A stretch of DNA of 64,000 bases from Rhodopseudomonas palustris (GTDB taxonomy: Bacteria; Pseudomonadota; Alphaproteobacteria; Rhizobiales; Xanthobacteraceae). The DNA lies in assembly GCF_013415845.1 (NCBI RefSeq), contig NZ_CP058907.1, positions 3,162,001 through 3,226,000 on the forward strand, in the 5' to 3' direction. Position 1 is the first letter of the stretch; each line of letters opens with the position of its first letter. The notes beneath the pieces are model-generated. The model was given only the letters and a program-made list of their open reading frames with translations. It ran no database searches and was not told the origin of the DNA. Position numbers and translations under genes: made by a program. Below, piece after piece: positions 1 through 64,000 of the stretch.

Positions 1-433
1 CCTGCGCGCCGACGATGCCGTGTCCGCCGAAGAAACTCTTCTCCCGGCTGAACATGTGCATCGAGCCCCCCTTGCCCTTGGAGTAGCCGCCGCGGCGCCC
101 GGTAAGTTCGGCCATCACGCCGTTGGCGTCCATGCCGCAGGCGAGCATGTGGCCGTGATCGCGATAGCCGGTGATCACCTGATCACCTTCGCGCAGCGCC
201 ATCTGCATGCCGACGACGACGGCTTCCTGGCCGATGTAGAGGTGGCAGAATCCGCCGATCGCACCCATGCCGTAGAGCTGACCGGCCTTCTCTTCGAAGC
301 GGCGGATCAGCAGCATTTCACGAAAAGCGCCGAGCTCCTGCTCCTTGGTGAAAGGCGGCACGTTCGATGGTGACGCTCCTCCGGCCTTGTCCTGTGTTGT
401 TTCCTTCGCGGCGCTCTTCTTGGGTGCGGCCAT
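1..433 (-). CDS. pdhA: Pyruvate dehydrogenase E1 component, alpha subunit (N-terminal part, cut by window edge)
   Basis: Encodes the thiamine-diphosphate-binding alpha chain of the E1 component, which decarboxylates pyruvate in the pyruvate dehydrogenase complex of the cytoplasm. Translating from the ATG at 433 gives about 144 residues: a short Lys/Ala-rich leader, then FREMLLIRRFEEKAGQLYG, GGFCHLYIGQEAVVVG, GYRDHGHMLACG and KGKGGSMHMF, and the start of the GGHGIVGAQ cofactor-binding segment. These are standard E1-alpha signatures. The gene runs off position 1, so the C-terminal half is not visible. It follows ftsB on the same strand, in the common alphaproteobacterial order eno-ftsB-pdhA, although eno here is several genes away. 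Confidence 0.96.
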   Translation of the reverse strand, partial: MAAPKKSAAKETTQDKAGGASPSNVPPFTKEQELGAFREMLLIRRFEEKAGQLYGMGAIGGFCHLYIGQEAVVVGMQMALREGDQVITGYRDHGHMLACGMDANGVMAELTGRRGGYSKGKGGSMHMFSREKSFFGGHGIVGAQ

Positions 434-585
434 GGCGATTCCGATAAGAGATGAGATGAGCCTCTCTATCGTAACTTATAGCGGCATGAAAGGATCGCTA
501 TGTCGCTGCGCGCAAATCAATATGCCGCAGTGCAGCGATACGAAACTTTCGAAATCGTTCGTCCAGATTTTTGGAATTTGCGCAC

Positions 586-903
586 TCAGCGCTGGGGTAG
601 CATCCGCACCAAGTCCGCCGGATTGGCGAAGTCGAGCTGATAGCGCACGCGTTCGTCGAGCATATCCGGGTCGATCCGGTCGGAGCGCAGCAGCGAGACT
701 CGCTGCTCGGCCTCGGCACGCTGCTGACGGAGTTGCACCAGTTCCGCGGTAAGCGCGGTGATTTCCTGGTCGAGCTCCTGCTGCGCCGTCAGGCCGTAGC
801 GGCCGGTGTAGGCGTTGACGCCGAAATAGCCGATCACGGCGGCAGCGATCGCGTACAGCGCGATTCCGGCGAGGATCGATTTGAGGCGACTGCGGGTGAC
901 CAT
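586..903 (-). CDS. ftsB: Septum formation initiator family protein (FtsB/DivIC-like)
   Basis: A 105-residue bitopic protein. It has a short cytoplasmic start (MVTRSRLKS), one hydrophobic membrane segment at about residues 9-28, then a heptad-rich coiled coil at about 40-75 (QELDQEITALTAELVQLRQQ) and a short tail. Length and layout match FtsB/DivIC, which bridges FtsL and FtsQ in the divisome. Its position just upstream of pdhA and in the neighbourhood of eno is the usual place for this gene in Rhizobiales. Sequence identity in this family is low, so the assignment rests on architecture and context. Confidence 0.85.
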   Translation of the reverse strand: MVTRSRLKSILAGIALYAIAAAVIGYFGVNAYTGRYGLTAQQELDQEITALTAELVQLRQQRAEAEQRVSLLRSDRIDPDMLDERVRYQLDFANPADLVRMLPQR

Positions 904-991
904 GGCCGGACCATGGGACAGCCCGGTTAACGCGCGGCTAACGCGGCAACTGTCCCGCCAGCTTTACAACCGGCGGGACAGGTGTCGGGCG

Positions 992-1552
992 TTATTTGTA
1001 CTGCTGGGCGACGAAGCCGGCGAAGGCGTCGATGTACTTCTGCAGAAACTCGCGGAGCGAGTCCTTGACCAGCGCACCGTCCTCGCCAAACGCATCGCCG
1101 ATGCCGCCGACATAGGCCTCCGGTTGCTGCAGCGTCGGCATGTTGAGAAATACCAGGCACTGCCGCAAATGGTGGTTGGCACCGAAGCCGCCGATCGCGC
1201 CGGGCGAGTTCGACAGCACGCCGGCAGGCTTCTTGTCGAAGCAGCTCTTGCCGTACGGACGCGAACCGACGTCGACGGCGTTCTTCAGCACGCCGGGAAT
1301 TGAGCGGTTGTATTCCGGCGTCACGAACAGCACGGCATCGGACGCCTTGATGCTGTCGCGGAATGCGGTCCAATCGGCAGGTGGCGCGTCGGTCTCAAGA
1401 TCCTGGTTGTACATCGACAGGCCGTGCAGCGTGACGATGTCGAGCTTCAGCGTGTCGGGCGCGAGCTTGCTCAGGGCCTGCGCGGTGCGCAGTGAATACG
1501 CCTGCTTGCGCAAACTGCCGACGACGGCGGCGACGCGATATGGTGGGGCCAT
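992..1552 (-). CDS. NADPH-dependent FMN reductase family protein (flavodoxin-like quinone/FMN reductase)
   Basis: A 186-residue flavodoxin-fold protein. The N-terminal phosphate-binding loop GSLRKQAYS (residues 12-20) and the PEYNRSIPGVLKNAVD segment (79-94) are the diagnostic FMN-contacting motifs of the NADPH-dependent FMN reductase family, whose members reduce FMN, quinones, azo dyes or chromate. No signal peptide is visible, so it should be cytoplasmic. It is separated by about 140 bp from the CoA-transferase gene upstream and by 88 bp from ftsB downstream. The physiological substrate cannot be deduced from sequence. Confidence 0.88.
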   Translation of the reverse strand: MAPPYRVAAVVGSLRKQAYSLRTAQALSKLAPDTLKLDIVTLHGLSMYNQDLETDAPPADWTAFRDSIKASDAVLFVTPEYNRSIPGVLKNAVDVGSRPYGKSCFDKKPAGVLSNSPGAIGGFGANHHLRQCLVFLNMPTLQQPEAYVGGIGDAFGEDGALVKDSLREFLQKYIDAFAGFVAQQYK

Positions 1553-1690
1553 TCAAATTCCTCCGTTAATCAATGAACAGTCGCGACGAGCCTAGACCGC
1601 TGCGATGACGGAGAAAGCGCAACATGCGAAAGTCGTCCGGCGATGACGTGGTTTTGATGGCCCCTCGCCGGCCCGGGCCCGCACGTCGCC

Positions 1691-2833
1691 CTATTCGGCC
1701 GCGGCACGGTTTCCCAGCACCTCATGGTTGTGTGCGCCGAGCTTGGGCGTGGCGAGCTCTGGATCCGGCCGCTGGCCGTCGAACAGGATCGGCAGGCCGG
1801 CGACCTTGAGGCCGGTGTCCGGCATCGTGCGCAACAGATCGGCCGCGGCGAGCTGTTCGGTGGCGGCAAGCTCGGCGATGTCATTGACCGGACTCACCGG
1901 CACGCCCGCGCTCTTGAAGGCAGCGAGCCAATCGGTTGCGCCGCGGGTCCTCAGCACCTCCTGCATCAGCGGGATCAGGACGGGGCGATACGCCTGCCGG
2001 TCGCGCACCCGCGCGAAGCGCTGGTCGGTGCTCCACTCCGGATGGCCGAGCACATCGGCACAGCGCGCGAACAGCCTGTCGTTGCCGGCCGCGATCACGA
2101 TCGGACGGTCAGCGGTCTCGAACACCTGATACGGTGCCAGCGTGCCGCTGGCGGTGCCATGGCGGACCGGCGGCTCGCCGTCGAGCAGATAGCCGCTGAG
2201 CGACATGTCGACCCAGCCGACTGCCGTGTCGAACAGCGAGGTGTCGATCACGCAGCCCTTGCCGGTGACGTGGCGCTGCTGCAGCGCTGCCAGCGCGCCG
2301 ATCACGCACCACTGCGCGGTGGCGCGATCGTTGATCGGCGGCGCGCAGAAGGTCGGCGGATGCTCGGGACCGCCGGTGAGCGACATCACCCCGCCATAGG
2401 CCTGCAGCAGCGGATCGAAGCCCGGCTCCTTGCTCAGCGGACCGGCTTTGCCGAACGCCCACACCGAGCAATAGATCAGCCGCGGATTGATCGCACACAT
2501 CACGTCCGGTCCGATGCCGCACGAAGCGACCACGCCGGAGCGCAGGTTCTGAATTAGGATGTCCGCATCCCGGACAAGCTGTTTGAGCCGCGCGACATCG
2601 TCCGGGTTCTTGATGTCCAGCGTCACCGAGCGCTTGTTGCGGTTGTAGGTGTGAAACAGCAGGGAGTCGCCGTCGACGAAGGGCGGGCCCCAATGCCGGG
2701 CATCGTCGCCGCCGTCGTGCTTCTCGACCTTGATCACCTCGGCGCCCATGTCGCCGAGGATCATACCGGCCATCGGCCCGGCGATCGCCTGCGCGATCTC
2801 GATCACTTTGATGCCGGCGAGCGGTCCACCCAT
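1691..2833 (-). CDS. Class III (CaiB/BaiF family) CoA-transferase
   Basis: A 380-residue enzyme of the family III acyl-CoA transferases, which move CoA between carboxylic acids. Seen: the N-terminal PLAGIKVIEIAQAIAGP nucleotide-binding region, GDMGAEVIKVEK (28-38), and the INDRATAQWCVIGALAAL stretch in which Asp169 aligns with the catalytic aspartate of formyl-CoA transferase. The start at 2833 (MGGPLAGIK) was chosen because the open frame upstream of it shows no family similarity. It is divergent from the LysE gene with a 92-bp gap that must hold both promoters. The acyl substrate is unknown. Confidence 0.9.
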   Translation of the reverse strand: MGGPLAGIKVIEIAQAIAGPMAGMILGDMGAEVIKVEKHDGGDDARHWGPPFVDGDSLLFHTYNRNKRSVTLDIKNPDDVARLKQLVRDADILIQNLRSGVVASCGIGPDVMCAINPRLIYCSVWAFGKAGPLSKEPGFDPLLQAYGGVMSLTGGPEHPPTFCAPPINDRATAQWCVIGALAALQQRHVTGKGCVIDTSLFDTAVGWVDMSLSGYLLDGEPPVRHGTASGTLAPYQVFETADRPIVIAAGNDRLFARCADVLGHPEWSTDQRFARVRDRQAYRPVLIPLMQEVLRTRGATDWLAAFKSAGVPVSPVNDIAELAATEQLAAADLLRTMPDTGLKVAGLPILFDGQRPDPELATPKLGAHNHEVLGNRAAAE

Positions 2834-2925
2834 TGCGGTCTCCGATTTCGTGTTATGTCTGTTGGCGCGCACTGTTTCAGGGGTGCGAGGCAAATTGCAA
2901 GTGTCTGTCAGGAGCGGAGCGTGCA

Positions 2926-3540
2926 ATGGTGACCGCCGAATTTCTCATCACCTCGCTGATCGTGGTCGCTTCGCCCGGAACCGGCGTGCTCTACACGGTC
3001 GCCACCGGGCTGTCGCGCGGGCCGCGGGCCAGCGCCATCGCAGCGTTCGGCTCGACCATCGGCATCGTGCCGCACATGGCGGCCGCGATCCTCGGTCTCG
3101 CCGCCCTGCTCCACACCAGCGCGGTAGCGTTCCAGCTCTTCAAATATCTCGGCGTCGCTTATCTGCTGTACATGGCGTGGAAGACGCTTGGCGAGCGCGG
3201 ACCGCTCAGCGTCGACAGCGACGTCGGAGCCCCCTCGGCGCTGCAGATGACGGTGACCGGCGTGCTGATCAACATCCTCAATCCGAAGCTGTCGATCTTC
3301 TTCCTCGCCTTCCTGCCGCAATTCGTCTCGGCCGATGATGCCCATCCGCTCGGACGAATGATCGAGCTCAGCGGCATCTTCATGCTGATGACGTTCGTAG
3401 TGTTCGTGATCTACGGCCTGTTCGCCGCGTGGCTGCGCGACCACGTCATCACCCGGCCGCAAGTGATGACCTGGCTCCGCCGCAGCTTCGCCGCCGCCTT
3501 CGTCGCACTCGGCGCCAAGCTGGCGACCGCGGAGCGGTGA
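2926..3540 (+). CDS. LysE family transporter (RhtB-like amino acid exporter)
   Basis: A 204-residue integral membrane protein of the LysE/RhtB superfamily, which exports amino acids or related small molecules. Seen: about six hydrophobic segments, the N-terminal SPGTGVLYTVATGLSRGPR motif, characteristic of the family loop after helix 1, and NPKLSIFFLAFLPQFV in the middle. The ATG at 2926 was chosen over upstream in-frame starts because the conserved first helix begins there and GGAG lies about ten bases upstream. Divergently transcribed from the CoA-transferase gene. A palindromic repeat follows the stop codon. Confidence 0.9.
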   Translation: MVTAEFLITSLIVVASPGTGVLYTVATGLSRGPRASAIAAFGSTIGIVPHMAAAILGLAALLHTSAVAFQLFKYLGVAYLLYMAWKTLGERGPLSVDSDVGAPSALQMTVTGVLINILNPKLSIFFLAFLPQFVSADDAHPLGRMIELSGIFMLMTFVVFVIYGLFAAWLRDHVITRPQVMTWLRRSFAAAFVALGAKLATAER

Positions 3541-3550
3541 GCTCATCCAG

Positions 3551-3637
3551 CGTCATTGCGAGCGAAGCGAAGCAAGCCAGAAATCCGGCGCACCGCCCGC
3601 TGGATTGCTTCGTCGGCTACGCCGCCTCGCAATGACG
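3551..3637. repeat. Intergenic palindromic repeat, family A, copy 1
   Basis: Begins with CGTCATTGCGAGCGAAGC and ends with the near-complement GCCTCGCAATGACG, with internal arms GAAGCAA and TTGCTTCG. The whole unit can fold into an extended hairpin between the converging LysE and oxygenase genes. The same termini recur at 5750-5831 and, degenerate, at 14861-14939. Such short mosaic palindromes are abundant in Bradyrhizobium and Rhodopseudomonas genomes. Confidence 0.85.
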
Positions 3638-3644
3638 AAGTGTA

Positions 3645-4448
3645 TCACGTCCGCGCGCGGATCTCGTTGAGCAGGAAGTTGCCGAGCCGCTTGCCGCGAT
3701 TGCGCAGCACCTTGAGAACGCCCTGGTCGACGAAATAGGTCAGCAGAATGCTGTCCCGCGTCTCAACGCCTGCAGGAACGGTGTCGGCTGAATGCCAGCT
3801 GTGCTTGTCGACCGCGAAGGCATAGCCCGAATTCGGCGCGAACTTCATTTGCCGCGCCTTCGGCATCGACCCGTCCGATAGAACATCATGGAAGATCGTG
3901 CCGATGTCGGTGTGGGCTTCGTCCCGCGGCAGATACAGCTGCACGGTGATGCCCTTCCAATGCGTGTCGGTATGCGGCGTAATCTTATAGCCGGGCACAT
4001 CGCGGGTCAGGATCGGGATCGGAAACATTCCGACGTCCTGCGCGTCCGGGCCAAATCGCTTCTCCAGCGCCGGCGCCAGCTTGCGGCGGAATGCGTTCTT
4101 CACCGGCTCCGAACACAGCGCATCTCCGACCATGCGCCAGACCGAGCGCTGCTGCGGCGGCAGGTGCCGGATGTATTCGGGAAACAAATCGATCTTCACG
4201 CGGGTATGGGTGCCGTCGGCGAGATCGTTGCCTTTGCTGCGGCCGTGCATCGGCCGGTAGTCGGTGTTGCGCGGCAGCGCCTGAAGCATCGCCGCGTACA
4301 CCAGCGCGGGAAAGATCCCGACAAATTCGAGGTGATAGAACGGCTCCATCACCACAGCGGCGGCCTCGATCGCACCGACGATGTGGTTGATCAACGCAGC
4401 GGTCGCCTCCGCCAGTTCCGACGGACGCTGCTCAGCCATCTGATCCAT
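3645..4448 (-). CDS. 2-oxoglutarate/Fe(II)-dependent oxygenase superfamily protein
   Basis: A 267-residue protein with the iron-binding facial triad of non-haem 2OG oxygenases: His159-x-Asp161 in ITPHTDTHWKG and a distal His in DKHSWHSAD (His216 or His219), followed by Arg231 in ETRDSILLTYF as the probable 2OG carboxylate ligand. Cytoplasmic, no signal peptide. The substrate is unknown; members hydroxylate proteins or small molecules. It lies downstream of the dehydrogenase gene on the same strand, separated by 84 bp that contain an inverted repeat (4471-4501), so it may have its own control. Confidence 0.75.
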   Translation of the reverse strand: MDQMAEQRPSELAEATAALINHIVGAIEAAAVVMEPFYHLEFVGIFPALVYAAMLQALPRNTDYRPMHGRSKGNDLADGTHTRVKIDLFPEYIRHLPPQQRSVWRMVGDALCSEPVKNAFRRKLAPALEKRFGPDAQDVGMFPIPILTRDVPGYKITPHTDTHWKGITVQLYLPRDEAHTDIGTIFHDVLSDGSMPKARQMKFAPNSGYAFAVDKHSWHSADTVPAGVETRDSILLTYFVDQGVLKVLRNRGKRLGNFLLNEIRART

Positions 4449-4470
4449 GCTGCTTTCCCTGCTTGCCGCT

Positions 4471-4501
4471 CTGGCTGAGACTAACTCTTGTTCTCAACCA
4501 G
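4471..4501 (-). other. Inverted repeat between the dehydrogenase and oxygenase genes
   Basis: Arms CTGGCTGAGA (4471-4480) and TCTCAACCAG (4492-4501) are separated by 11 bases. On the minus strand the RNA arms pair over all ten positions if one U-G pair is allowed. No T-tract follows on the minus strand, so a classic terminator is not supported. It could be an attenuating hairpin after the dehydrogenase gene or an operator 23 bp upstream of the oxygenase start. Confidence 0.45.
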
Positions 4502-4532
4502 AGCCAGCATGTTTCGCAGGCGATCGCGGCGA

Positions 4533-5666
4533 TTATTTGGTCGGATCGATCAGGTACTTTTCGCCCGTGGCGCGCTTGTTGTAGGCGGCGATGGCATCGA
4601 GGGTCAGAGCTTCCTTCAGCGACACGATCTTGGTGTAGTGGCTGGCGAAGGTAGTCTTGAGTTCGGCGGCAACGCGGGCGCGGAGCTTGGCCGCGTCGGC
4701 CGCACCGATCTTCTGCAGGAACGGGAACAGCAGCCAGCCGCCGGCCGCCCAGGCGAAGCCGAAATTGCGCACAATCTCGGTCGGCTTGGTATCGAGGCTG
4801 CCGTAGATGTACACCTGCTTCAGCACGTTCGAGCCATAGCGGCTGTACGGTCCGGTTGCGGTCTTGCCGATCGCGGCTTCCATGCAGCTCAGGATCTGGC
4901 CTGCGAGCCGGCCGCCGCCGATCGCGTCGAACGCGATGGTGGCTCCGGTCTTGACCAGCGCGTCTGTGAGATCATCGAGGAAGGTCGGCGCGGTGGAGTC
5001 GACCACGTACTTGGCGCCGATATCACGGAGCAGCTTGGCCTGCGCTTCGCTGCGGACGATGTTGACCAGATCGATGCCGTCCTTGAGGCAGATCCGGTTC
5101 AGCATCTGGCCGAGGTTCGACGCCGCGGCGGTGTGCACCAGCGCCTTGTGACCTTCGCGCTTCATCGTCTCGGTCATGCCGAGCGCGGTCAGCGGATTGA
5201 CGAAGCATGACGCGCCTTCGGCCGCGGTGGTGCCGTCGGCCAGCTTCAGACAGTCGGCCGCTTTGATCAGGCGATACTGCGCGTACATCGCGCCGCCGAT
5301 CATCGCCACGGTCTTGCCGAGCAGCGCCTGCGCTGCATCCGAGCTGCCGGCCTTGATCACCGTGCCGGCGCCCTCATTGCCCACCGGCATCGACTCGTCG
5401 AGCCGCGCGGCCATTGCCTTCATGGCGGCTTCGGGCACCTTGGCGGTGATTACCGGCGCGTCCGCCGTGCCGGACGCTTTCGCGGTCGACATGTCGGCGG
5501 CGCCGAACAGCAGGCCGAGATCGGAGGGATTGATCGGGGTGGCTTCGACCCGGACCACGACCTCGTCGGGGCCGGGCTCGGGAACGCTCACCGGCAGCAG
5601 CGAAACTTCGAGGTCACCGCTCGCCTTGATCAGCGAGCGCAGTTGCAGTCCGGTGGTCTCACTCAC
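4533..5666 (-). CDS. Zinc-binding alcohol dehydrogenase/quinone oxidoreductase family protein (MDR superfamily)
   Basis: A 377-residue medium-chain dehydrogenase/reductase. Seen: an N-terminal GroES-like domain (PGPDEVVVRVEATPINPSD, about 30-50), PVGNEGAGTVIKAG (94-107), and a C-terminal Rossmann domain with ALVHTAAASNLGQMLNRI and FDAIGGG. It lacks the catalytic zinc ligands of true alcohol dehydrogenases, so a zinc-independent quinone or enone reductase-like activity is more likely. It shares a strand with the oxygenase gene downstream. Substrate unknown. Confidence 0.85.
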   Translation of the reverse strand: MSETTGLQLRSLIKASGDLEVSLLPVSVPEPGPDEVVVRVEATPINPSDLGLLFGAADMSTAKASGTADAPVITAKVPEAAMKAMAARLDESMPVGNEGAGTVIKAGSSDAAQALLGKTVAMIGGAMYAQYRLIKAADCLKLADGTTAAEGASCFVNPLTALGMTETMKREGHKALVHTAAASNLGQMLNRICLKDGIDLVNIVRSEAQAKLLRDIGAKYVVDSTAPTFLDDLTDALVKTGATIAFDAIGGGRLAGQILSCMEAAIGKTATGPYSRYGSNVLKQVYIYGSLDTKPTEIVRNFGFAWAAGGWLLFPFLQKIGAADAAKLRARVAAELKTTFASHYTKIVSLKEALTLDAIAAYNKRATGEKYLIDPTK

Positions 5667-5749
5667 GCGTCGTCTCCCTGCTTGTTGTCAGCGCGGCCGC
5701 ACCTTGGGGCAGCCGCGCGCAGGGTTCAAGGCCGCGCTGATAACCTATC

Positions 5750-5831
5750 CGTCATTGCGAGGAGCGAAGCGACGAAGCAATTCAGTTCCGACATCCGGCC
5801 TCTGGATTGCTTCGCTTCGCTCGCAATGACG
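5750..5831. repeat. Intergenic palindromic repeat, family A, copy 2
   Basis: Starts CGTCATTGCGAGGAGCG and ends CGCTCGCAATGACG, with inner arms CGACGAAGCAATTC and GGATTGCTTCGCTTCG. Same termini as copy 1 at 3551. It lies between eno and the dehydrogenase gene, both on the minus strand, and could fold after the eno transcript. Confidence 0.88.
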
Positions 5832-5841
5832 CGGTTCTAGT

Positions 5842-7275
<1,434 letters not shown>

Positions 7276-7311
7276 CTAGGACGGCGGTAACGGAGACCAC
7301 AAGTTCAAGCC

Positions 7312-7788
7312 ATGTCGAAAACACCCCGCAAATCCGCCGCCTCCCCGTCCCTGCAGCTCGGCCAGGCCGTCGAATGGCCCGACCGGCCGGAAGCCGCCAA
7401 GCTCGACCGGGTGCCGAACCCGCAGAACGACACCAATTTCCTGGCGCGCTTCACCGCGCCGGAATTCACCTCGCTGTGCCCGGTGACCGGCCAGCCGGAT
7501 TTCGCGCATCTGGTGATCGATTACGTCCCCGGCCCGTGGCTCTTGGAGTCGAAGTCGCTGAAGCTGTACCTCGCCTCCTTCCGCAACCACGGCGCTTTCC
7601 ACGAAGACTGCACCGTGGCGATCGGCAAGCGGATCGCGACCGAGATCAAACCGAAATGGCTGCGCATCGGCGGCTACTGGTATCCGCGCGGCGGCATCCC
7701 GATCGACGTGTTCTGGCAGACCGGCAAACTGCCGAAAGACGTCTGGGTGCCCGATCAGGGCGTGCAGCCGTATCGCGGGCGCGGTTAG
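7312..7788 (+). CDS. queF: NADPH-dependent 7-cyano-7-deazaguanine (preQ0) reductase
   Basis: A 158-residue tunnelling-fold enzyme that reduces preQ0 to preQ1 in queuosine tRNA modification. Seen: the nucleophile Cys56 in [14 protein letters not shown] with the proton donor Asp63, the family motif ESKSLKLYL (79-87) for NADPH binding, and HEDC (97-100). The short single-domain length makes it a type I (B. subtilis-like) QueF rather than the two-domain E. coli type. The stop codon overlaps the end of the convergent nadE remnant. No queuosine partner genes are adjacent. Confidence 0.96.
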
Positions 7789-8130
7789 ACCCGCACGGTT
7801 TCGTCCACCAGCAGCGGCGGCTCGTACAGATAGCGGGTGGCGCGGCGTTTGGCTTCGATGTCTTTCCAGACGCGATGGATCTGGTCGAGCGTCAGCCCGG
7901 CCGCCGGCGCCGCGACATCCGCCGTAATGCCGGCATTGAGCGCATATAGGCACAGATCCATGCGCTGATACGGCAGCGAGAAGTAGAACTCTTCCTGGGT
8001 CTGCGGCAACGACCAGGTGTCGGGGGGCGGCGGCCGCTGCCGGATCTCCTGCGGCACGCCGAGATGATCGGCGAGCTGATAGAGCTGCGACTTGTAGAGG
8101 TGCGATCGGCTTGAAGTCGGCAGCGCCGTC
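7785..8130 (-). pseudogene. nadE: Remnant of NH3-dependent NAD+ synthetase (3' end only, frameshifted)
   Basis: The minus strand reads LYKSQLYQLADHLGVP, SLPQTQEEFYFSLPY and RMDLCLYALNAG to a stop at 7785. This is the C-terminal end of the NadE synthetase domain. Just upstream the similarity continues in another frame (DGAADFKPIA, 8101-8130), so the frame breaks near 8100-8103, and a TGA follows at 8143-8145. The ATP-binding N-terminal domain is absent; instead the sequence gives way to the mdoG promoter region. I read this as a degraded relic; a functional copy should lie elsewhere because NadE is normally essential. Confidence 0.8.
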
Positions 8131-8169
8131 GATCGACGTGCGTCAACGTCGCACGTCTCGCAACAGCGT

Positions 8170-8194
8170 GGAACTTTTCGCACTCGCGAACGTT
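8170..8194 (+). promoter_or_regulatory. Candidate EcfG (general stress response) promoter for mdoG-mdoH
   Basis: GGAAC at 8170-8174 and CGTT at 8191-8194 are separated by exactly 16 bases. This matches the alphaproteobacterial EcfG consensus GGAAC-N16/17-CGTT. The -10 element is 37 bp upstream of the TTG start of mdoG. The match is read directly; use by EcfG is inferred. Confidence 0.6.
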
Positions 8195-8230
8195 TGAACG
8201 GAACTGCAATGTTTAGGCGGAGAAGCGAGA

Positions 8231-9736
8231 TTGAACCGGCGGCAAGTTCTGACCGGGCTGGCGGCGTTGCCGCTGTTGCAGGCAAAGCCCGATCCCGCCG
8301 CGGCGGACCGCTCTTCCTCGATCGACTTCGATCCCTGGATGGTGCGCAAGCTGGCGCGCGAGCTGGCGAGCAAACCTTATGAGGCACCCGACGGCTCGTT
8401 GCCGGCCTCGCTGAACGATCTGAGCTACGACGCCTACCGGTCGCTGCGCTTTCGACCCGAGCGCGCCATCTGGCGTGCCGAGAACCTGCCGTTTCAGGTC
8501 CAGTTCTTCCACCGCGGCTTTCTCTACAAGAACCGGGTGACGATCTTTGAAGTCGCCGATGGCAAGGCGCGTCACGTGCCGTATCGCGCGGACGATTTCT
8601 CGTTCGGCGACGTCGCACCGCCGCCGGATGCCGATCTCGGTTTTGCGGGGTTTCGGATTCACGCGCCGCTGCAGCGTGCGGACTATTACGACGAGGTCAG
8701 CGCCTTCCTCGGAGCGGCCTACTTTCGCGCCGTCACCAAGGGCGAGCGTTACGGCCTCTCTGCGCGCGGCCTGTCGATCGACACCGGCCAGTCGAGCGGC
8801 GAGGAATTCCCGCTGTTCAAGACATTCTGGCTCGAGCGCCCTGCTCCGGGCGCATCATCGATGGTGGTGCATGCGCTGCTCGACAGCAAGAGCGTCGCCG
8901 GCGCCTACCGCTTCACCATCCGCCCCGGCGACACCACGGTGTTCGACGTCGAGATGGCGCTTTATCCGCGCGTCGATCTGCAGCATGCCGGACTGGCGCC
9001 GATGACCAGCATGTTTCTGTTCGGCCCCAACGATCCGGCCGATACTCCGGACTTTCGCGCCGCGGTGCATGATTCCGACGGGCTCGCGATCTTCAACGGC
9101 AGCGGCGAAGAGCTGTGGCGGCCACTGTGCAATCCGAAGGATCTGCAGATCAGCTCGTTCGGTGATCGCAACCCGCGCGGCTTCGGCCTGATGCAGCGCG
9201 AACGCAGCTTCGCCAACTATCAGGATCTCGAATCCCGGTACGAGTTGCGGCCGAGCCTGTGGGCCGAGCCGATCGGCGACTGGACCGATGGCGCCGTGAA
9301 GCTGATCGAGATTCCCACCCGCGAAGAGGTGCACGACAATATCGCGTCGTTCTGGGAGCCGAAGCAGCCGCTACGCGCCAAGGGCGAACACATCTACACC
9401 TATCGGCTGCACTGGGGACCGGATGCGCCGAAGCCCAAGGGGCTCGCGCGGTTCGTGCGGACCGGCATCAGCGCGCGCGGCGACAATGAACGGTTGTTCG
9501 TGCTCGATCTCGCCGGCGACCGGCTGAAGACCGTCGATGCCGCCGCGGTCCGCGGCGTAGTCACCGCCGACAAGGGCGAGATCCGCAATATCGTGACCCA
9601 GCCGAACCCGGCGATGGGCGGATGGCGGCTCAGCTTCGACCTCGCGCAGGCGCGAGCCCCGGTCGAATTGCGGGCGGTCGTGTGCGAGGGCGACGCGGCG
9701 GTCTCGGAAGTTTGGCTATACCGATGGACGCCGTGA
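8231..9736 (+). CDS. mdoG: Periplasmic glucan biosynthesis protein (MdoG/OpgG/OpgD family), Tat-type signal
   Basis: A 501-residue member of the periplasmic MdoG family, which acts on osmoregulated periplasmic beta-glucans. The N-terminus MNRRQVLTGLAALPLL has a twin-arginine at residues 3-4 followed by a hydrophobic core, so export is probably via Tat, as for OpgD. The family body is clear from FQVQFFHRGFLYKNRVTIFEV, YFRAVTKGERYGLSARGLSIDTG and the FGDRNPRGFGLMQRERSF loop. The start is TTG at 8231, preceded by GGCGGAG; no better in-frame ATG exists before the signal. It overlaps mdoH by 13 bp, implying one operon. Confidence 0.93.
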   Translation: MNRRQVLTGLAALPLLQAKPDPAAADRSSSIDFDPWMVRKLARELASKPYEAPDGSLPASLNDLSYDAYRSLRFRPERAIWRAENLPFQVQFFHRGFLYKNRVTIFEVADGKARHVPYRADDFSFGDVAPPPDADLGFAGFRIHAPLQRADYYDEVSAFLGAAYFRAVTKGERYGLSARGLSIDTGQSSGEEFPLFKTFWLERPAPGASSMVVHALLDSKSVAGAYRFTIRPGDTTVFDVEMALYPRVDLQHAGLAPMTSMFLFGPNDPADTPDFRAAVHDSDGLAIFNGSGEELWRPLCNPKDLQISSFGDRNPRGFGLMQRERSFANYQDLESRYELRPSLWAEPIGDWTDGAVKLIEIPTREEVHDNIASFWEPKQPLRAKGEHIYTYRLHWGPDAPKPKGLARFVRTGISARGDNERLFVLDLAGDRLKTVDAAAVRGVVTADKGEIRNIVTQPNPAMGGWRLSFDLAQARAPVELRAVVCEGDAAVSEVWLYRWTP

Positions 9737-11889
9737 TCGCGCCGCGGCACGAGGACTGTCGCGACGCCGAGCGCCGAGCCGAACCGCTGCCTGCGAACGC
9801 ACCGTTGCCGATGCCGGTGCAGTCGTTGCTGCAGAGTCCCCGGGCTGGCGCCGTCCGATCGCCGGCGGCCTGGCGCCGCGTGCTGATCATGGTCGCGACC
9901 GCGGTGCTGTCCGCTGCGGGCATTTACGAGATGTATCAGGTGCTGCAGGTCGGCGGCATCACGGTTCTCGAAGGCGTGGTGTTGGTGCTGTTCGCCGCGC
10001 TGTTCGCCTGGGTCGCGCTGTCGTTCGTCTCGGCGCTCGCCGGCTTCGCCGTGCTGTGCTGCGGTTGGCGCGACGATCTCGGCATCATGCCGGATGGCTC
10101 TGTCCCGGCGGTCTCCTCGAGGATCGCGATGCTGCTGCCGACCTACAACGAAGACGCCCCGGTGGTGTTCGCGAGGCTGCAGGCGACGCGGCAATCGGTC
10201 GACGAAACCGGCCGCGGCGCGCAATTCGACTGGTTCGTGCTCAGCGACTCCACCGATCCGTCAGTGTGGATCGACGAAGAGCGCTGCTATGCCGAACTCG
10301 CCGCCACACACGACCGTCTGTACTATCGGCACCGGCCCCACAATACGGCACGCAAGTCCGGCAACATCGCCGACTGGGTGGAGCGCTTCGGCGGCGCTTA
10401 CGACTTCATGGTCATCCTCGACGCCGACAGCGTGATGACCGGTGACGTGCTGGTGCGTATCGCCGCCGCGATGGAGACGAACAGCGACGTCGGATTGATC
10501 CAGACTCTGCCGGTCGTGGTTCAGGCGCGCACGCTGTTCGCGCGGGTCCAGCAATTCGCCGGCAGCATCTACGGGCCGATGATCGCCGCCGGCACCGCAT
10601 GGTGGCACGGCTCCGAGAGCAACTATTGGGGCCACAATGCGATCATCCGGGTATCGGCGTTCGCGGGCAGCGCCGGGCTGCCGACGTTGGCGGGCCGCAA
10701 ACCATTCGGCGGCGAAATCCTCAGCCACGATTTCGTCGAGGCGGCGCTTATGCGCCGCGCAGGCTGGCGCATTCACCTCGCCCCGACGCTGCGCGGCAGC
10801 TACGAGGAGTGCCCGCCGTCACTGCTCGATTTCGCCGCGCGCGATCGGCGCTGGTGCCAGGGCAATCTGCAGCACGGCAAGCTGCTAACCGCCCGCGGAC
10901 TGCATTGGGTATCGCGGCTGCATTTCCTCACCGGCATCGGCGCTTATCTCACCGCGCCGATGTGGCTGGCGTTTCTGGTTGCCGGCATCCTGATTTCGCT
11001 GCAGGCGCAGTTCGTCCGCCCCGAATATTTCCCGAAGGACTTCTCGCTGTTTCCGATCTGGCCGGCGCAGGACCCGGTGCGCGCCGCCTGGGTGTTCGCT
11101 GGCACGATGGGACTGTTGATCCTGCCGAAGCTGCTGGCGCTATGTCTGGTACTGATCCGCAGGCAGACCCGGAGGCGGTTCGGCGGCGGCCTGCGCACCT
11201 TCGGCGGCGTACTGCTGGAGACGGTGATCTCGGCTCTGACCGCACCGGTGATGATGGTGTTTCAATCAACGGCTGTGATCGAGATCCTGCTCGGCCGCGA
11301 CGCCGGCTGGCAGGTGCAGCATCGCGGCGATGGCGCGATCCCGCTGCGTGAAGTCGTCCGCCGCTACGCGCTGCCGACAGCGCTTGGCGCAACCATGGCA
11401 GTCGGAGCGTGGCTGGTGTCGTGGCCGCTGCTGCTGTGGATGACGCCGGTCATCGTCGGCCTGCTGCTCGCGATCCCGGTGGCGCTGCTGACGACGCGTG
11501 CCTCCCGCTCGCGTCCGTTGCTGATGACGACGCCGGAGCAGATCGATCCGCCGGCGATCCTGGCGCAGGTGCATGCACTCGCCGATCGTCTTTGCCCGGC
11601 GAACCAGACAACCGATCCGCTGAGCGCGCTTCGTGGCGACCGCCGGCTCCGAGAGCTCCATCTCGCCGCCCTCGCCTTCCATCCTCCGCGGCGGCGCGGC
11701 CGTATCGATCCGCATCTGGCGACCGCGCGCGTGCTGATCGACGACGCTGAAAATTATAGCGAGGCTGCCGGCTGGCTCGGCCCGCGCGAAATCCGCGCTG
11801 TGCTTGGTGATCGTGAGACCCTGCAACGGCTGCTGCAATTGTCCGGCGAACACGCGCAGCTCGCAGTCGGCAGCGAGCCCAGCGGTTAG
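9724..11889 (+). CDS. mdoH: Glucans biosynthesis glucosyltransferase MdoH/OpgH
   Basis: A 721-residue inner-membrane family 2 glycosyltransferase that polymerises glucose from UDP-glucose into osmoregulated periplasmic glucan and passes it to the periplasm. Seen: two N-terminal membrane segments (about 45-110), then the catalytic domain with LLPTYNED, VILDADSVMTGDVL (DxD), SHDFVEAALMRRAGW and the RRWCQGNLQH (R/QxxRW-type) motif, then several C-terminal membrane helices. The ATG at 9724 lies within the end of mdoG, so translation is probably coupled. The stop overlaps the convergent MFS gene by three bases. Confidence 0.95.
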   Translation: MDAVIAPRHEDCRDAERRAEPLPANAPLPMPVQSLLQSPRAGAVRSPAAWRRVLIMVATAVLSAAGIYEMYQVLQVGGITVLEGVVLVLFAALFAWVALSFVSALAGFAVLCCGWRDDLGIMPDGSVPAVSSRIAMLLPTYNEDAPVVFARLQATRQSVDETGRGAQFDWFVLSDSTDPSVWIDEERCYAELAATHDRLYYRHRPHNTARKSGNIADWVERFGGAYDFMVILDADSVMTGDVLVRIAAAMETNSDVGLIQTLPVVVQARTLFARVQQFAGSIYGPMIAAGTAWWHGSESNYWGHNAIIRVSAFAGSAGLPTLAGRKPFGGEILSHDFVEAALMRRAGWRIHLAPTLRGSYEECPPSLLDFAARDRRWCQGNLQHGKLLTARGLHWVSRLHFLTGIGAYLTAPMWLAFLVAGILISLQAQFVRPEYFPKDFSLFPIWPAQDPVRAAWVFAGTMGLLILPKLLALCLVLIRRQTRRRFGGGLRTFGGVLLETVISALTAPVMMVFQSTAVIEILLGRDAGWQVQHRGDGAIPLREVVRRYALPTALGATMAVGAWLVSWPLLLWMTPVIVGLLLAIPVALLTTRASRSRPLLMTTPEQIDPPAILAQVHALADRLCPANQTTDPLSALRGDRRLRELHLAALAFHPPRRRGRIDPHLATARVLIDDAENYSEAAGWLGPREIRAVLGDRETLQRLLQLSGEHAQLAVGSEPSG

Positions 11890-13112
11890 AGTGGCAACTC
11901 GCCAGCCACCGCATCCGCCGGCGGCCGCGGTTTGAGGATGCGCGCCAGCACGATCCCCAGCGTTGCCATGGTCAGCGCCGTCAGCGTCAACGTCGCGATC
12001 TTGCCGAGATGCGACAGGCCGAAGCCGTAGGCGATCGGACCGGTGGTCTGGCCCATGAAGAAGAAGAACGAGTGCAGCGACATCGCGGTGCCGCGTGCGG
12101 TCTCGGTGAGTTCGGAGGCGAACACCTGGATGCAGCCGTGCAGCATGTAGAACCCCATCCCCATCAGGACGAAGGCGAACATCTGCGCCTGCCAGTGCGG
12201 GCCGAGCATGATCGCGGCGAGCTGCAGCGCCACCAGCAGGCCGCCGCCGATCATCATGCCGGTGGTGCCGAGCCGTGGCAGCAATTGCGATACCGTCAGC
12301 GTGTAGATCAGCCCGCCGATCGCGAAGCCGGCGATCACCAGGCCCGCGATCGCGAGGCTCTGCTCGCCCTGCTCGTGCAGAAACGCCGCGACGTAAGGAA
12401 ACACGCCCATCACGCAGGTGCCTTCGATCAGCACCGCGGTGAAGCAGATCGCCGCGTTGGGATTGCTGAAGATAGTTCGATAGCCGCGGCGTAGCGCCGG
12501 CAGGTCCATCTCGGCGCTGCGCGGCGGCATCTTGGCGCCGCGCGCGCCGAACGCCACAGCGATTGCGGCGATCATCACCAGCACGCCGAGGATCGCCAGC
12601 ACGCCGCGCCAGCCGAGAAAGTCGCCGATCACTCCCGACGCCGAAGCACCGAGCAGATTGCCGGCCATCGAACCGCCGAGCACCCGGCCGATCGCGACCT
12701 GCCGCCGATCGACCGTAACGAGATCGCTGGCAAGGCCCAGCGCCACCGGAAACACCCCGCCCGAGCCGATCCCGGCGAGGATGCGGCAGACGAACAGCAC
12801 GGTGAACGACGACGACAACGCACCGAGCAGGCTGGCGAAGCCGAGTAGCGCCAGGCACACGATCATCAGCCGCGCTTTGCCGAACAGATCGCCGAGCGCA
12901 CCGATCGCCGGCTGCACCACCGCAAAGGTGAAGGCCGTGACCGCGGCGAGACCCGCCGCGGTGGTGATCGTCACCGAGAACTCGTCGGCGATCCGCGGCA
13001 GCACCGGATCGAGCGCGCGGGTCGACAGCGAGGCGGCGAAGCTCGATAGAGCGATGATGTTGAGCGCCGGCGGCAGCCGCGATGAGGAGGCTGCACTACC
13101 GGCTGACTGCAT
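11886..13112 (-). CDS. Major facilitator superfamily transporter
   Basis: A 408-residue membrane protein with about twelve hydrophobic segments and the MFS loop motif GALGDLFGKARLMI (about 71-84). It also has the helix 4 region GIGSGGVFPVALGLASDLV, as in the drug:H+ antiporter branch. Substrate unknown; drug or metabolite export is likely by family. Its ATG overlaps the kdsA stop by one base (TAATG on the minus strand), so it is probably co-transcribed downstream of kdsA. It converges on mdoH with overlapping stop codons. Confidence 0.92.
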   Translation of the reverse strand: MQSAGSAASSSRLPPALNIIALSSFAASLSTRALDPVLPRIADEFSVTITTAAGLAAVTAFTFAVVQPAIGALGDLFGKARLMIVCLALLGFASLLGALSSSFTVLFVCRILAGIGSGGVFPVALGLASDLVTVDRRQVAIGRVLGGSMAGNLLGASASGVIGDFLGWRGVLAILGVLVMIAAIAVAFGARGAKMPPRSAEMDLPALRRGYRTIFSNPNAAICFTAVLIEGTCVMGVFPYVAAFLHEQGEQSLAIAGLVIAGFAIGGLIYTLTVSQLLPRLGTTGMMIGGGLLVALQLAAIMLGPHWQAQMFAFVLMGMGFYMLHGCIQVFASELTETARGTAMSLHSFFFFMGQTTGPIAYGFGLSHLGKIATLTLTALTMATLGIVLARILKPRPPADAVAGELPL

Positions 13113-13975
13113 TAAACGGCCCCGACCGTGGACCGCTTCTTGGCGAGCGCGTCGAACTCCATCAGCGTCTTGATCAGCGCTTCGAACTCGCGCAGCGGCA
13201 CCATATTCGGCCCGTCCGACGGCGCGTGATCCGGATCGGGATGGGTCTCGATGAACACGCCGGCAACGCCGACCGCGACCGCCGCGCGCGCCAGCACCGG
13301 CACGTATTCACGCTCACCGCCGGACGAAGTACCCTTGCCGCCGGGCTGCTGCACCGAATGGGTGGCGTCGAAGATCACCGGGGCGCCGGTGGTCTTCGCC
13401 ATGATCGGCAGCGCGCGCATATCCGACACCAGCGTGTTGTAGCCGAACGATACGCCGCGCTCGGTCACCAGCACCTTCGAGTTGCCGGCGTGGGTGATCT
13501 TGGACACGACATTGCCCATGTCCCACGGCGCCAGGAACTGGCCCTTCTTGACGTTGACGATCCTGCCGGTCGCCGCGGCGGCCAGCAGCAGATCGGTCTG
13601 CCGGCACAGGAACGCCGGGATCTGCAGGATGTCGACCGCTTCGGCAGCGCGCGCACATTGCTCGTTCTCGTGCACGTCGGTGAGCACCGGCAGGCCGAGA
13701 TGATCGCGGATCTCTGCGAAGATCGGCAGCGCCGCGTCGAGGCCGAGACCACGCGCGCTGGCGGCGCTGGTGCGGTTGGCCTTGTCGAACGAGGTCTTGT
13801 AGACGAGGCCGATGCCGAGCCGGGTCGCGATCTCCTTCAGCGCCGAGGCGACTTCCAGCGCGTGCGCGCGGCTTTCGAGTTGGCACGGGCCGGCGATCAC
13901 CGACAGCGGCAACGCGTTGCCGAATTTGACGTTGCCCGCCACGACGCTGGTCGCGGGCGCAATGCTCTTGTTCAC
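13112..13975 (-). CDS. kdsA: 2-dehydro-3-deoxyphosphooctonate aldolase (Kdo-8-phosphate synthase)
   Basis: A 287-residue TIM-barrel enzyme condensing phosphoenolpyruvate and arabinose 5-phosphate to Kdo-8-phosphate for lipopolysaccharide. Seen: [17 protein letters not shown] (25-41), [52 protein letters not shown], and [14 protein letters not shown]. Length is normal. The start overlaps the stop of the VOC gene by four bases (ATGA) and its stop overlaps the MFS start, giving a tightly packed three-gene unit. In many relatives kdsA sits between pyrG and eno, as it broadly does here. Confidence 0.97.
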
Positions 13976-14841
13976 CGCACTGTTCCTTGTTCGAAGATCA
14001 GGGTCGCGCCGTACACATCCGGCACCACCAGGCGGCCGACATGGCGCACCGCCGATACCTTGTGGTCTTGCAGCAGCCGTTCAACCACGCCGAGATCATC
14101 GGCGGCAATCCGTAATCCGACGAAGCTTGCGCCCTCGCCTTCGGACGGAACCGTGATGCCGTATTGGTCGCGCAGGGACACCGGCTCGACGATCTCGATA
14201 TCGCCGCGCTTGGTCGGAGCGGTCACGCCGATCGACGACGAGCGCAGATCGCGGCTGCCGGTGAAGGCTTCGAAGAAGATATGATGATCAGTCGGATTGT
14301 CGGCGACCATCACCACCGCTGCCGCAGCGCGCGCGCCATTGGCGTGCGCCTGAAACGCCGGATTCCAGAAATTCTCCGGATAGTGGTGCTGGCAGGTAGC
14401 GAAGCCGGTGTTCGGCGACAACGCATCACGCGCGAACGCCAGCGAGAACTGCAGCTTCACCACGCTGCCGTCAGGACGCCGTCCTTCACGGCCGAACGTA
14501 AACACATCGCCGGCCGCGATGCCGGCGGCGGTGAACCGGCGAAGGTCGGCTACCGCATCATCGCTCGCCAACAGCAGCATCGACAAGCCTTCGCGCGTTA
14601 CCAAGTAATCGCGCTGGAATGTCCCGAACGAAAACACACCGTCGCGGGGCGGCGGGATCTTGTCGGGTTCGCCTATCGTCAGCAGCTCGATGAAGAAGCG
14701 ATCGAATTGGACGATGCGGTTGTGCGTCCCCCAGGGATGAACATTGCGCGCGCCAACGACAAAGCCGAGGCGCTGATACAGATCCGCGGCGGCATCGAGA
14801 TCGCGCACCGCATGAACGATATGGTCGAAACCGTTGGACAT
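13972..14841 (-). CDS. VOC superfamily (glyoxalase-like) protein
   Basis: A 289-residue protein of the vicinal-oxygen-chelate fold. The N-terminal domain begins [20 protein letters not shown] with a metal-binding-type His, continues with [19 protein letters not shown], and a second half contains [13 protein letters not shown] and [13 protein letters not shown]. This is the glyoxalase_3-like type rather than a true glyoxalase I. The start at 14841 (MSNGFDH) was chosen because the frame upstream runs into a palindromic repeat and looks non-coding. Four-base overlap with kdsA suggests co-translation. The substrate is unknown. Confidence 0.85.
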
Positions 14842-14860
14842 CGGGGGTGAACTAACCATG

Positions 14861-14939
14861 GTCATTGCGAGCGAAAGCGAAGCCATCCAGCACGGTTTCC
14901 CAGCCATCGATCGCTTCGGCGCCTCGCGCCTCGCCATGA
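14861..14939. repeat. Degenerate copy of intergenic palindromic repeat family A
   Basis: GTCATTGCGAGCGAAAGCGAAGCC matches the left end of the copies at 3551 and 5750 in two short blocks. ATCGCTTCGGCGCC and CTCGCCATGA resemble the right end with several mismatches. It lies between the VOC and NIPSNAP genes. Confidence 0.6.
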
Positions 14940-14988
14940 GGAGACTGTCACAATCACGTCGGTCGACCTTCAGGATCGGCTGCTTCGA

Positions 14989-15315
14989 TTACTTCAGCGC
15001 CGAGAACGCGGTCGGCACCAGTAGCTGATTGGTGATGGTGTCGACGATCTGGCCGTCTTTCTCGGTCTCGGCTTTCGCGGCGAGCCATTCCGGATCGGTA
15101 GCGAAGGCGGTCCATTTCTGCTCGCGCTCGGCAAGGCTCTCCCAGGCCAGCAGATAGGTCAATTCCTGGTTGGAGGCACCGACCAGCGTGGTGAAGAATC
15201 CGACCTGCCGAATGCCGTGCTTCTCGAACAGCTTCAGCGTGATGGTCTCGAACCGCTTGAGGATCGCCGGCAGCTTGCCCGGCACGCAGCGATAGACTCG
15301 CGACTCGTAGATCAT
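14989..15315 (-). CDS. NIPSNAP family protein
   Basis: A 108-residue protein of the NIPSNAP/dimeric ferredoxin-like fold. Seen: the family start MIYESRVYRCVPGKLPAIL, then LFEKHGIRQVGFFTT, the ELTYLLAWESLAEREQKW strand-helix region, and a closing DPEWLAAKAETEKDG segment. The start at 15315 is supported by GGAGGG a few bases upstream. Bacterial NIPSNAP proteins have no firmly assigned biochemical role. It stands alone between a degenerate repeat and the brnT-brnA locus. Confidence 0.88.
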   Translation of the reverse strand: MIYESRVYRCVPGKLPAILKRFETITLKLFEKHGIRQVGFFTTLVGASNQELTYLLAWESLAEREQKWTAFATDPEWLAAKAETEKDGQIVDTITNQLLVPTAFSALK

Positions 15316-15425
15316 GACGCCCTCCACTTCATTGCAGCGCTTATAGCGGTAAGCGACGGCGGTTGTCTTGCCCACCGCGCAAGGAGCAGCGTTGCGCATA
15401 GCCTTAGCAAATTGTATATACAAAA

Positions 15426-15675
15426 ATGTCGGACTTTGTCCCGGCAAGGATGCGATCAACCTCTTCAAGCACAGCATTTCGCTGGCGCGTTGGGTCGATC
15501 TGCGCGTGCGGCCCATCGTCCGTGATGGGCGCTTCGACGAAGGCGAGGATCGATTTCGCGCGTATGGTCAATCGATGGCCTCGCCTATTGCTTGATGGTC
15601 ACCTTTCGCGACCGGCATCGTCCAATCAGCCTGCGCCGCGCGCGCGACAAGGAAATGAGGCGCCATGCCCCGTAA
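15426..15675 (+). pseudogene. brnT: BrnT-like ribonuclease toxin, reading frame broken
   Basis: BrnT-like sequence is spread over more than one frame. AINLFKHSISLARWVDL and RFDEGEDRFRAYG are in one frame (from about 15446 to 15568). IDGLAYCLMVTFRDR and PISLRRARDKEMRRHAP (15571-15672) are in another, ending at TAA 15673-15675. The ATG at 15426 (MSDFVP) is in the third frame, so a second shift near 15443 is possible, unless translation starts upstream. BrnT is a RelE-like RNase toxin made upstream of its antitoxin. The spacing, and the stop overlapping the brnA start by 11 bases, fit that arrangement. Likely inactive unless a sequencing error or programmed shift is involved. Confidence 0.72.
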
Positions 15676-15949
15676 GCGCAGCGAGCCGGTTTTCGATGAA
15701 GACAACCCGGAGTGGACCGCAGAGGATTTCGCCAACGCGACGGCCGTGAACATCATGGCGAAAGACCTGACGTCGGAATTCCTCGCGAAGATTCCAGGCC
15801 GTCGCGGTCCGCAAAAGGCTCCGACCAAAGTGCCGGTGTCGATCCGCCTCAGCGCTGACGTGGTGGCGCACTACAAGGCGACCGGCCCCGGCTGGCAGTC
15901 GCGGATCGACGAGACGCTGCGCAAGGCAGCGAAGCTGAAGACCGGCTAG
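15665..15949 (+). CDS. brnA: BrnA-type antitoxin (DUF4415, ribbon-helix-helix)
   Basis: A 94-residue protein. The C-terminal part VPVSIRLSADVVAHYKATG followed by GWQSRIDETLRKAAK is the BrnA/DUF4415 DNA-binding signature, which represses the toxin-antitoxin promoter and neutralises BrnT. The acidic N-terminal half (DEDNPEWTAEDFANAT) is the usual toxin-binding region. The ATG at 15665 overlaps the end of the brnT frame. The antitoxin frame looks intact although the toxin is broken. Confidence 0.88.
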   Translation: MPRKRSEPVFDEDNPEWTAEDFANATAVNIMAKDLTSEFLAKIPGRRGPQKAPTKVPVSIRLSADVVAHYKATGPGWQSRIDETLRKAAKLKTG

Positions 15950-15986
15950 TTGCCGTCGCGACACGCTCTACGCGAACCGCGCGGCG

Positions 15987-16850
15987 TCAGCGCGGCTTCG
16001 GCGGCGGAAGCTCGCCGGCGGTGGCCGCGGTCCGCGGATCGACCAGCGTGACCTTGGCGCCGGGTTCGGTGCCGAACAGTTTTCTGAAATGCTCCGGTCC
16101 GAGCAGCTTGGCCGCTTCGTCGATCAGGTGCTGATTGCGTGCATTCAGCGCCTCGGCGCTGGGCTGGCCGGTGCCGGGCCAGGGCTGCGCCGCAAAGCGC
16201 TGCACCTCGCCGCGCAGCCGCAGCAGGCTGGCCAGTTTGGCCGGCTCGGTCGCCAGCACTTCGGTTGCGCGTCTTTCGAATTCGTCCACTGCGATGCCCT
16301 CGCCGCCCGCCACCACCGTCAGCCCACCCGGCCGCGCGAGCCGCGCCACCAGTTGTGCGCCGCTGCACGACGCGACCTTGGCGGCCCAGGCAGTCTGCTG
16401 CAGCCCGTAGGTGCCGTAGATGAAACTCGACAGCGGATAGCCCCGCGCCTTGCTCACCGTCAGCGGCGGAACGCTGCCGTTCGCCGTCGCGTACAACACC
16501 TGATTGGCCAATTGGTGGCACACGCCGTCGACGCCATAGGTGTAAATCGTGCCGCGCGCCGCCGGCGTGGTGTTGGAGTCGGCGTTCGGCTGCACCAGGC
16601 ACTGCGCCAACTTGAGATTGCCGGACTGCTGGCCGAGCGCGCCGGTCGGGTTGATCGGCGTTCCGCCTTGCGGATGAAACGATCCCCAGCAGTACCAGAA
16701 CGACTGCCCCGCCACGACGACGTCGGCGATGGTGCTGTAGGGATGCACCTGGTTGTCGTAGCTGGTGACCCAGGTGTGATCGACCGGGGATTCCGACGAC
16801 CAAGCCGGGACAGCCCAGGCGTAGAGGTTGACCGAAGGTGTCATTTCCAT
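15987..16850 (-). CDS. Hypothetical protein with conserved-looking Cys/His motifs
   Basis: I do not recognise this 287-residue protein. There is no signal peptide or membrane segment. Features that look like active-site motifs are DHTWVTSYD (24-32), CWGSFHP (54-60), GVDGVCHQLANQVLYAT (106-122) and YPLSSFIYGTYG (138-149). A Cys-His pair (Cys111-His112) and aromatic-rich strands dominate the first 150 residues. The second half is Ala/Glu/Arg-rich and probably helical (DEFERRATEVLATEPAKLASL). It is transcribed convergently with brnA and lies back to back with the PAAR gene, which is read the other way 124 bp away. A cysteine hydrolase linked to the PAAR protein is possible, but this is only inference. 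Confidence 0.6.
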   Translation of the reverse strand: MEMTPSVNLYAWAVPAWSSESPVDHTWVTSYDNQVHPYSTIADVVVAGQSFWYCWGSFHPQGGTPINPTGALGQQSGNLKLAQCLVQPNADSNTTPAARGTIYTYGVDGVCHQLANQVLYATANGSVPPLTVSKARGYPLSSFIYGTYGLQQTAWAAKVASCSGAQLVARLARPGGLTVVAGGEGIAVDEFERRATEVLATEPAKLASLLRLRGEVQRFAAQPWPGTGQPSAEALNARNQHLIDEAAKLLGPEHFRKLFGTEPGAKVTLVDPRTAATAGELPPPKPR

Positions 16851-16974
16851 TCCCCTGAAGAGAAGTCGCCGGACACGTTACGGTTGCGGTGAAAACATCA
16901 TTCACCGCAGGGAGAATGTCCATCGCAAGTCGTGGTCATTCACAGAGATCGCCGCGCCGCCAAAGGAGTCAGGT

Positions 16975-17352
16975 ATGGCCGCACCATCCAGGCGCACCGC
17001 AAATGCTCAGCTGTGCCCGGCTTGTGGCGTAGTCCCGTCAGTCATTGTTCTGCTGATACTGAGCGTGGCGCCGACGCGTGCCGAATCGCCTAGGAGGGCG
17101 ACGCCCGGCGTGGTCACCGGCGGCAGTCAGGACGTGATCGTCGGCGGCAAGCCGGCGGCCCGCGCCGGCGACGCCACCAGCGACGGCGCGATCGTGGAAG
17201 GCTCCAAGAACGTCTTCATCAACGGCAAGCCGGCAGCGATCGGCGGCAGCCGCACCGGCTGCGGCGGCGTGGTGATCGGCAGCGGCTCAGGGGTGTTCAT
17301 CAACGGCAAGCCGGTGGCGCGCGCGGGCGACAGCACTGCGAACTGCAAGTAA
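16975..17352 (+). CDS. PAAR-repeat protein with predicted N-terminal signal sequence
   Basis: A 125-residue protein. Residues 46-125 hold three PAAR-like units: VIVGGKPAARAGD, VFINGKPAAIGGS and VFINGKPVARAGD, ending in CK. They form the cone that sharpens VgrG spikes of type VI secretion or caps related phage-like tubes. Residues 1-36 look like a Sec signal: basic start, hydrophobic core VVPSVIVLLILSV (19-31), then PTRA before Glu37. The ATG at 16975 is preceded by GGAG. An alternative GTG at 17110 has AGGAGGG upstream (17092-17098, 11-base spacer) and would give an 80-residue PAAR without the signal. No other T6SS gene is in view. Confidence 0.8.
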   Translation: MAAPSRRTANAQLCPACGVVPSVIVLLILSVAPTRAESPRRATPGVVTGGSQDVIVGGKPAARAGDATSDGAIVEGSKNVFINGKPAAIGGSRTGCGGVVIGSGSGVFINGKPVARAGDSTANCK

Positions 17353-17610
17353 CGAGCCTGCCCGGTCCGGCATGTCACGCCCGGCAACGCCGCGGCAGGT
17401 CGTCGGCGCCCGCCTTTGGCGACTGAAGCCGAGGGAAGTCAGCGACAAAGGCACCAATCTCATGGCGCGAATGTATTAAATGCTCGCCGACGATAACCTC
17501 GACTACGCCTAGGCACTGCGCAAAGTCCGCATCGAGGCGATCCACCGCAAGATCAAATTCGTTGGTCTGGGCGGCGCTCGTACAGTTCGAGAACTAATTG
17601 CGGGGCCGGC

Positions 17611-19248
<1,638 letters not shown>

Positions 19249-19360
19249 TTACCTTTAATGCCGCCGGTCCGATTCGCCAAAGCGATTCGCAACCCTCGGG
19301 CAGTTTGACGAATGCCTGTGGGTGACGCTGAAAACTCAGCTATTTCAGACGATTGCTAAA

Positions 19361-19387
19361 GGGACCTCAGGCCAGGCGTGAGGTCCC
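19361..19387 (-). terminator. Rho-independent-type terminator after secG
   Basis: A perfect 9-bp stem, GGGACCTCA (19361-19369) and TGAGGTCCC (19379-19387), with a 9-base loop, starts 21 bp beyond the secG stop. On the minus strand the stem is followed by TTTAGC, a short T-run. It should end the tpiA-secG transcript before pyrG. Confidence 0.7.
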
Positions 19388-19408
19388 GTCAGCGCATATC
19401 GGCAATGC

Positions 19409-19813
19409 TTATTGCGACTGCGGCGGGGTCGGCGCCGCAGGCGCGGCCGGTGCCGCCGGCTGCTGGTTCTGCTGCTGATCGGTCTGCTTCAGTGTGTCGA
19501 GCAAACCACCGCCCTGAGACAGCGGCGGCGCCGGCTGACCCGGTGCCTGCTGCTGAACCGGCGCTGCGGTGGGCAGGATCGTCGCCGGCTTACGGTCGTA
19601 GCTCGCCAGCCAGGTGAGCAGCAGGCTGGTGGCGAAGAACCCGGCCGCGAGAATCGCGGTGGTGCGGGTCAGCAGGTTGGCGGTACCGCGGCTCGACATG
19701 AAACCGCCACCACCGCCGACGCCAAGGCCACCGCCTTCGGACTTCTGCAGAAGCACCACGCCGATCAGGCCCAGCACGAACATCAGGTGAATGACGATAA
19801 TGACAGTCTGCAT
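19409..19813 (-). CDS. secG: Preprotein translocase subunit SecG
   Basis: A 134-residue inner-membrane component of the SecYEG channel. Seen: hydrophobic segment 1 (TVIIVIHLMFVLGLIGVVLL, 3-22), the conserved QKSEGGGLG turn, FMSSRGTANLLTR, hydrophobic segment 2 (AILAAGFFATSLLLTWLA), then a Gln/Pro/Ala-rich C-terminal tail that is common in alphaproteobacterial SecG. The ATG at 19813 begins the first membrane helix; the frame upstream is antisense-like and was discarded. It lies downstream of tpiA on the same strand, the usual tpiA-secG-pyrG order. Confidence 0.95.
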   Translation of the reverse strand: MQTVIIVIHLMFVLGLIGVVLLQKSEGGGLGVGGGGGFMSSRGTANLLTRTTAILAAGFFATSLLLTWLASYDRKPATILPTAAPVQQQAPGQPAPPLSQGGGLLDTLKQTDQQQNQQPAAPAAPAAPTPPQSQ

Positions 19814-19989
19814 CGTACCCTTCCATCGCAAGCCAACGCCGCCGAATGGCCGATAGGCGCCGGCGGGCGGCTGCTCGACAGGCTTGCGGGATAAATGAAG
19901 TCGCGCGGTGTCTACACGATCGCGCGGGGATTTGTCACCCCCCGCGCCGCGCCGGAAACGCCGCAGGAATACCGCTTGATGCGGTTTAG

Positions 19990-20766
19990 TTAGGGGCAGC
20001 CCGCCGCAATCGCAAGGAAATCGGACGCCTTGAGGCTGGCGCCGCCGATCAGCGCGCCATTGACGTGCGGCACCGCCAGCAATTCGCGTGCGTTCGAGGG
20101 CTTCACCGAGCCGCCGTAAAGGATTCGCATCGTCTCGCCCGCCGCACCGAACCGATCGCTCAAAGTCTTGCGGATAAAGCCATGAACTTCCTCGACATCG
20201 GCCGCGGTCGGGGTGCGTCCGGTGCCGATCGCCCAGACCGGCTCGTAGGCCACCACCAGATTCGCCGCGGTCGCGCCGTCCGGCAGCGAGCCGGCCAGCA
20301 TGCCAGCGACCACATCGAGGGTGTGGCCGGCGTCGCGCTCGCCCTGTGTCTCGCCGACGCAGACGATCGCCACCAGCCCGGCGCGCCACACCGCCTGCGC
20401 CTTGGCGCGGACGATCGCGTCGTTTTCGGCATGGTCGGCGCGGCGTTCGGAATGGCCGACGATGATCGCCGCAGCACCGGCATCGGCCAGCATCTCGGCG
20501 GCGATATCGCCGGTGTGGGCGCCAGAGGCATTGGCGTGGCAATCCTGGCCGCCGATCGAGAACGGCAGTGCCTTGCCGGCCTGGGCTTCCGCGACTCGCG
20601 CCGCGAAGCTCGCCACCAGCGTCGCCGGCGGGCAGACCAACAGATCGATGCCCTGCGGCAGGTCCGCGGCGCCTTTCAGCATCGCATCGAGCTCGGCCAC
20701 CGAATCCTTCAGGCCGTTCATCTTCCAGTTTCCAGCAATCAGAGGACGAACGGCGGGGACCGGCAT
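19990..20766 (-). CDS. tpiA: Triosephosphate isomerase
   Basis: A 258-residue TIM barrel interconverting dihydroxyacetone phosphate and glyceraldehyde 3-phosphate. Seen: [15 protein letters not shown] with the catalytic Lys (near residue 14), the electrophilic His in [14 protein letters not shown], the catalytic Glu in [17 protein letters not shown], the loop 6 region, and [12 protein letters not shown]. The start at 20766 ([15 protein letters not shown]) fits the family; longer in-frame starts add unrelated sequence. It heads the tpiA-secG unit and is divergent from ppiD with a 257-bp gap in which I see no further gene. Confidence 0.97.
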
Positions 20767-21023
20767 GAGCACTCTCGCAATAAAGGGTTGAAGCGTTCCG
20801 CTAGCAGAGCCGATTGCGAGACTCAAGGAGACGTGAACGCTGGCGCTGCGGCGATCGGCAGCATCGGCCGCTGCAACGGGATGGCATCTGCAGCAAGCGT
20901 GACATCGGCTGCGGTTGCGACGCCACAGGCGGCACTTTATGATGGATTTTCAAGCCGGCGACGCTAGTTTGCCCCCCGCGCTGACCCAGCGCGGCCGGTT
21001 CCCTCCTGACAAAAAGTGACTCC

Positions 21024-22925
21024 ATGCTCCGAGGAATGCGCAAAGCCTCATCCAACTGGATTGGCAAGACCATCATGACGATCGTGATGGGCGTCCTGAT
21101 CGTCAGCTTCGGAGTCTGGGGTATTGCCGACGTATTCCGCGGCTTCGGCCGGTCTACGCTCGCCAAGATCGGCAGCACCGAAATCTCCACCGAGCAATTC
21201 CGCCAGACCTATAACGACCGTCTGCAGCAGATCGGCCGCCAGTTCGGCCGGCCGCTGACGCCGGATCAGGCGCGCGCGATCGGGATCGATCGCCAGGTGC
21301 TGCAGCAGACGATCGCCGAAGCAGCGCTCGACGAGGACGCGCGCCGGCTCGGGCTCGGCCAGTCCGACGCCGACACCATGAAGTCGATCCTGGAGGATCC
21401 GAACTTCAAGGGCGCCAACGGCCAGTTCGACGCCAATCGCTTCCAGCAGTTGATCCGCCAGTTCGGCTTCACCGAGCAGCGCTACCTGGCCGAGCAGCGC
21501 CGTGTCGCACTCCGCCGCCAGATCGCCGGCAGCCTCACCGCCGGCCTCGAGCCGCCGAAGACGCTGATGCAGGCGCTGAGCCAGTTTCAGAACGAAGAGC
21601 GCGCGATCGACTACCTGAAGCTCACCGACGCGCAGGCCGGCACCATCGCGGCGCCCTCGCCCGCCGACCTCACCACGTTCTACGACTCGCACAAGGCGCA
21701 GTTCCGCGCGCCGGAGTACCGCAAGATCTCGTTCCTGGTGGTGACGCCGGAATCGATCGCGAAGTGGGCCGAGGTGTCCGACGCCGACGCGCAGAAGCTG
21801 TTCGAGCAGCGCAAGGACAAGCTGTCGACGCCTGAGAAGCGCCAGATCCTGCAGATCGTCTTCCCCAGCGTCGAAGAGGCTCAAGCGGCCCGCGCCAAGA
21901 TCGCCAGCGGCACCAGCTTCGCCGACCTCGCCAAGGAGCGCGGCGTCAAGCCGGGCGATCTCGACCTCGGCCTGGTCAGCCAGTCCGAGATGCTCGATCA
22001 GAAGGTCGCCGCAGCCGCGTTCGCGCTGCCGCTGAACGAAGTCAGCCAGCCGGTGCAGGGACAGTTCGGCACCGTGCTGCTCGAAGTCACCAAGATCGAG
22101 CCCGGCAAGCAGCCGGACTACGCCAGCGTGGCGGCCAGCCTGAAGCGCGACCTCGCCCAGGAGCGCGCCCGCAAGCAGGTGCAGGAGCTGCACGACAAGA
22201 TGGAAGACGCCCGCGGCGGCGGCGCCAGCGTGGTCGATGCGGCCAAGCAGCTCGGCCTCACCGCCGTGACGGTCGACGCGATCGACCGTGCCGGCCGCGG
22301 GCCGGACGGCGCGCCGGTGGCGGCGATCCCGCAGGGGCTCGAACTCGCGAACGCCGCCTTCAACAGCGAGCCAGGCGTCGACAACGACGCGATCAGCTTC
22401 CAGAACGGCTACGTCTGGTACGACATCCTCGGCATCACGCCGTCGCATGAGCGGCCGCTCGACGAGGTCAAGGACAAGGTCGAGGCCGGCTGGCGCGCCG
22501 AGCAGGTCACCGAGAAGCTGCGCAAGCTCGCCGCCGAGCTGGTGCAGAAGCTGCAGGGCGGCGCCAAGCTCGCGGACGTCGCACCGACCGGCGTCACCGT
22601 GCAGACGGCCTCCGGCATCAAGCGCGAAGGCGCCGACGCCGGCTTGCCGAACACGGTGGTCGACGCGGTGTTCCGCACCGCCAAGGACGGCGCCGGCCAG
22701 GTTCAGGGCAGCAGCGCCACCGAGTGGTACGTGTTCCGCGTCACCGGCGACACTGTGCCGACTGCCGATCTCAACGCGCCGCAGATGCAGCAGTTGAAGG
22801 ACAATCTGGTGCAGCGACTGCGCGACGAACAGGTCGGCGAGTACATCGCCTGGCTGGAGAAGGACATCGGCACCAAGGTCAATCAGGAAGCGGTGGCGCA
22901 GGCAACGGGGGCGGCGGCGAACTGA
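21024..22925 (+). CDS. ppiD: Peptidyl-prolyl cis-trans isomerase PpiD-like (SurA N-terminal domain protein)
   Basis: A 633-residue membrane-anchored periplasmic chaperone associated with the Sec exit. Seen: one N-terminal membrane segment (IGKTIMTIVMGVLIVSFGVW, about 13-32), a SurA-type N-terminal chaperone domain (FRQTYNDRLQQIGRQFGR), and a parvulin domain near 260-355 (KRQILQIVFPSVEEAQAARA, then DLGLVSQSEM). A degenerate second C-terminal half ends in EKDIGTKVNQEAV. Length is typical of PpiD. It is followed after 36 bp by trpD, as in other Rhizobiales. Confidence 0.93.
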   Translation: MLRGMRKASSNWIGKTIMTIVMGVLIVSFGVWGIADVFRGFGRSTLAKIGSTEISTEQFRQTYNDRLQQIGRQFGRPLTPDQARAIGIDRQVLQQTIAEAALDEDARRLGLGQSDADTMKSILEDPNFKGANGQFDANRFQQLIRQFGFTEQRYLAEQRRVALRRQIAGSLTAGLEPPKTLMQALSQFQNEERAIDYLKLTDAQAGTIAAPSPADLTTFYDSHKAQFRAPEYRKISFLVVTPESIAKWAEVSDADAQKLFEQRKDKLSTPEKRQILQIVFPSVEEAQAARAKIASGTSFADLAKERGVKPGDLDLGLVSQSEMLDQKVAAAAFALPLNEVSQPVQGQFGTVLLEVTKIEPGKQPDYASVAASLKRDLAQERARKQVQELHDKMEDARGGGASVVDAAKQLGLTAVTVDAIDRAGRGPDGAPVAAIPQGLELANAAFNSEPGVDNDAISFQNGYVWYDILGITPSHERPLDEVKDKVEAGWRAEQVTEKLRKLAAELVQKLQGGAKLADVAPTGVTVQTASGIKREGADAGLPNTVVDAVFRTAKDGAGQVQGSSATEWYVFRVTGDTVPTADLNAPQMQQLKDNLVQRLRDEQVGEYIAWLEKDIGTKVNQEAVAQATGAAAN

Positions 22926-22961
22926 TGGCGCGATGCCGCGGTTCAGTTGCCGAAGGGGACA

Positions 22962-23978
22962 ATGGTTGATTTCAAATCGATTATCGCAAAGGTCGCGACC
23001 GGCGCGACGCTGACGCGCGACGAAGCCACCGACGCTTTCGACGCAATGATGTCCGGCGACGCGACGCCGTCGCAGATGGGCGCACTGCTGATGGGCCTCC
23101 GGGTCCGCGGCGAAACCGTCGACGAGATCACCGGCGCGGTGACGACGATGCGCGCCAAGATGCTGCCCGTCACCGCGCCAGCGGACGCGGTCGACATCGT
23201 CGGCACCGGCGGTGACGGCTCCGGCTCGGTCAACGTGTCGACCTGCGCGTCGTTCGTGGTCGCCGGCTGCGGCGTCACCGTCGCCAAGCACGGCAACCGC
23301 GCGCTGTCGTCGAAATCCGGCGCCGCCGACGTGCTCGCCGCGCTCGGCGTCAAGATCGACATCACGCCCGAGCAGGTCGGCCGCTGCGTCAACGAAGCCG
23401 GCATCGGCTTCATGTTCGCGCCGACGCATCATCCGGCGATGAAGAACGTCGGCCCGACCCGGGTCGAACTTGCGACCCGCACAATCTTCAATCTGCTCGG
23501 ACCGCTGTCCAACCCGGCCGGCGTCAAGCGCCAGATGATCGGCGTGTTCTCGCGGCAATGGGTGCAGCCGCTCGCGCAGGTGCTGAAGAACCTCGGCTCC
23601 GAAGCGGTCTGGGTGGTGCACGGTTCCGACGGCCTCGACGAAATCACGCTGTCCGGCACCACCGCGGTCGCCGAGCTGAAGAACGGCGAGATCACCAGCT
23701 TCGAGATCAGCCCCGAGGACGCCGGCCTGCCCCGCGCGCCTGCCGACGCGCTGAAGGGCGGCGACGCCCAGGCCAATGCGGTGGCACTGCGCGCGGTGCT
23801 GGAAGGCATGCCGGGGCCGTATCGTGACGTCGCCCTGCTCAACGCTGCCGCGACGCTGGTCGTCGCCGGTAAGGCCCGCGACCTGAAGGAAGGCGTCGCG
23901 CTCGGCACCCAGTCGATCGACAGCGGCGCCGCCGAAGCGCGACTGAAGAAGCTGATCGCGGTGTCTGCGGCGGCCTAG
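22962..23978 (+). CDS. trpD: Anthranilate phosphoribosyltransferase
   Basis: A 338-residue enzyme of tryptophan synthesis joining anthranilate and PRPP. Seen: the N-terminal helical domain ([21 protein letters not shown]), the PRPP loop [55 protein letters not shown] with the catalytic-region His pair, and [13 protein letters not shown]. The ATG at 22962 is preceded by AGGGGAC and fits the family start. No trpG precedes it; rhizobial relatives usually have a fused TrpEG elsewhere. trpC follows after a palindromic repeat. Confidence 0.97.
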
Positions 23979-23979
23979 T

Positions 23980-24069
23980 CGTCATGCCCGGCCTCGTCCC
24001 GGCCATCCACGTCTTGGGCCAGGCGACGCGCTGGAGACGTGGATGGCCGGGACAAGCTCGGCCATGACG
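23980..24069. repeat. Intergenic palindromic repeat, family B
   Basis: CGTCATGCCCGGCCTCGTC at the left is complementary to the right end AAGCTCGGCCATGACG, with internal arms GGCCATCCACGTCT and AGACGTGGATGGCC. It fills the trpD-trpC gap and overlaps the nearest upstream in-frame ATG candidates of trpC, which argues for the later GTG start. Confidence 0.88.
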
Positions 24070-24108
24070 GAGTACAAACGCAGCTTCACTCGAACTGGAC
24101 GAGCCATC

Positions 24109-24930
24109 GTGTCCGACATCCTGACCAAGATCGAAGCCTACAAGCGCGAGGAGATCGCGGCCGCCAAGCGCGCGCGCCCGCTTGCGGCGATCGAGGCGAT
24201 CGCCCGTGAAGCATCGCCGCCGCGCGGCTTCGTTAAGGCGCTGCGCGCCAAGCACGCGGCCGGCGACTACGGGCTGATTGCCGAGATCAAGAAGGCCTCG
24301 CCGTCGAAGGGCCTGATCCGCGCCGACTTCGATCCGCCAGCGCTGGCTCGCGCCTATGAGGCCGGCGGCGCGGCGTGCCTGTCGGTGTTGACCGATACGC
24401 CGTCGTTCCAGGGCAGCCTCGATTATCTCGTCGCCGCGCGCGCGGCGGTGTCGCTGCCGGCGCTGCGCAAGGATTTCATGTACGATACCTATCAGGTGGT
24501 CGAAGCGCGCGCTCACGGCGCCGACTGCATCCTGATCATCATGGCGGCGCTCGATGACGCCGAAGCCAAGGACATCGAGGACGCCGCGTTCGACCTCGGC
24601 ATGGACGTGCTGCTCGAAGTGCACGATGCCCCCGAACTCGAGCGTGCGCTGAAGCTGAGGTCGCCGATGGTCGGCGTCAACAATCGTAATCTGCGTACCT
24701 TCGAGGTGACGCTGGCAACCAGCGAGGCGCTGGCGCCGCTGATCCCGAACGACCGCCTGATGGTCGGCGAGAGCGGCATCTTCACGCCCGCCGATCTCGC
24801 CCGCCTCGCCCGCGTCGGCATGTCGACCTTCCTGGTCGGCGAAAGCCTGATGCGGCAGCAAGACGTCACCGCCGCCACCCGCGCGCTACTGACGCGTCAA
24901 ACGACGCCGCAGCAGACCGGGACTAATTAG
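24109..24930 (+). CDS. trpC: Indole-3-glycerol phosphate synthase
   Basis: A 273-residue TIM-barrel enzyme converting carboxyphenylaminodeoxyribulose 5-phosphate to indole-3-glycerol phosphate. Seen: [18 protein letters not shown] at the start, [18 protein letters not shown] with the catalytic Lys, [43 protein letters not shown] and [13 protein letters not shown]. The GTG at 24109 ([12 protein letters not shown]) is chosen; upstream ATGs at 24043 and 24064 lie inside the family B repeat. Monofunctional, without a trpF fusion. moaC follows after another repeat. Confidence 0.96.
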
Positions 24931-24957
24931 TGACAATCCCTGCGCCACGCCTCGGCC

Positions 24958-25132
24958 TTCACCCTCCCCTTGAGGGGGAGGGTCGGCACGGGGCGCGCAT
25001 CGCGCGGCCCGTGACGGGGTGGGGTGACAGCCTCTCGATCACGACGAGCCGCGCCGCAAAGGCGTCACGCGCGGCCTCACCCCACCCCGGACGGCTGCGC
25101 CGTCCGACCCTCCCCCTCCAGGGGAGGGTGAA
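24958..25132. repeat. Long intergenic palindromic repeat, family C
   Basis: The left end TTCACCCTCCCCTTGAGGGG is mirrored by CCAGGGGAGGGTGAA at the right end. GAGGGTCGGCAC pairs with the GTCCGACCCTC region, and GACGGGGTGGGGTGA with TCACCCCACCCC. The whole 175-bp element fills the trpC-moaC gap. It is distinct from families A and B and resembles the large GGGAGGGTG-ended palindromes widespread in Rhizobiales and Caulobacterales. Confidence 0.88.
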
Positions 25133-25176
25133 CGCGTGCTGCGATCGCTCTCTCCTCCTCATTGCGAGGCCTTCCC

Positions 25177-25698
25177 GTGGCTAAAAAGTCCACCACGCGC
25201 GCCGCAACCACCCCCGCCCTCACCCATATCGGCGCCAGCGGCGAAGCGCGGATGGTGGACGTGTCGGAAAAACCGGCCACCGAACGCGTCGCGGTCGCCG
25301 AAGGCCGCGTGGTGATGAAGAAGGCGACGCTGGAGCTGATCCTCAGCGGCGACGCCAAGAAAGGCGACGTGCTCGGCACTGCGCGCGTCGCCGGGATCAT
25401 GGCGGCGAAGCGCACCGCCGATCTGATCCCGCTGTGCCATCCGCTGGCGTTGTCGAAGGTCACGCTCGACATCACGCCGGACGCCAAGCTGCCCGGCTGC
25501 ATCGTCCGCGCCACCGTCAAGGTCACCGGCCCGACCGGCGTGGAGATGGAAGCGCTAACCGCAGTTTCAGTCGCCTGCCTGACGATCTACGACATGATCA
25601 AGGCTGCTGAGCGCGGCGTCCGGATCGAAGGCATCCACCTGATCGCCAAGACCGGCGGCAAATCGGGCGACTACGTCGCGAGCGCGAGCCGAAAATGA
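25177..25698 (+). CDS. moaC: Cyclic pyranopterin monophosphate synthase accessory protein MoaC
   Basis: A 173-residue enzyme that, with MoaA, makes cyclic pyranopterin monophosphate, the first molybdenum cofactor intermediate. Seen: [20 protein letters not shown], the [20 protein letters not shown] helix, [13 protein letters not shown] with conserved Cys-His, [20 protein letters not shown] and the [10 protein letters not shown] phosphate-binding end. The GTG at 25177 (MAKKSTTR) is taken as the start. The family C repeat lies just upstream. Its usual partner glp (moeA) is nearly 8 kb downstream rather than adjacent. Confidence 0.96.
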
Positions 25699-25735
25699 GC
25701 TAGCATCGGGGAGCCCTCGAACGTCAGGCCCCCCA

Positions 25736-28294
25736 ATGTCCGCCGAGCTCGCCTCTGCCTCCGACACCATCTCCGGCCTCAGCGAGCGCGAGGCCGCCGC
25801 CCGGCTCGCCAGCGAGGGCTACAACGAGCTGCCAAGCCCTGATCGCCGCACGCTGCTCGGCATCGTGCTGGAGGTGGTGCGCGAGCCGATGCTGGCGCTG
25901 CTGCTCGGCGGCGGCGTGGTCTACATGGCGCTCGGCGATCTGAAGGAAGCGATCATCCTGCTGATCTTCGCCACGCTGTCGGTGGTGATCACGGTGGTGC
26001 AGGAAGCACGCACCGAACGTGTGCTGGAGACGCTGCGCGATCTCACCAGCCCGCGTGCCCTGGTGATCCGCGACGGCATCCGCAAACGCATTGCGGGGCG
26101 CGAAGTGGCGCGCGGCGATGTCATGGTGTTGTCGGAGGGTGACCGCGTCGCCGCTGACGCGGTGTTGCTGCAGGCCGACGATCTCTTGGTCGACGAGTCG
26201 CTGCTCACCGGCGAGTCGGTGCCGGTGCGCAAGCTCTCTCGCGGCGAAGCCGACGCCACCACACTGCGCCGGCCCGGCGGCGACGATCAGCCGGCGGTGT
26301 ACTCCGGCTCGCTGGTGGTACGCGGCGGCGGCCTCGCCGAGGTCGTCGCCACCGGCCCCCGCAGCGAGATCGGCAAGATCGGCCAGGCGCTCGGCTCGTT
26401 GCAAACCGAAGCGCCGCGTCTGCAAATCCAAACCCGCGCGGTGGTGCGGACCTTCGGCTTGATCGCCGCCGGCTTCACGGCGCTGGTCGTCGTGCTCTAC
26501 GGCACGCTGCGCGACGGCTGGCTCGACGCCGTACTGGCCGGCATCACCGTCGGCATGTCGATGCTGCCGGAGGAATTTCCGGTGGTGCTGACGGTGTTCA
26601 TGGCGATGGGCGCCTGGCGGATCTCGCAGGCCCGGGTACTGACGCGGCGCGCCGCCGCGATCGAGGCACTCGGCTCCGCGACCGTGCTGTGCACCGACAA
26701 GACCGGCACGCTGACCGAGAACCGGATGTCGGTCGCCGAACTGCGTCTGACCTCCGGCGAGATGTTCCGGCCGCGCGAGGGCGGCGCGCTGCCGGTTGGA
26801 TTTGCGACCCTGCTCGAGACCGGCCTGCTCGCAGCTGCGCCGGATCCGTTCGATCCGATGGATCAGGCGCTGCACCGTTTGGCCGGCGATCATCTGCCCG
26901 GAGGTAGCGGCGACCGCACCCTGGTGCACAGCTATGGGCTGCGCCGTGATCTTCTCGCCATGACCCAGGTATGGCGCGACACCGATGATCGTTCAGACTA
27001 CGTCGTCGCGGCCAAAGGCGCGCCAGAAGCGATCGCACGGATGTGCGAGCTCGACGATGCCGCGTTGGGCGCGCTGTCGGGCACTGTCGATGCGATGGCG
27101 ACCGAGGGACTGCGCGTACTCGGAGTCGCCCGCGCCTCGCATCCCGATCAGGATTGGCCGGCAACCCAGCTCGGCTTCCACTTCGAGTTTCTTGGGCTGG
27201 TCGGCCTTGCCGATCCGTTGCGCGCCGCGGTTCCCGCCGCGGTCGCCGATTGCCGCGCCGCTGGCATCCGTGTGGTGATGATCACCGGGGACTATCCTGC
27301 GACCGCGCAGGCGATCGCCCGTCAAGCGGGGATCGACGGGGAAACATGCGTCACCGGCGAGGAGATCGCCGCACTTGATGACGCCGCGCTCGCCGAGCGG
27401 TTGCGCCGCGCCACAGTGTTTGCGCGGATCATGCCAGAGCAGAAGCTACGGATCGTACAGGCGCTCAAGGCCGACGGCGAAGTCGTGGCGATGACCGGCG
27501 ACGGCGTCAACGACGCACCGTCGCTGAAGGCGGCGCATATCGGCATCGCGATGGGGGGACGCGGCACCGACGTGGCGCGCGAGGCTTCCGCGATCGTGCT
27601 GCTCGACGACGACTTCGCCTCGATCGTCAAAGCGGTCCGGCTCGGCCGGCGGATCTACGACAATCTGGTCAAGGCGATGGGCTTCATCTTCGCGGTCCAC
27701 GTGCCGATCGCCGGGCTGGCGCTGCTGCCGCTGCTGTTCGGCCTCCCGATCCTGCTCGGGCCGATCCACATCGCGTTCCTGGAGATGATCATCGATCCGG
27801 TGTGCTCGATCGTATTCGAAGCCGAGACCGCCGAGGACGACGCGATGCGCCGCCCGCCCCGCGATCCCGAACAGCCACTGTTCAGCCGGGCGCTGATCGT
27901 GTGGGGCATGTTGCAAGGGCTCTTGGTGTTCCTGCTGGTCGCCGGCGTGTTCGTGATTGGCCAGATGCGCGCGATGCCGGATACCGAGCTGCGCGCGCTG
28001 ACGTTCTTTGCGCTGGTGCTGAGTTTCGTCGGACTGATCTTCGTCAACCGCTCGTTCAGCGCCTCGCTGCTGACGGCGCTGCGGCGGCCCAACGCCATGC
28101 TGGCGGGGATGCTCGGTATCGTCGCGGTGGTGCTGATCGCCAGCTTGGCGTGGCCCTGGCTGCGCGATCTGTTCCGCTTCGGCCCGCTGCATCCGGACGA
28201 TCTCGGCCTCACCGCGGCCGCGGCGCTGGTGGTGCTGATCGTACTGGAGCTGGTCAAGCCGCTGTGGCGGAAGATGATGCGGCAACCGGGATAG
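25736..28294 (+). CDS. Cation-transporting P-type ATPase, divergent PEEFP subfamily
   Basis: An 852-residue ATP-driven cation pump. Seen: N-terminal cation_ATPase_N domain (about 12-50), actuator motif LLTGES (156-161), membrane helix 4 with MLPEEFPVVL (276-285), phosphorylation site CTDKTGTLTEN with Asp321, nucleotide-binding KGAPEAI, and the hinge MTGDGVNDAPSLKAAHIGIAMG, then six C-terminal helices. Classic Ca2+ pumps have PEGLP in helix 4; here it is PEEFP, so the ion is uncertain. No heavy-metal CxxC domain is present. Starts 37 bp after moaC and may be read from the same transcript. Confidence 0.92.
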   Translation: MSAELASASDTISGLSEREAAARLASEGYNELPSPDRRTLLGIVLEVVREPMLALLLGGGVVYMALGDLKEAIILLIFATLSVVITVVQEARTERVLETLRDLTSPRALVIRDGIRKRIAGREVARGDVMVLSEGDRVAADAVLLQADDLLVDESLLTGESVPVRKLSRGEADATTLRRPGGDDQPAVYSGSLVVRGGGLAEVVATGPRSEIGKIGQALGSLQTEAPRLQIQTRAVVRTFGLIAAGFTALVVVLYGTLRDGWLDAVLAGITVGMSMLPEEFPVVLTVFMAMGAWRISQARVLTRRAAAIEALGSATVLCTDKTGTLTENRMSVAELRLTSGEMFRPREGGALPVGFATLLETGLLAAAPDPFDPMDQALHRLAGDHLPGGSGDRTLVHSYGLRRDLLAMTQVWRDTDDRSDYVVAAKGAPEAIARMCELDDAALGALSGTVDAMATEGLRVLGVARASHPDQDWPATQLGFHFEFLGLVGLADPLRAAVPAAVADCRAAGIRVVMITGDYPATAQAIARQAGIDGETCVTGEEIAALDDAALAERLRRATVFARIMPEQKLRIVQALKADGEVVAMTGDGVNDAPSLKAAHIGIAMGGRGTDVAREASAIVLLDDDFASIVKAVRLGRRIYDNLVKAMGFIFAVHVPIAGLALLPLLFGLPILLGPIHIAFLEMIIDPVCSIVFEAETAEDDAMRRPPRDPEQPLFSRALIVWGMLQGLLVFLLVAGVFVIGQMRAMPDTELRALTFFALVLSFVGLIFVNRSFSASLLTALRRPNAMLAGMLGIVAVVLIASLAWPWLRDLFRFGPLHPDDLGLTAAAALVVLIVLELVKPLWRKMMRQPG

Positions 28295-28330
28295 CACCGG
28301 CCGCCGCATCGCGGGACGCGCCCGGCGTCG

Positions 28331-28531
28331 TTACGTGAACGCGTAGTCCGCGGCCTGCCGGTCGATCACGAACCGGCTGGTGTTGGCGCAGTCTTCGCAG
28401 CGATAGATGTGGCGCTCGAACTCAACCCTGCGTCCGACCGGCCGTGGCTCGACGCGCACGAGCCGCATGGTCGCGCCGCACTCCGGGCAGCGGGACGGGT
28501 CGAAACTGGTTGATACGTGGCGCCAGACCAT
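28331..28531 (-). CDS. Small zinc-ribbon-like hypothetical protein
   Basis: A 66-residue protein with two Cys-x2-Cys pairs, RCPECG (Cys15, Cys18) and YRCEDC (Cys45, Cys48), spaced as in a zinc ribbon. The basic middle (VEPRPVGRRVEFERH) is compatible with nucleic-acid binding, but function is unknown. The ATG at 28531 has a strong GGAGGAGG site. Its 5' part overlaps the end of the neighbouring gene (28422-28898) by 110 bp in a different frame, so the two are probably translationally linked. It converges with the ATPase gene. Confidence 0.65.
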   Translation of the reverse strand: MVWRHVSTSFDPSRCPECGATMRLVRVEPRPVGRRVEFERHIYRCEDCANTSRFVIDRQAADYAFT

Positions 28532-28898
28532 AATGCCTCCTCCGTGATGGCCGGTCATCTTCGGACAGATCATGCTGAGCGGCGCGGTCGCCGCTCAGCC
28601 GGATCGAGGCCCCGCCTTTCGGCGGCGGATCGTCGTCATCGAGCCGTTGCAGCGCGTCGAGGATCGCGCGCAGCGGCACCGGATTGCGGTGGCCTGGCGC
28701 GAGACGCAACCACGGCTGCTGCTCGACGGCATTGGCGTCGGACGCCCATGAGGACAGGATGGCCCGCTTGTCCGCAGTGGACAGCGCGTCATCGCGCAGT
28801 ACCTGGTCGGGATGATCATAGACCGTCGCGGACGGTCTCAAGGCCGTGACGCTCGGAGCGCCAGGCGAATAGGTACGTTCGAAGTTGGTAGATCGCAT
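28422..28898 (-). CDS. Hypothetical protein of a Rhizobiales family (SWASDA motif)
   Basis: A 158-residue protein. The first part carries SATVYDHPDQVLRDDALSTA and ADKRAILSSWASDANAVE, which I recognise as a small uncharacterised Rhizobiales family. It is followed by PVPLRAILDALQRLDD and the tail PPPKGGASIRLSGDR. The ATG at 28898 is preceded by GGGAGGACC. The last 36 or so codons run through the start of the zinc-ribbon gene in another frame and look unconstrained (Arg/Ala-rich), so the true end or a frameshift is uncertain. Function unknown. Confidence 0.6.
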   Translation of the reverse strand: MRSTNFERTYSPGAPSVTALRPSATVYDHPDQVLRDDALSTADKRAILSSWASDANAVEQQPWLRLAPGHRNPVPLRAILDALQRLDDDDPPPKGGASIRLSGDRAAQHDLSEDDRPSRRRHYGLAPRINQFRPVPLPGVRRDHAARARRATAGRTQG

Positions 28899-29135
28899 CG
28901 TGGTCCTCCCGAATTCCTCCTTCCAAACCGGGACGGCCGATGACTTGGACACGGCGTTCTCGTTTTCAAGACGCCGCGCGAAAAAACTTCGCCCCCCTCC
29001 ACAGGACTACCACCCTGCCCCTTGACGGCGGCGCAACCGCGCCCAAATCGAAAGCGCACCCGCACCACGCGGGCGACTTCCAGATCACAACTAACAGTAT
29101 CGAGGACATTCAAGACTGAGTACGAGGAGGCATCC

Positions 29136-29636
29136 ATGAACATGCGCGACATCATCCCCTGGGGCCGGACCAATCACCCCGCAACCCGCTCGTTCGAAGG
29201 CGACCCGTTCCTGTCGCTGCACCGCGAGATGAATCGGCTGTTCGACGACGTATTTCGCGGCTTCGATCTGCCGGCCCGTGCCGGCACTCTGGCGCCGTTC
29301 AGCACCGGCTGGCCGAAGCTCGAAATCACCGATGGCGACAAGGAACTGAAAATCGCCGCCGAAGTGCCGGGCCTCGAAGAGAAGGACATCGAGGTCCTGC
29401 TCGACGACGGTACACTGACGATCCGTGGCGAGAAGACGTCGTCGACCGAAGCCAAGGACAAGCAGTTCAGCGAGCACTTCTACGGCAAGTTCGAACGCCG
29501 GATTCCGCTGGATGTCGCGGTCGCGGCCGATCAGGTCAGTGCCAGCTTCAAGAACGGCGTCCTGACGGTCACGCTGCCGAAGGCGGAACCGTCACCCTCG
29601 ACGGCGAAACGCATCGAGATCCAGAAGACGAACTAA
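29136..29636 (+). CDS. Hsp20/alpha-crystallin family small heat shock protein
   Basis: A 166-residue ATP-independent holdase. Seen: an N-terminal arm with DPFLSLHREMNRLFDDVFRG, the alpha-crystallin domain (about 62-155) with PKLEITDGDKELKIAAEVPG, DDGTLTIRGEKTS, FYGKFERRIPLD and the closing ASFKNGVLTVTLPKAE signature, and a short C-terminal extension. This is the class that acts outside the IbpA type. The ATG at 29136 follows GAGGAGG. It is divergent from the two small genes, with a 237-bp gap; a partial sigma-32-like match there is too weak to call. Confidence 0.95.
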   Translation: MNMRDIIPWGRTNHPATRSFEGDPFLSLHREMNRLFDDVFRGFDLPARAGTLAPFSTGWPKLEITDGDKELKIAAEVPGLEEKDIEVLLDDGTLTIRGEKTSSTEAKDKQFSEHFYGKFERRIPLDVAVAADQVSASFKNGVLTVTLPKAEPSPSTAKRIEIQKTN

Positions 29637-29660
29637 TAACGCGCCGTTAATCATCCCTCG

Positions 29661-29694
29661 CCGTGCCCCGGCCGCGAAACCGTCCGGGGCTCGG
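29661..29694 (+). terminator. Hairpin terminator candidate after hsp20
   Basis: GCCCCGG (29665-29671) pairs with CCGGGGC (29684-29690), extended by CCG/CGG across one mismatch, about 25 bp after the hsp20 stop. A T-rich run is lacking (TTAGTTGC follows), so termination strength is uncertain. Confidence 0.45.
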
Positions 29695-29804
29695 CTTAGT
29701 TGCAAGCAAGTAGCGACTGTTATCAGTCGACAACAACTCGAATTTAACAAGTCTCGGTTGCAATCGGGCCGATCCCTTATCCAACCAGCCCGGGAGCCAC
29801 CTCT

Positions 29805-30053
29805 ATGACTCAGCCGCGACGGTTTGCGCGCGTCCGCCCGAGCGGGCTCGTCTCTGGGAATGCCAATCTGATCGTCGGCCCGAAGCTGCCGGTGATCCCC
29901 TGCCGCGTCGTCGACTACTCGGCCGGCGGCGCCTGCATCGAGCTCAACGCCGATGCGAGTCTGCCGCAGCGGTTCGAGCTGCTGCATGGCGCGACCAAGA
30001 AGAAATGCCGGATGGTGTGGAAGCAGGGCCGCCGCGTCGGGCTGTGCTTCTAG
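29805..30053 (+). CDS. PilZ domain protein (short)
   Basis: An 82-residue protein. RRFARVRPSG (5-14) and VDYSAGGACIEL (36-47) correspond to the RxxxR and D/NxSxxG motifs of PilZ cyclic-di-GMP receptors, and RMVWKQGRRVGLCF is the usual closing strand pair. Both arginines of the first motif are present, so ligand binding is plausible. It is a single-domain protein with no partner domain. It is tail to tail with the MotB-like gene (39 bp), a suggestive neighbour since PilZ proteins often modulate motility, but no operon links them. Confidence 0.8.
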   Translation: MTQPRRFARVRPSGLVSGNANLIVGPKLPVIPCRVVDYSAGGACIELNADASLPQRFELLHGATKKKCRMVWKQGRRVGLCF

Positions 30054-30092
30054 GCCCGAACGATCAATCGAGGTTTATGGCCGAAGCCATTG

Positions 30093-30950
30093 TCAGCGTT
30101 GCAGATCCGGCGGCAGCGGCGGGTTCTCGCGCATCAAGGTAATGGTGACACGGCGGTTGGCCGCGAGCGCCGGCGCGTCCGGAAACAGCGGTTCGCCATC
30201 GCCCTTGCCGACCAGCGACAGTACCTGGCTGGAGGGCAGGCCTTCCTGCTTCAGGACCTCGCGCACTGCGTTGGCGCGGTTGACCGAGAGGCTGAGCGGA
30301 TCGTCGTCGCCGGCTTGCACCACGGTCGCCGCAGTGTGGCCGACGATGATCACGCGCAGCGAGGTGGCGCGCAGCGGGGCGGCGAGCCGGGCGACCAGCT
30401 TGCGGGTGCGTTCGTAAGGCACCGCCGAGCCGTCCGGAAACATCGGGCGACCGTCCTGATCGGTGAGTTCGAGATTGAGCCCGACCGGCGTTTCCTCGAA
30501 CACCACGTTCTTGGACATCTCGGCCAGCTCCGGCACGTCCTGCAGCGCCTGGCGCAGCGAGGCCGACGCCAGCGCGAATTCGCGCTCGGCCTTGGCGTGG
30601 GAAGCCGCACTGCCGGAACCGCCGGATTCTTCCAGATGCGGCGTGTTGCTGGCCTGCTCCGGCGCCACGTTCATCTTGCTCTTGACCTTGCCCTGCACCG
30701 GCACGCCGTCGGTCTCGATCACGCCGGCGAACCGCGAGTTCTGCTGCACGCCGAACGCGTCGCGCATCGAGCCGGCGACGATCTGCATCTTGCGCAAGTC
30801 CTGCGTCGAGAACGACACCAGCATGACGAAGAAGCTGACCAGAAGCCCCATCAGGTCGGCGAACGTGACGAACCAGCCATGCGTCGCGTGAGCTTCCTCG
30901 GCCTTCTTCTTGTTGTTGCCCGAGGACAGGCGCCCACCACCACCCTTCAT
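30093..30950 (-). CDS. MotB-like flagellar stator/OmpA family protein
   Basis: A 285-residue bitopic protein. Seen: a basic N-terminus (KGGGGRLSSGNNKKK), a membrane segment FADLMGLLVSFFVMLVSFS with Asp32 at the position of the proton-carrying Asp32 of E. coli MotB, a linker, and a C-terminal OmpA/MotB peptidoglycan-binding domain (about 150-275; VIIVGHTAATVV, LSVNRANAVREVL, ANRRVTITL). The start at 30950 places the membrane helix normally. No motA or other flagellar gene is adjacent; the 259-bp upstream gap holds no recognisable gene. It could serve a flagellar stator encoded elsewhere. Confidence 0.85.
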   Translation of the reverse strand: MKGGGGRLSSGNNKKKAEEAHATHGWFVTFADLMGLLVSFFVMLVSFSTQDLRKMQIVAGSMRDAFGVQQNSRFAGVIETDGVPVQGKVKSKMNVAPEQASNTPHLEESGGSGSAASHAKAEREFALASASLRQALQDVPELAEMSKNVVFEETPVGLNLELTDQDGRPMFPDGSAVPYERTRKLVARLAAPLRATSLRVIIVGHTAATVVQAGDDDPLSLSVNRANAVREVLKQEGLPSSQVLSLVGKGDGEPLFPDAPALAANRRVTITLMRENPPLPPDLQR

Positions 30951-31209
30951 CGGACTGGATCCGATGCGGTCGACGACGGCAACAAGATGGGAAATTCGAA
31001 GCGCATGAGCGGATCGCCGCTGGTCAAAACCCGGCGCCGCGACCCCGCATGCGGTGCAAGGTGATTGCAGCAAGATGCGCTTCGCAGCGGCATTTCTTGT
31101 AGCGGCTGCGGATTACCAAACGGTTTCGTAAGCCTATAACATTCTTTAACCAAAATGCGCCTGTCTCACCAATCTGCACATCAACGCTCCTCACCGACAA
31201 GGCTTCAAC

Positions 31210-31836
31210 ATGACCACCGCCCTCGCCCCCGGCGCCGCCGATGCGCTGCTGTTCGATCTCGGCCGCGTGGTGATCGACTACGATCTGCGCCGCACGTTGA
31301 AGGCCTGGGCCGTCGAGCTCGGCAGCGATCCGCACACGCTGATGGCGAAGCTCGCGCAGAACGACACATTCCACCGCTACGAGACCGGCCACGTCACCGA
31401 CGCCGAGTTCTTCGCCGCGGTAAGGACCGCGCTCGGACTGACGCTGACCGACGCGCAGCTGCGCGAAGGCTGGAATGCGATCTTCATCGGCGAGATGCCC
31501 GGCATCGCGCCGCTGCTCAACCGCGCCGCCAAGCAGCTACCGCTATACGCGCTGTCTAACACCAACGACTCGCACATCGCGCATTTCTCGGAGCACTACG
31601 CCGAACTGTTGGTGCACTTCCGCGAATTGTTTCTGTCGTCGCGGATCGGAATGCGCAAGCCGAACGGCGAGACCTATGATTTCGTCGTCAAGGCGATCGG
31701 CATCGCGCCGCAGCGCATTGTGTTCTTCGACGATCTGGCGGAAAACGTCGAGGCGGCGCGTGAGCGTGGGCTGCACGCAGTCCAGGTGCATTCCAGCGAC
31801 GACGTCGCCCGCACGCTCGATCAGCTTGGGCTGTAA
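31210..31836 (+). CDS. HAD superfamily hydrolase (epoxide hydrolase N-terminal-like subtype)
   Basis: A 208-residue haloacid-dehalogenase-fold enzyme. Seen: motif I in LLFDLGRVVIDYD with nucleophile Asp16, motif II in LYALSNTNDSHI, motif III Lys in MRKPNGETYDFVV, and motif IV in IVFFDDLAENVEAARERGL. The FDLGxVV form of motif I is that of the phosphatase-like domain of soluble epoxide hydrolases and YihX-type sugar phosphatases. It starts a three-gene same-strand run with the thioesterase (30 bp downstream) and arr. Confidence 0.92.
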   Translation: MTTALAPGAADALLFDLGRVVIDYDLRRTLKAWAVELGSDPHTLMAKLAQNDTFHRYETGHVTDAEFFAAVRTALGLTLTDAQLREGWNAIFIGEMPGIAPLLNRAAKQLPLYALSNTNDSHIAHFSEHYAELLVHFRELFLSSRIGMRKPNGETYDFVVKAIGIAPQRIVFFDDLAENVEAARERGLHAVQVHSSDDVARTLDQLGL

Positions 31837-31866
31837 GCGCGCGAAACCAACGACCGACGAGACGTG

Positions 31867-32355
31867 ATGATGACCAACGCTGCCGCCGATCTTGCCTGGG
31901 ATCATCCCGCGCCGTTCACGCTGCCGATGACGCCCGCGCCCGCCGACATCGACGGTCTCAATCACACCAACAATTCAGTGTACGTCCGTTGGTGCGACAG
32001 CGTCGGCTGGGCGCATTCCGAAGCGCTCGGCCTGTCGCTCACCGACTGGCAGCGGATCGATCGGGCGATGGCGATCCGCCGCGGCGAATACGACTACCTG
32101 CTGCCGAGTCACTTGGGCGACGAGCTGCTGCTCGGAACCTGGATCTATGGCAGCGACGGCAAGTTGGTGATGGAACGGCGCTTCCAGCTGATCCGCCTGC
32201 GCGACGGCGCCACCATCATGCGCGGACGCTGGCAGTTGGTGTGCATCGAACTGAGCAGCGGCCGCCCCCGGCGCCTGCCACCGGAATTCGCCAGCGTCTA
32301 CCTGCCGGTGATGATCAAGTCCGACGACGGCGGCGAAGCACCGGCAACGGCTTAG
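31867..32355 (+). CDS. Acyl-CoA thioesterase, 4-hydroxybenzoyl-CoA thioesterase (hot-dog) family
   Basis: A 162-163 residue hot-dog-fold thioesterase. PADIDGLNHTNNSVYVRWCD matches the 4HBT active-site motif, with Asp and His before the Asn-Asn and the start of the long helix. Further family strands are RAMAIRRGEYDYLLPSHLGD and MERRFQLIRLRDGATIMRG. The start is either ATG at 31867 or the next one at 31870. Separated by 30 bp from the HAD gene, so probably co-transcribed. The acyl substrate cannot be read from sequence. Confidence 0.88.
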   Translation: MMTNAAADLAWDHPAPFTLPMTPAPADIDGLNHTNNSVYVRWCDSVGWAHSEALGLSLTDWQRIDRAMAIRRGEYDYLLPSHLGDELLLGTWIYGSDGKLVMERRFQLIRLRDGATIMRGRWQLVCIELSSGRPRRLPPEFASVYLPVMIKSDDGGEAPATA

Positions 32356-32502
32356 TACCGGCCTCTCCTGCTCGGTTTCACTGCGTCTCAAGCTGGGGCG
32401 AAGGAAACCGCGACGCACGCGGTATCAGCCCCAAGCCTGATGAACCCGACAGGGGCCAACGTCGTTGCCCCATCGGCTCAGTGCCACCGGAGCGCATTCC
32501 TC

Positions 32503-32916
32503 ATGTCCGCAGCGGCCAGCATGTTCGTGCGTCAGTTCTTCCACGGGACGCGAGCAGATCTCAGTCCCGGCGAGCTGATCGTGGTCGGCTACCAGTCCAA
32601 TTTCACCACCGCCGCACCGCTATCCTGGGTGTATTTCTCCGGCACGCTGGATGCCGCGATCTGGGGCGCCGAGCTGGCGGCCGGCGATGCGCCGCAGCGG
32701 ATTTATGTGGTCGAGCCGACCGGCCCGTTCGAGGACGATCCCAACCTCACCGACAAGAAGTTTCCCGGCAACCCGACGCTGTCCTATCGCTCGAAGCATC
32801 CGCTGCGCATCGTCGCCGAACTGACCAAGTGGCAGGGCCACTCGCCCGAGCGCGTGCAGCAGATGAAGGACGGTCTCGCGCGCCTCAGCGCAGAGGGCGC
32901 TGAGATCATCGATTAG
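32503..32916 (+). CDS. arr: Arr-type (rifampin) NAD+--ADP-ribosyltransferase
   Basis: A 137-residue small ADP-ribosyltransferase closely resembling Arr enzymes that inactivate rifamycins. Seen: FFHGTRADL with His14, SWVYFSG with Tyr44, and the strongly conserved VVEPTGPFEDDPNLTDKKFP block with Asp79; these match the catalytic His-Tyr-Asp spacing of Arr. PGNPTLSYRSKHPLRIV is another near-invariant segment. Start at 32503 or 32521 cannot be separated by sequence. It is 147 bp downstream of the thioesterase gene and may have its own promoter. Whether it gives resistance here is unknown. Confidence 0.93.
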   Translation: MSAAASMFVRQFFHGTRADLSPGELIVVGYQSNFTTAAPLSWVYFSGTLDAAIWGAELAAGDAPQRIYVVEPTGPFEDDPNLTDKKFPGNPTLSYRSKHPLRIVAELTKWQGHSPERVQQMKDGLARLSAEGAEIID

Positions 32917-32959
32917 CGCTTCAGACCGCTACAGCGCGCAAGAACGCTGCAAGCATCCG

Positions 32960-33301
32960 TTACTGCGCCGGCAGCGCCCGGCAATCCATCGAATACACCA
33001 GCTCGCCCTTGGCGGTACGGCCGATCGGCTGGCACGGCGTCGAAGCACGGCCCGCCTGTGCGCTCGGCGCCGCCGTGGGCCGCGCGGCTTCGCTCGGAGC
33101 CGCAGCCGGCGCAACGGCCGGGGCCGTTGCAGCAGGCGCTGCAGGTTCAGGTGCGGATGCAGGCGGCGGACCGTAGTCGCCGGCGTTGAACGACGGCGCC
33201 CAGCCTTTGCTCCAGTCGTGGCGCATCCAATACACCGAGCCGAACGCGATGATGCCGACCACGACCATGATCCGCAGGAACCATTTCGGGAAATCTTCCA
33301 T
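32960..33301 (-). CDS. Hypothetical single-pass membrane protein with Ala/Pro-rich linker
   Basis: A 113-residue protein (118 if the ATG at 33316 is used). The order is MEDFPKWFLRI, one hydrophobic helix (MVVVGIIAFGSVYW), an Ala/Pro-rich low-complexity linker of about 50 residues, and a compact C-terminal motif with STPCQPIGRTAKGELVYSMDC, in which two Cys could form a disulfide. The topology suggests a membrane anchor with a periplasmic end. I do not recognise the family. It is convergent with arr and divergent from glp. Confidence 0.6.
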   Translation of the reverse strand: MEDFPKWFLRIMVVVGIIAFGSVYWMRHDWSKGWAPSFNAGDYGPPPASAPEPAAPAATAPAVAPAAAPSEAARPTAAPSAQAGRASTPCQPIGRTAKGELVYSMDCRALPAQ

Positions 33302-33500
33302 CTGCGCGCTCCACATCCGCTCGATGCCTGGAACCGGTCGTACAGGCGAAGGCGACGGTTCGACAATAATGATTTAGGCCGACGCGGCGGGACGCCGCGC
33401 TCGCCACCGACGCCCGAGCGGATCTTGCGCGGACGCCGCGCGCCACCTAAAGCCGGACCGTGACGGTTCGATTTCAATTCGCCTGCGAGGGAGCAGCCCG

Positions 33501-34712
33501 ATGGCCTTGATGCCGGTCGACGACGCGCTGGCCGCGGTGCTGGCTGGTGCGCACGGGCTCGACACCGAGCTGGTCGCGCTCGAAGACGCCTACCGCCGCG
33601 TACTGGCGCGCGACCTCGCCGCGCTGCGGACCCAGCCGCCGCAGGCGATGTCGGCGATGGACGGCTACGCCGTGCGTGCCGCCGACGTCGCCGCGACGCC
33701 GGCGACGCTCCAGGTGATCGGCGAGATCGCCGCCGGCCGGCCCGCCACGATCGGCATCGGTCCTGGCGAAGCGCTGCGGATCTTCACCGGCGGCGTGGTG
33801 CCGGATGGTTCGGACGCGGTGGTGATCCAGGAAGACACCGCGCGTGACGGTGACCGGGTCACCGTCAACGAAGCCGTCAGACCCGGCCGCCACATCCGCC
33901 CCACAGGCATCGATTTCAAGGAAGGCCAGGTGCTGCTGCGCCAAGGTCACCGGCTGAGCGACCGCGACCTCGCGCTCGCTGCCGGCATGAACCACGCAGC
34001 CCTGCCGGTGCACCGCCGACCGCGGCTGGCGATGCTCGCCACCGGCGACGAGCTGGTGATGCCGGGCACGACGCCCGCCCCCGGCCAGATCGTCTATTCC
34101 AACGGCTACGCGCTGCGCGCCCTGGCGCGCGCCGAGGGCGCCGACGTGATCGACCTCGGCATCGCCGCCGACACGCTGGAGGCGACACAGGCAGCGATCC
34201 GGCAGGCGCGCGATCTCGGCGTCGATCTGCTCGTCACCACGGGCGGCGCCTCGGCCGGCGACCACGATCTGGTCAAGGGTGCGCTGGAAGCCGAGGGTAC
34301 CGCGATCGCGTTCTGGAAGATCGCGATGCGCCCGGGCAAGCCGATGATGCACGGCCATCTCGGCCCGATGCGGGTGATCGGCCTGCCCGGCAATCCGGTG
34401 TCGTCCTATGTCTGCGCGGTACTGTTCATGGTGCCGCTGATCCGGGCGCTGTGCGGCATGAGCCAGCCGCGGCACGTCCGCGAGCCGGCGCTGCTCGGCG
34501 CGGACCTTTCCGCCAACGATCAGCGCGAGGACTATCTGCGCGCCACGCTGTCGCACGACGAAACCGGCCGGCAGGTCGCCACTCCGGTCGACAGTCAGGA
34601 TTCGTCGCTGCTGGCGCGGCTGGCGACGGCGGAAGCGCTGATCGTGCGCCCGTCTTTCGCGCCGGCCGCCTCGGCCGGTTCCCCCTGCGTCATCCTTAAG
34701 CTCCCGCTATAG
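33501..34712 (+). CDS. moeA: Molybdopterin molybdenumtransferase (MoeA/Glp family)
   Basis: A 403-residue enzyme inserting molybdenum into adenylylated molybdopterin. Seen: [17 protein letters not shown] in domain [21 protein letters not shown], the [11 protein letters not shown] and [13 protein letters not shown] region, [18 protein letters not shown] (molybdopterin binding), [15 protein letters not shown], and [15 protein letters not shown]. The C-terminal beta domain closes the protein. Length is standard. It precedes lexA on the same strand, as in many Rhizobiales, but is separated from moaC by the accessory block. Confidence 0.96.
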
Positions 34713-34751
34713 CAACCCGTGAAATTCCTGGTTCTCGATTAAGAGGTTGCG

Positions 34752-34766
34752 GAACACACCCCGAAC
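34752..34766 (+). promoter_or_regulatory. LexA box (GAAC-N7-GAAC) upstream of lexA
   Basis: GAAC at 34752-34755 and GAAC at 34763-34766 with exactly seven bases between them. This is the established alphaproteobacterial LexA operator in reverse orientation to GTTC-N7-GTTC. It lies 123 bp upstream of the lexA start, overlapping TTGCGG, a possible -35. Autoregulation of lexA is the expected role. Confidence 0.82.
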
Positions 34767-34777
34767 AGATAGTGTCC

Positions 34778-34792
34778 GTTCATGATTTGTTT
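34778..34792 (+). promoter_or_regulatory. Second, near-consensus LexA box (GTTC-N7-GTTT)
   Basis: GTTC at 34778-34781 followed after seven bases by GTTT at 34789-34792. One mismatch from the alphaproteobacterial consensus GTTC-N7-GTTC, 12 bp after the first box. It may allow cooperative binding. Confidence 0.5.
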
Positions 34793-34888
34793 TCGAGATT
34801 CGGCGACGATCATGCTCTCGCAAGGGCTTGTCGCCCGAACCGAAACACACCGCGAACCGGCTCATTATCGCCGACTGGGGATTCGCCG

Positions 34889-35599
34889 ATGCTGACGCGC
34901 AAGCAGTTTGAGCTGTTGAAATTCATCAACGAGCGGCTGAAGGAAGCCGGCGTCCCGCCGTCCTTCGACGAGATGAAGGATGCGCTCGACCTGCGCTCGA
35001 AGTCGGGCATCCACCGCCTGATCACTGCGCTGGAAGAGCGCGGCTTCATTCGCCGGCTGCCGAACCGCGCCCGAGCGATCGAAGTGATCAAACTGCCTGA
35101 CACCGGCGGCATGCCCGGCAACAGCCGCCGTGGCTTCACCCCGAGCGTGATCGAAGGCAATCTCGGCAAGGTGCGCCCACCGAGCCCGACTCCGGCTGAG
35201 GATGACCACGATCGCGGCAGCGTCGCAGTGCCGGTGATGGGCCGGATCGCAGCCGGTACTCCGATCGAAGCGCTGCAAAGTCGCAGTCACACCATCAGCG
35301 TGCCGGCCGACATGCTTGGCTCCGGCGAGCATTATGCGCTGGAAGTTCGCGGCGACTCGATGGTCGAAGCCGGCATCCTCGACGGTGATATGGCCCTGAT
35401 CCAGAAGAACGACGTCGCCGACACCGGCGACATCGTGGTGGCGCTGATCGACGAAGAGGAAGCCACGCTGAAGCGTTTCCGCCGCCGCGGCGCCTCGATC
35501 GCGCTGGAGCCGGCCAACGCCGCCTATGAGGTGCGGATTCTTCCGCCGAACCGCGTCCGCATCCAGGGCAAGCTGATCGGGCTTTACCGCAAGTATTGA
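34889..35599 (+). CDS. lexA: LexA repressor (SOS regulator)
   Basis: A 236-residue transcriptional repressor that self-cleaves when RecA is activated by DNA damage. Seen: the winged-helix DNA-binding domain [20 protein letters not shown] with the recognition helix [19 protein letters not shown], a long linker, the Ala122-Gly123 cleavage site in [11 protein letters not shown], catalytic Ser157 in [17 protein letters not shown], and Lys195 in EATLKRF. The start at 34889 fits the family exactly. Two LexA-type operators lie upstream. It converges on comEC. Confidence 0.98.
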
Positions 35600-35667
35600 G
35601 ACGAGCGGCAACGAACGCCGCGCATCGCTATCGCAACAATCCGTCTGCAGGCGCCGCCCTTTGGGCC

Positions 35668-38010
35668 TCACTCCTCGCCCGTTTGATCCTGCGGGGCTGG
35701 CGTGGCGTCGACCGGGGGCCGACGGACGGAAGGTCCGGTCGAGACAGTGGCGTCCATCGCCTCCGCGGTCGCTGGAGCCCATGGCCGGCTCGGGCCGCGA
35801 GGTCGGGTCGCCTCAGCCACAAACAGCCCTGGGTCGCTTCCGCTCCGCCGCAGCGCCAGCGCGCCATTCGCCTGCAATTCGTCCCGACCGATCACCCGTG
35901 CGGCGCAATCCGGCGGCGGCTGGCCGGCGGTGATGATAAGCACGGCGCGGGCGCAGTCGTCCGCGAGCCCATCGGGCCGCAGCGACAGCGCCACCAGCCG
36001 TCCGTCCGCCAATGGCGTCACGCATCCGTCCGGATCGCAGGAGACGCCAGCGCGCAACGAGGCCGCATCCGGCGCACGGGAGTCGGCATCGGCCGCGAGC
36101 CACTCCTTCAGCCGGAACGCATCGGCGCCGCTCTGCATCAGGTGCAGCCGGCCGTCGGCGCCGCGCACCGCGACCTGCCTGCCGTCGCCGGCAACCAGTA
36201 CGTCCGGCTGCGGCGTCAGCGCTGCCCAGGCGACGGCGACGCCAACGCCGAGCGCCCCGCCCCAGCGCAGCGGCGAGCGCAACAGGCCGAGCATCACGAT
36301 ACCGAGCGAGGCGACGAGCAAAGGTCCGGTGCCGAACGCGGTAACCCGGCCGACCGCGCCCGGGAGCGCTGCCACCCATTGCGCGACCAGGATCATCCAG
36401 TCGATTCCGAGCTCCATGATCCGCCAGAACGGCGCATCGAGCCCGAACGGCATCGCCGCGAGCCCGAGCAGCCCCGCCGGCATCACGATCGCCGACACCA
36501 CCGGCATCGCCGCCAGGTTGCTGAGCACGCCATAAGGCGTGATGCGGTGGAAATGATAGGCGGCATACGGCATCGTCGCGAAACCGGCGACCAGCGAGGC
36601 GAGCGCCAGCAGCGCAATTTCCCGCCCGCCCCACGTCGCTACCCGCGCCGCCACTGAGCTGTCGTCCGCACCGAACAGCGCCGGCATGCCGATCTGCACC
36701 AGCGCCACCAAACCGAGTGTGGCCGCAAACGACATCTGGAAGCTCGGATGCACCAACGCTTCCGGCGCGATCAGCAGCACCACCAGCGCCGCAAGCGCCA
36801 ATGTGCGAAACGTGATGGCACGGCGGTCGACCATCACGGCGATCAGCACCACCGCGGTCATCAGAAAGCTGCGCTGGGTCGCGACTTCCGCACCCGACAG
36901 CGCCAGATAGAACGCCGCAGCGAGCAGCGCGACCGCGGCCGCGGCCTTCTTGATCGGAAACGTCACGGTCAACCGCGGGATCAGCGCCAGCAGTGCGCGC
37001 AACGCGAAGAACACCACGCCAGCCACCACCGCCATGTGATAGCCGGAGATCGACAGCACGTGACCGAGACCGGAAATGAACATTGCGTCGTTCACCGGCG
37101 TCGAGATCGCGTCACGCTTGCCGGTGAGCAGAGCGGTGGCGATCGCGCGCGGATCGCCGCCGAGCGACGCGCGGATCCGGGCGTCGATCGCATCGCGCAG
37201 GCCCTGCATCACCGCGGCGTAGCGCAAGCGCCAGCCGCCGTCCTGCGGCGGCTCGGCGGTGGTCATTGCACCGAGAACGAAGCCGGACGCGGCGATGCCC
37301 TGGAAATACAGATCGCGCGCGAAGTCGTAGCTGCCCGGCCGCAACGGCTGGAGCGGCGGCTGCAGCCGCACCTTCAGCGTCACGAAGCTACCGACCGCCG
37401 GCGCCGTACCCTTCTTCACCGACAGACGCACCCGCTCCAGCGTGGGCGCCCGCGCCGCCTGCATCTGCGTCACTCGTAGGACGAAGCGGTCGGTGCGCTC
37501 GCGCTCTTCCCGGATTTCGACGAAGCCCCGCAGCTCCGCTGCGAAGACGGGCGCAGCCAGCACCGGATGCGCGATCCGCGCAGCTTTCAGCGACGCTGTC
37601 GCAAAGCCAGCCAGCAGAGCCGTCAGCAACAAGACCGGCGCGAATGCTCGGCTGCGCCGAAGCAGGACAGCCGCGATGACGAAGCCAGCCGCGGTCGCAG
37701 CTGCCACCCAGGCAACCGGCTCGTGATCGGCGGCGAAGTACAAGGCAATACCGGCGCCGAACGCCACCGGCGTCCACGGCAGCAACCGGCCCGGCCCCGC
37801 TTCGGCCCGCACCCAGTCGCGTAACAGATCAAGAAACGCCGGTCCCCACGACAGGCCGAAGGGCAGCAACGCACCCGCGCCCGCCGGCGCCCTGGTCGGC
37901 CATGTCCGTGCTCTGGTCCGATCGCGCCGCTCCACGGCACCCGCCCCCGTCCGCCGCGGACAGAACAGTGGAGCAGAATGCGTCCGCCAGCAATCACCGG
38001 CGGAGCGCAA
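35668..38010 (-). CDS. comEC: ComEC/Rec2 family competence-type membrane protein
   Basis: A 780-residue polytopic membrane protein. Seen: an N-terminal DUF4131 region with several helices (about 70-190), then the competence domain with GLGHVLSISGYHMAVVAGVVF, SGAEVATQRSFLMTAVVLIAV and LVHPSFQMSFAATLGLVAL, the core of the DNA-uptake channel. The C-terminal region lacks a recognisable metallo-beta-lactamase domain, as in many Rhizobiales versions. The exact start is uncertain; 38010 is the only ATG that precedes the first helices. It follows glnS by 17 bp. No other competence gene is visible. Confidence 0.9.
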   Translation of the reverse strand: MRSAGDCWRTHSAPLFCPRRTGAGAVERRDRTRARTWPTRAPAGAGALLPFGLSWGPAFLDLLRDWVRAEAGPGRLLPWTPVAFGAGIALYFAADHEPVAWVAAATAAGFVIAAVLLRRSRAFAPVLLLTALLAGFATASLKAARIAHPVLAAPVFAAELRGFVEIREERERTDRFVLRVTQMQAARAPTLERVRLSVKKGTAPAVGSFVTLKVRLQPPLQPLRPGSYDFARDLYFQGIAASGFVLGAMTTAEPPQDGGWRLRYAAVMQGLRDAIDARIRASLGGDPRAIATALLTGKRDAISTPVNDAMFISGLGHVLSISGYHMAVVAGVVFFALRALLALIPRLTVTFPIKKAAAAVALLAAAFYLALSGAEVATQRSFLMTAVVLIAVMVDRRAITFRTLALAALVVLLIAPEALVHPSFQMSFAATLGLVALVQIGMPALFGADDSSVAARVATWGGREIALLALASLVAGFATMPYAAYHFHRITPYGVLSNLAAMPVVSAIVMPAGLLGLAAMPFGLDAPFWRIMELGIDWMILVAQWVAALPGAVGRVTAFGTGPLLVASLGIVMLGLLRSPLRWGGALGVGVAVAWAALTPQPDVLVAGDGRQVAVRGADGRLHLMQSGADAFRLKEWLAADADSRAPDAASLRAGVSCDPDGCVTPLADGRLVALSLRPDGLADDCARAVLIITAGQPPPDCAARVIGRDELQANGALALRRSGSDPGLFVAEATRPRGPSRPWAPATAEAMDATVSTGPSVRRPPVDATPAPQDQTGEE

Positions 38011-38027
38011 TCAGGATCAGTGGTCGC

Positions 38028-39710
<1,683 letters not shown>

Positions 39711-39871
39711 GCGTCAATCGTCCTACTGGTCGGAACCGAAAGGGGTATCTGCCAAATCCGTCGCCCCGCGCCAACCCCCAGGGGCTGTGCGGACCACTTT
39801 AGTTATGCGCCGATCCTGCTATACACCCTGCGCGCCGCTCCGGCGCGTTCCCTTCCCTGCAATTGGTTCGA

Positions 39872-41293
39872 ATGACCCGTCCCGTTGTCACCCGCTTCGC
39901 GCCCTCGCCCACTGGTTTTCTGCACATCGGCGGAGGCCGCACCGCGCTGTTCAATTGGCTGTACGCGCGCAAGCACGGCGGCACGATGCTGCTGCGAATC
40001 GAGGACACCGACCGCCAGCGCTCGACCCAGGAGGCGATCGACGCCATCCTCGACGGGCTGAAATGGCTCGGGATCGATTGGGACGGCGACACCGTCTACC
40101 AGTTCGCACGTGCGGCGCGGCACCGTGAGGTCGCGGAGCAGTTGCTGGCGGCCGGCAAGGCCTACCGCTGTTACGCCACCGCCGAGGAGCTGACGGCGAT
40201 GCGCGAAAAGGCCCGCGCCGAGGGCCGCGCCAAGCTGTACGATGGAAGCTGGCGCGACCGCGATCCGTCCGAGGCCCCGGAAGGCGTCAAGCCGACCATC
40301 CGGCTGAAGGCGCCGCTGGCCGGCGAGACAGTGATCGAGGATCAGGTGCAGGGCCGTGTCGCCTGGCAGAACGAGAACCTCGATGACCTGGTGCTGCTGC
40401 GCGGCGACGGCACCCCGACCTACATGCTGGCGGTGGTGGTGGACGACCACGATATGGGCGTCACCCACGTCATCCGCGGCGACGACCATCTGATCAACGC
40501 AGCCCGTCAGAAGCAGATCTACGACGCCATGGAGTGGGAGCTGCCGGTGATGGCGCACATCCCGCTGATCCACGGCCCCGACGGCTCGAAACTGTCGAAG
40601 CGCCACGGCGCGCTCGGCGTCGACGCCTACCGCGCGATGGGATACCTGCCGGCCGCGCTGCGCAACTATCTGGTCCGACTCGGCTGGAGCCACGGCGATC
40701 AGGAAATTTTTACCACGCAGGAAATGATCGATGCGTTCGACCTGCCTGCGATCGGACGTTCCGCGGCGCGGTTCGATTTCGCCAAGCTCGAGAGCCTCAA
40801 CGGTCACTACATCCGCCAGAGCGATGATCACTCTCTCGTGACCCTGCTCGAGGACCTGCTGAAATACATCCCCCAGGGCCCGGCGATCGCCGCCAAGTTC
40901 GACGACAGCATCCGCGCCAAGCTCACCCAGGCGATGCCGGGGCTGAAGGAGCGTGCCAAGACGCTGATCGAGCTGCTCGACAACGCCGGCTTCATTTTCG
41001 CCGATCGGCCGCTGGCCCTCGATCCCAAGGCGCAGGCGGTATTGACGCCCGAAACCCGGCAGCTGATCGGCCGGCTGCGCGCCGCGCTGGAGGATGTATC
41101 GCCGTGGACGGCGGCGACCACCGAGGCAGCGATGCGGGCGTTCGCCGAGCAGGCTGGGCTGAAGCTCGGCGCGGTGGCGCAACCGCTCCGCGTGGCGCTG
41201 ACGGGACGGACCACATCGCCGGGAATCTTCGACGTTTTGGCGGTGCTGGGGCGCGACGAGTGCCTGTCCCGGCTCGCCGATCAGGCCGCGTAA
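39872..41293 (+). CDS. gltX: Glutamyl-tRNA synthetase
   Basis: A 473-residue class I synthetase. Seen: [19 protein letters not shown] with the HIGH-type motif, [37 protein letters not shown], the KMSKS-type [13 protein letters not shown], and a helical anticodon-binding C-terminus. The ATG at 39872 is the family start; a TTG three codons upstream is less likely. Alphaproteobacteria often carry two gltX genes, and this copy next to gltA is the common one. gltA follows 150 bp downstream with a palindrome in between. Confidence 0.97.
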
Positions 41294-41325
41294 AAAACCC
41301 GGGAAACGGCTCGCGTCAGGCCGCC

Positions 41326-41343
41326 TTGCAGTGCACACTGCAA
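41326..41343. promoter_or_regulatory. Perfect 8-bp inverted repeat upstream of gltA
   Basis: TTGCAGTG and CACTGCAA flank a CA centre, an exact dyad 100 bp upstream of the gltA ATG and 32 bp after the gltX stop. The short two-base centre favours a protein-binding operator over a transcript hairpin. The binding protein is unknown. Confidence 0.5.
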
Positions 41344-41443
41344 TGAGCTACGCCTTTCCGCCAGCGCTTCAAGACAACCAGTCTCGCTCGCAAGAGCGCT
41401 GCGCATACGGCTGGTTTCGCCAACGAACATCGGGGACCACACG

Positions 41444-42748
41444 ATGGACGCAACGACCAACAACAAAACGGCAACGCTGACGGTTGGAAACAAGAACTTC
41501 GATCTTCCGGTGCTCACCGGGACAGTCGGTCCCGACGTCATCGACATCGGCAAGCTCTACGCGCAGACCGGAATGTTCACCTACGATCCGGGCTTCACGT
41601 CGACGGCGAGCTGCCAGTCCAAAATCACTTACATCGACGGCGACGCAGGCGTTCTCGAGTATCGCGGTTACCCGATTGAACAGCTCGCCGAAAAAGGCGA
41701 CTTCCTAGAAACTTGCTATCTCTTGCTGTACGGCGAACTGCCGACCAAGGCGCAGAAGGAAGATTTCGACTACCGCGTCACCCGCCACAACATGGTTCAC
41801 GAGCAGATGGCCCGGTTCTTCCAGGGCTTCCGTCGTGACGCGCATCCGATGGCGGTGATGGTGGCTTCGGTCGGCGCGCTCGCCGCATTCTACCACGACT
41901 CCACCGACATTAACGATCCGACCCAGCGGATGGTCGCTTCGATCCGGATGATCGCGAAGGTCCCGACGCTGGCCGCGATGGCCTACAAGTACTCGGTCGG
42001 CCAGCCCTTCATCTATCCGAAGAACACGCTCAGCTACGCAGCGAACTTCCTGCGGATGTGCTTCGCGACTCCGTGCGAGGAATACGTCGTCAATCCGGTG
42101 CTGGCGAACGCGCTCGACAAGATCTTCACGCTGCACGCGGACCACGAGCAGAACGCCTCGACCTCGACCGTGCGCATCGCCGGCTCGTCGGGTGCCAATC
42201 CGTTCGCCTGTATCGCGGCGGGTATCGCCTGCCTGTGGGGCCCGGCTCATGGCGGTGCCAACGAAGCGGCGCTGGCGATGCTGAAGGAGATCGGTACCGT
42301 CGAGAACATCCCGGACTTCATCGCCAAGGTGAAGGACAAGAGCTCGTCGGTGCGGCTGATGGGCTTCGGCCACCGCGTCTATAAGAACTACGATCCGCGC
42401 GCCAAGATCATGCAGCAGGTCTGCCACGAAGTGCTGGCCGAAACCGGCCATCACGGCGACCCGCTGCTCAAGGTGGCGATGGAGCTCGAGAAAATCGCGC
42501 TCAGCGATCAGTACTTCATTGACCGCAAGTTGTACCCGAACGTCGACTTCTATTCGGGCATCACGCTGAAGGCGATGGGCTTCCCGACCGACATGTTCAC
42601 CGTGCTGTTCGCGGTCGCCCGCACTGTCGGCTGGATCAGCCAGTGGAGCGAGATGATCGAGGACCCGCAGCAGAAGATCGGCCGTCCGCGCCAGCTCTTC
42701 ACCGGTGCGACCACCCGCAACTACGTCGAGATCGGCAAGCGCGGCTGA
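41444..42748 (+). CDS. gltA: Citrate synthase
   Basis: A 434-residue type II citrate synthase starting the TCA cycle from oxaloacetate and acetyl-CoA. Seen: [19 protein letters not shown], the conserved His in [50 protein letters not shown], and [18 protein letters not shown] with the catalytic Asp region. Length matches the hexameric NADH-regulated Gram-negative type. A perfect 15-bp terminator stem follows the stop codon. Confidence 0.98.
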
Positions 42749-42770
42749 TCGTCGACCCGGCTCGATAATC

Positions 42771-42802
42771 GAACGGCGAACCGCTCCAGCGGTTCGCCGT
42801 TC
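42771..42802 (+). terminator. Rho-independent terminator after gltA
   Basis: A perfect 15-bp stem: GAACGGCGAACCGCT (42771-42785), a two-base CC centre, then AGCGGTTCGCCGTTC (42788-42802), followed by TGCTTTGG. It starts 23 bp after the gltA stop and may serve the convergent deaminase gene as well. Confidence 0.85.
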
Positions 42803-42842
42803 TGCTTTGGGGCCGCAGCGGGCCGGAGCCGTTCCGCTAAAC

Positions 42843-43487
42843 TCAGTAGCGAGCCCGATCCGGCAGCGCGCGGAACTCATTCCAGACCTTCTGCGCATCG
42901 CCGCGCATCATCTGCGCGATCTTAACCTGGCGTTTTGCGTAGGGCTTCTTCATGTCAGCGCCGATATTGGAATCGTCGAACAAGTCCGCATAGTCGGTCC
43001 ACGACGCCGCGTAGAAGATCCGATCGAGCCGCGCCCAGTAAGCGGTGGCGTAGCACATCGGACAGCATTCGCAGCTTGTGTACATCGTTGCGCCGCGCAG
43101 GTTCGGCGCGCCAACCTTCTTGCACGCGGCGCGGATCGCATTGACTTCGGCGTGGGCGGACGGATCGTTGTCGCGCAGCACACTGTTGCCGGTCGCCGAG
43201 AGTACTTCGCCATCACGCACGATCACGGCCCCGAACGCGCCACCTGTCTTTTCGACCACACCTGCCTTGCGCATCAATTCGATGGCCTGCGTCATGTAGC
43301 GACGATCTTGCTCCGTCGGCGCCGTGGCCAGTGCAGGCTTAGCATCCGCAACCGTCGCCCCGGCAGGCAATACAGCCGCACCGAAGGCAGCAGCGCCGGT
43401 TGCGAGAAAATTCCTGCGGTGAACGACGGTCACCGACGCGAACAGCGTATCAAGCGCCGAGGCAGACTCGATTTTGGTTTTCTTCAT
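42843..43487 (-). CDS. Nucleoside/guanine deaminase-like zinc enzyme with Tat signal
   Basis: A 214-residue member of the cytidine/deoxycytidylate deaminase superfamily. Seen: the zinc and proton-shuttle motif HAEVNAIRAACKK (His112, Glu114), and the second motif TSCECCPMCYATAYWARLD (Cys142, Cys145), in which the usual Pro before the first Cys is itself Cys. The closest resemblance is to GuaD-type guanine deaminases. Residues 24-42 (RRNFLATGAAAFGAAVLP) form a twin-arginine signal, so the enzyme is probably exported, which is unusual for this superfamily. It stands alone, convergent with gltA. Confidence 0.85.
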   Translation of the reverse strand: MKKTKIESASALDTLFASVTVVHRRNFLATGAAAFGAAVLPAGATVADAKPALATAPTEQDRRYMTQAIELMRKAGVVEKTGGAFGAVIVRDGEVLSATGNSVLRDNDPSAHAEVNAIRAACKKVGAPNLRGATMYTSCECCPMCYATAYWARLDRIFYAASWTDYADLFDDSNIGADMKKPYAKRQVKIAQMMRGDAQKVWNEFRALPDRARY

Positions 43488-43633
43488 AGAGGGAGAGCTC
43501 CGGTTGAGACGGTCCGCGTCCTCTCCGGTCCATGGACGCTCAAACTGGAGCTTCGACGCGTCGGTAGGCTAGCTCCAAACTATTGAGAATAGATTGCAAC
43601 AACACCCTCTTTAATCGCAGCGGCCGGCCGCAA

Positions 43634-44815
43634 TCAGGCGTGGCGCATCACGTCCAGCACAATATCGGCCGCACGTCCGCTCGGCGTCTGCTCGCCGGTC
43701 GACAGGATGTCGTCGATCTTCGCAAAGCCCGCGAGCTGGCGCCGCCGCGCCGGCGTGTTGCCGAGCAGGTCGCGCACCGCCGGGACGAGCTTGTCGGGCA
43801 CGCAATCTTCCTGGATGAACTCCGGGATCACATCGTCACCCATCACCAGATTGGCGAGGATCACGGTGCCGGGACGGACCACGCGCCGCGCGATCCAGAT
43901 CTCGACGCTGCCGGCCCGATACGCCGTCACCATCGGCACGCCAGCGATCGCGAGCTCCAGCGTCACCGTGCCCGATTTTGCTAGCGCCGCATGCGCGATC
44001 CTGAACGCGCCGCGTTTGTCCTGTTCGCCGACGACGATCCGTGGCTGCACCTCCCAGGACGCAACCGCGGCCCGGACCAGCCCTTCCAGATGCGGCGTGG
44101 TCGGCAATACAGCTTCGAATGCGACGCCCTCGTGCTTCAGCCGCGCCAGCGTGTCGCCGAACGCAGCAGCGTGATGGCGCACTTCGCTGCGCCGGCTGCC
44201 CGGGAGAACCAAGAGCACCGGCGGGGACGCCTCGCGGCGCGCCTGCTCGGCTGCGTCAGGTCGTAACGAGCCGAACTGCTCGGTGAGCGGATGGCCGACA
44301 TAGCTGCATGGCGGGCCCTGCAGCCGGCGATACTCCGCCGGCTCGAACGGCAGCAGGGCCAGCACGTGATCGACATAGCCGAGCATCGCCCGCGCCCGTC
44401 CCGGCCGCCACGCCCACACCGTCGGCGAGACGTAGTCGACGATCGGAATCGACGGATCGCGCTGCCGGACCCGGCGCGCCACGCGGTGGGTGAAGTCGGG
44501 GCTGTCGATGATCACCAGGATGTCGGGCTTGGCCGTCAGCGCCGCGTCGACCGCACGGCGGATCAGCTTCAGGATCATCGGCAGCCGCTGCACCACGGCA
44601 GCGAAGCCGATGATCGACAGCTCCTCGATCGGAAATAGCGATGCCAGCCCCTCGCCGGCCATGCAGTGGCCGCCGACACCGGCGAACCGGACCTTCGATC
44701 CGAGCCGCGCCCTCAGTTCGCGCATCAGCGCGGCGCCGAGCCGATCCCCCGACTCTTCAGTCGCAATCAGATAGACCGTCCGTACGCGATCCCCGGTCTT
44801 TGCAGCGCCGCTCAT
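43634..44815 (-). CDS. lpxB: Lipid-A-disaccharide synthase
   Basis: A 393-residue GT-B glycosyltransferase (family 19) joining UDP-diacylglucosamine and lipid X to the lipid A disaccharide at the inner membrane. Seen: TVYLIATEESGDRLGAALM (the family normally shows AGExSGD; here TEESGD), FAGVGGHCMAGEGL, LFPIEELSIIGFAAVV, SPTVWAWRPGRARAM, LLVLPGSRRSEV and the acceptor-side SGTVTLELAIAGVPMV. Last gene of the lpx block; its ATG overlaps the lpxI stop by four bases. Confidence 0.96.
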   Translation of the reverse strand: MSGAAKTGDRVRTVYLIATEESGDRLGAALMRELRARLGSKVRFAGVGGHCMAGEGLASLFPIEELSIIGFAAVVQRLPMILKLIRRAVDAALTAKPDILVIIDSPDFTHRVARRVRQRDPSIPIVDYVSPTVWAWRPGRARAMLGYVDHVLALLPFEPAEYRRLQGPPCSYVGHPLTEQFGSLRPDAAEQARREASPPVLLVLPGSRRSEVRHHAAAFGDTLARLKHEGVAFEAVLPTTPHLEGLVRAAVASWEVQPRIVVGEQDKRGAFRIAHAALAKSGTVTLELAIAGVPMVTAYRAGSVEIWIARRVVRPGTVILANLVMGDDVIPEFIQEDCVPDKLVPAVRDLLGNTPARRRQLAGFAKIDDILSTGEQTPSGRAADIVLDVMRHA

Positions 44816-45675
44816 GCCGGCATCCCGACCGCGAACACGCCGGCCTTGTCGGCAGCCGCGATCATCTCCTGCGGCTCGGCCACGACGGTATGCCCGGCCA
44901 CCACGGCAACACCGCCGAGCTGCGCGGTGATCAGTCCTTCGATGGTTTTCGGTCCGAGCGCAGGCAGATCGAAGCGCAGGTCCTGACCGGTCTTGGGCGC
45001 CTTCACCAGCACGCCATGTCCCGGCTTGGCCCGGATTCGCCGGCTGTCGCGGAGCTGCGCTACTCGTCGCAGCAGCTCGTCAGTGCCGCCGGTGTCTTCG
45101 ACAGCCACGACGTGACCATCGATCACGACGCAGCCCTGGCCGATGTCGAATGGGCTGAGTGCCGCCAGCACCGCGCGCCCTTTGGCGATATCGGCTTCAA
45201 CGCCAGCATCCGGCGCAGCACGAGTGAGACAGCCCTCGGGCATCAGCAGGTCGGTGGCCACATCCTTCAGGCCGAGCAAGCGGAAGCCGTGGCGCTCGAA
45301 CAGCCGGCCGACGCCGGTCAGAAGGTGATCGTCACCGCCCCGATAGGCCGCGAGCACCGCCGGCAGCACCTTGATCGCGCCCCAGTCGAGCCGCATGTCC
45401 GACAGCGCCGGCCGCACCAACGAGCCGATGAACACCAGGTCGCGGCACCCCTCGTCGCGTAGCAGCCGCAGCAGTCTGCCGAAAGCTCCCATCCGGAGCC
45501 AGTGATGCCGGTACGCGGTGACACGCTCGGGGTCGCAGCTTCCCTTTAGCGCGAACAGCACCGGCGTCAGGCCGCGCGCCGCGAGCGAGTCGGCAACCGC
45601 GAATGGCAGCGTGCCGCCGCCGGCGATGATGCCGACGGGCGCGCCAATCTGCAGTGATGGATCGGTCATGGCCAA
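44812..45675 (-). CDS. lpxI: UDP-2,3-diacylglucosamine pyrophosphatase LpxI (DUF1009)
   Basis: A 287-residue enzyme making lipid X (2,3-diacylglucosamine 1-phosphate), the non-homologous alphaproteobacterial replacement for LpxH. Seen: PVGIIAGGGTLPFAVADSLA (N-terminal domain), LVFIGSLVRPALSDMRLDW, and the LpxI catalytic domain with LFERHGFRLLGLKDV, GQGCVVIDGHVVAVEDTGGT, GVLVKAPKTGQDLRFDLP and GHTVVAEPQEMIAAAD. It overlaps lpxB by four bases and follows lpxA by nine, placing it exactly at its pathway step. Confidence 0.95.
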   Translation of the reverse strand: MAMTDPSLQIGAPVGIIAGGGTLPFAVADSLAARGLTPVLFALKGSCDPERVTAYRHHWLRMGAFGRLLRLLRDEGCRDLVFIGSLVRPALSDMRLDWGAIKVLPAVLAAYRGGDDHLLTGVGRLFERHGFRLLGLKDVATDLLMPEGCLTRAAPDAGVEADIAKGRAVLAALSPFDIGQGCVVIDGHVVAVEDTGGTDELLRRVAQLRDSRRIRAKPGHGVLVKAPKTGQDLRFDLPALGPKTIEGLITAQLGGVAVVAGHTVVAEPQEMIAAADKAGVFAVGMPA

Positions 45676-45684
45676 GCCGGCCGG

Positions 45685-46527
45685 TCAGGCGTCGTCACCG
45701 TCATTGACGGCCGCACCGCCCTCACGCGCCATGCACAGCGCGACACGCTGGCCGCGGCCGCCGCGGCCCTTGATGTCGTCGATGAACGCGACGATCTCGG
45801 CAATCGCCGGATCTTCCGCCGTGCGCGGACGCACCCGTTCGAGCCGTTCGGCCAGGGGGCCGCTGCTATAGAACAGGTCGTTGAAGAACGAGCGCACAAT
45901 CGCGAGCCGCTCCTTGGTGAACTTCCGCCGGCGCATGCCGACGATATTCAACCCGGCGAGCTTCGCATAGATGCCGTTGGCGAGCGCGTACGGAATGACG
46001 TGGGTGCGCAGCCCGCTCATACCGCCAATCATCACCTGGGGGCCGACCCGGGTGAACTGCTGCAGCACAGTCATGCCGCCGATAAAGGTGAAATCCCCGA
46101 TCTCGCAATGACCGCCGAGGGTGGCGGCATTGGCGAAGATCACGTCATTGCCGACGATACAGTCGTGGCCGACATGGCTCGCCGCCATGAAGAACCCGCG
46201 GTCGCCGACGCGCGTGACGCCGCCACCGCCGACCGTGCCGGTGTTCATCGTCACGTTTTCGCGGATGGTGCAGGCGTTGCCGATGATCAGCGTGGTCGGC
46301 TCGCCCTTGTAGCCGGTCGACTGCGGCGCGCCGCCCAGCGAGGCGAACGGATGGATCGTGCAGCCTTCACCGATGGTGGTATGGCCGGTGACGTTGACAT
46401 GGCCGATCAGCGTCGTACCGGCGCCGATGCTGACGTGCGGGCCAATGGTGCAGAACGGCCCGATGGTAACGTCGTCGCAGATGACGGCGCCGTCTTCGAT
46501 ACGCGCAGTCGGATCAATTGTGCTCAT
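45685..46527 (-). CDS. lpxA: UDP-N-acetylglucosamine O-acyltransferase
   Basis: A 280-residue left-handed beta-helix acyltransferase, the first lipid A step, adding a 3-hydroxyacyl chain from ACP to UDP-GlcNAc. Seen: hexapeptide repeats from residue 5 (IDPTARIEDGAVICDDVTIG, IGAGTTLIGHVNVTGHTTIG), the catalytic His region FFMAASHVGHDCIVGNDVI, and a helical C-terminal domain (GMRRRKFTKERLAIVRSFF). It is eight bases from fabZ and nine from lpxI. Acyl-chain length selectivity cannot be judged by eye. Confidence 0.97.
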   Translation of the reverse strand: MSTIDPTARIEDGAVICDDVTIGPFCTIGPHVSIGAGTTLIGHVNVTGHTTIGEGCTIHPFASLGGAPQSTGYKGEPTTLIIGNACTIRENVTMNTGTVGGGGVTRVGDRGFFMAASHVGHDCIVGNDVIFANAATLGGHCEIGDFTFIGGMTVLQQFTRVGPQVMIGGMSGLRTHVIPYALANGIYAKLAGLNIVGMRRRKFTKERLAIVRSFFNDLFYSSGPLAERLERVRPRTAEDPAIAEIVAFIDDIKGRGGRGQRVALCMAREGGAAVNDGDDA

Positions 46528-46535
46528 TCAGCCCG

Positions 46536-46994
46536 TCAATCTGCCAGCATTGCGCCGACATCGGCTTCCGCCACGATCTGACCGTCGACCTTGGCCTCGC
46601 CGTGAAACCACCACATCGTCTTGCGCCGCCCGGTGCGGGTCAGGTGATACTCCACGGTATCGCCCGGCATCACCGGCTTGCGGAACTTGCACTTGTCGAT
46701 GGTCAGGAAATACACCGCGCGCGGCTTCTCGGTACCGGTGACCGACAGGATGCCGATCACGCCCGCGGTCTGGGCCATGCCCTCAATCATTAGAACGCCG
46801 GGATACACCGGTCGCTCCGGGAAGTGGCCCTGGAACGCCGGCTCGTTGACGGTGACGTTCTTGATGCCGATGCCGCTGTAGTCCTCGCGGATGTTGATCA
46901 CCCGATCGATCAGCAGAAACGGAAAACGGTGCGGCAGGGTCTTGAGGATGGTGTTGATGTCAACGTTCTCAAAGCGAATCGGCGATTCCATCAC
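46536..46994 (-). CDS. fabZ: 3-hydroxyacyl-[acyl-carrier-protein] dehydratase FabZ
   Basis: A 152-residue hot-dog dehydratase of fatty acid synthesis. Seen: the catalytic His in [20 protein letters not shown] with the Glu of the second half, and [16 protein letters not shown] at the start. It competes with LpxA/LpxD for 3-hydroxyacyl-ACP, and its usual place between lpxD and lpxA is kept. The ATG overlaps the lpxD stop by four bases. Confidence 0.97.
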
Positions 46995-48073
46995 CCCCGT
47001 CCTTCATCCCTGTCGTCGTCGGGTCTTGCCGCCGTCTCGGCTCCGCTGCCTTCAGCGAGCCGCCGTACCGCGAGCATTTCCCGGAACCATGTTCTGGTCG
47101 GCCGCGCGAAGATGCCGCCCCAGCGCTCACCCGCGGGAATACTGTCCTTCACCCCGGACATCGCCGCCACCTGGGCGCCGTCGCCGATCACCACATGATT
47201 GTTGATGCCGACCATGGCGCCGAGCGCGACGTTGTCGCCCAGCGTCAGGCTGCCGGCAAGACCGCATTTGGCGGCGATCACGCAATGTCGACCAATTGTT
47301 ACGTTGTGGCCGATCTGAACCTGATTGTCGATCTTGGTACCCTCGCCGATCACGGTGTCACGCAGCGACCCGCGATCGATCGTGGTCCCGGCGCCGAGCT
47401 CGACATCGTGTTGGATGATCACCCGTCCGGTCTGCGGCACCTTGGTGTGCTGACCGGCGAAAATGAAGCCGAAGCCGTCCTGGCCGATATGGCAGCCCGG
47501 ATGCATCAGAACGTTGTTGCCGATCAGCGCGTGCTGCAGATGGCTGCCGGCACCGATATCGCAATCGCGACCGATCTTGACGCCGGCAGCGATCACCGCG
47601 CCCGCCCCGATCACCGTGCCCGAACCGATCTCGACGTCGGGGCCGATCACCGCCAGCGGCTCGACCGTGACCTCGTCTTCGAGCTTGGCGGTCTCGTGGA
47701 TCACGGCCGTCGGCGCGATGCCAGGCGCTCCAACGCCGGTGTGCGGACGCAACGCATCGGAATAGAGATGCCGGGCGTAGGCCACAAAGGCGTGGAACGG
47801 ACGACGCGCGCGCAGCACAGCAACGTGTGAGGGCACCCTGCCCTCGAACCGCTCGCTAACAAGGCAAGCGCCCGCTCGCGTGTTCGCGAGTTCATCCGAG
47901 TAACGGAGATTCTCGAAAAAGCTCAAGTGCATGGGGCCGGCCTCGTCGAGCGAGGCCAGTCCGGTGATGCGATGCTCCGCGTACGAAGCATCAACCAGCG
48001 TTGCTTTCGTCAGGCTGGCGATCTCGGCCAGGGTCGACGAAGGACGCGGCGGGAAAAACGACGTGGATGCCAT
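46991..48073 (-). CDS. lpxD: UDP-3-O-(3-hydroxyacyl)glucosamine N-acyltransferase
   Basis: A 360-residue trimeric beta-helix acyltransferase, the third lipid A step. Seen: an N-terminal uridine-binding domain ([20 protein letters not shown]), and long hexapeptide repeats with [20 protein letters not shown] and the core [14 protein letters not shown]. The catalytic His lies in the segment [21 protein letters not shown] charged C-terminal tail closes it. It starts 29 bp after bamA. No skp gene lies between bamA and lpxD, unlike in enterobacteria. Confidence 0.96.
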
Positions 48074-48102
48074 TCCTTCGGTCGTGGTCCGGAGTGCGGG
48101 AC

Positions 48103-50628
48103 TTAGAACGAGGTCCCGCCGCCGAACTTGAACTCCTGAACGCGGTCGTACTTACCCTTGGTGATCGGGATCGCGTAGTCGAAGCGCAGCGGACCGAACG
48201 GCGACGCCCAGATCAGGCCGACACCAACCGAGGTGCGGACGAGGTTGGTGTCGTCGTAGTTCAGACCCGAGCAGGTGCCGATCGTGGTCTGGCTCGCAGG
48301 GATACAGCCGGGCGTGTTGACTTCGCCGGTGACCGACCACGACGTCGGGCCCTTGTAGTCGAACAGCGAACCGGCGTCGGCATAGACGGCGCCCTTGAGC
48401 CCGACTTCCTTCGGCAGGAACCAGAACGGCATCTGCAACTCGACCGACGCGCCCCAGTAGTTGGTGCCGCCGAGGGCGTCGCCGCCGTAGCCGTACAGCG
48501 CATACTGGCCGATGTCGCGCGGACCGATACCGTTCGGAGCAAAGCCGCGAACCAGGTTCGAACCCATCTGGAAGTGGTCGAGCATCCGCAGCTGGTTGCC
48601 GCCATAAGTGCTCAGGTTACCAGCCTGCAGGTGGATCAAGCCGACCAAGTCCGACACCAGCGAGGTGTAGTACTTGGCGTCGAACGCGGTCTTGATGAAC
48701 TTCACGTCGCCGCCGACACCAGCGAAGTCCTGACGCAGGTCGACGAGCAGACCGTCGGTCGGGTTCTTGATGTTGTCGAGGGTGTTATAGGTCAACGTAT
48801 AGCCGAGCGACGAGGTCCAGTAGGCACCGCCAGCCAGACCGATGCGGACCGGCAGCGAGGCTTCGCCGTCGCCGTAGCAACCGAGCACGCCGTAGGTGGC
48901 CTGCAGGTTATTGGCGGCGATGTACTGCGGCGTCGGGAAGAAGCCCGGGCCCGGAATGTTGTTACAATTGTTCAGGTACGACGGCAGCGTAATTTCCTGC
49001 CGGTACAGCGAGTAACGGATCTGCAGCGACAGATCTTCCCGCAGCGCGAAGCCGAGGCGCGGGCTGAAGCCGAGCGTCTTGGTCGAGTACGAGATGTAGC
49101 GGTTGGCGAGCTGTTCGCGCTGATACAGGTCGAGGCCGAGCGCCACGCGGTAGTCGAGCAGATACGGCTCGACGAACGACAGCGAGTAGCCCCGGGCGTA
49201 CTGACCGTACTGCACCGACGCCTTGGCGAAGATGCCGCGGCCGAGGAAGTTGCGTTCCGAGACCGAGACTTCGCCCAGCGCACCGTCGCTGGTCGAGTAA
49301 CCACCCGAAACCGAGAAGTCGCCGGTCGACTTTTCTTCGAGGTTGACCACCAGGATGACCCGGTCGCTCGAAGAGCCCGGCTCGGTGGTGATCTTCACGG
49401 TCTTGAAGAAGTCGAGGTTCTTCAGGCGGCGCTCGGCGCGATCAACCAGCGCACGGTTGTAGGCATCGCCTTCGGAGATATCGAACTCACGACGGATCAC
49501 GTAATCGCGGGTCCGGGTGTTGCCGACGACGTTGATGCGCTCGATGTAGACGCGCGGCCCCTCTTCGATCGAGAACACGATCGAAACGGTATGCTCGTCG
49601 AAATTGCGGTCACCGCGCGGACGCACGGTCGCGAACGCGTAGCCGCGACGCGACAGCTCGATCTGCATCTCTTCGACCGACTTCTCCAACGCCTCGGCGT
49701 TGTAGAGCGAGCCGACATTGACGCGCGAGAAGCTGCGCATCGAGTTTCCGTCGAGGGTCGGAATGGCGGATTCGAAGGTCACCGAACCGACGCGGTACTG
49801 CTGGCCTTCCTCGATCTTGAAGGTGACCAGGAAGCCCTTTCGCTCCGGATCGTATTCGGTCAGCGCGGCCACCACCTGCACATCGGCGAAGCCGTGCTTC
49901 AGGTAGAAGCGGCGTATCAGGTCGCGATCTGCCTCGACCCGGTCCGGATCGTACACGTCACCGTTGCCGAGGAAGCTGAGCAGGTTGCTCTCGCGGGTCT
50001 TGATCACGTCCTTCAGACGATAGGACGAATAGGCCTTGTTGCCGACGAACTCGATCGACTTCACACCGGTCTTCGGACCTTCGGTGATCACGAACACCAG
50101 GTCGACGCGGTTGTTCGGCTGTTCAATGATCTGCGGGTCGACGCGGACGTCGTAGCGGCCAGAGCGGCGATAGATCTCGGCGATCCGCAGCGCGTCGCCC
50201 TGCACCATCGGGCGGGACAGCGTGCCGCGAGGCTTCGACTGAATTTCAGCCGAGAGCTGCTCGTCCTTGATCTTCTTATTGCCCTCGAATGCGAGGCGAC
50301 CGATCACCGGGTTTTCGACGACGCTGACGACCAGCCGCCCGCCCGCCTGATTGATGCGAACGTCCTGGAACAAACCAGTCTCGATCAGCGCCTTGAGGCC
50401 ATCATCGATCGAGCCTTGGTCGAGCCGCCCGCCCGGACCCGGCTTGAAATAGGAGCGAATGGTCTCAGCCTCGACCCGCCGGTTGCCCTCGACCGCGATC
50501 GACGAAGCGGATTGGGCGGCGGCAGGAGACGCCATCACCACCCCGACCGCCGTCGTGGCGACCGGTACGGCGAAAAACACCAGGGCGGCACCGACTACCC
50601 CCCGCAACACTCGCATTCCAACTTTCAT
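48103..50628 (-). CDS. bamA: Outer membrane protein assembly factor BamA
   Basis: An 841-residue outer-membrane protein that folds and inserts beta-barrel proteins. Seen: a signal peptide ending near residue 39 ([11 protein letters not shown]), five POTRA repeats (about 43-430; for example [38 protein letters not shown]), then the 16-strand barrel with the lid motif [13 protein letters not shown] and the closing [20 protein letters not shown] and [10 protein letters not shown] with terminal Phe. The ATG at 50628 was chosen because it begins the signal. It lies between rseP and lpxD. Confidence 0.97.
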
Positions 50629-50800
50629 GCGCAACGCGCCCTTGTCATTCCGATGCCGGCACAGAATCCCCGCACCGACAGAATCCCCAGGTTGCCTCGC
50701 TTGTAGACAATTTTGCCGCCCCGGCAAACGTCCTTTAGCGCTGCGATTTCAATTTCATTCCAACACGTTGCCCATCCGCCACGTTTGACAAATGGGAGAC

Positions 50801-51952
50801 TCACGACGACGCCAGATGCAGGATGTCGTTGTAGGTCGCAAACATCATCAACATCAGCACCAAGGCCAGCCCGATCCGGAACCCCAGCTCCTGCGCCCGC
50901 TCCGACAGCGGCCGGCCGCGCGCGGCTTCGATTCCATAGAACAAGAGGTGCCCGCCATCCAGCAACGGAACCGGGAACAGGTTCAACAGGCCGATCGAGA
51001 TCGACAGCACCGCTGCCAGATGCAGCAGCGGGGTAAAGCCGATTGTGGCCACCTGCCCTGAGACTTGGGCAATGCGCAGCGGGCCGCCGAGCTGGTCAGC
51101 CGCTTCCCGGCCAGTGAAAATACCGCCGATATAGGAGAACGTCCGGTCGACGACGAACCACGTCTCCTTAATCCCCATCCAGAACGCCACCGCCGGATTA
51201 ACTTGCTCGGTGGTCACCTCGCCTGCCGCGGTCGAGCGGCTGATGCCCAGAATGCCGAGCCGCTGGACGTTGCCGAAGCGGTCCTTGATCTCCTTGAGCT
51301 GGGGCGTCGCCACCAGATCGACGGTCGAATCGCCGCGCTTAACGGTAAATTTGAGCTGGTTACCGGCTTCGGCGCCGACGAAACGCTGCATCTCAAGGAA
51401 GTTGCTGATCGCACTGCCGTTGATCGACGTCACCACGTCGCCCGGCTTAAAGCCCGCCGCCTCGGCGGCGCTGCCGGGCTGAACCCCGTCGACACGCGCG
51501 GAGGTATTCGGCACTCCGAACACGCTGAACAGGAAGGTGAACAGCACCACCGCCAGGATGAAATTGGCCAATGGGCCGGCGACCACGATCGCCGCGCGCG
51601 GACCCACCGGCTTGTGGTGGAAACTGACCGCCCGCTCGGACGCCGACATCTGCGACAACGCGTCGCCGGATGGCGTGCTGGCCTCGCTGTCGTCACCGAA
51701 GAACTTGACGTAGCCGCCGAGCGGCACGGCCGACAGCTTCCAGCGGGTGCCGTAGCGGTCGTTAAAGCCGACGATCTCCGGACCGAAGCCTATCGAGAAG
51801 GTCAGGACCTTGACGCCGTTCCAGCGCGCCACCAGGAAATGGCCGAGTTCGTGGAAGAACACCACGATGGTCAGCACAAACAGGAAGGGCACCACATACC
51901 CCACCAGTCCGTGGCTCAACGTGTGGAAACTATTCAGAAAAAGATCGGCCAT
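50801..51952 (-). CDS. rseP: RIP metalloprotease RseP (site-2 protease)
   Basis: A 383-residue intramembrane zinc protease that cleaves anti-sigma factors and signal-peptide remnants. Seen: the zinc motif HELGH (residues 34-38) in the first helix, FSIGFGPEIVGFNDRYGTRW, a periplasmic PDZ domain (about 130-210; VQPGSAAEAAGFKPGDVVTS), and the last motif NLFPVPLLDGGHLLFYGIEA with the third ligand Asp. A single PDZ is visible. It is 45 bp after dxr and upstream of bamA, the standard envelope cluster order. Confidence 0.96.
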   Translation of the reverse strand: MADLFLNSFHTLSHGLVGYVVPFLFVLTIVVFFHELGHFLVARWNGVKVLTFSIGFGPEIVGFNDRYGTRWKLSAVPLGGYVKFFGDDSEASTPSGDALSQMSASERAVSFHHKPVGPRAAIVVAGPLANFILAVVLFTFLFSVFGVPNTSARVDGVQPGSAAEAAGFKPGDVVTSINGSAISNFLEMQRFVGAEAGNQLKFTVKRGDSTVDLVATPQLKEIKDRFGNVQRLGILGISRSTAAGEVTTEQVNPAVAFWMGIKETWFVVDRTFSYIGGIFTGREAADQLGGPLRIAQVSGQVATIGFTPLLHLAAVLSISIGLLNLFPVPLLDGGHLLFYGIEAARGRPLSERAQELGFRIGLALVLMLMMFATYNDILHLASS

Positions 51953-51997
51953 CCCATTCCCTTCGAGCAGAACCGACGGCCCTGTTCCCTATCCCCT

Positions 51998-53221
51998 CTA
52001 GGATGCCTTTGCGGCAATTTGAGGCAATAGGGTGGCAGCGAGGTTTCGCGCCTGTTGGTCGAGAGCGATGGCGTCGTCGGCGGAGCCGAGCGGCGCCTGG
52101 TTGCCGGCACGGACCCAGCTGTTGAGCGTATCTTCGACCAACCGCGCGATCGCCCCGAACCGGATCTTCTGCGCGATGAACGCCGCGACCGCCACCTCAT
52201 TGGCGGCATTATACACGGTCGTGGCACCATTGCCGGTACGGAGCGCATCGTAGGCCAGCCGCAAACCGGGAAAACGCGTGAAATCAGGCGCTTCGAAGGT
52301 CAATTGACCAATCTTGGCGAGGTCGAGCTTGGCCGCACGTCCGGTAATACGATCCGGGAAGCCGAGACAATGCGCGATCGGAATCCGCATATCGGGGGCG
52401 CCGAGCTGGGCGACCACCGAGCGATCGGCGAACTCGACCAGGCCGTGGACGATCGACTGGGGATGCACCAGCACGTCAATCTCGTCGGGCGACAGCGCGA
52501 ACAGGTACGAGGCTTCGATCACCTCGAGGCCCTTGTTCATCATCGACGCCGAGTCGATGGTGATCTTCTGCCCCATGCTCCAGTTCGGATGCTTCAGGGC
52601 CTGCGCCAGGGTGGCCTGCTCGATGTCGGCGGCAGCCCAGGTGCGGAACGGACCGCCCGAGGCCGTGATGATGACCCGGGTCAGTTCATGGCGGTTGCCG
52701 GAAGCCAGCGCCTGAAACAGCGCGTTGTGCTCCGAATCCGCCGGAAGAATCTGCGCCCCGGCAGCAGTCGCCCGGCTCATGAAGAAGTCGCCGGCACACA
52801 CCAGGCACTCTTTGTTGGCGAGCGCCACGGTGGTGCCGCGGTCGACCGCAGCCAGCGCCGGCTTCAGACCGGCCGCCCCCGAAATGGCGGCCATCACCCA
52901 ATCGGCCGGCCGGGCCGCCGCTTCGATCACCGCGCTCTCGCCCGCGCCACAGGCGACGTCGGTCCCGGCGAGCGCCGCGCGCAATTCGCCGAGTCGGGCC
53001 GGATCGGCGACGGCGACGAAGCGGGCGTTGAACTCCTTGGCGAGTTTGGCAAGGCCGGCCACGTTGGCGTTGCCGGTCAGCGCCTCGACCCGGTAGCGCT
53101 CGGGCTCGGCACGGATCAAATCCATCGTGCTGTCGCCGATCGAACCGGTGGCGCCGAGCACACTGACAGTGCGGACGCCGCTATGGGCACGCTCGGCGTT
53201 TTTCAAAGGAACAGGGCTCAT
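51998..53221 (-). CDS. dxr: 1-deoxy-D-xylulose-5-phosphate reductoisomerase
   Basis: A 407-residue enzyme making methylerythritol phosphate in the non-mevalonate isoprenoid route, the target of fosmidomycin. Seen: the NADPH loop [82 protein letters not shown] with metal ligands, and [21 protein letters not shown]. It feeds uppS in the same cluster. Four bases separate it from cdsA. Confidence 0.97.
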
Positions 53222-53225
53222 TGCA

Positions 53226-54083
53226 TCACCACACCATCAATCCGCGGCCAATACCATCCAGCGGTCCGCGCGTCAGCCCGATCAATACCGCCACCACGAC
53301 CGCCGCCACATAGCCATCAAGCCGATCCATCAACCCGCCGTGGCCGGGAATGATGTGGCTGGAGTCCTTTACGCCGAACCGGCGCTTGACCGCGGATTCG
53401 AACAGATCACCGAGCTGAGAAACAGTTGAAAGGATCGCTGCAAGCACCAGCAGCGGCAGCATTTTTCCAACGCCCAACAGGGCAAAACCAGCCGCGATCA
53501 CCAGGCTCAGCACGAAGCCGCCGATTGCGCCCGCCCAGGTCTTTTTGGGGCTGACCCGCGGCCACAGCTTCGGCCCGCCGATCCCGCGACCGGCGAAATA
53601 GCCGCCGATATCGGTGACCCAGACGATCAAGAGAATCAGCATCAAGGCGGCGAAGCCGTAGTCCGGATCGGCGCGGATCAGGATCGAGGCGACCAGGGCA
53701 GCCGCGGCGTAGCCCAATCCGGACGTCGCCCAACGGCGCTGCCCGCCGCCGAGCAGCGCCAGAACGGCAAGCGCGATGACGATCGCGGCAGCAGCCAGCC
53801 ACGGCACACCAGCACCCAGCGCTGCACCGCAGACGACCAGACCGAGTCCGCCGACCCCGATGATCGGCCAGTCACGGCCGAGGCCGACGATGCTCAGCCA
53901 TTCCAGCAGCAGGCCGACCGCCACGGCGGTCGCGAGCACCGCCCAGGGCCAGCCGCCGAGATAAGCGATCGCGATCGCGCCTGGCGCCAGCACCAGCGCA
54001 GCCGCAATTCGCAAAATCAGATTCCGGGACCCCTGCTCGGCCGCCGGTGCCGGCGCCGCCTTGTCCTGGCTCACGCGTGTCAC
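53226..54083 (-). CDS. cdsA: Phosphatidate cytidylyltransferase
   Basis: A 285-residue polytopic inner-membrane enzyme making CDP-diacylglycerol from phosphatidate and CTP. Seen: about eight hydrophobic segments and the family signature near the C-terminus, [20 protein letters not shown] followed by [12 protein letters not shown], with the metal-binding Asp residues. Its start overlaps the uppS stop by four bases. CTP for this step comes from pyrG, elsewhere in this window. Confidence 0.95.
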
Positions 54084-54838
54084 GATCCTGTCTTGGCGGC
54101 CAACCCGCCGAACCGGCGCTCGCGCCGCGAATATTCGGCGATCGCGCCTTCCAGCGCGGCCTTGTCGAAATCCGGCCAGTGAATGGGCACGAATACCAAT
54201 TCACTGTACGCCGCCTGCCACATCAGGAAATTCGACAATCGTTGTTCTCCGCTGGTGCGGATGATCAGGTCGGGATCGGGAATGTCGGGGGCATCGAGAT
54301 AGCGACCGAGCGTCTCGATATCGATCGTCGCCGGGTCGCGCTTGCCCTCGGCGACTTCGCGCGCCAGGCGCTGCGCCGCATTGGCGATCTCCTGGCGGGA
54401 GCCGTAGTTGAACGCCACCACCAGATTGAGCTTGGTGTTGTTGCGGGTCAACTCCTGCGCCTCGTCGAGCATCGCGCACAGGTCGCGGTCGAGCCGGTCG
54501 CGCTCGCCGATCACCCGGATGCGGACGCCGTCGCGGTGAAGGGATGCGAGATCGTTGCGGATGAAGCGGCGCAGCAGCCCGAACAGGTCGACGATTTCAG
54601 TCGCCGGGCGCGCCCAGTTTTCCGAGCTGAACGAGAAGATGGTCAGATACTGGATGCCGAGTTCGCTGGACGCGCGGACCACGCGGCGGAGCGCTTCGAC
54701 GCCGCGGCGATGGCCTTCGGCACGGGGTAGCCCGCGAGCGGCGGCCCAGCGGCCGTTGCCGTCCATGATAATCGCCACGTGCGCGGGCGCGCTCGGTGGG
54801 TCGGACGGATCAGGCAGAGGCGCGGCAGCTTTCGACAT
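54080..54838 (-). CDS. uppS: Isoprenyl transferase (undecaprenyl diphosphate synthase)
   Basis: A 252-residue cis-prenyltransferase making the C55 carrier lipid for peptidoglycan and O-antigen. Seen: HVAIIMDGNGRWAAARGLPR with catalytic Asp26, GHRRGVEALRRVVRAS, LTIFSFSSENWARP, NLVVAFNYGSRQEI, DPDLIIRTSGEQRLSNFLMW and ELVFVPIHWPDFD. The N-terminal extension of about 18 residues is Pro-rich. Four-base overlap with cdsA; a 211-bp gap separates it from frr upstream. Confidence 0.96.
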   Translation of the reverse strand: MSKAAAPLPDPSDPPSAPAHVAIIMDGNGRWAAARGLPRAEGHRRGVEALRRVVRASSELGIQYLTIFSFSSENWARPATEIVDLFGLLRRFIRNDLASLHRDGVRIRVIGERDRLDRDLCAMLDEAQELTRNNTKLNLVVAFNYGSRQEIANAAQRLAREVAEGKRDPATIDIETLGRYLDAPDIPDPDLIIRTSGEQRLSNFLMWQAAYSELVFVPIHWPDFDKAALEGAIAEYSRRERRFGGLAAKTGS

Positions 54839-55049
54839 AGCTCATTCCCGAAGCGTCATCCCGCGAGAAGGTCACCGGCTCGCTGCCAGAAATTATTCGA
54901 GATCAGTAAGTTATAGTCGCCACAACGACAAGGCCCGAGATGTGCCCCCGGCCGCTGACCGGCCGGGTCCGAAAACGACGGCGATCCGTTCGGCCGGATC
55001 ACCGCCGGGACGCGACCGGCGACCGCGTCCCGCACATACGGCCTAAAGG

Positions 55050-55610
55050 TTAGACCGTAAGGATTTCCTTTTCCTTGTTCGCGAGCAACTGATCGATCTC
55101 CGCGATCGCCGCGTCGGTGGCCTTTTGGACCTCCTGGTCGAGCCGCTTCTGATCGTCCTCGGAGATCTCGTGGGCCTTCTCCAGCTTCTTGATGGTGTCG
55201 AGGCCGTCGCGGCGGACATGGCGAACCGCGACACGGGCTGCTTCGGCGTATTTGTGCGCGACCTTGACCAGCTCCTTGCGGCGCTCCTCGTTGAGCTCGG
55301 GGATCCGCAACCGGATCACCTGCCCTTCAGTCGCCGGCGACAGGCCGAGGTTCGAATCGACGATCCCCTTCTCGACCGCCTTGACCATCGACTTGTCCCA
55401 GACCTGCACCGAGATCAGTCGCGGCTCCGGCACCGACACGGTGGCGACCTGGTTCAGCGGCATGTGGCTGCCATAGGCATCGACCTGAACCGGCTCGAGC
55501 ATCGAGGCCGAGGCACGGCCCGTACGCAGACCGCCGAGCTCGTGCTTCAGGGACTGCGCGGCGCCCTGCATCCGCCGCTTCAATTCGTTGACATCGAACT
55601 TGTCGGACAT
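55050..55610 (-). CDS. frr: Ribosome recycling factor
   Basis: A 186-residue tRNA-mimic that, with EF-G, splits post-termination ribosomes. Seen: [20 protein letters not shown] (the core helix-strand turn), [40 protein letters not shown], the [20 protein letters not shown] signature, and [17 protein letters not shown]. Length is standard. It follows pyrH by 65 bp in the rpsB-tsf-pyrH-frr order. Confidence 0.97.
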
Positions 55611-55675
55611 ACCCGCCTCTCTGGTTTCTCGAATCTCAAATCAACATCGCCGCGCGATGCGCGCGCGACCGCCTG

Positions 55676-56392
55676 TCAGCCCGCCACCACAGTGGCCCGT
55701 CCCGCGCCGCTCAGCACTGCGCCGATCGAACCGGGCTCGGCGATCGAGAACACGATGATAGGCAGCGAGGTTTCACGGGCAAGCGCGAAAGCCGTCGCAT
55801 CCATCACCTTGTAGCCGCCGGCGAGCGCTTCGGAATGCGTGAGTTTCTCGAACCGCTTCGCATTCGGATCGAGTTTCGGATCGGCACTGTAAACGCCGTC
55901 CACATTCGTCGCCTTGAGCACCGCGCCGGCGCCGATTTCGGCAGCACGAAGCACAGCGGCAGTATCAGTGGTGAAATACGGATTGCCGGTGCCGGCGGCG
56001 AGCAGCGCAATGCCGCCTTCGCGCAGCGTCTGCTCGGCAGCGGCGCGCGTATAGAGCTCGCAGACTTCCGGCATCATCAGCGCAGCCAGCGTACGCGCCT
56101 TCTGGCCATGGCGCTGCAGCGCTTCGGCGAGCGCCAGGCAGTTCATCACGGTGGCCAGCATGCCCATGGTGTCGCCGGTGGTCCGGGACACGCCGCGGGC
56201 GGAAACTTCGACGCCGCGGAAGATATTGCCGCCGCCGATCACGACGGCGATTTCGATACCGAGGCTGCGTGCGGCAATCAGTTCGCCGGCGACCCGATCG
56301 ATGGTGGCCTGATCGATACCGTAGTCCTGGGGACCGGCGAAGTACTCGCCCGACAGCTTGACCAGCACACGACGATAGATTGGCTCAGCCAT
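55676..56392 (-). CDS. pyrH: Uridylate kinase
   Basis: A 238-residue amino-acid-kinase-fold enzyme phosphorylating UMP, allosterically controlled by GTP and UTP. Seen: [20 protein letters not shown], the glycine-rich [60 protein letters not shown] and [20 protein letters not shown]. It lies 67 bp after tsf on the same strand and is the usual neighbour of frr. Confidence 0.97.
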
Positions 56393-56459
56393 GTTGCGGT
56401 CGCTCCCTTGAAGACTGGCTCCCGGCCCGAAGGCCGGGAGGATTTCGCGTAAACCGCGA

Positions 56460-57386
56460 TTACTTCTGGCCGGAAGCGGCGGCGACTTCGGCGGCGAAGT
56501 CGCTGGTCTGCTTCTCGATGCCTTCGCCGAGCGCGTAGCGCACGAAACCGACGATCTTGATCGGAGCGCCGACCTTGCCTTCGGCTTCCTTGACAGCCTG
56601 GGCGACCGACTTGCCCTTCTCGTCGTGGATGTAGGCCTGCTCGAGCAGGCAGACTTCCTTGTAGTAGGTCTTCAGGCCGTTCTCGACGATCTTCTCGATC
56701 ATGTTCTCCGGCTTGCCCTGCTGACGATACTTGTCGGCCATCACCTCGCGCTCGCGCTGCACGACAGCCGGATCGAGGCTGGTCGGATCGAGCGCCTGCG
56801 GGTTGGCGGCGGCGACGTGCATCGCGAGTTGGCGACCGAGCACGGCGAGTTCGTCGGCCTTACCGGCAGATTCGAGCGCGACGATCACGCCCATCTTGCC
56901 GGCGCCGTCGATCACCGCATTGTGGATGTAGCTGGCGACCACGCCCTGCGACACGCTCAGCGCGGCGGCGCGGCGCAGCGTCATGTTTTCGCCGATGGTG
57001 GCGATCGCATCCGCAATCGCGCCTGCAACGGTGGTCGAACCAACCGGAGCCGCGTTGATCGCGTCGAGGTCCGCGCCAACCTTGAGCGCGACCTGGGCGA
57101 TCATCTTCACCAGGCCCTGGAACTGCTCGTTGCGCGCGACGAAGTCGGTCTCGGAGTTGACCTCGATGACAACGCCCTTGGTGCCGTCGGTGAGCGCACC
57201 GATCAGACCTTCCGCGGCGACGCGACCGGCCTTCTTGGCGGCCTTCGACAGGCCCTTCTTGCGCAGCCAGTCGATCGCGGCGTCGATGTTGCCATCGGTC
57301 TCGGCGAGCGCCTGCTTGCAATCCATCATGCCGACGCCGGTGGTCTCGCGCAGCTCCTTGACCATTGCTGCAGTAATCGTTGCCAT
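56460..57386 (-). CDS. tsf: Elongation factor Ts
   Basis: A 308-residue nucleotide exchange factor for EF-Tu. Seen: the N-terminal UBA-like domain with [19 protein letters not shown], the core [18 protein letters not shown] with the TDFV contact to EF-Tu, and [18 protein letters not shown]. Then come [40 protein letters not shown] and the closing [15 protein letters not shown]. It is 124 bp downstream of rpsB, with a strong hairpin in between. Confidence 0.97.
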
Positions 57387-57477
57387 CGCTAATAAGCCCT
57401 CTGCCTGTGAGTGCGACCGCGCAGCCGAAGCCCGCGGTTCGCAATCAGGAACACATCTCAGATTTTGACGACGGAAC

Positions 57478-57502
57478 GATGCGGCCGGATTCCGGCCGCA
57501 TC
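57478..57502 (-). terminator. Hairpin (attenuator candidate) between rpsB and tsf
   Basis: GATGCGGCCGGA and TCCGGCCGCATC form a perfect 12-bp dyad around a single T, ending 8 bp beyond the rpsB stop. A T-tract is not adjacent, so partial termination or mRNA protection is more likely than full termination. An rpsB-tsf attenuator is known in E. coli. Confidence 0.6.
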
Positions 57503-57510
57503 TCCCCGTA

Positions 57511-58506
57511 TTACTCCGCCTCGGCGGTCAGCGACTTGGCCTGCGCCACCCAGGCATCGGCCCGGCTCGGCAGACCGAGCTCTTCGCCGATCTGATGCGC
57601 GGTGGCCTGGTCGAGCTCGGCGAGCTGCCAGAAGTGGAAGATGCCGAGGTCGTTGAACTTCTTCTCGATCGCGCCGGACACGCCCGGCAGCTTCTTGAGG
57701 TCGTCCGGAGTGCCGCGCGGGCCCGGCAGACCCTGGAAGGTGGTCGCCTGCGCCGCCGGCAGATCCTCACGCAGCGGCTGCGTCGCAGCACCGATGTCGA
57801 TGCCGACGTCGCCCTGCGCACGCGAGATGCCGTCGATCACCGCACGGGCGACCAGATCGCAGTACAGCGCGATCGCGCGGCCGGCGTCGTCGTTGCCCGG
57901 CACCAGATAGGTGATGCCCTTCGGATCGCAATTGGTATCGACGATCGCGGCGACCGGGATGCCGAGACGCTGGGCTTCCTGGATTGCGATGTCTTCCTTG
58001 TTGGTATCGATCACGAAGATCAGATCCGGCAGGCCGCCCATGTCCTTGATGCCGCCGAGCGAGCGATTGAGCTTGTCGCGCTCGCGCTGCAGCTCCAGAC
58101 GCTCCTTCTTGGTGTAGGCATTGGCGTCGGCCGAGCTCAGCACGTCTTCGAGGTGACGCAGACGGCGGATCGAACCCGAGATCGTCTTCCAGTTGGTCAG
58201 CGTGCCGCCGAGCCAGCGCGAGTTGACGAAGTACTGCGCCGAGCGCTTGGCTGCATCGGCAACGGCATCCTGAGCCTGGCGCTTGGTGCCGACGAACAGC
58301 ACGCGGCCACCCTTGGCGACGGTGTCGCTGATCGCCTGCAGCGCACGATGCAGCAACGGCACGGTCTGGGTCAGGTCGACGATGTGGATGTTGTTGCGGA
58401 CGCCGAAAATGTAGTCCGCCATCTTCGGATTCCAGCGATGCGACTGGTGACCGAAATGCACGCCAGCTTCGAGCAGCTGACGCATAGAGAATTCAGGAAG
58501 CGACAT
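57511..58506 (-). CDS. rpsB: 30S ribosomal protein S2 with C-terminal extension
   Basis: A 331-residue S2, about 90 residues longer than the E. coli protein. Seen: [91 protein letters not shown] and a closing [18 protein letters not shown]. Residues from about 245 add a segment with [20 protein letters not shown] and [13 protein letters not shown], resembling a helix-hairpin-helix-like extension seen in other alphaproteobacterial proteins. The ATG at 58506 follows the family. A sigma-70-type promoter lies upstream. Confidence 0.97.
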
Positions 58507-58632
58507 TGTATCTTCTCCGGTTGGTTCCTCCGGAAACGTGTGGGCAACCGTGCCAGACGAGGGACGAATCCGTTCGCGGCCCGGTGCCACCGGACGGCCT
58601 TGTGAGCCATGTTTCCGTGTGAGATGGCGCGC

Positions 58633-58660
58633 CTTATAGCGGGATTCCCCGATAACGCAA
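58633..58660 (-). promoter_or_regulatory. Sigma-70-type promoter for rpsB
   Basis: On the minus strand TTGCGT (58655-58660) and TATAAG (58633-58638) are separated by 16 bases. The -10 is about 127 bp upstream of the rpsB start, leaving a leader long enough for S2 feedback control. This is the best promoter-like match near the head of the rpsB-lpxB block. Confidence 0.6.
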
Positions 58661-58740
58661 GGCGGAGCGGCCGAGATCGCTCCTGAAGGCGGCGGACCGC
58701 GTATGCCGCGATCCGCCAATTTTACCTGCCCTCACCGTTC

Positions 58741-61230
58741 TCAGCACTCCTTTGCGCCGGGCGGACAGCGTTTGGCGGGTCCCTGCGGCCGCGGCGGCGG
58801 GGCGGCCCTTGGCGGCGCCGGCGGCCGCGGCGGAGCTACATGGGGCGGCGGAGGTGCCGCGCGAACCGGAGCCGGCGGCGGCGCCATCCGCGGCGCCGCA
58901 TGTTGAGGCGGTGGCGGCGGAGCAACCCGGGGAGCCACATGCATCGGCGGTGGGACCGGACGAGACACCGTCGGCGGCGCCGGGCGCTGGATCCGTGGAG
59001 CCGCAGGCGGCGGACGGCGGTCAACGGCTGCCGCAGGCGGCGGCCCCGCCGGTCTGGCGGGCGCCGTCACCGGCGGGGTCGGCCGCAACCTGGCGGTGGG
59101 AGCCTGCTGCTGAGGGCGAACAGCTTCGGGCCGAACGGCCGGGCCTCCGCCGGCCGGCGGCGTGCCTGCGAGCGGCTTCGGCGCCGATCCGGCCGATGGC
59201 GCGACGGTCCCGTTTCGGGCCGCAGCCGGGCCGCCCGGGCCGAGCGCTGGCCGACCAGGAGGTTGCGGCTGAGCAACAGACGGAATCCCAGGGCGAGCAG
59301 CGACACCCGGTGCAGGCGGCAATCCCTTGGTTCCAGGGACCGGCAGCCCCTGGACGGCGGGTGCAGCGCCGGCGGGCGCGGTTGGCGCCGGCCTGCCCTG
59401 CCCCGCTGGGGCCGCGACGGCTGGTCCGGTCGGTTGGCTCGGCGACGATCCAGGAGCCGGCGTCGGCGCGGAGACCGGAGCGGTCGTAGTCGGAGCCTGT
59501 GTCGGCGCGGCTGCGGGCTGCGCCAGCCGCGGGCCCTGCAGCTGAACGCCCGGACGTTGCGCAAACCCGCCGGGCGGCGTCGTGGCAATCGACGCGCTTT
59601 GCGGCACCGGTGCCTTACCCTGCTGGATCAGCGTGGCGCGATGCAGCGCGGCGGCCGGCAGCGCCGCGCCGAGTACTGCGCCTGACGCGACCGCCGCCGC
59701 GGTGACTGCCGGCGCAGGCGCGCCAGGGGTCGCAACCGCAGGCCCAGTCACCGGCGGGCTCACCACCGGCGCGGCCGGGTTGGCGGGAGCGGCCGACGGC
59801 TGGTTGATCACCTGATTGATCACGGTGGTGTTGTGGATGTTGGCGAAGATGATGTTGTTCGGCGGCGGCTGCACATAGACCGGCGGCCGGACATAGGCCG
59901 GAATCGGCACGAACAACGGCCGCGGCAGATAGAACAGGCCGATCGGCGGCGGCGGTGGCGGCAGCACCACAAAGTCCGGCGGCGGTGGCGGCAGGAAGAA
60001 CACCGGCGGCGGTGGCGGCGGCGCGAAGTCGAACACCGGATCGCTGAACATCAGCACCGGACGGTCGACATAGACGATCTCGTCGGGCGGCGGCGGCGGC
60101 ACGTCATAGTCGATCACCGTGAAGCTCGGTGGCGGCTCCAGTGCAGCGGCGAGGATCTCCAGCCGGCGCCGGGCGTCCGCCGCGTGCGGACCGCGCGGAT
60201 AGCGGCGCAGATATGACCAGTAGGCATCCGGCGTATCGACGCGATACGTCCGCCGCCAAGTAATCGCCTCGCGCCGTGCGGCGACGATCGCCCTCACCCG
60301 CTTGGCCAGAGGATCGTTCGGATAGACCGCAAGAAAGTCTTCGTAAGCCTGCAGCGTGTCGCGATCGAGCGCCGCCGCATACGCTTCGGCGGCACCCATG
60401 TCGCGGATCGGCTTGCTACGCAGCGCCTGATCCGGCGCCGGCAGCGGCGGTGCATCGGGCGCGCGATCGAAGAACATGAAGTTCGACTCCACGCTCTGCG
60501 TATCCCACGGCACCTGCGCGCCCTTGGTGGTTTCATTGACGCGCAGCCGCACCCGATCGAACAGCTGCGGCAGCGTGAGCCCGCCGGTGCGGACCATCTC
60601 GGCCAACGCCTGCGCATAGACGCCGTAGGCGCCGCGCTCCTCCGGCGCCACGGTGCCGGGCGCGGCGTTGAAGGCGATCAGCATCTTCGGGTTCGGCTCG
60701 ACCATGGCAAGACCCGAGGCGACCGATCCGCCGGGCACGAACGGCTGCTCGCGCGCCAGATCGAGCACCACGACACTGGTCTTCAGCGGCAGCGCCGCGA
60801 GCTGGCGTAGATAGTCGCTGATACGCAGGCCTTCGGTCGGAATCTCCGTGTCGCGCGACAGCCGCGAGTCGACAGGGATGAAGTAGTTCTCGCCGGCGTA
60901 CTGCACGCCGTAGCCGGCCAGATACACCGCCGCGACGGTGTCGGGACCAGAGTCCTCGGCCTTCTTCACAAAGTCGCGAAAGGCGCCGCGCAGCGTGTCG
61001 CCGTCGAGGTCGCGGGCACCGCTGACGTCGAAGCCTGCCGCCTGCAAGGTTTGCGCGATCAGGCCGCCATCATTGGCGGCGGTCGAGAGAGGCGCCTTGG
61101 CATAGGCACCATTGCCGATCACCAGCGCGATGCGCTTTTCCTGCTGCTGTGCAGCCGCAGGACCAACCGGCCCGGCGATCAGAACAACGAGGACGGTGGA
61201 GACGACCGAGAAAAGATGATTGAGACGCAT
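58741..61230 (-). CDS. Caspase-fold (peptidase C14 family) protein lacking catalytic residues, with long Pro/Ala-rich tail
   Basis: An 829-residue exported protein. Seen: a signal peptide (MRLNHLFSVVSTVLVVLIAG, ending near AAAQQQ at 26-30). Then a caspase-like p20 domain (about 32-260) starts KRIALVIGNGAYAKAPLSTA and includes GENYFIPVDSRL. Where active homologs have AGHG and DACR, this one has AGYG (Tyr107) and DLAR (Ala159), so the His-Cys dyad is gone. A helical linker (270-375) follows, then about 450 residues of Pro/Ala-rich low complexity with PPPPP runs, ending KRCPPGAKEC. The start at 61230 is preferred over 61248 for signal length. It is 234 bp upstream of rpsB on the same strand. Confidence 0.85.
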   Translation of the reverse strand: MRLNHLFSVVSTVLVVLIAGPVGPAAAQQQEKRIALVIGNGAYAKAPLSTAANDGGLIAQTLQAAGFDVSGARDLDGDTLRGAFRDFVKKAEDSGPDTVAAVYLAGYGVQYAGENYFIPVDSRLSRDTEIPTEGLRISDYLRQLAALPLKTSVVVLDLAREQPFVPGGSVASGLAMVEPNPKMLIAFNAAPGTVAPEERGAYGVYAQALAEMVRTGGLTLPQLFDRVRLRVNETTKGAQVPWDTQSVESNFMFFDRAPDAPPLPAPDQALRSKPIRDMGAAEAYAAALDRDTLQAYEDFLAVYPNDPLAKRVRAIVAARREAITWRRTYRVDTPDAYWSYLRRYPRGPHAADARRRLEILAAALEPPPSFTVIDYDVPPPPPDEIVYVDRPVLMFSDPVFDFAPPPPPPVFFLPPPPPDFVVLPPPPPPIGLFYLPRPLFVPIPAYVRPPVYVQPPPNNIIFANIHNTTVINQVINQPSAAPANPAAPVVSPPVTGPAVATPGAPAPAVTAAAVASGAVLGAALPAAALHRATLIQQGKAPVPQSASIATTPPGGFAQRPGVQLQGPRLAQPAAAPTQAPTTTAPVSAPTPAPGSSPSQPTGPAVAAPAGQGRPAPTAPAGAAPAVQGLPVPGTKGLPPAPGVAARPGIPSVAQPQPPGRPALGPGGPAAARNGTVAPSAGSAPKPLAGTPPAGGGPAVRPEAVRPQQQAPTARLRPTPPVTAPARPAGPPPAAAVDRRPPPAAPRIQRPAPPTVSRPVPPPMHVAPRVAPPPPPQHAAPRMAPPPAPVRAAPPPPHVAPPRPPAPPRAAPPPRPQGPAKRCPPGAKEC

Positions 61231-61391
61231 GGCCGGGACCCGTTGCAAGGGCGCAGCCGGAACCGGCGCAGCGCCGCGGATCGCATTTCAGCGCGTCCCA
61301 ATCTGAATGGCGATTGAACAAGCCGCGAGCGGTTCGCGGACAAATACCGCCCTCGCCGTCCGTATTCCGTGGCGCGAGAACAAGGCCGTGG

Positions 61392-64000
61392 TCACAGCGT
61401 TTCGACGTGCTCGACGCCCGTCACCGCCTTGATCGCACCGGCAATTTGCGGCGACACGTGGTAGCGCCCGGGAATATCGAACTCGACCTCGGTCTGCGGA
61501 TCAAGCCGCAGCACCAGCGCAATGTTGCCGCCCGCCACCTTGGTCTCGGGCGGCTGCAGCCGCTTGACGACCGAGTCGAGGAACTTGGTGTCGCGGAGGA
61601 AGATGCGCAGGCCCTTCTGAGTCTTCGCCGCCGCGGCGTCGAGCGGCTCGGCATGCAGCACGCGGGCGCGAACGTCCTCGCCCTGGAGTTCGGCGCCGAG
61701 CTGCATCAGCACCGCGGCGCCAGGCTCCAGCACCTCGCGATATTGCGCCAGACCTTCGGAGAACAGCACCGCCTCGAAATGCCCGGTCGGATCCGACAGG
61801 CCGATGATGCCCATCTTGTTGCCGGTCTTGGTGCGCCGCTCCATCCGCGACACCACTGTGGCGGCGACCTTGCCGGCGGTGGCGCCGGATTTCACCGCCT
61901 TGCAGAATTCCGCCCAGGACTGCACCCGCAGCCGCTTCAAGGCGGTGGCGTAGTCGTCGAGCGGATGGCCTGACAGGAAGAAGCCGATCGCATCGTATTC
62001 GCGGCGCAGGCGTTCCGCCGGCAGCCACGGCTCGAGCTGCGGCAGGATGATCGATGGCGCGTCCGCCAGACCGCCGAACATGTCGTTCTGGCCGCTGGTC
62101 GCGGCTTCATGATTGCGCTGGCAGGCCGCGACGATCGCATCGGCGCCGCCGAACACACGGGCGCGGTTGGAATCGAGGCAATCGAACGCACCGGCGGCAG
62201 CAAGACATTCGATGACGCGCTTGTTGATGGCGCGCGGATTGACCCGCGCGGAGAAGTCCGCGAGCGAGGTGAACGGCCGATCGCCCCGCGCCTCGACGAT
62301 CTGCTGCACCGCCTGCATGCCGACGCCCTTCAGGCCGGCGAGCGCGTAGAAAATCGTATTCGGGCCGACCTCGAAGGTCGCACCGGAGCGATTGACCGAC
62401 GGCGCCTCGACCTTGATGCCGAGCCGCTGCGCCTCGGCGCGGAATTCTGACAGCTTGTCGGTGTTGTGGATTTCCAGCGTCATCGACGCGGCGAGGAATT
62501 CCACCGGATAGTGCGCCTTCATATAGGCGGTGTGGTACGATACCAGCGCATAGGCGGCCGCGTGGCTCTTGTTGAAGCCGTAGTCGGCGAACTTCGCCAA
62601 AAGGTCGAAGATGGTATCGGCCGCGTCCTTGGCGACGCCGTTCTTCACCGCGCCTTCGACAAAAATCGCGCGCTGCTTGTCCATCTCGGCGCGGATCTTC
62701 TTACCCATCGCGCGGCGCAGCAGGTCGGCGTCGCCGAGCGAGTAGCCAGCCATCACCTGCGCGATCTGCATCACCTGTTCCTGGTAGATGATGACGCCGA
62801 ACGTCTCCTTCAGGATCGGCTCCAGCATCGGATGCAGATATTCGGGCTCCTCGTCGCCGTGTTTGCGGGCGCAGTAGGTCGGGATGTTCGCCATCGGGCC
62901 CGGCCGATACAGCGCCACCAGCGCGATGATGTCTTCGAACCGGTCGGGGCGCATGTCGATCAGCGCCCGCCGCATGCCCGCGCTTTCCACCTGGAACACG
63001 CCGACGACATCGCCGCGGGCCAGCATCTGATAACTCGGCGCGTCGTCGATCGGCAGCGTGTGCAGGTCGACATGGATATCGCGCTGCTTGAGCAGCTTCA
63101 CCGCGACGTCGAGCGTCGTCAGCGTCTTCAGGCCGAGGAAGTCGAACTTCACCAGACCCGCCGGTTCGACCCATTTCATGTTGAACTGGGTCACCGGCAT
63201 GTCGGATTTCGGATCGCGATACAGCGGCACCAGGTCGCTGAGCGGGCGATCGCCGATCACGATGCCGGCCGCGTGGGTCGAGGCGTGGCGGGTCAGGCCT
63301 TCGAGCTTCTGCGCGATATCGAACGCGCGCGCCACGATCGGGTCTTCGTCGCGCGCCGCCTGCAGCTTCGGCTCGCCTTCGATCGCCTGCTTCAGGGTGA
63401 TCGGCGCCGCCGGATTCTGCGGCACCAGCTTGGTCAGCTTGTCGACCTGGCCGTATGGCATCTGCAGCACGCGGCCGACGTCGCGCAGCACGCCGCGCGC
63501 CTGCAGCGTACCGAAGGTGATGATCTGCGCCACCTGATCGCGGCCATAGCGATGCTGCACATACTCGATTACTTCGCCGCGGCGATCCTGGCAGAAGTCG
63601 ATATCGAAGTCCGGCATCGACACGCGTTCCGGATTGAGGAAGCGCTCGAACAGCAGGCCGAACCGGATCGGATCGAGGTCGGTAATCGTCAGCGAATACG
63701 CCACCAGCGAGCCGGCGCCCGAACCACGGCCCGGACCGACCGGAATGCCATGGGCCTTGGCCCATTTGATGAAGTCCGACACGATCAGGAAGTAGCCCGC
63801 GTATTTCATGCGGGTGATGACGTCGAGCTCGAAGGCGAGCCGCTTGTTGTAGTCCTCCTCTGTCGTCCCCGGCGACAGGCCGTGAACGCTGAGCCGCTTG
63901 GCGAGGCCCTGCTCGGCCTGGCGGCGCAGCTCGGCCGCTTCGGCGGCGGCTGCTTCCGCCGCGTCGCTGACGCTGGCGCCGACGGTGAACAGCGGCAGGA
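61392..64000 (-). CDS. dnaE: DNA polymerase III alpha subunit (3' part, cut by window edge)
   Basis: About 869 residues of the replicative polymerase catalytic subunit; the N-terminal PHP domain lies beyond position 64000. Seen: FELDVITRMKYAGYFLIVSD, GPGRGSGAGSLVAYSL, the metal-binding PDFDIDFCQDRR, RHASTHAAGIVIGDRPLSD, FDFLGLKTLTTLD, ALYRPGPMANIPTY, FGVIIYQEQVMQIAQVMAG, FNKSHAAAYALVSYHTAYMK, then a helix-hairpin-helix region and a C-terminal OB-fold (TKTGNKMGIIGLSD). This is the DnaE1 type. The gene continues in frame to the window end without a stop. Confidence 0.97.
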   Translation of the reverse strand, partial: LPLFTVGASVSDAAEAAAAEAAELRRQAEQGLAKRLSVHGLSPGTTEEDYNKRLAFELDVITRMKYAGYFLIVSDFIKWAKAHGIPVGPGRGSGAGSLVAYSLTITDLDPIRFGLLFERFLNPERVSMPDFDIDFCQDRRGEVIEYVQHRYGRDQVAQIITFGTLQARGVLRDVGRVLQMPYGQVDKLTKLVPQNPAAPITLKQAIEGEPKLQAARDEDPIVARAFDIAQKLEGLTRHASTHAAGIVIGDRPLSDLVPLYRDPKSDMPVTQFNMKWVEPAGLVKFDFLGLKTLTTLDVAVKLLKQRDIHVDLHTLPIDDAPSYQMLARGDVVGVFQVESAGMRRALIDMRPDRFEDIIALVALYRPGPMANIPTYCARKHGDEEPEYLHPMLEPILKETFGVIIYQEQVMQIAQVMAGYSLGDADLLRRAMGKKIRAEMDKQRAIFVEGAVKNGVAKDAADTIFDLLAKFADYGFNKSHAAAYALVSYHTAYMKAHYPVEFLAASMTLEIHNTDKLSEFRAEAQRLGIKVEAPSVNRSGATFEVGPNTIFYALAGLKGVGMQAVQQIVEARGDRPFTSLADFSARVNPRAINKRVIECLAAAGAFDCLDSNRARVFGGADAIVAACQRNHEAATSGQNDMFGGLADAPSIILPQLEPWLPAERLRREYDAIGFFLSGHPLDDYATALKRLRVQSWAEFCKAVKSGATAGKVAATVVSRMERRTKTGNKMGIIGLSDPTGHFEAVLFSEGLAQYREVLEPGAAVLMQLGAELQGEDVRARVLHAEPLDAAAAKTQKGLRIFLRDTKFLDSVVKRLQPPETKVAGGNIALVLRLDPQTEVEFDIPGRYHVSPQIAGAIKAVTGVEHVETL

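Follow-up and report, generated by a model that had tools for sequence, protein, structure and literature searches.

A Cys-less caspase-fold protein with a long proline-rich tail, encoded between dnaE and rpsB in Rhodopseudomonas palustris

The stretch of DNA analysed here, referred to as the window, comprises 64,000 nucleotides of a 5.32 Mb single-contig genome. On its minus strand, an open reading frame that runs from an ATG at 61230 to a stop codon at 58741 encodes a protein of 829 amino acids; a TTG at 61248 provides an alternative upstream start that would add six residues. The gene sits between dnaE and rpsB, the latter having its ATG at 58506. Among the best 120 of 3891 protein matches, the nearest named proteins are from Rhodopseudomonas palustris, with 99% identity over the first 400 residues; the laboratory strain R. 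palustris TIE-1 also carries the gene (P0003). A scan of 57400-61500 for RNA elements gave none above threshold, and a promoter and terminator scan gave 0 promoter-like and 2 terminator-like sites, not above the level of shuffled sequence. The features of the gene, and its downstream neighbour, are as follows.

58741..61230, minus strand: whole gene for the Cys-less caspase-fold protein (pseudo-orthocaspase), 829 codons plus stop (open reading frame, Pfam, homologues)
61150..61230, minus strand: putative signal peptide, residues 1-27 (MRLNHLFSVVSTVLVVLIAGPVGPAAA, with cleavage between AAA and QQQ judged by eye from the sequence)
60478..61137, minus strand: caspase (Peptidase_C14) domain, residues 32-251 (Pfam, structure model, MALT1 match)
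61069..61071, minus strand: Asp54, one of two acids kept in the basic-substrate (S1) pocket (conservation; aligned with an Asp of MALT1)
60910..60912, minus strand: Tyr107 (TAC), at the catalytic His position (homologues, alignment with L001 and MALT1)
60760..60762, minus strand: Asp157, the other acid kept in the S1 pocket (conservation, MALT1 profile alignment)
60754..60756, minus strand: Ala159 (GCG), at the catalytic Cys position (homologues, alignment with L001 and MALT1)
60148..60429, minus strand: predicted helical hairpins, residues about 268-361, C-terminal to the caspase domain (structure model, alignment; a BamD-like match at E 0.073 is far below its cut-off)
59797..60120, minus strand: conserved Pro/aromatic segment, residues about 371-478 (alignment, dN/dS)
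58771..59790, minus strand: Pro/Ala-rich low-complexity tail, residues 481-820 (composition; dN/dS 0.17-0.33 over 481-800)
58744..58773, minus strand: C-terminal KRCPPGAKEC, in which Cys822 and Cys829 are the sole cysteines of the protein
57511..58506, minus strand: rpsB, the next gene downstream, outside the feature described (open reading frame, synteny)

The Pfam family Peptidase_C14 (PF00656) covers residues 32-251 with an E-value of 2.7e-36 and 125.9 bits (cut-off 21.4). The structure model has a caspase fold, and its match to the paracaspase MALT1 (3uo8, 3v4o), a eukaryotic protein that differs in having an active His-Cys dyad and Ig domains, spans the entire caspase domain. The caspase fold proposed in the first-pass annotation is thus borne out, and the p20 motifs on which it drew are present in the reading frame. 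The His-Cys dyad of active orthocaspases is replaced by Tyr107, within YLAGYG, and Ala159, within LDLAREQPF. These motifs are equivalent to the AGHG and DACR of a His-Cys paralogue, L001, in the same genome, and in a profile alignment Tyr107 and Ala159 fall on the His and Cys of MALT1, confirming the earlier assignment of both substitutions to the dyad positions. Beyond residue 251, Pfam and NCBIfam give nothing above cut-off, and the EACC1-associated caspase model (NF047832) is not matched (18.6 bits, cut-off 140).

A p20-type caspase domain with Tyr-Ala in place of His-Cys is the mark of the YA pseudo-orthocaspases of Rhizobiales in the passages of Klemencic et al. (2019; PMC6426788) drawn on here, which also describe YS and YA forms with a prolonged C-terminus and no identifiable domain. 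The present protein resembles the Rhizobiales YA proteins in both respects. Further criteria of the class are the lack of a p10 domain, judged with that study's p10 profile at a cut-off of 30.0, and the lack of proteolytic activity. The class, the Tyr-Ala type in Rhizobiales and the long C-terminus are already in print and, on the account in those passages, the type is common in Rhizobiales; the description of such a protein as unusual is not supported.

The substitutions are not a recent isolated mutation, Tyr107 being present in 120/120 and Ala159 in 118/120 of the best 120 of 3891 homologues, with Gly in the other two. A Cys at the Cys site, sought as a sign of a dyad surviving within the family, was found in 0/120 sequences of this first protein set, 0/120 of a second set (where one, P0168, has a gap) and 0/73 locus rows, and an 84-row alignment revealed no other conserved His-Cys pair elsewhere in the fold. 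The gene is under purifying selection. Compared with six relatives, dN/dS is 0.07-0.14 for the caspase domain (residues 30-255), 0.05-0.11 for residues 256-380, 0.08-0.15 for 381-480 and 0.17-0.33 for 481-800; against a Bradyrhizobium MAG (L073) the corresponding values are 0.28, 0.14, 0.30 and 0.29, these comparisons using 7 of 15 loci. With dN/dS well below 1 and open frames in the close homologues listed, a pseudogene or sequencing artefact is ruled out here.

A second search started from L102, a member of the His-Ala type whose genome is coded as a different order within the class, and found Microvirga, Chelatococcus, Alsobacter and others among its best 120 of 460 matches; like the first, it leans to near relatives of its query. 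In these 120 sequences the His site holds His (53), Tyr (53), Arg (8), Gln (3) and Phe, Val and Leu (1 each), and the Cys site holds Ala (97), Gly (10), Ser (5), Thr (4), Pro (2) and Asn (1), apart from the gap. In the 73 locus rows, Tyr occupies the His site in 63, Val in four, Glu in two and Gln, Leu, His and Phe in one each, and the Cys site holds Ala in 64, Ser in six, Thr in two and Gly in one. One collection of frames kept 111 distinct of 151 matches. The 199-genome order sample has 23 genomes, under six family codes, with a match at E 1e-70 or better. At E 1e-66 the family-level sample yielded 61 matches in 56/149 genomes, 55 of them Cys-less, five His-Cys and one unreadable (L176, in G209), whose frame is broken by a stop through either assembly error or decay.

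When the two dyad columns were left out, the 86 Cys-less rows of a 97-row tree formed a single clade (SH-aLRT 100) adjoined by L001-type His-Cys proteins, with one change for Cys/non-Cys and eleven for His/non-His. Because many members keep His without Cys (the 53 of 120 above), we infer that loss of the Cys came before change at the His site. On our reading, which depends on the rows chosen, the nucleophile was probably lost once and the His site drifted afterwards. The trees, built from 79 of 112 rows (after manual removal of 33 near-duplicates) or from 85 and 97 hand-picked rows, all use a quick method with SH-aLRT support only and contain several long branches, and their change counts give no direction. 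The same genome encodes, outside the window, two further pseudo-orthocaspases, L003 and L004, of the Phe-Ser and Tyr-Ser types. In the 79-row tree, paralogues of these two types group apart in a clade of their own, and at least two losses of the Cys are therefore reflected in this genome.

Why, then, would a caspase domain be kept without its nucleophile? Several polar residues of the domain are invariant in the 84-row alignment: Asp54, Arg81, Gln110, Arg136, Asp139, Asp157 and Arg228. Asp54 is present in 72/72 locus rows with a letter at that position and Asp157 in 73/73; both are found in 120/120 sequences of each protein set, in 60/60 readable family-level loci, His-Cys loci included, and in 12/12 rows of the second Cys-less clade, that of the L003 and L004 relatives. 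We take them as the two pocket Asp residues (Asp95 and Asp211 of TbMC2) that passages of PMC6426788 describe as highly conserved in prokaryotic pseudo-orthocaspases, with logos for cyanobacteria. Conservation alone is no proof of binding, since these acids also persist in the Phe-Ser and Tyr-Ser paralogues and in the His-Cys relatives, and fold stability could be what maintains them. Invariant polar residues would also suit a new enzyme activity, housed in the caspase fold and needing neither Cys nor His, but no Ser, Thr or Cys of the caspase domain is invariant across the 84 rows and the His site varies widely, and we regard such an enzyme as highly improbable. With Thr50 and Thr61 nearly invariant, some non-protease activity of the protein may still be conceivable.

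The gene's surroundings add little. The order dnaE, caspase-like gene, rpsB, tsf is complete in the window and at L039, L040, L063, L064, L066-L069, L071 and L073; L037 has the caspase-like gene, rpsB and tsf, with no dnaE within the stretch fetched, and other close loci run into contig ends. The stretches fetched around more distant loci contain none of dnaE, rpsB and tsf, and only within small subgroups (for example L044/L046-L048 and L049-L053/L055) do these loci have neighbours in common. At E 1e-66, G283, G301 and G333, three of the seven congeneric genomes, gave no match, and the function can therefore be dispensed with. In G333, DNA similarity breaks off at window position 58662 and picks up again at 61392, the two ends lying about 50 bases apart, and dnaE meets rpsB without the gene; in G283, roughly 1 kb showing no similarity separates rpsB from dnaE. 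In G301 (L136), dnaE is absent from the 12 kb retrieved around rpsB, and the locus there is thus rearranged. Because the neighbourhood was seen only in close relatives and the G333 junction lacks the gene, proximity to rpsB, first thought unusual, carries no clear functional message, and a functional link to dnaE or rpsB is unsupported.

The C-terminal half is not uniform. A tail of some 450 Pro/Ala-rich residues had been described; this is right for residues 481-820 (29% Pro, 24% Ala), and wrong for the Pro/aromatic segment at 371-478 and for the end with its Cys pair, the helical hairpins of 268-361 preceding the tail. Residues 371-480 are 31% Pro and 4% Ala, and the Pro/aromatic segment (YDVPPPPPDEIVYVDRPVLMF ...) can be traced in most of 23 aligned rows, fading in the most distant; it was not seen by eye in four His-Cys relatives compared. 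A separate AlphaFold prediction that included the long tail and drew on a narrow alignment had a pLDDT of 58.7; it serves here only to show that the tail and Pro/aromatic segment received no confident fold. The tail is nevertheless not simply disordered, as had been supposed, given the conserved segment and, in most members, the terminal Cys pair.

Among homologues of at least 700 residues, two Cys occur in the last 20 residues of 97/107 in the first set (best 120 of 3891) and 102/105 in the second (best 120 of 460). Most of the ten first-set exceptions have, by eye, cut or shifted C-termini, and P0041 has a single Cys. The pair is present in 52/62 complete frames of the locus set; of the ten without it, three look cut or shifted, unlike the other seven, which fall into two groups. 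The pair is missing from L022-L024 and from L093-L096, the latter sharing genus code g123 with L086 and L088, which have it. Among the 199 proteins that carry the pair, 148 have it as their only Cys from the first strand onward, the spacing is 4-7 residues in 194, and 98 end exactly on Cys. All but one of the 62 complete frames are 606 to 1062 residues long, and the remaining one looks shifted; the C-termini of L045/L016 (G117), L057 (G070) and L067 look shifted, by assembly error or decay. A pattern search for other genes of the genome ending in a similar pair gave 5 matches, the pattern missing the gene itself. The pair is thus, to judge from these sequences, a common and not a universal trait, and lost catalysis does not account for it, because two His-Cys sisters, L182 (G255) and L184 (G214), whose genomes both have reaction-centre genes, end in it too.

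These features could make the tail the working part of a structural or assembly factor of the cell envelope, spanning the periplasm as a spacer and contacting cell wall or outer membrane, with the caspase domain as a folded cap. Such a role would fit the conserved Pro/aromatic segment and C-terminal end and the tail of a few hundred residues, in a varying total length, in the complete members seen. We nevertheless consider it rather unlikely, since the low-complexity tail is less conserved than the caspase domain and its pocket acids, and the Pro/aromatic segment fades in distant members.

Inactive caspase domains can serve as partners of active ones, as in cFLIP-L, which pairs with caspase-8, and the dead protein might likewise act as a decoy or regulator by pairing or competing with L001. 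L001 is the second-best match to the query in the genome, has a signal-peptide-like N-terminus, aligns over positions 1-327 of the 347 in that query, taking in both the caspase domain and the hairpins, and belongs to the type adjoining the Cys-less clade. In contrast to cFLIP-L, however, the Cys-less protein can occur without another caspase homologue: it is the sole PF00656 protein found in 6/10 genomes examined (G299, G117, G082, G065, G132 and G160), a proportion that is no frequency, the ten having been picked for few candidates. Conversely, G301 and G333 carry L001-type proteins without the Cys-less one. For these two reasons a decoy is not the general function, and passages of PMC6426788 argue likewise for small cyanobacteria with a pseudo-variant only. 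We judge the decoy reading improbable overall, a local role of this kind in the present genome being possible.

A role in photosynthesis has been proposed for pseudo-orthocaspases in PMC6426788, passages of which place the alphaproteobacterial pseudo-forms in three orders containing phototrophs and state that, within Alphaproteobacteria, pseudo-variants occur only in photosynthetic organisms. The present genome has two Photo_RC genes. In the family-level sample, to which the reaction-centre gene search was confined, a Cys-less member with its dyad checked is nonetheless found in 9/21 genomes with Photo_RC and 43/128 without (Fisher p 0.46; 149 genomes). Stricter thresholds give 7/21 against 43/128 and 5/21 against 33/128 (p 1 each); the loosest, at E 1e-66 with His-Cys proteins kept, gives 11/21 against 45/128 (p 0.15). 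Moreover, G283, G301 and G333 have reaction-centre genes and lack the Cys-less gene, and the matches listed include members named Nitrobacter, Afipia and Microvirga, genera not known as phototrophs. The restriction to photosynthetic organisms does not hold for the present Cys-less family, and a photosynthetic role is very improbable; as general functions, both this and the decoy are unlikely.

We favour, with about even confidence, an exported and proteolytically dead caspase-fold protein that is maintained for binding. The N-terminus, read by eye, makes the signal peptide first proposed, and hence export, probable. The complete caspase domain, lacking the Cys nucleophile in sequence and model, would be incapable of cysteine-protease chemistry, and its retained acidic S1 pocket (Asp54 and Asp157) may accommodate a basic side chain from a partner peptide or protein. 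The conserved helical hairpins and Pro/aromatic segment might offer further contact surfaces. Beyond them the long Pro/Ala-rich stretch would act as a tether, and the conserved Cys pair with which most members end probably forms a disulfide loop in the periplasm, anchoring or docking the far end. The protein could act alone, and not only as partner of an active caspase. Binding in place of proteolysis, as suggested in the first-pass annotation, is thus plausible, and its scaffold idea is retained in the sharper form of binding to a basic partner. A bolder version, which we offer tentatively and with some doubt, would make this ancient Hyphomicrobiales family a non-cutting exported receptor for basic peptides, its nucleophile lost once, its His drifting and its acidic pocket frozen, fixed to the envelope by a proline-rich tether with a disulfide cap, and left as the sole caspase homologue in several species.

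Passages of PMC6426788 count 858 pseudo-orthocaspases among 9,994 bacterial orthocaspases and list His-Ala as common, and an earlier study (2012; PMC3501461), as excerpted, found that only 75% of alphaproteobacterial sequences keep the dyad. A word search of the main text of PMC6426788 finds neither 'Rhodopseudomonas' nor 'disulfide', and none of its seven 'cysteine' places concerns a tail; no paper of the library searched combines 'pseudo-orthocaspase' with 'C-terminal cysteine'. To the passages of PMC6426788 the present analysis adds the reading of YA, HA, YS, YT, RA and other forms as one family, together with the Cys pair at the C-terminus, the Pro/aromatic segment and those alphaproteobacterial genomes that have the dead form only. 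Deletion of SyOC, a Synechocystis pseudo-orthocaspase, makes cells more tolerant of oxidative stress according to passages of PMC7889975; SyOC is likewise a caspase homologue with a substituted dyad, and differs in being cyanobacterial.

Pseudo-orthocaspases are numerous, and few have any tested role. For this branch, the present family argues against a role in photosynthesis. It also provides a clean test case, with genomes where no other caspase homologue was found, congeneric genomes that lack the gene, pocket acids that are unchanged and a tail end that is conserved.
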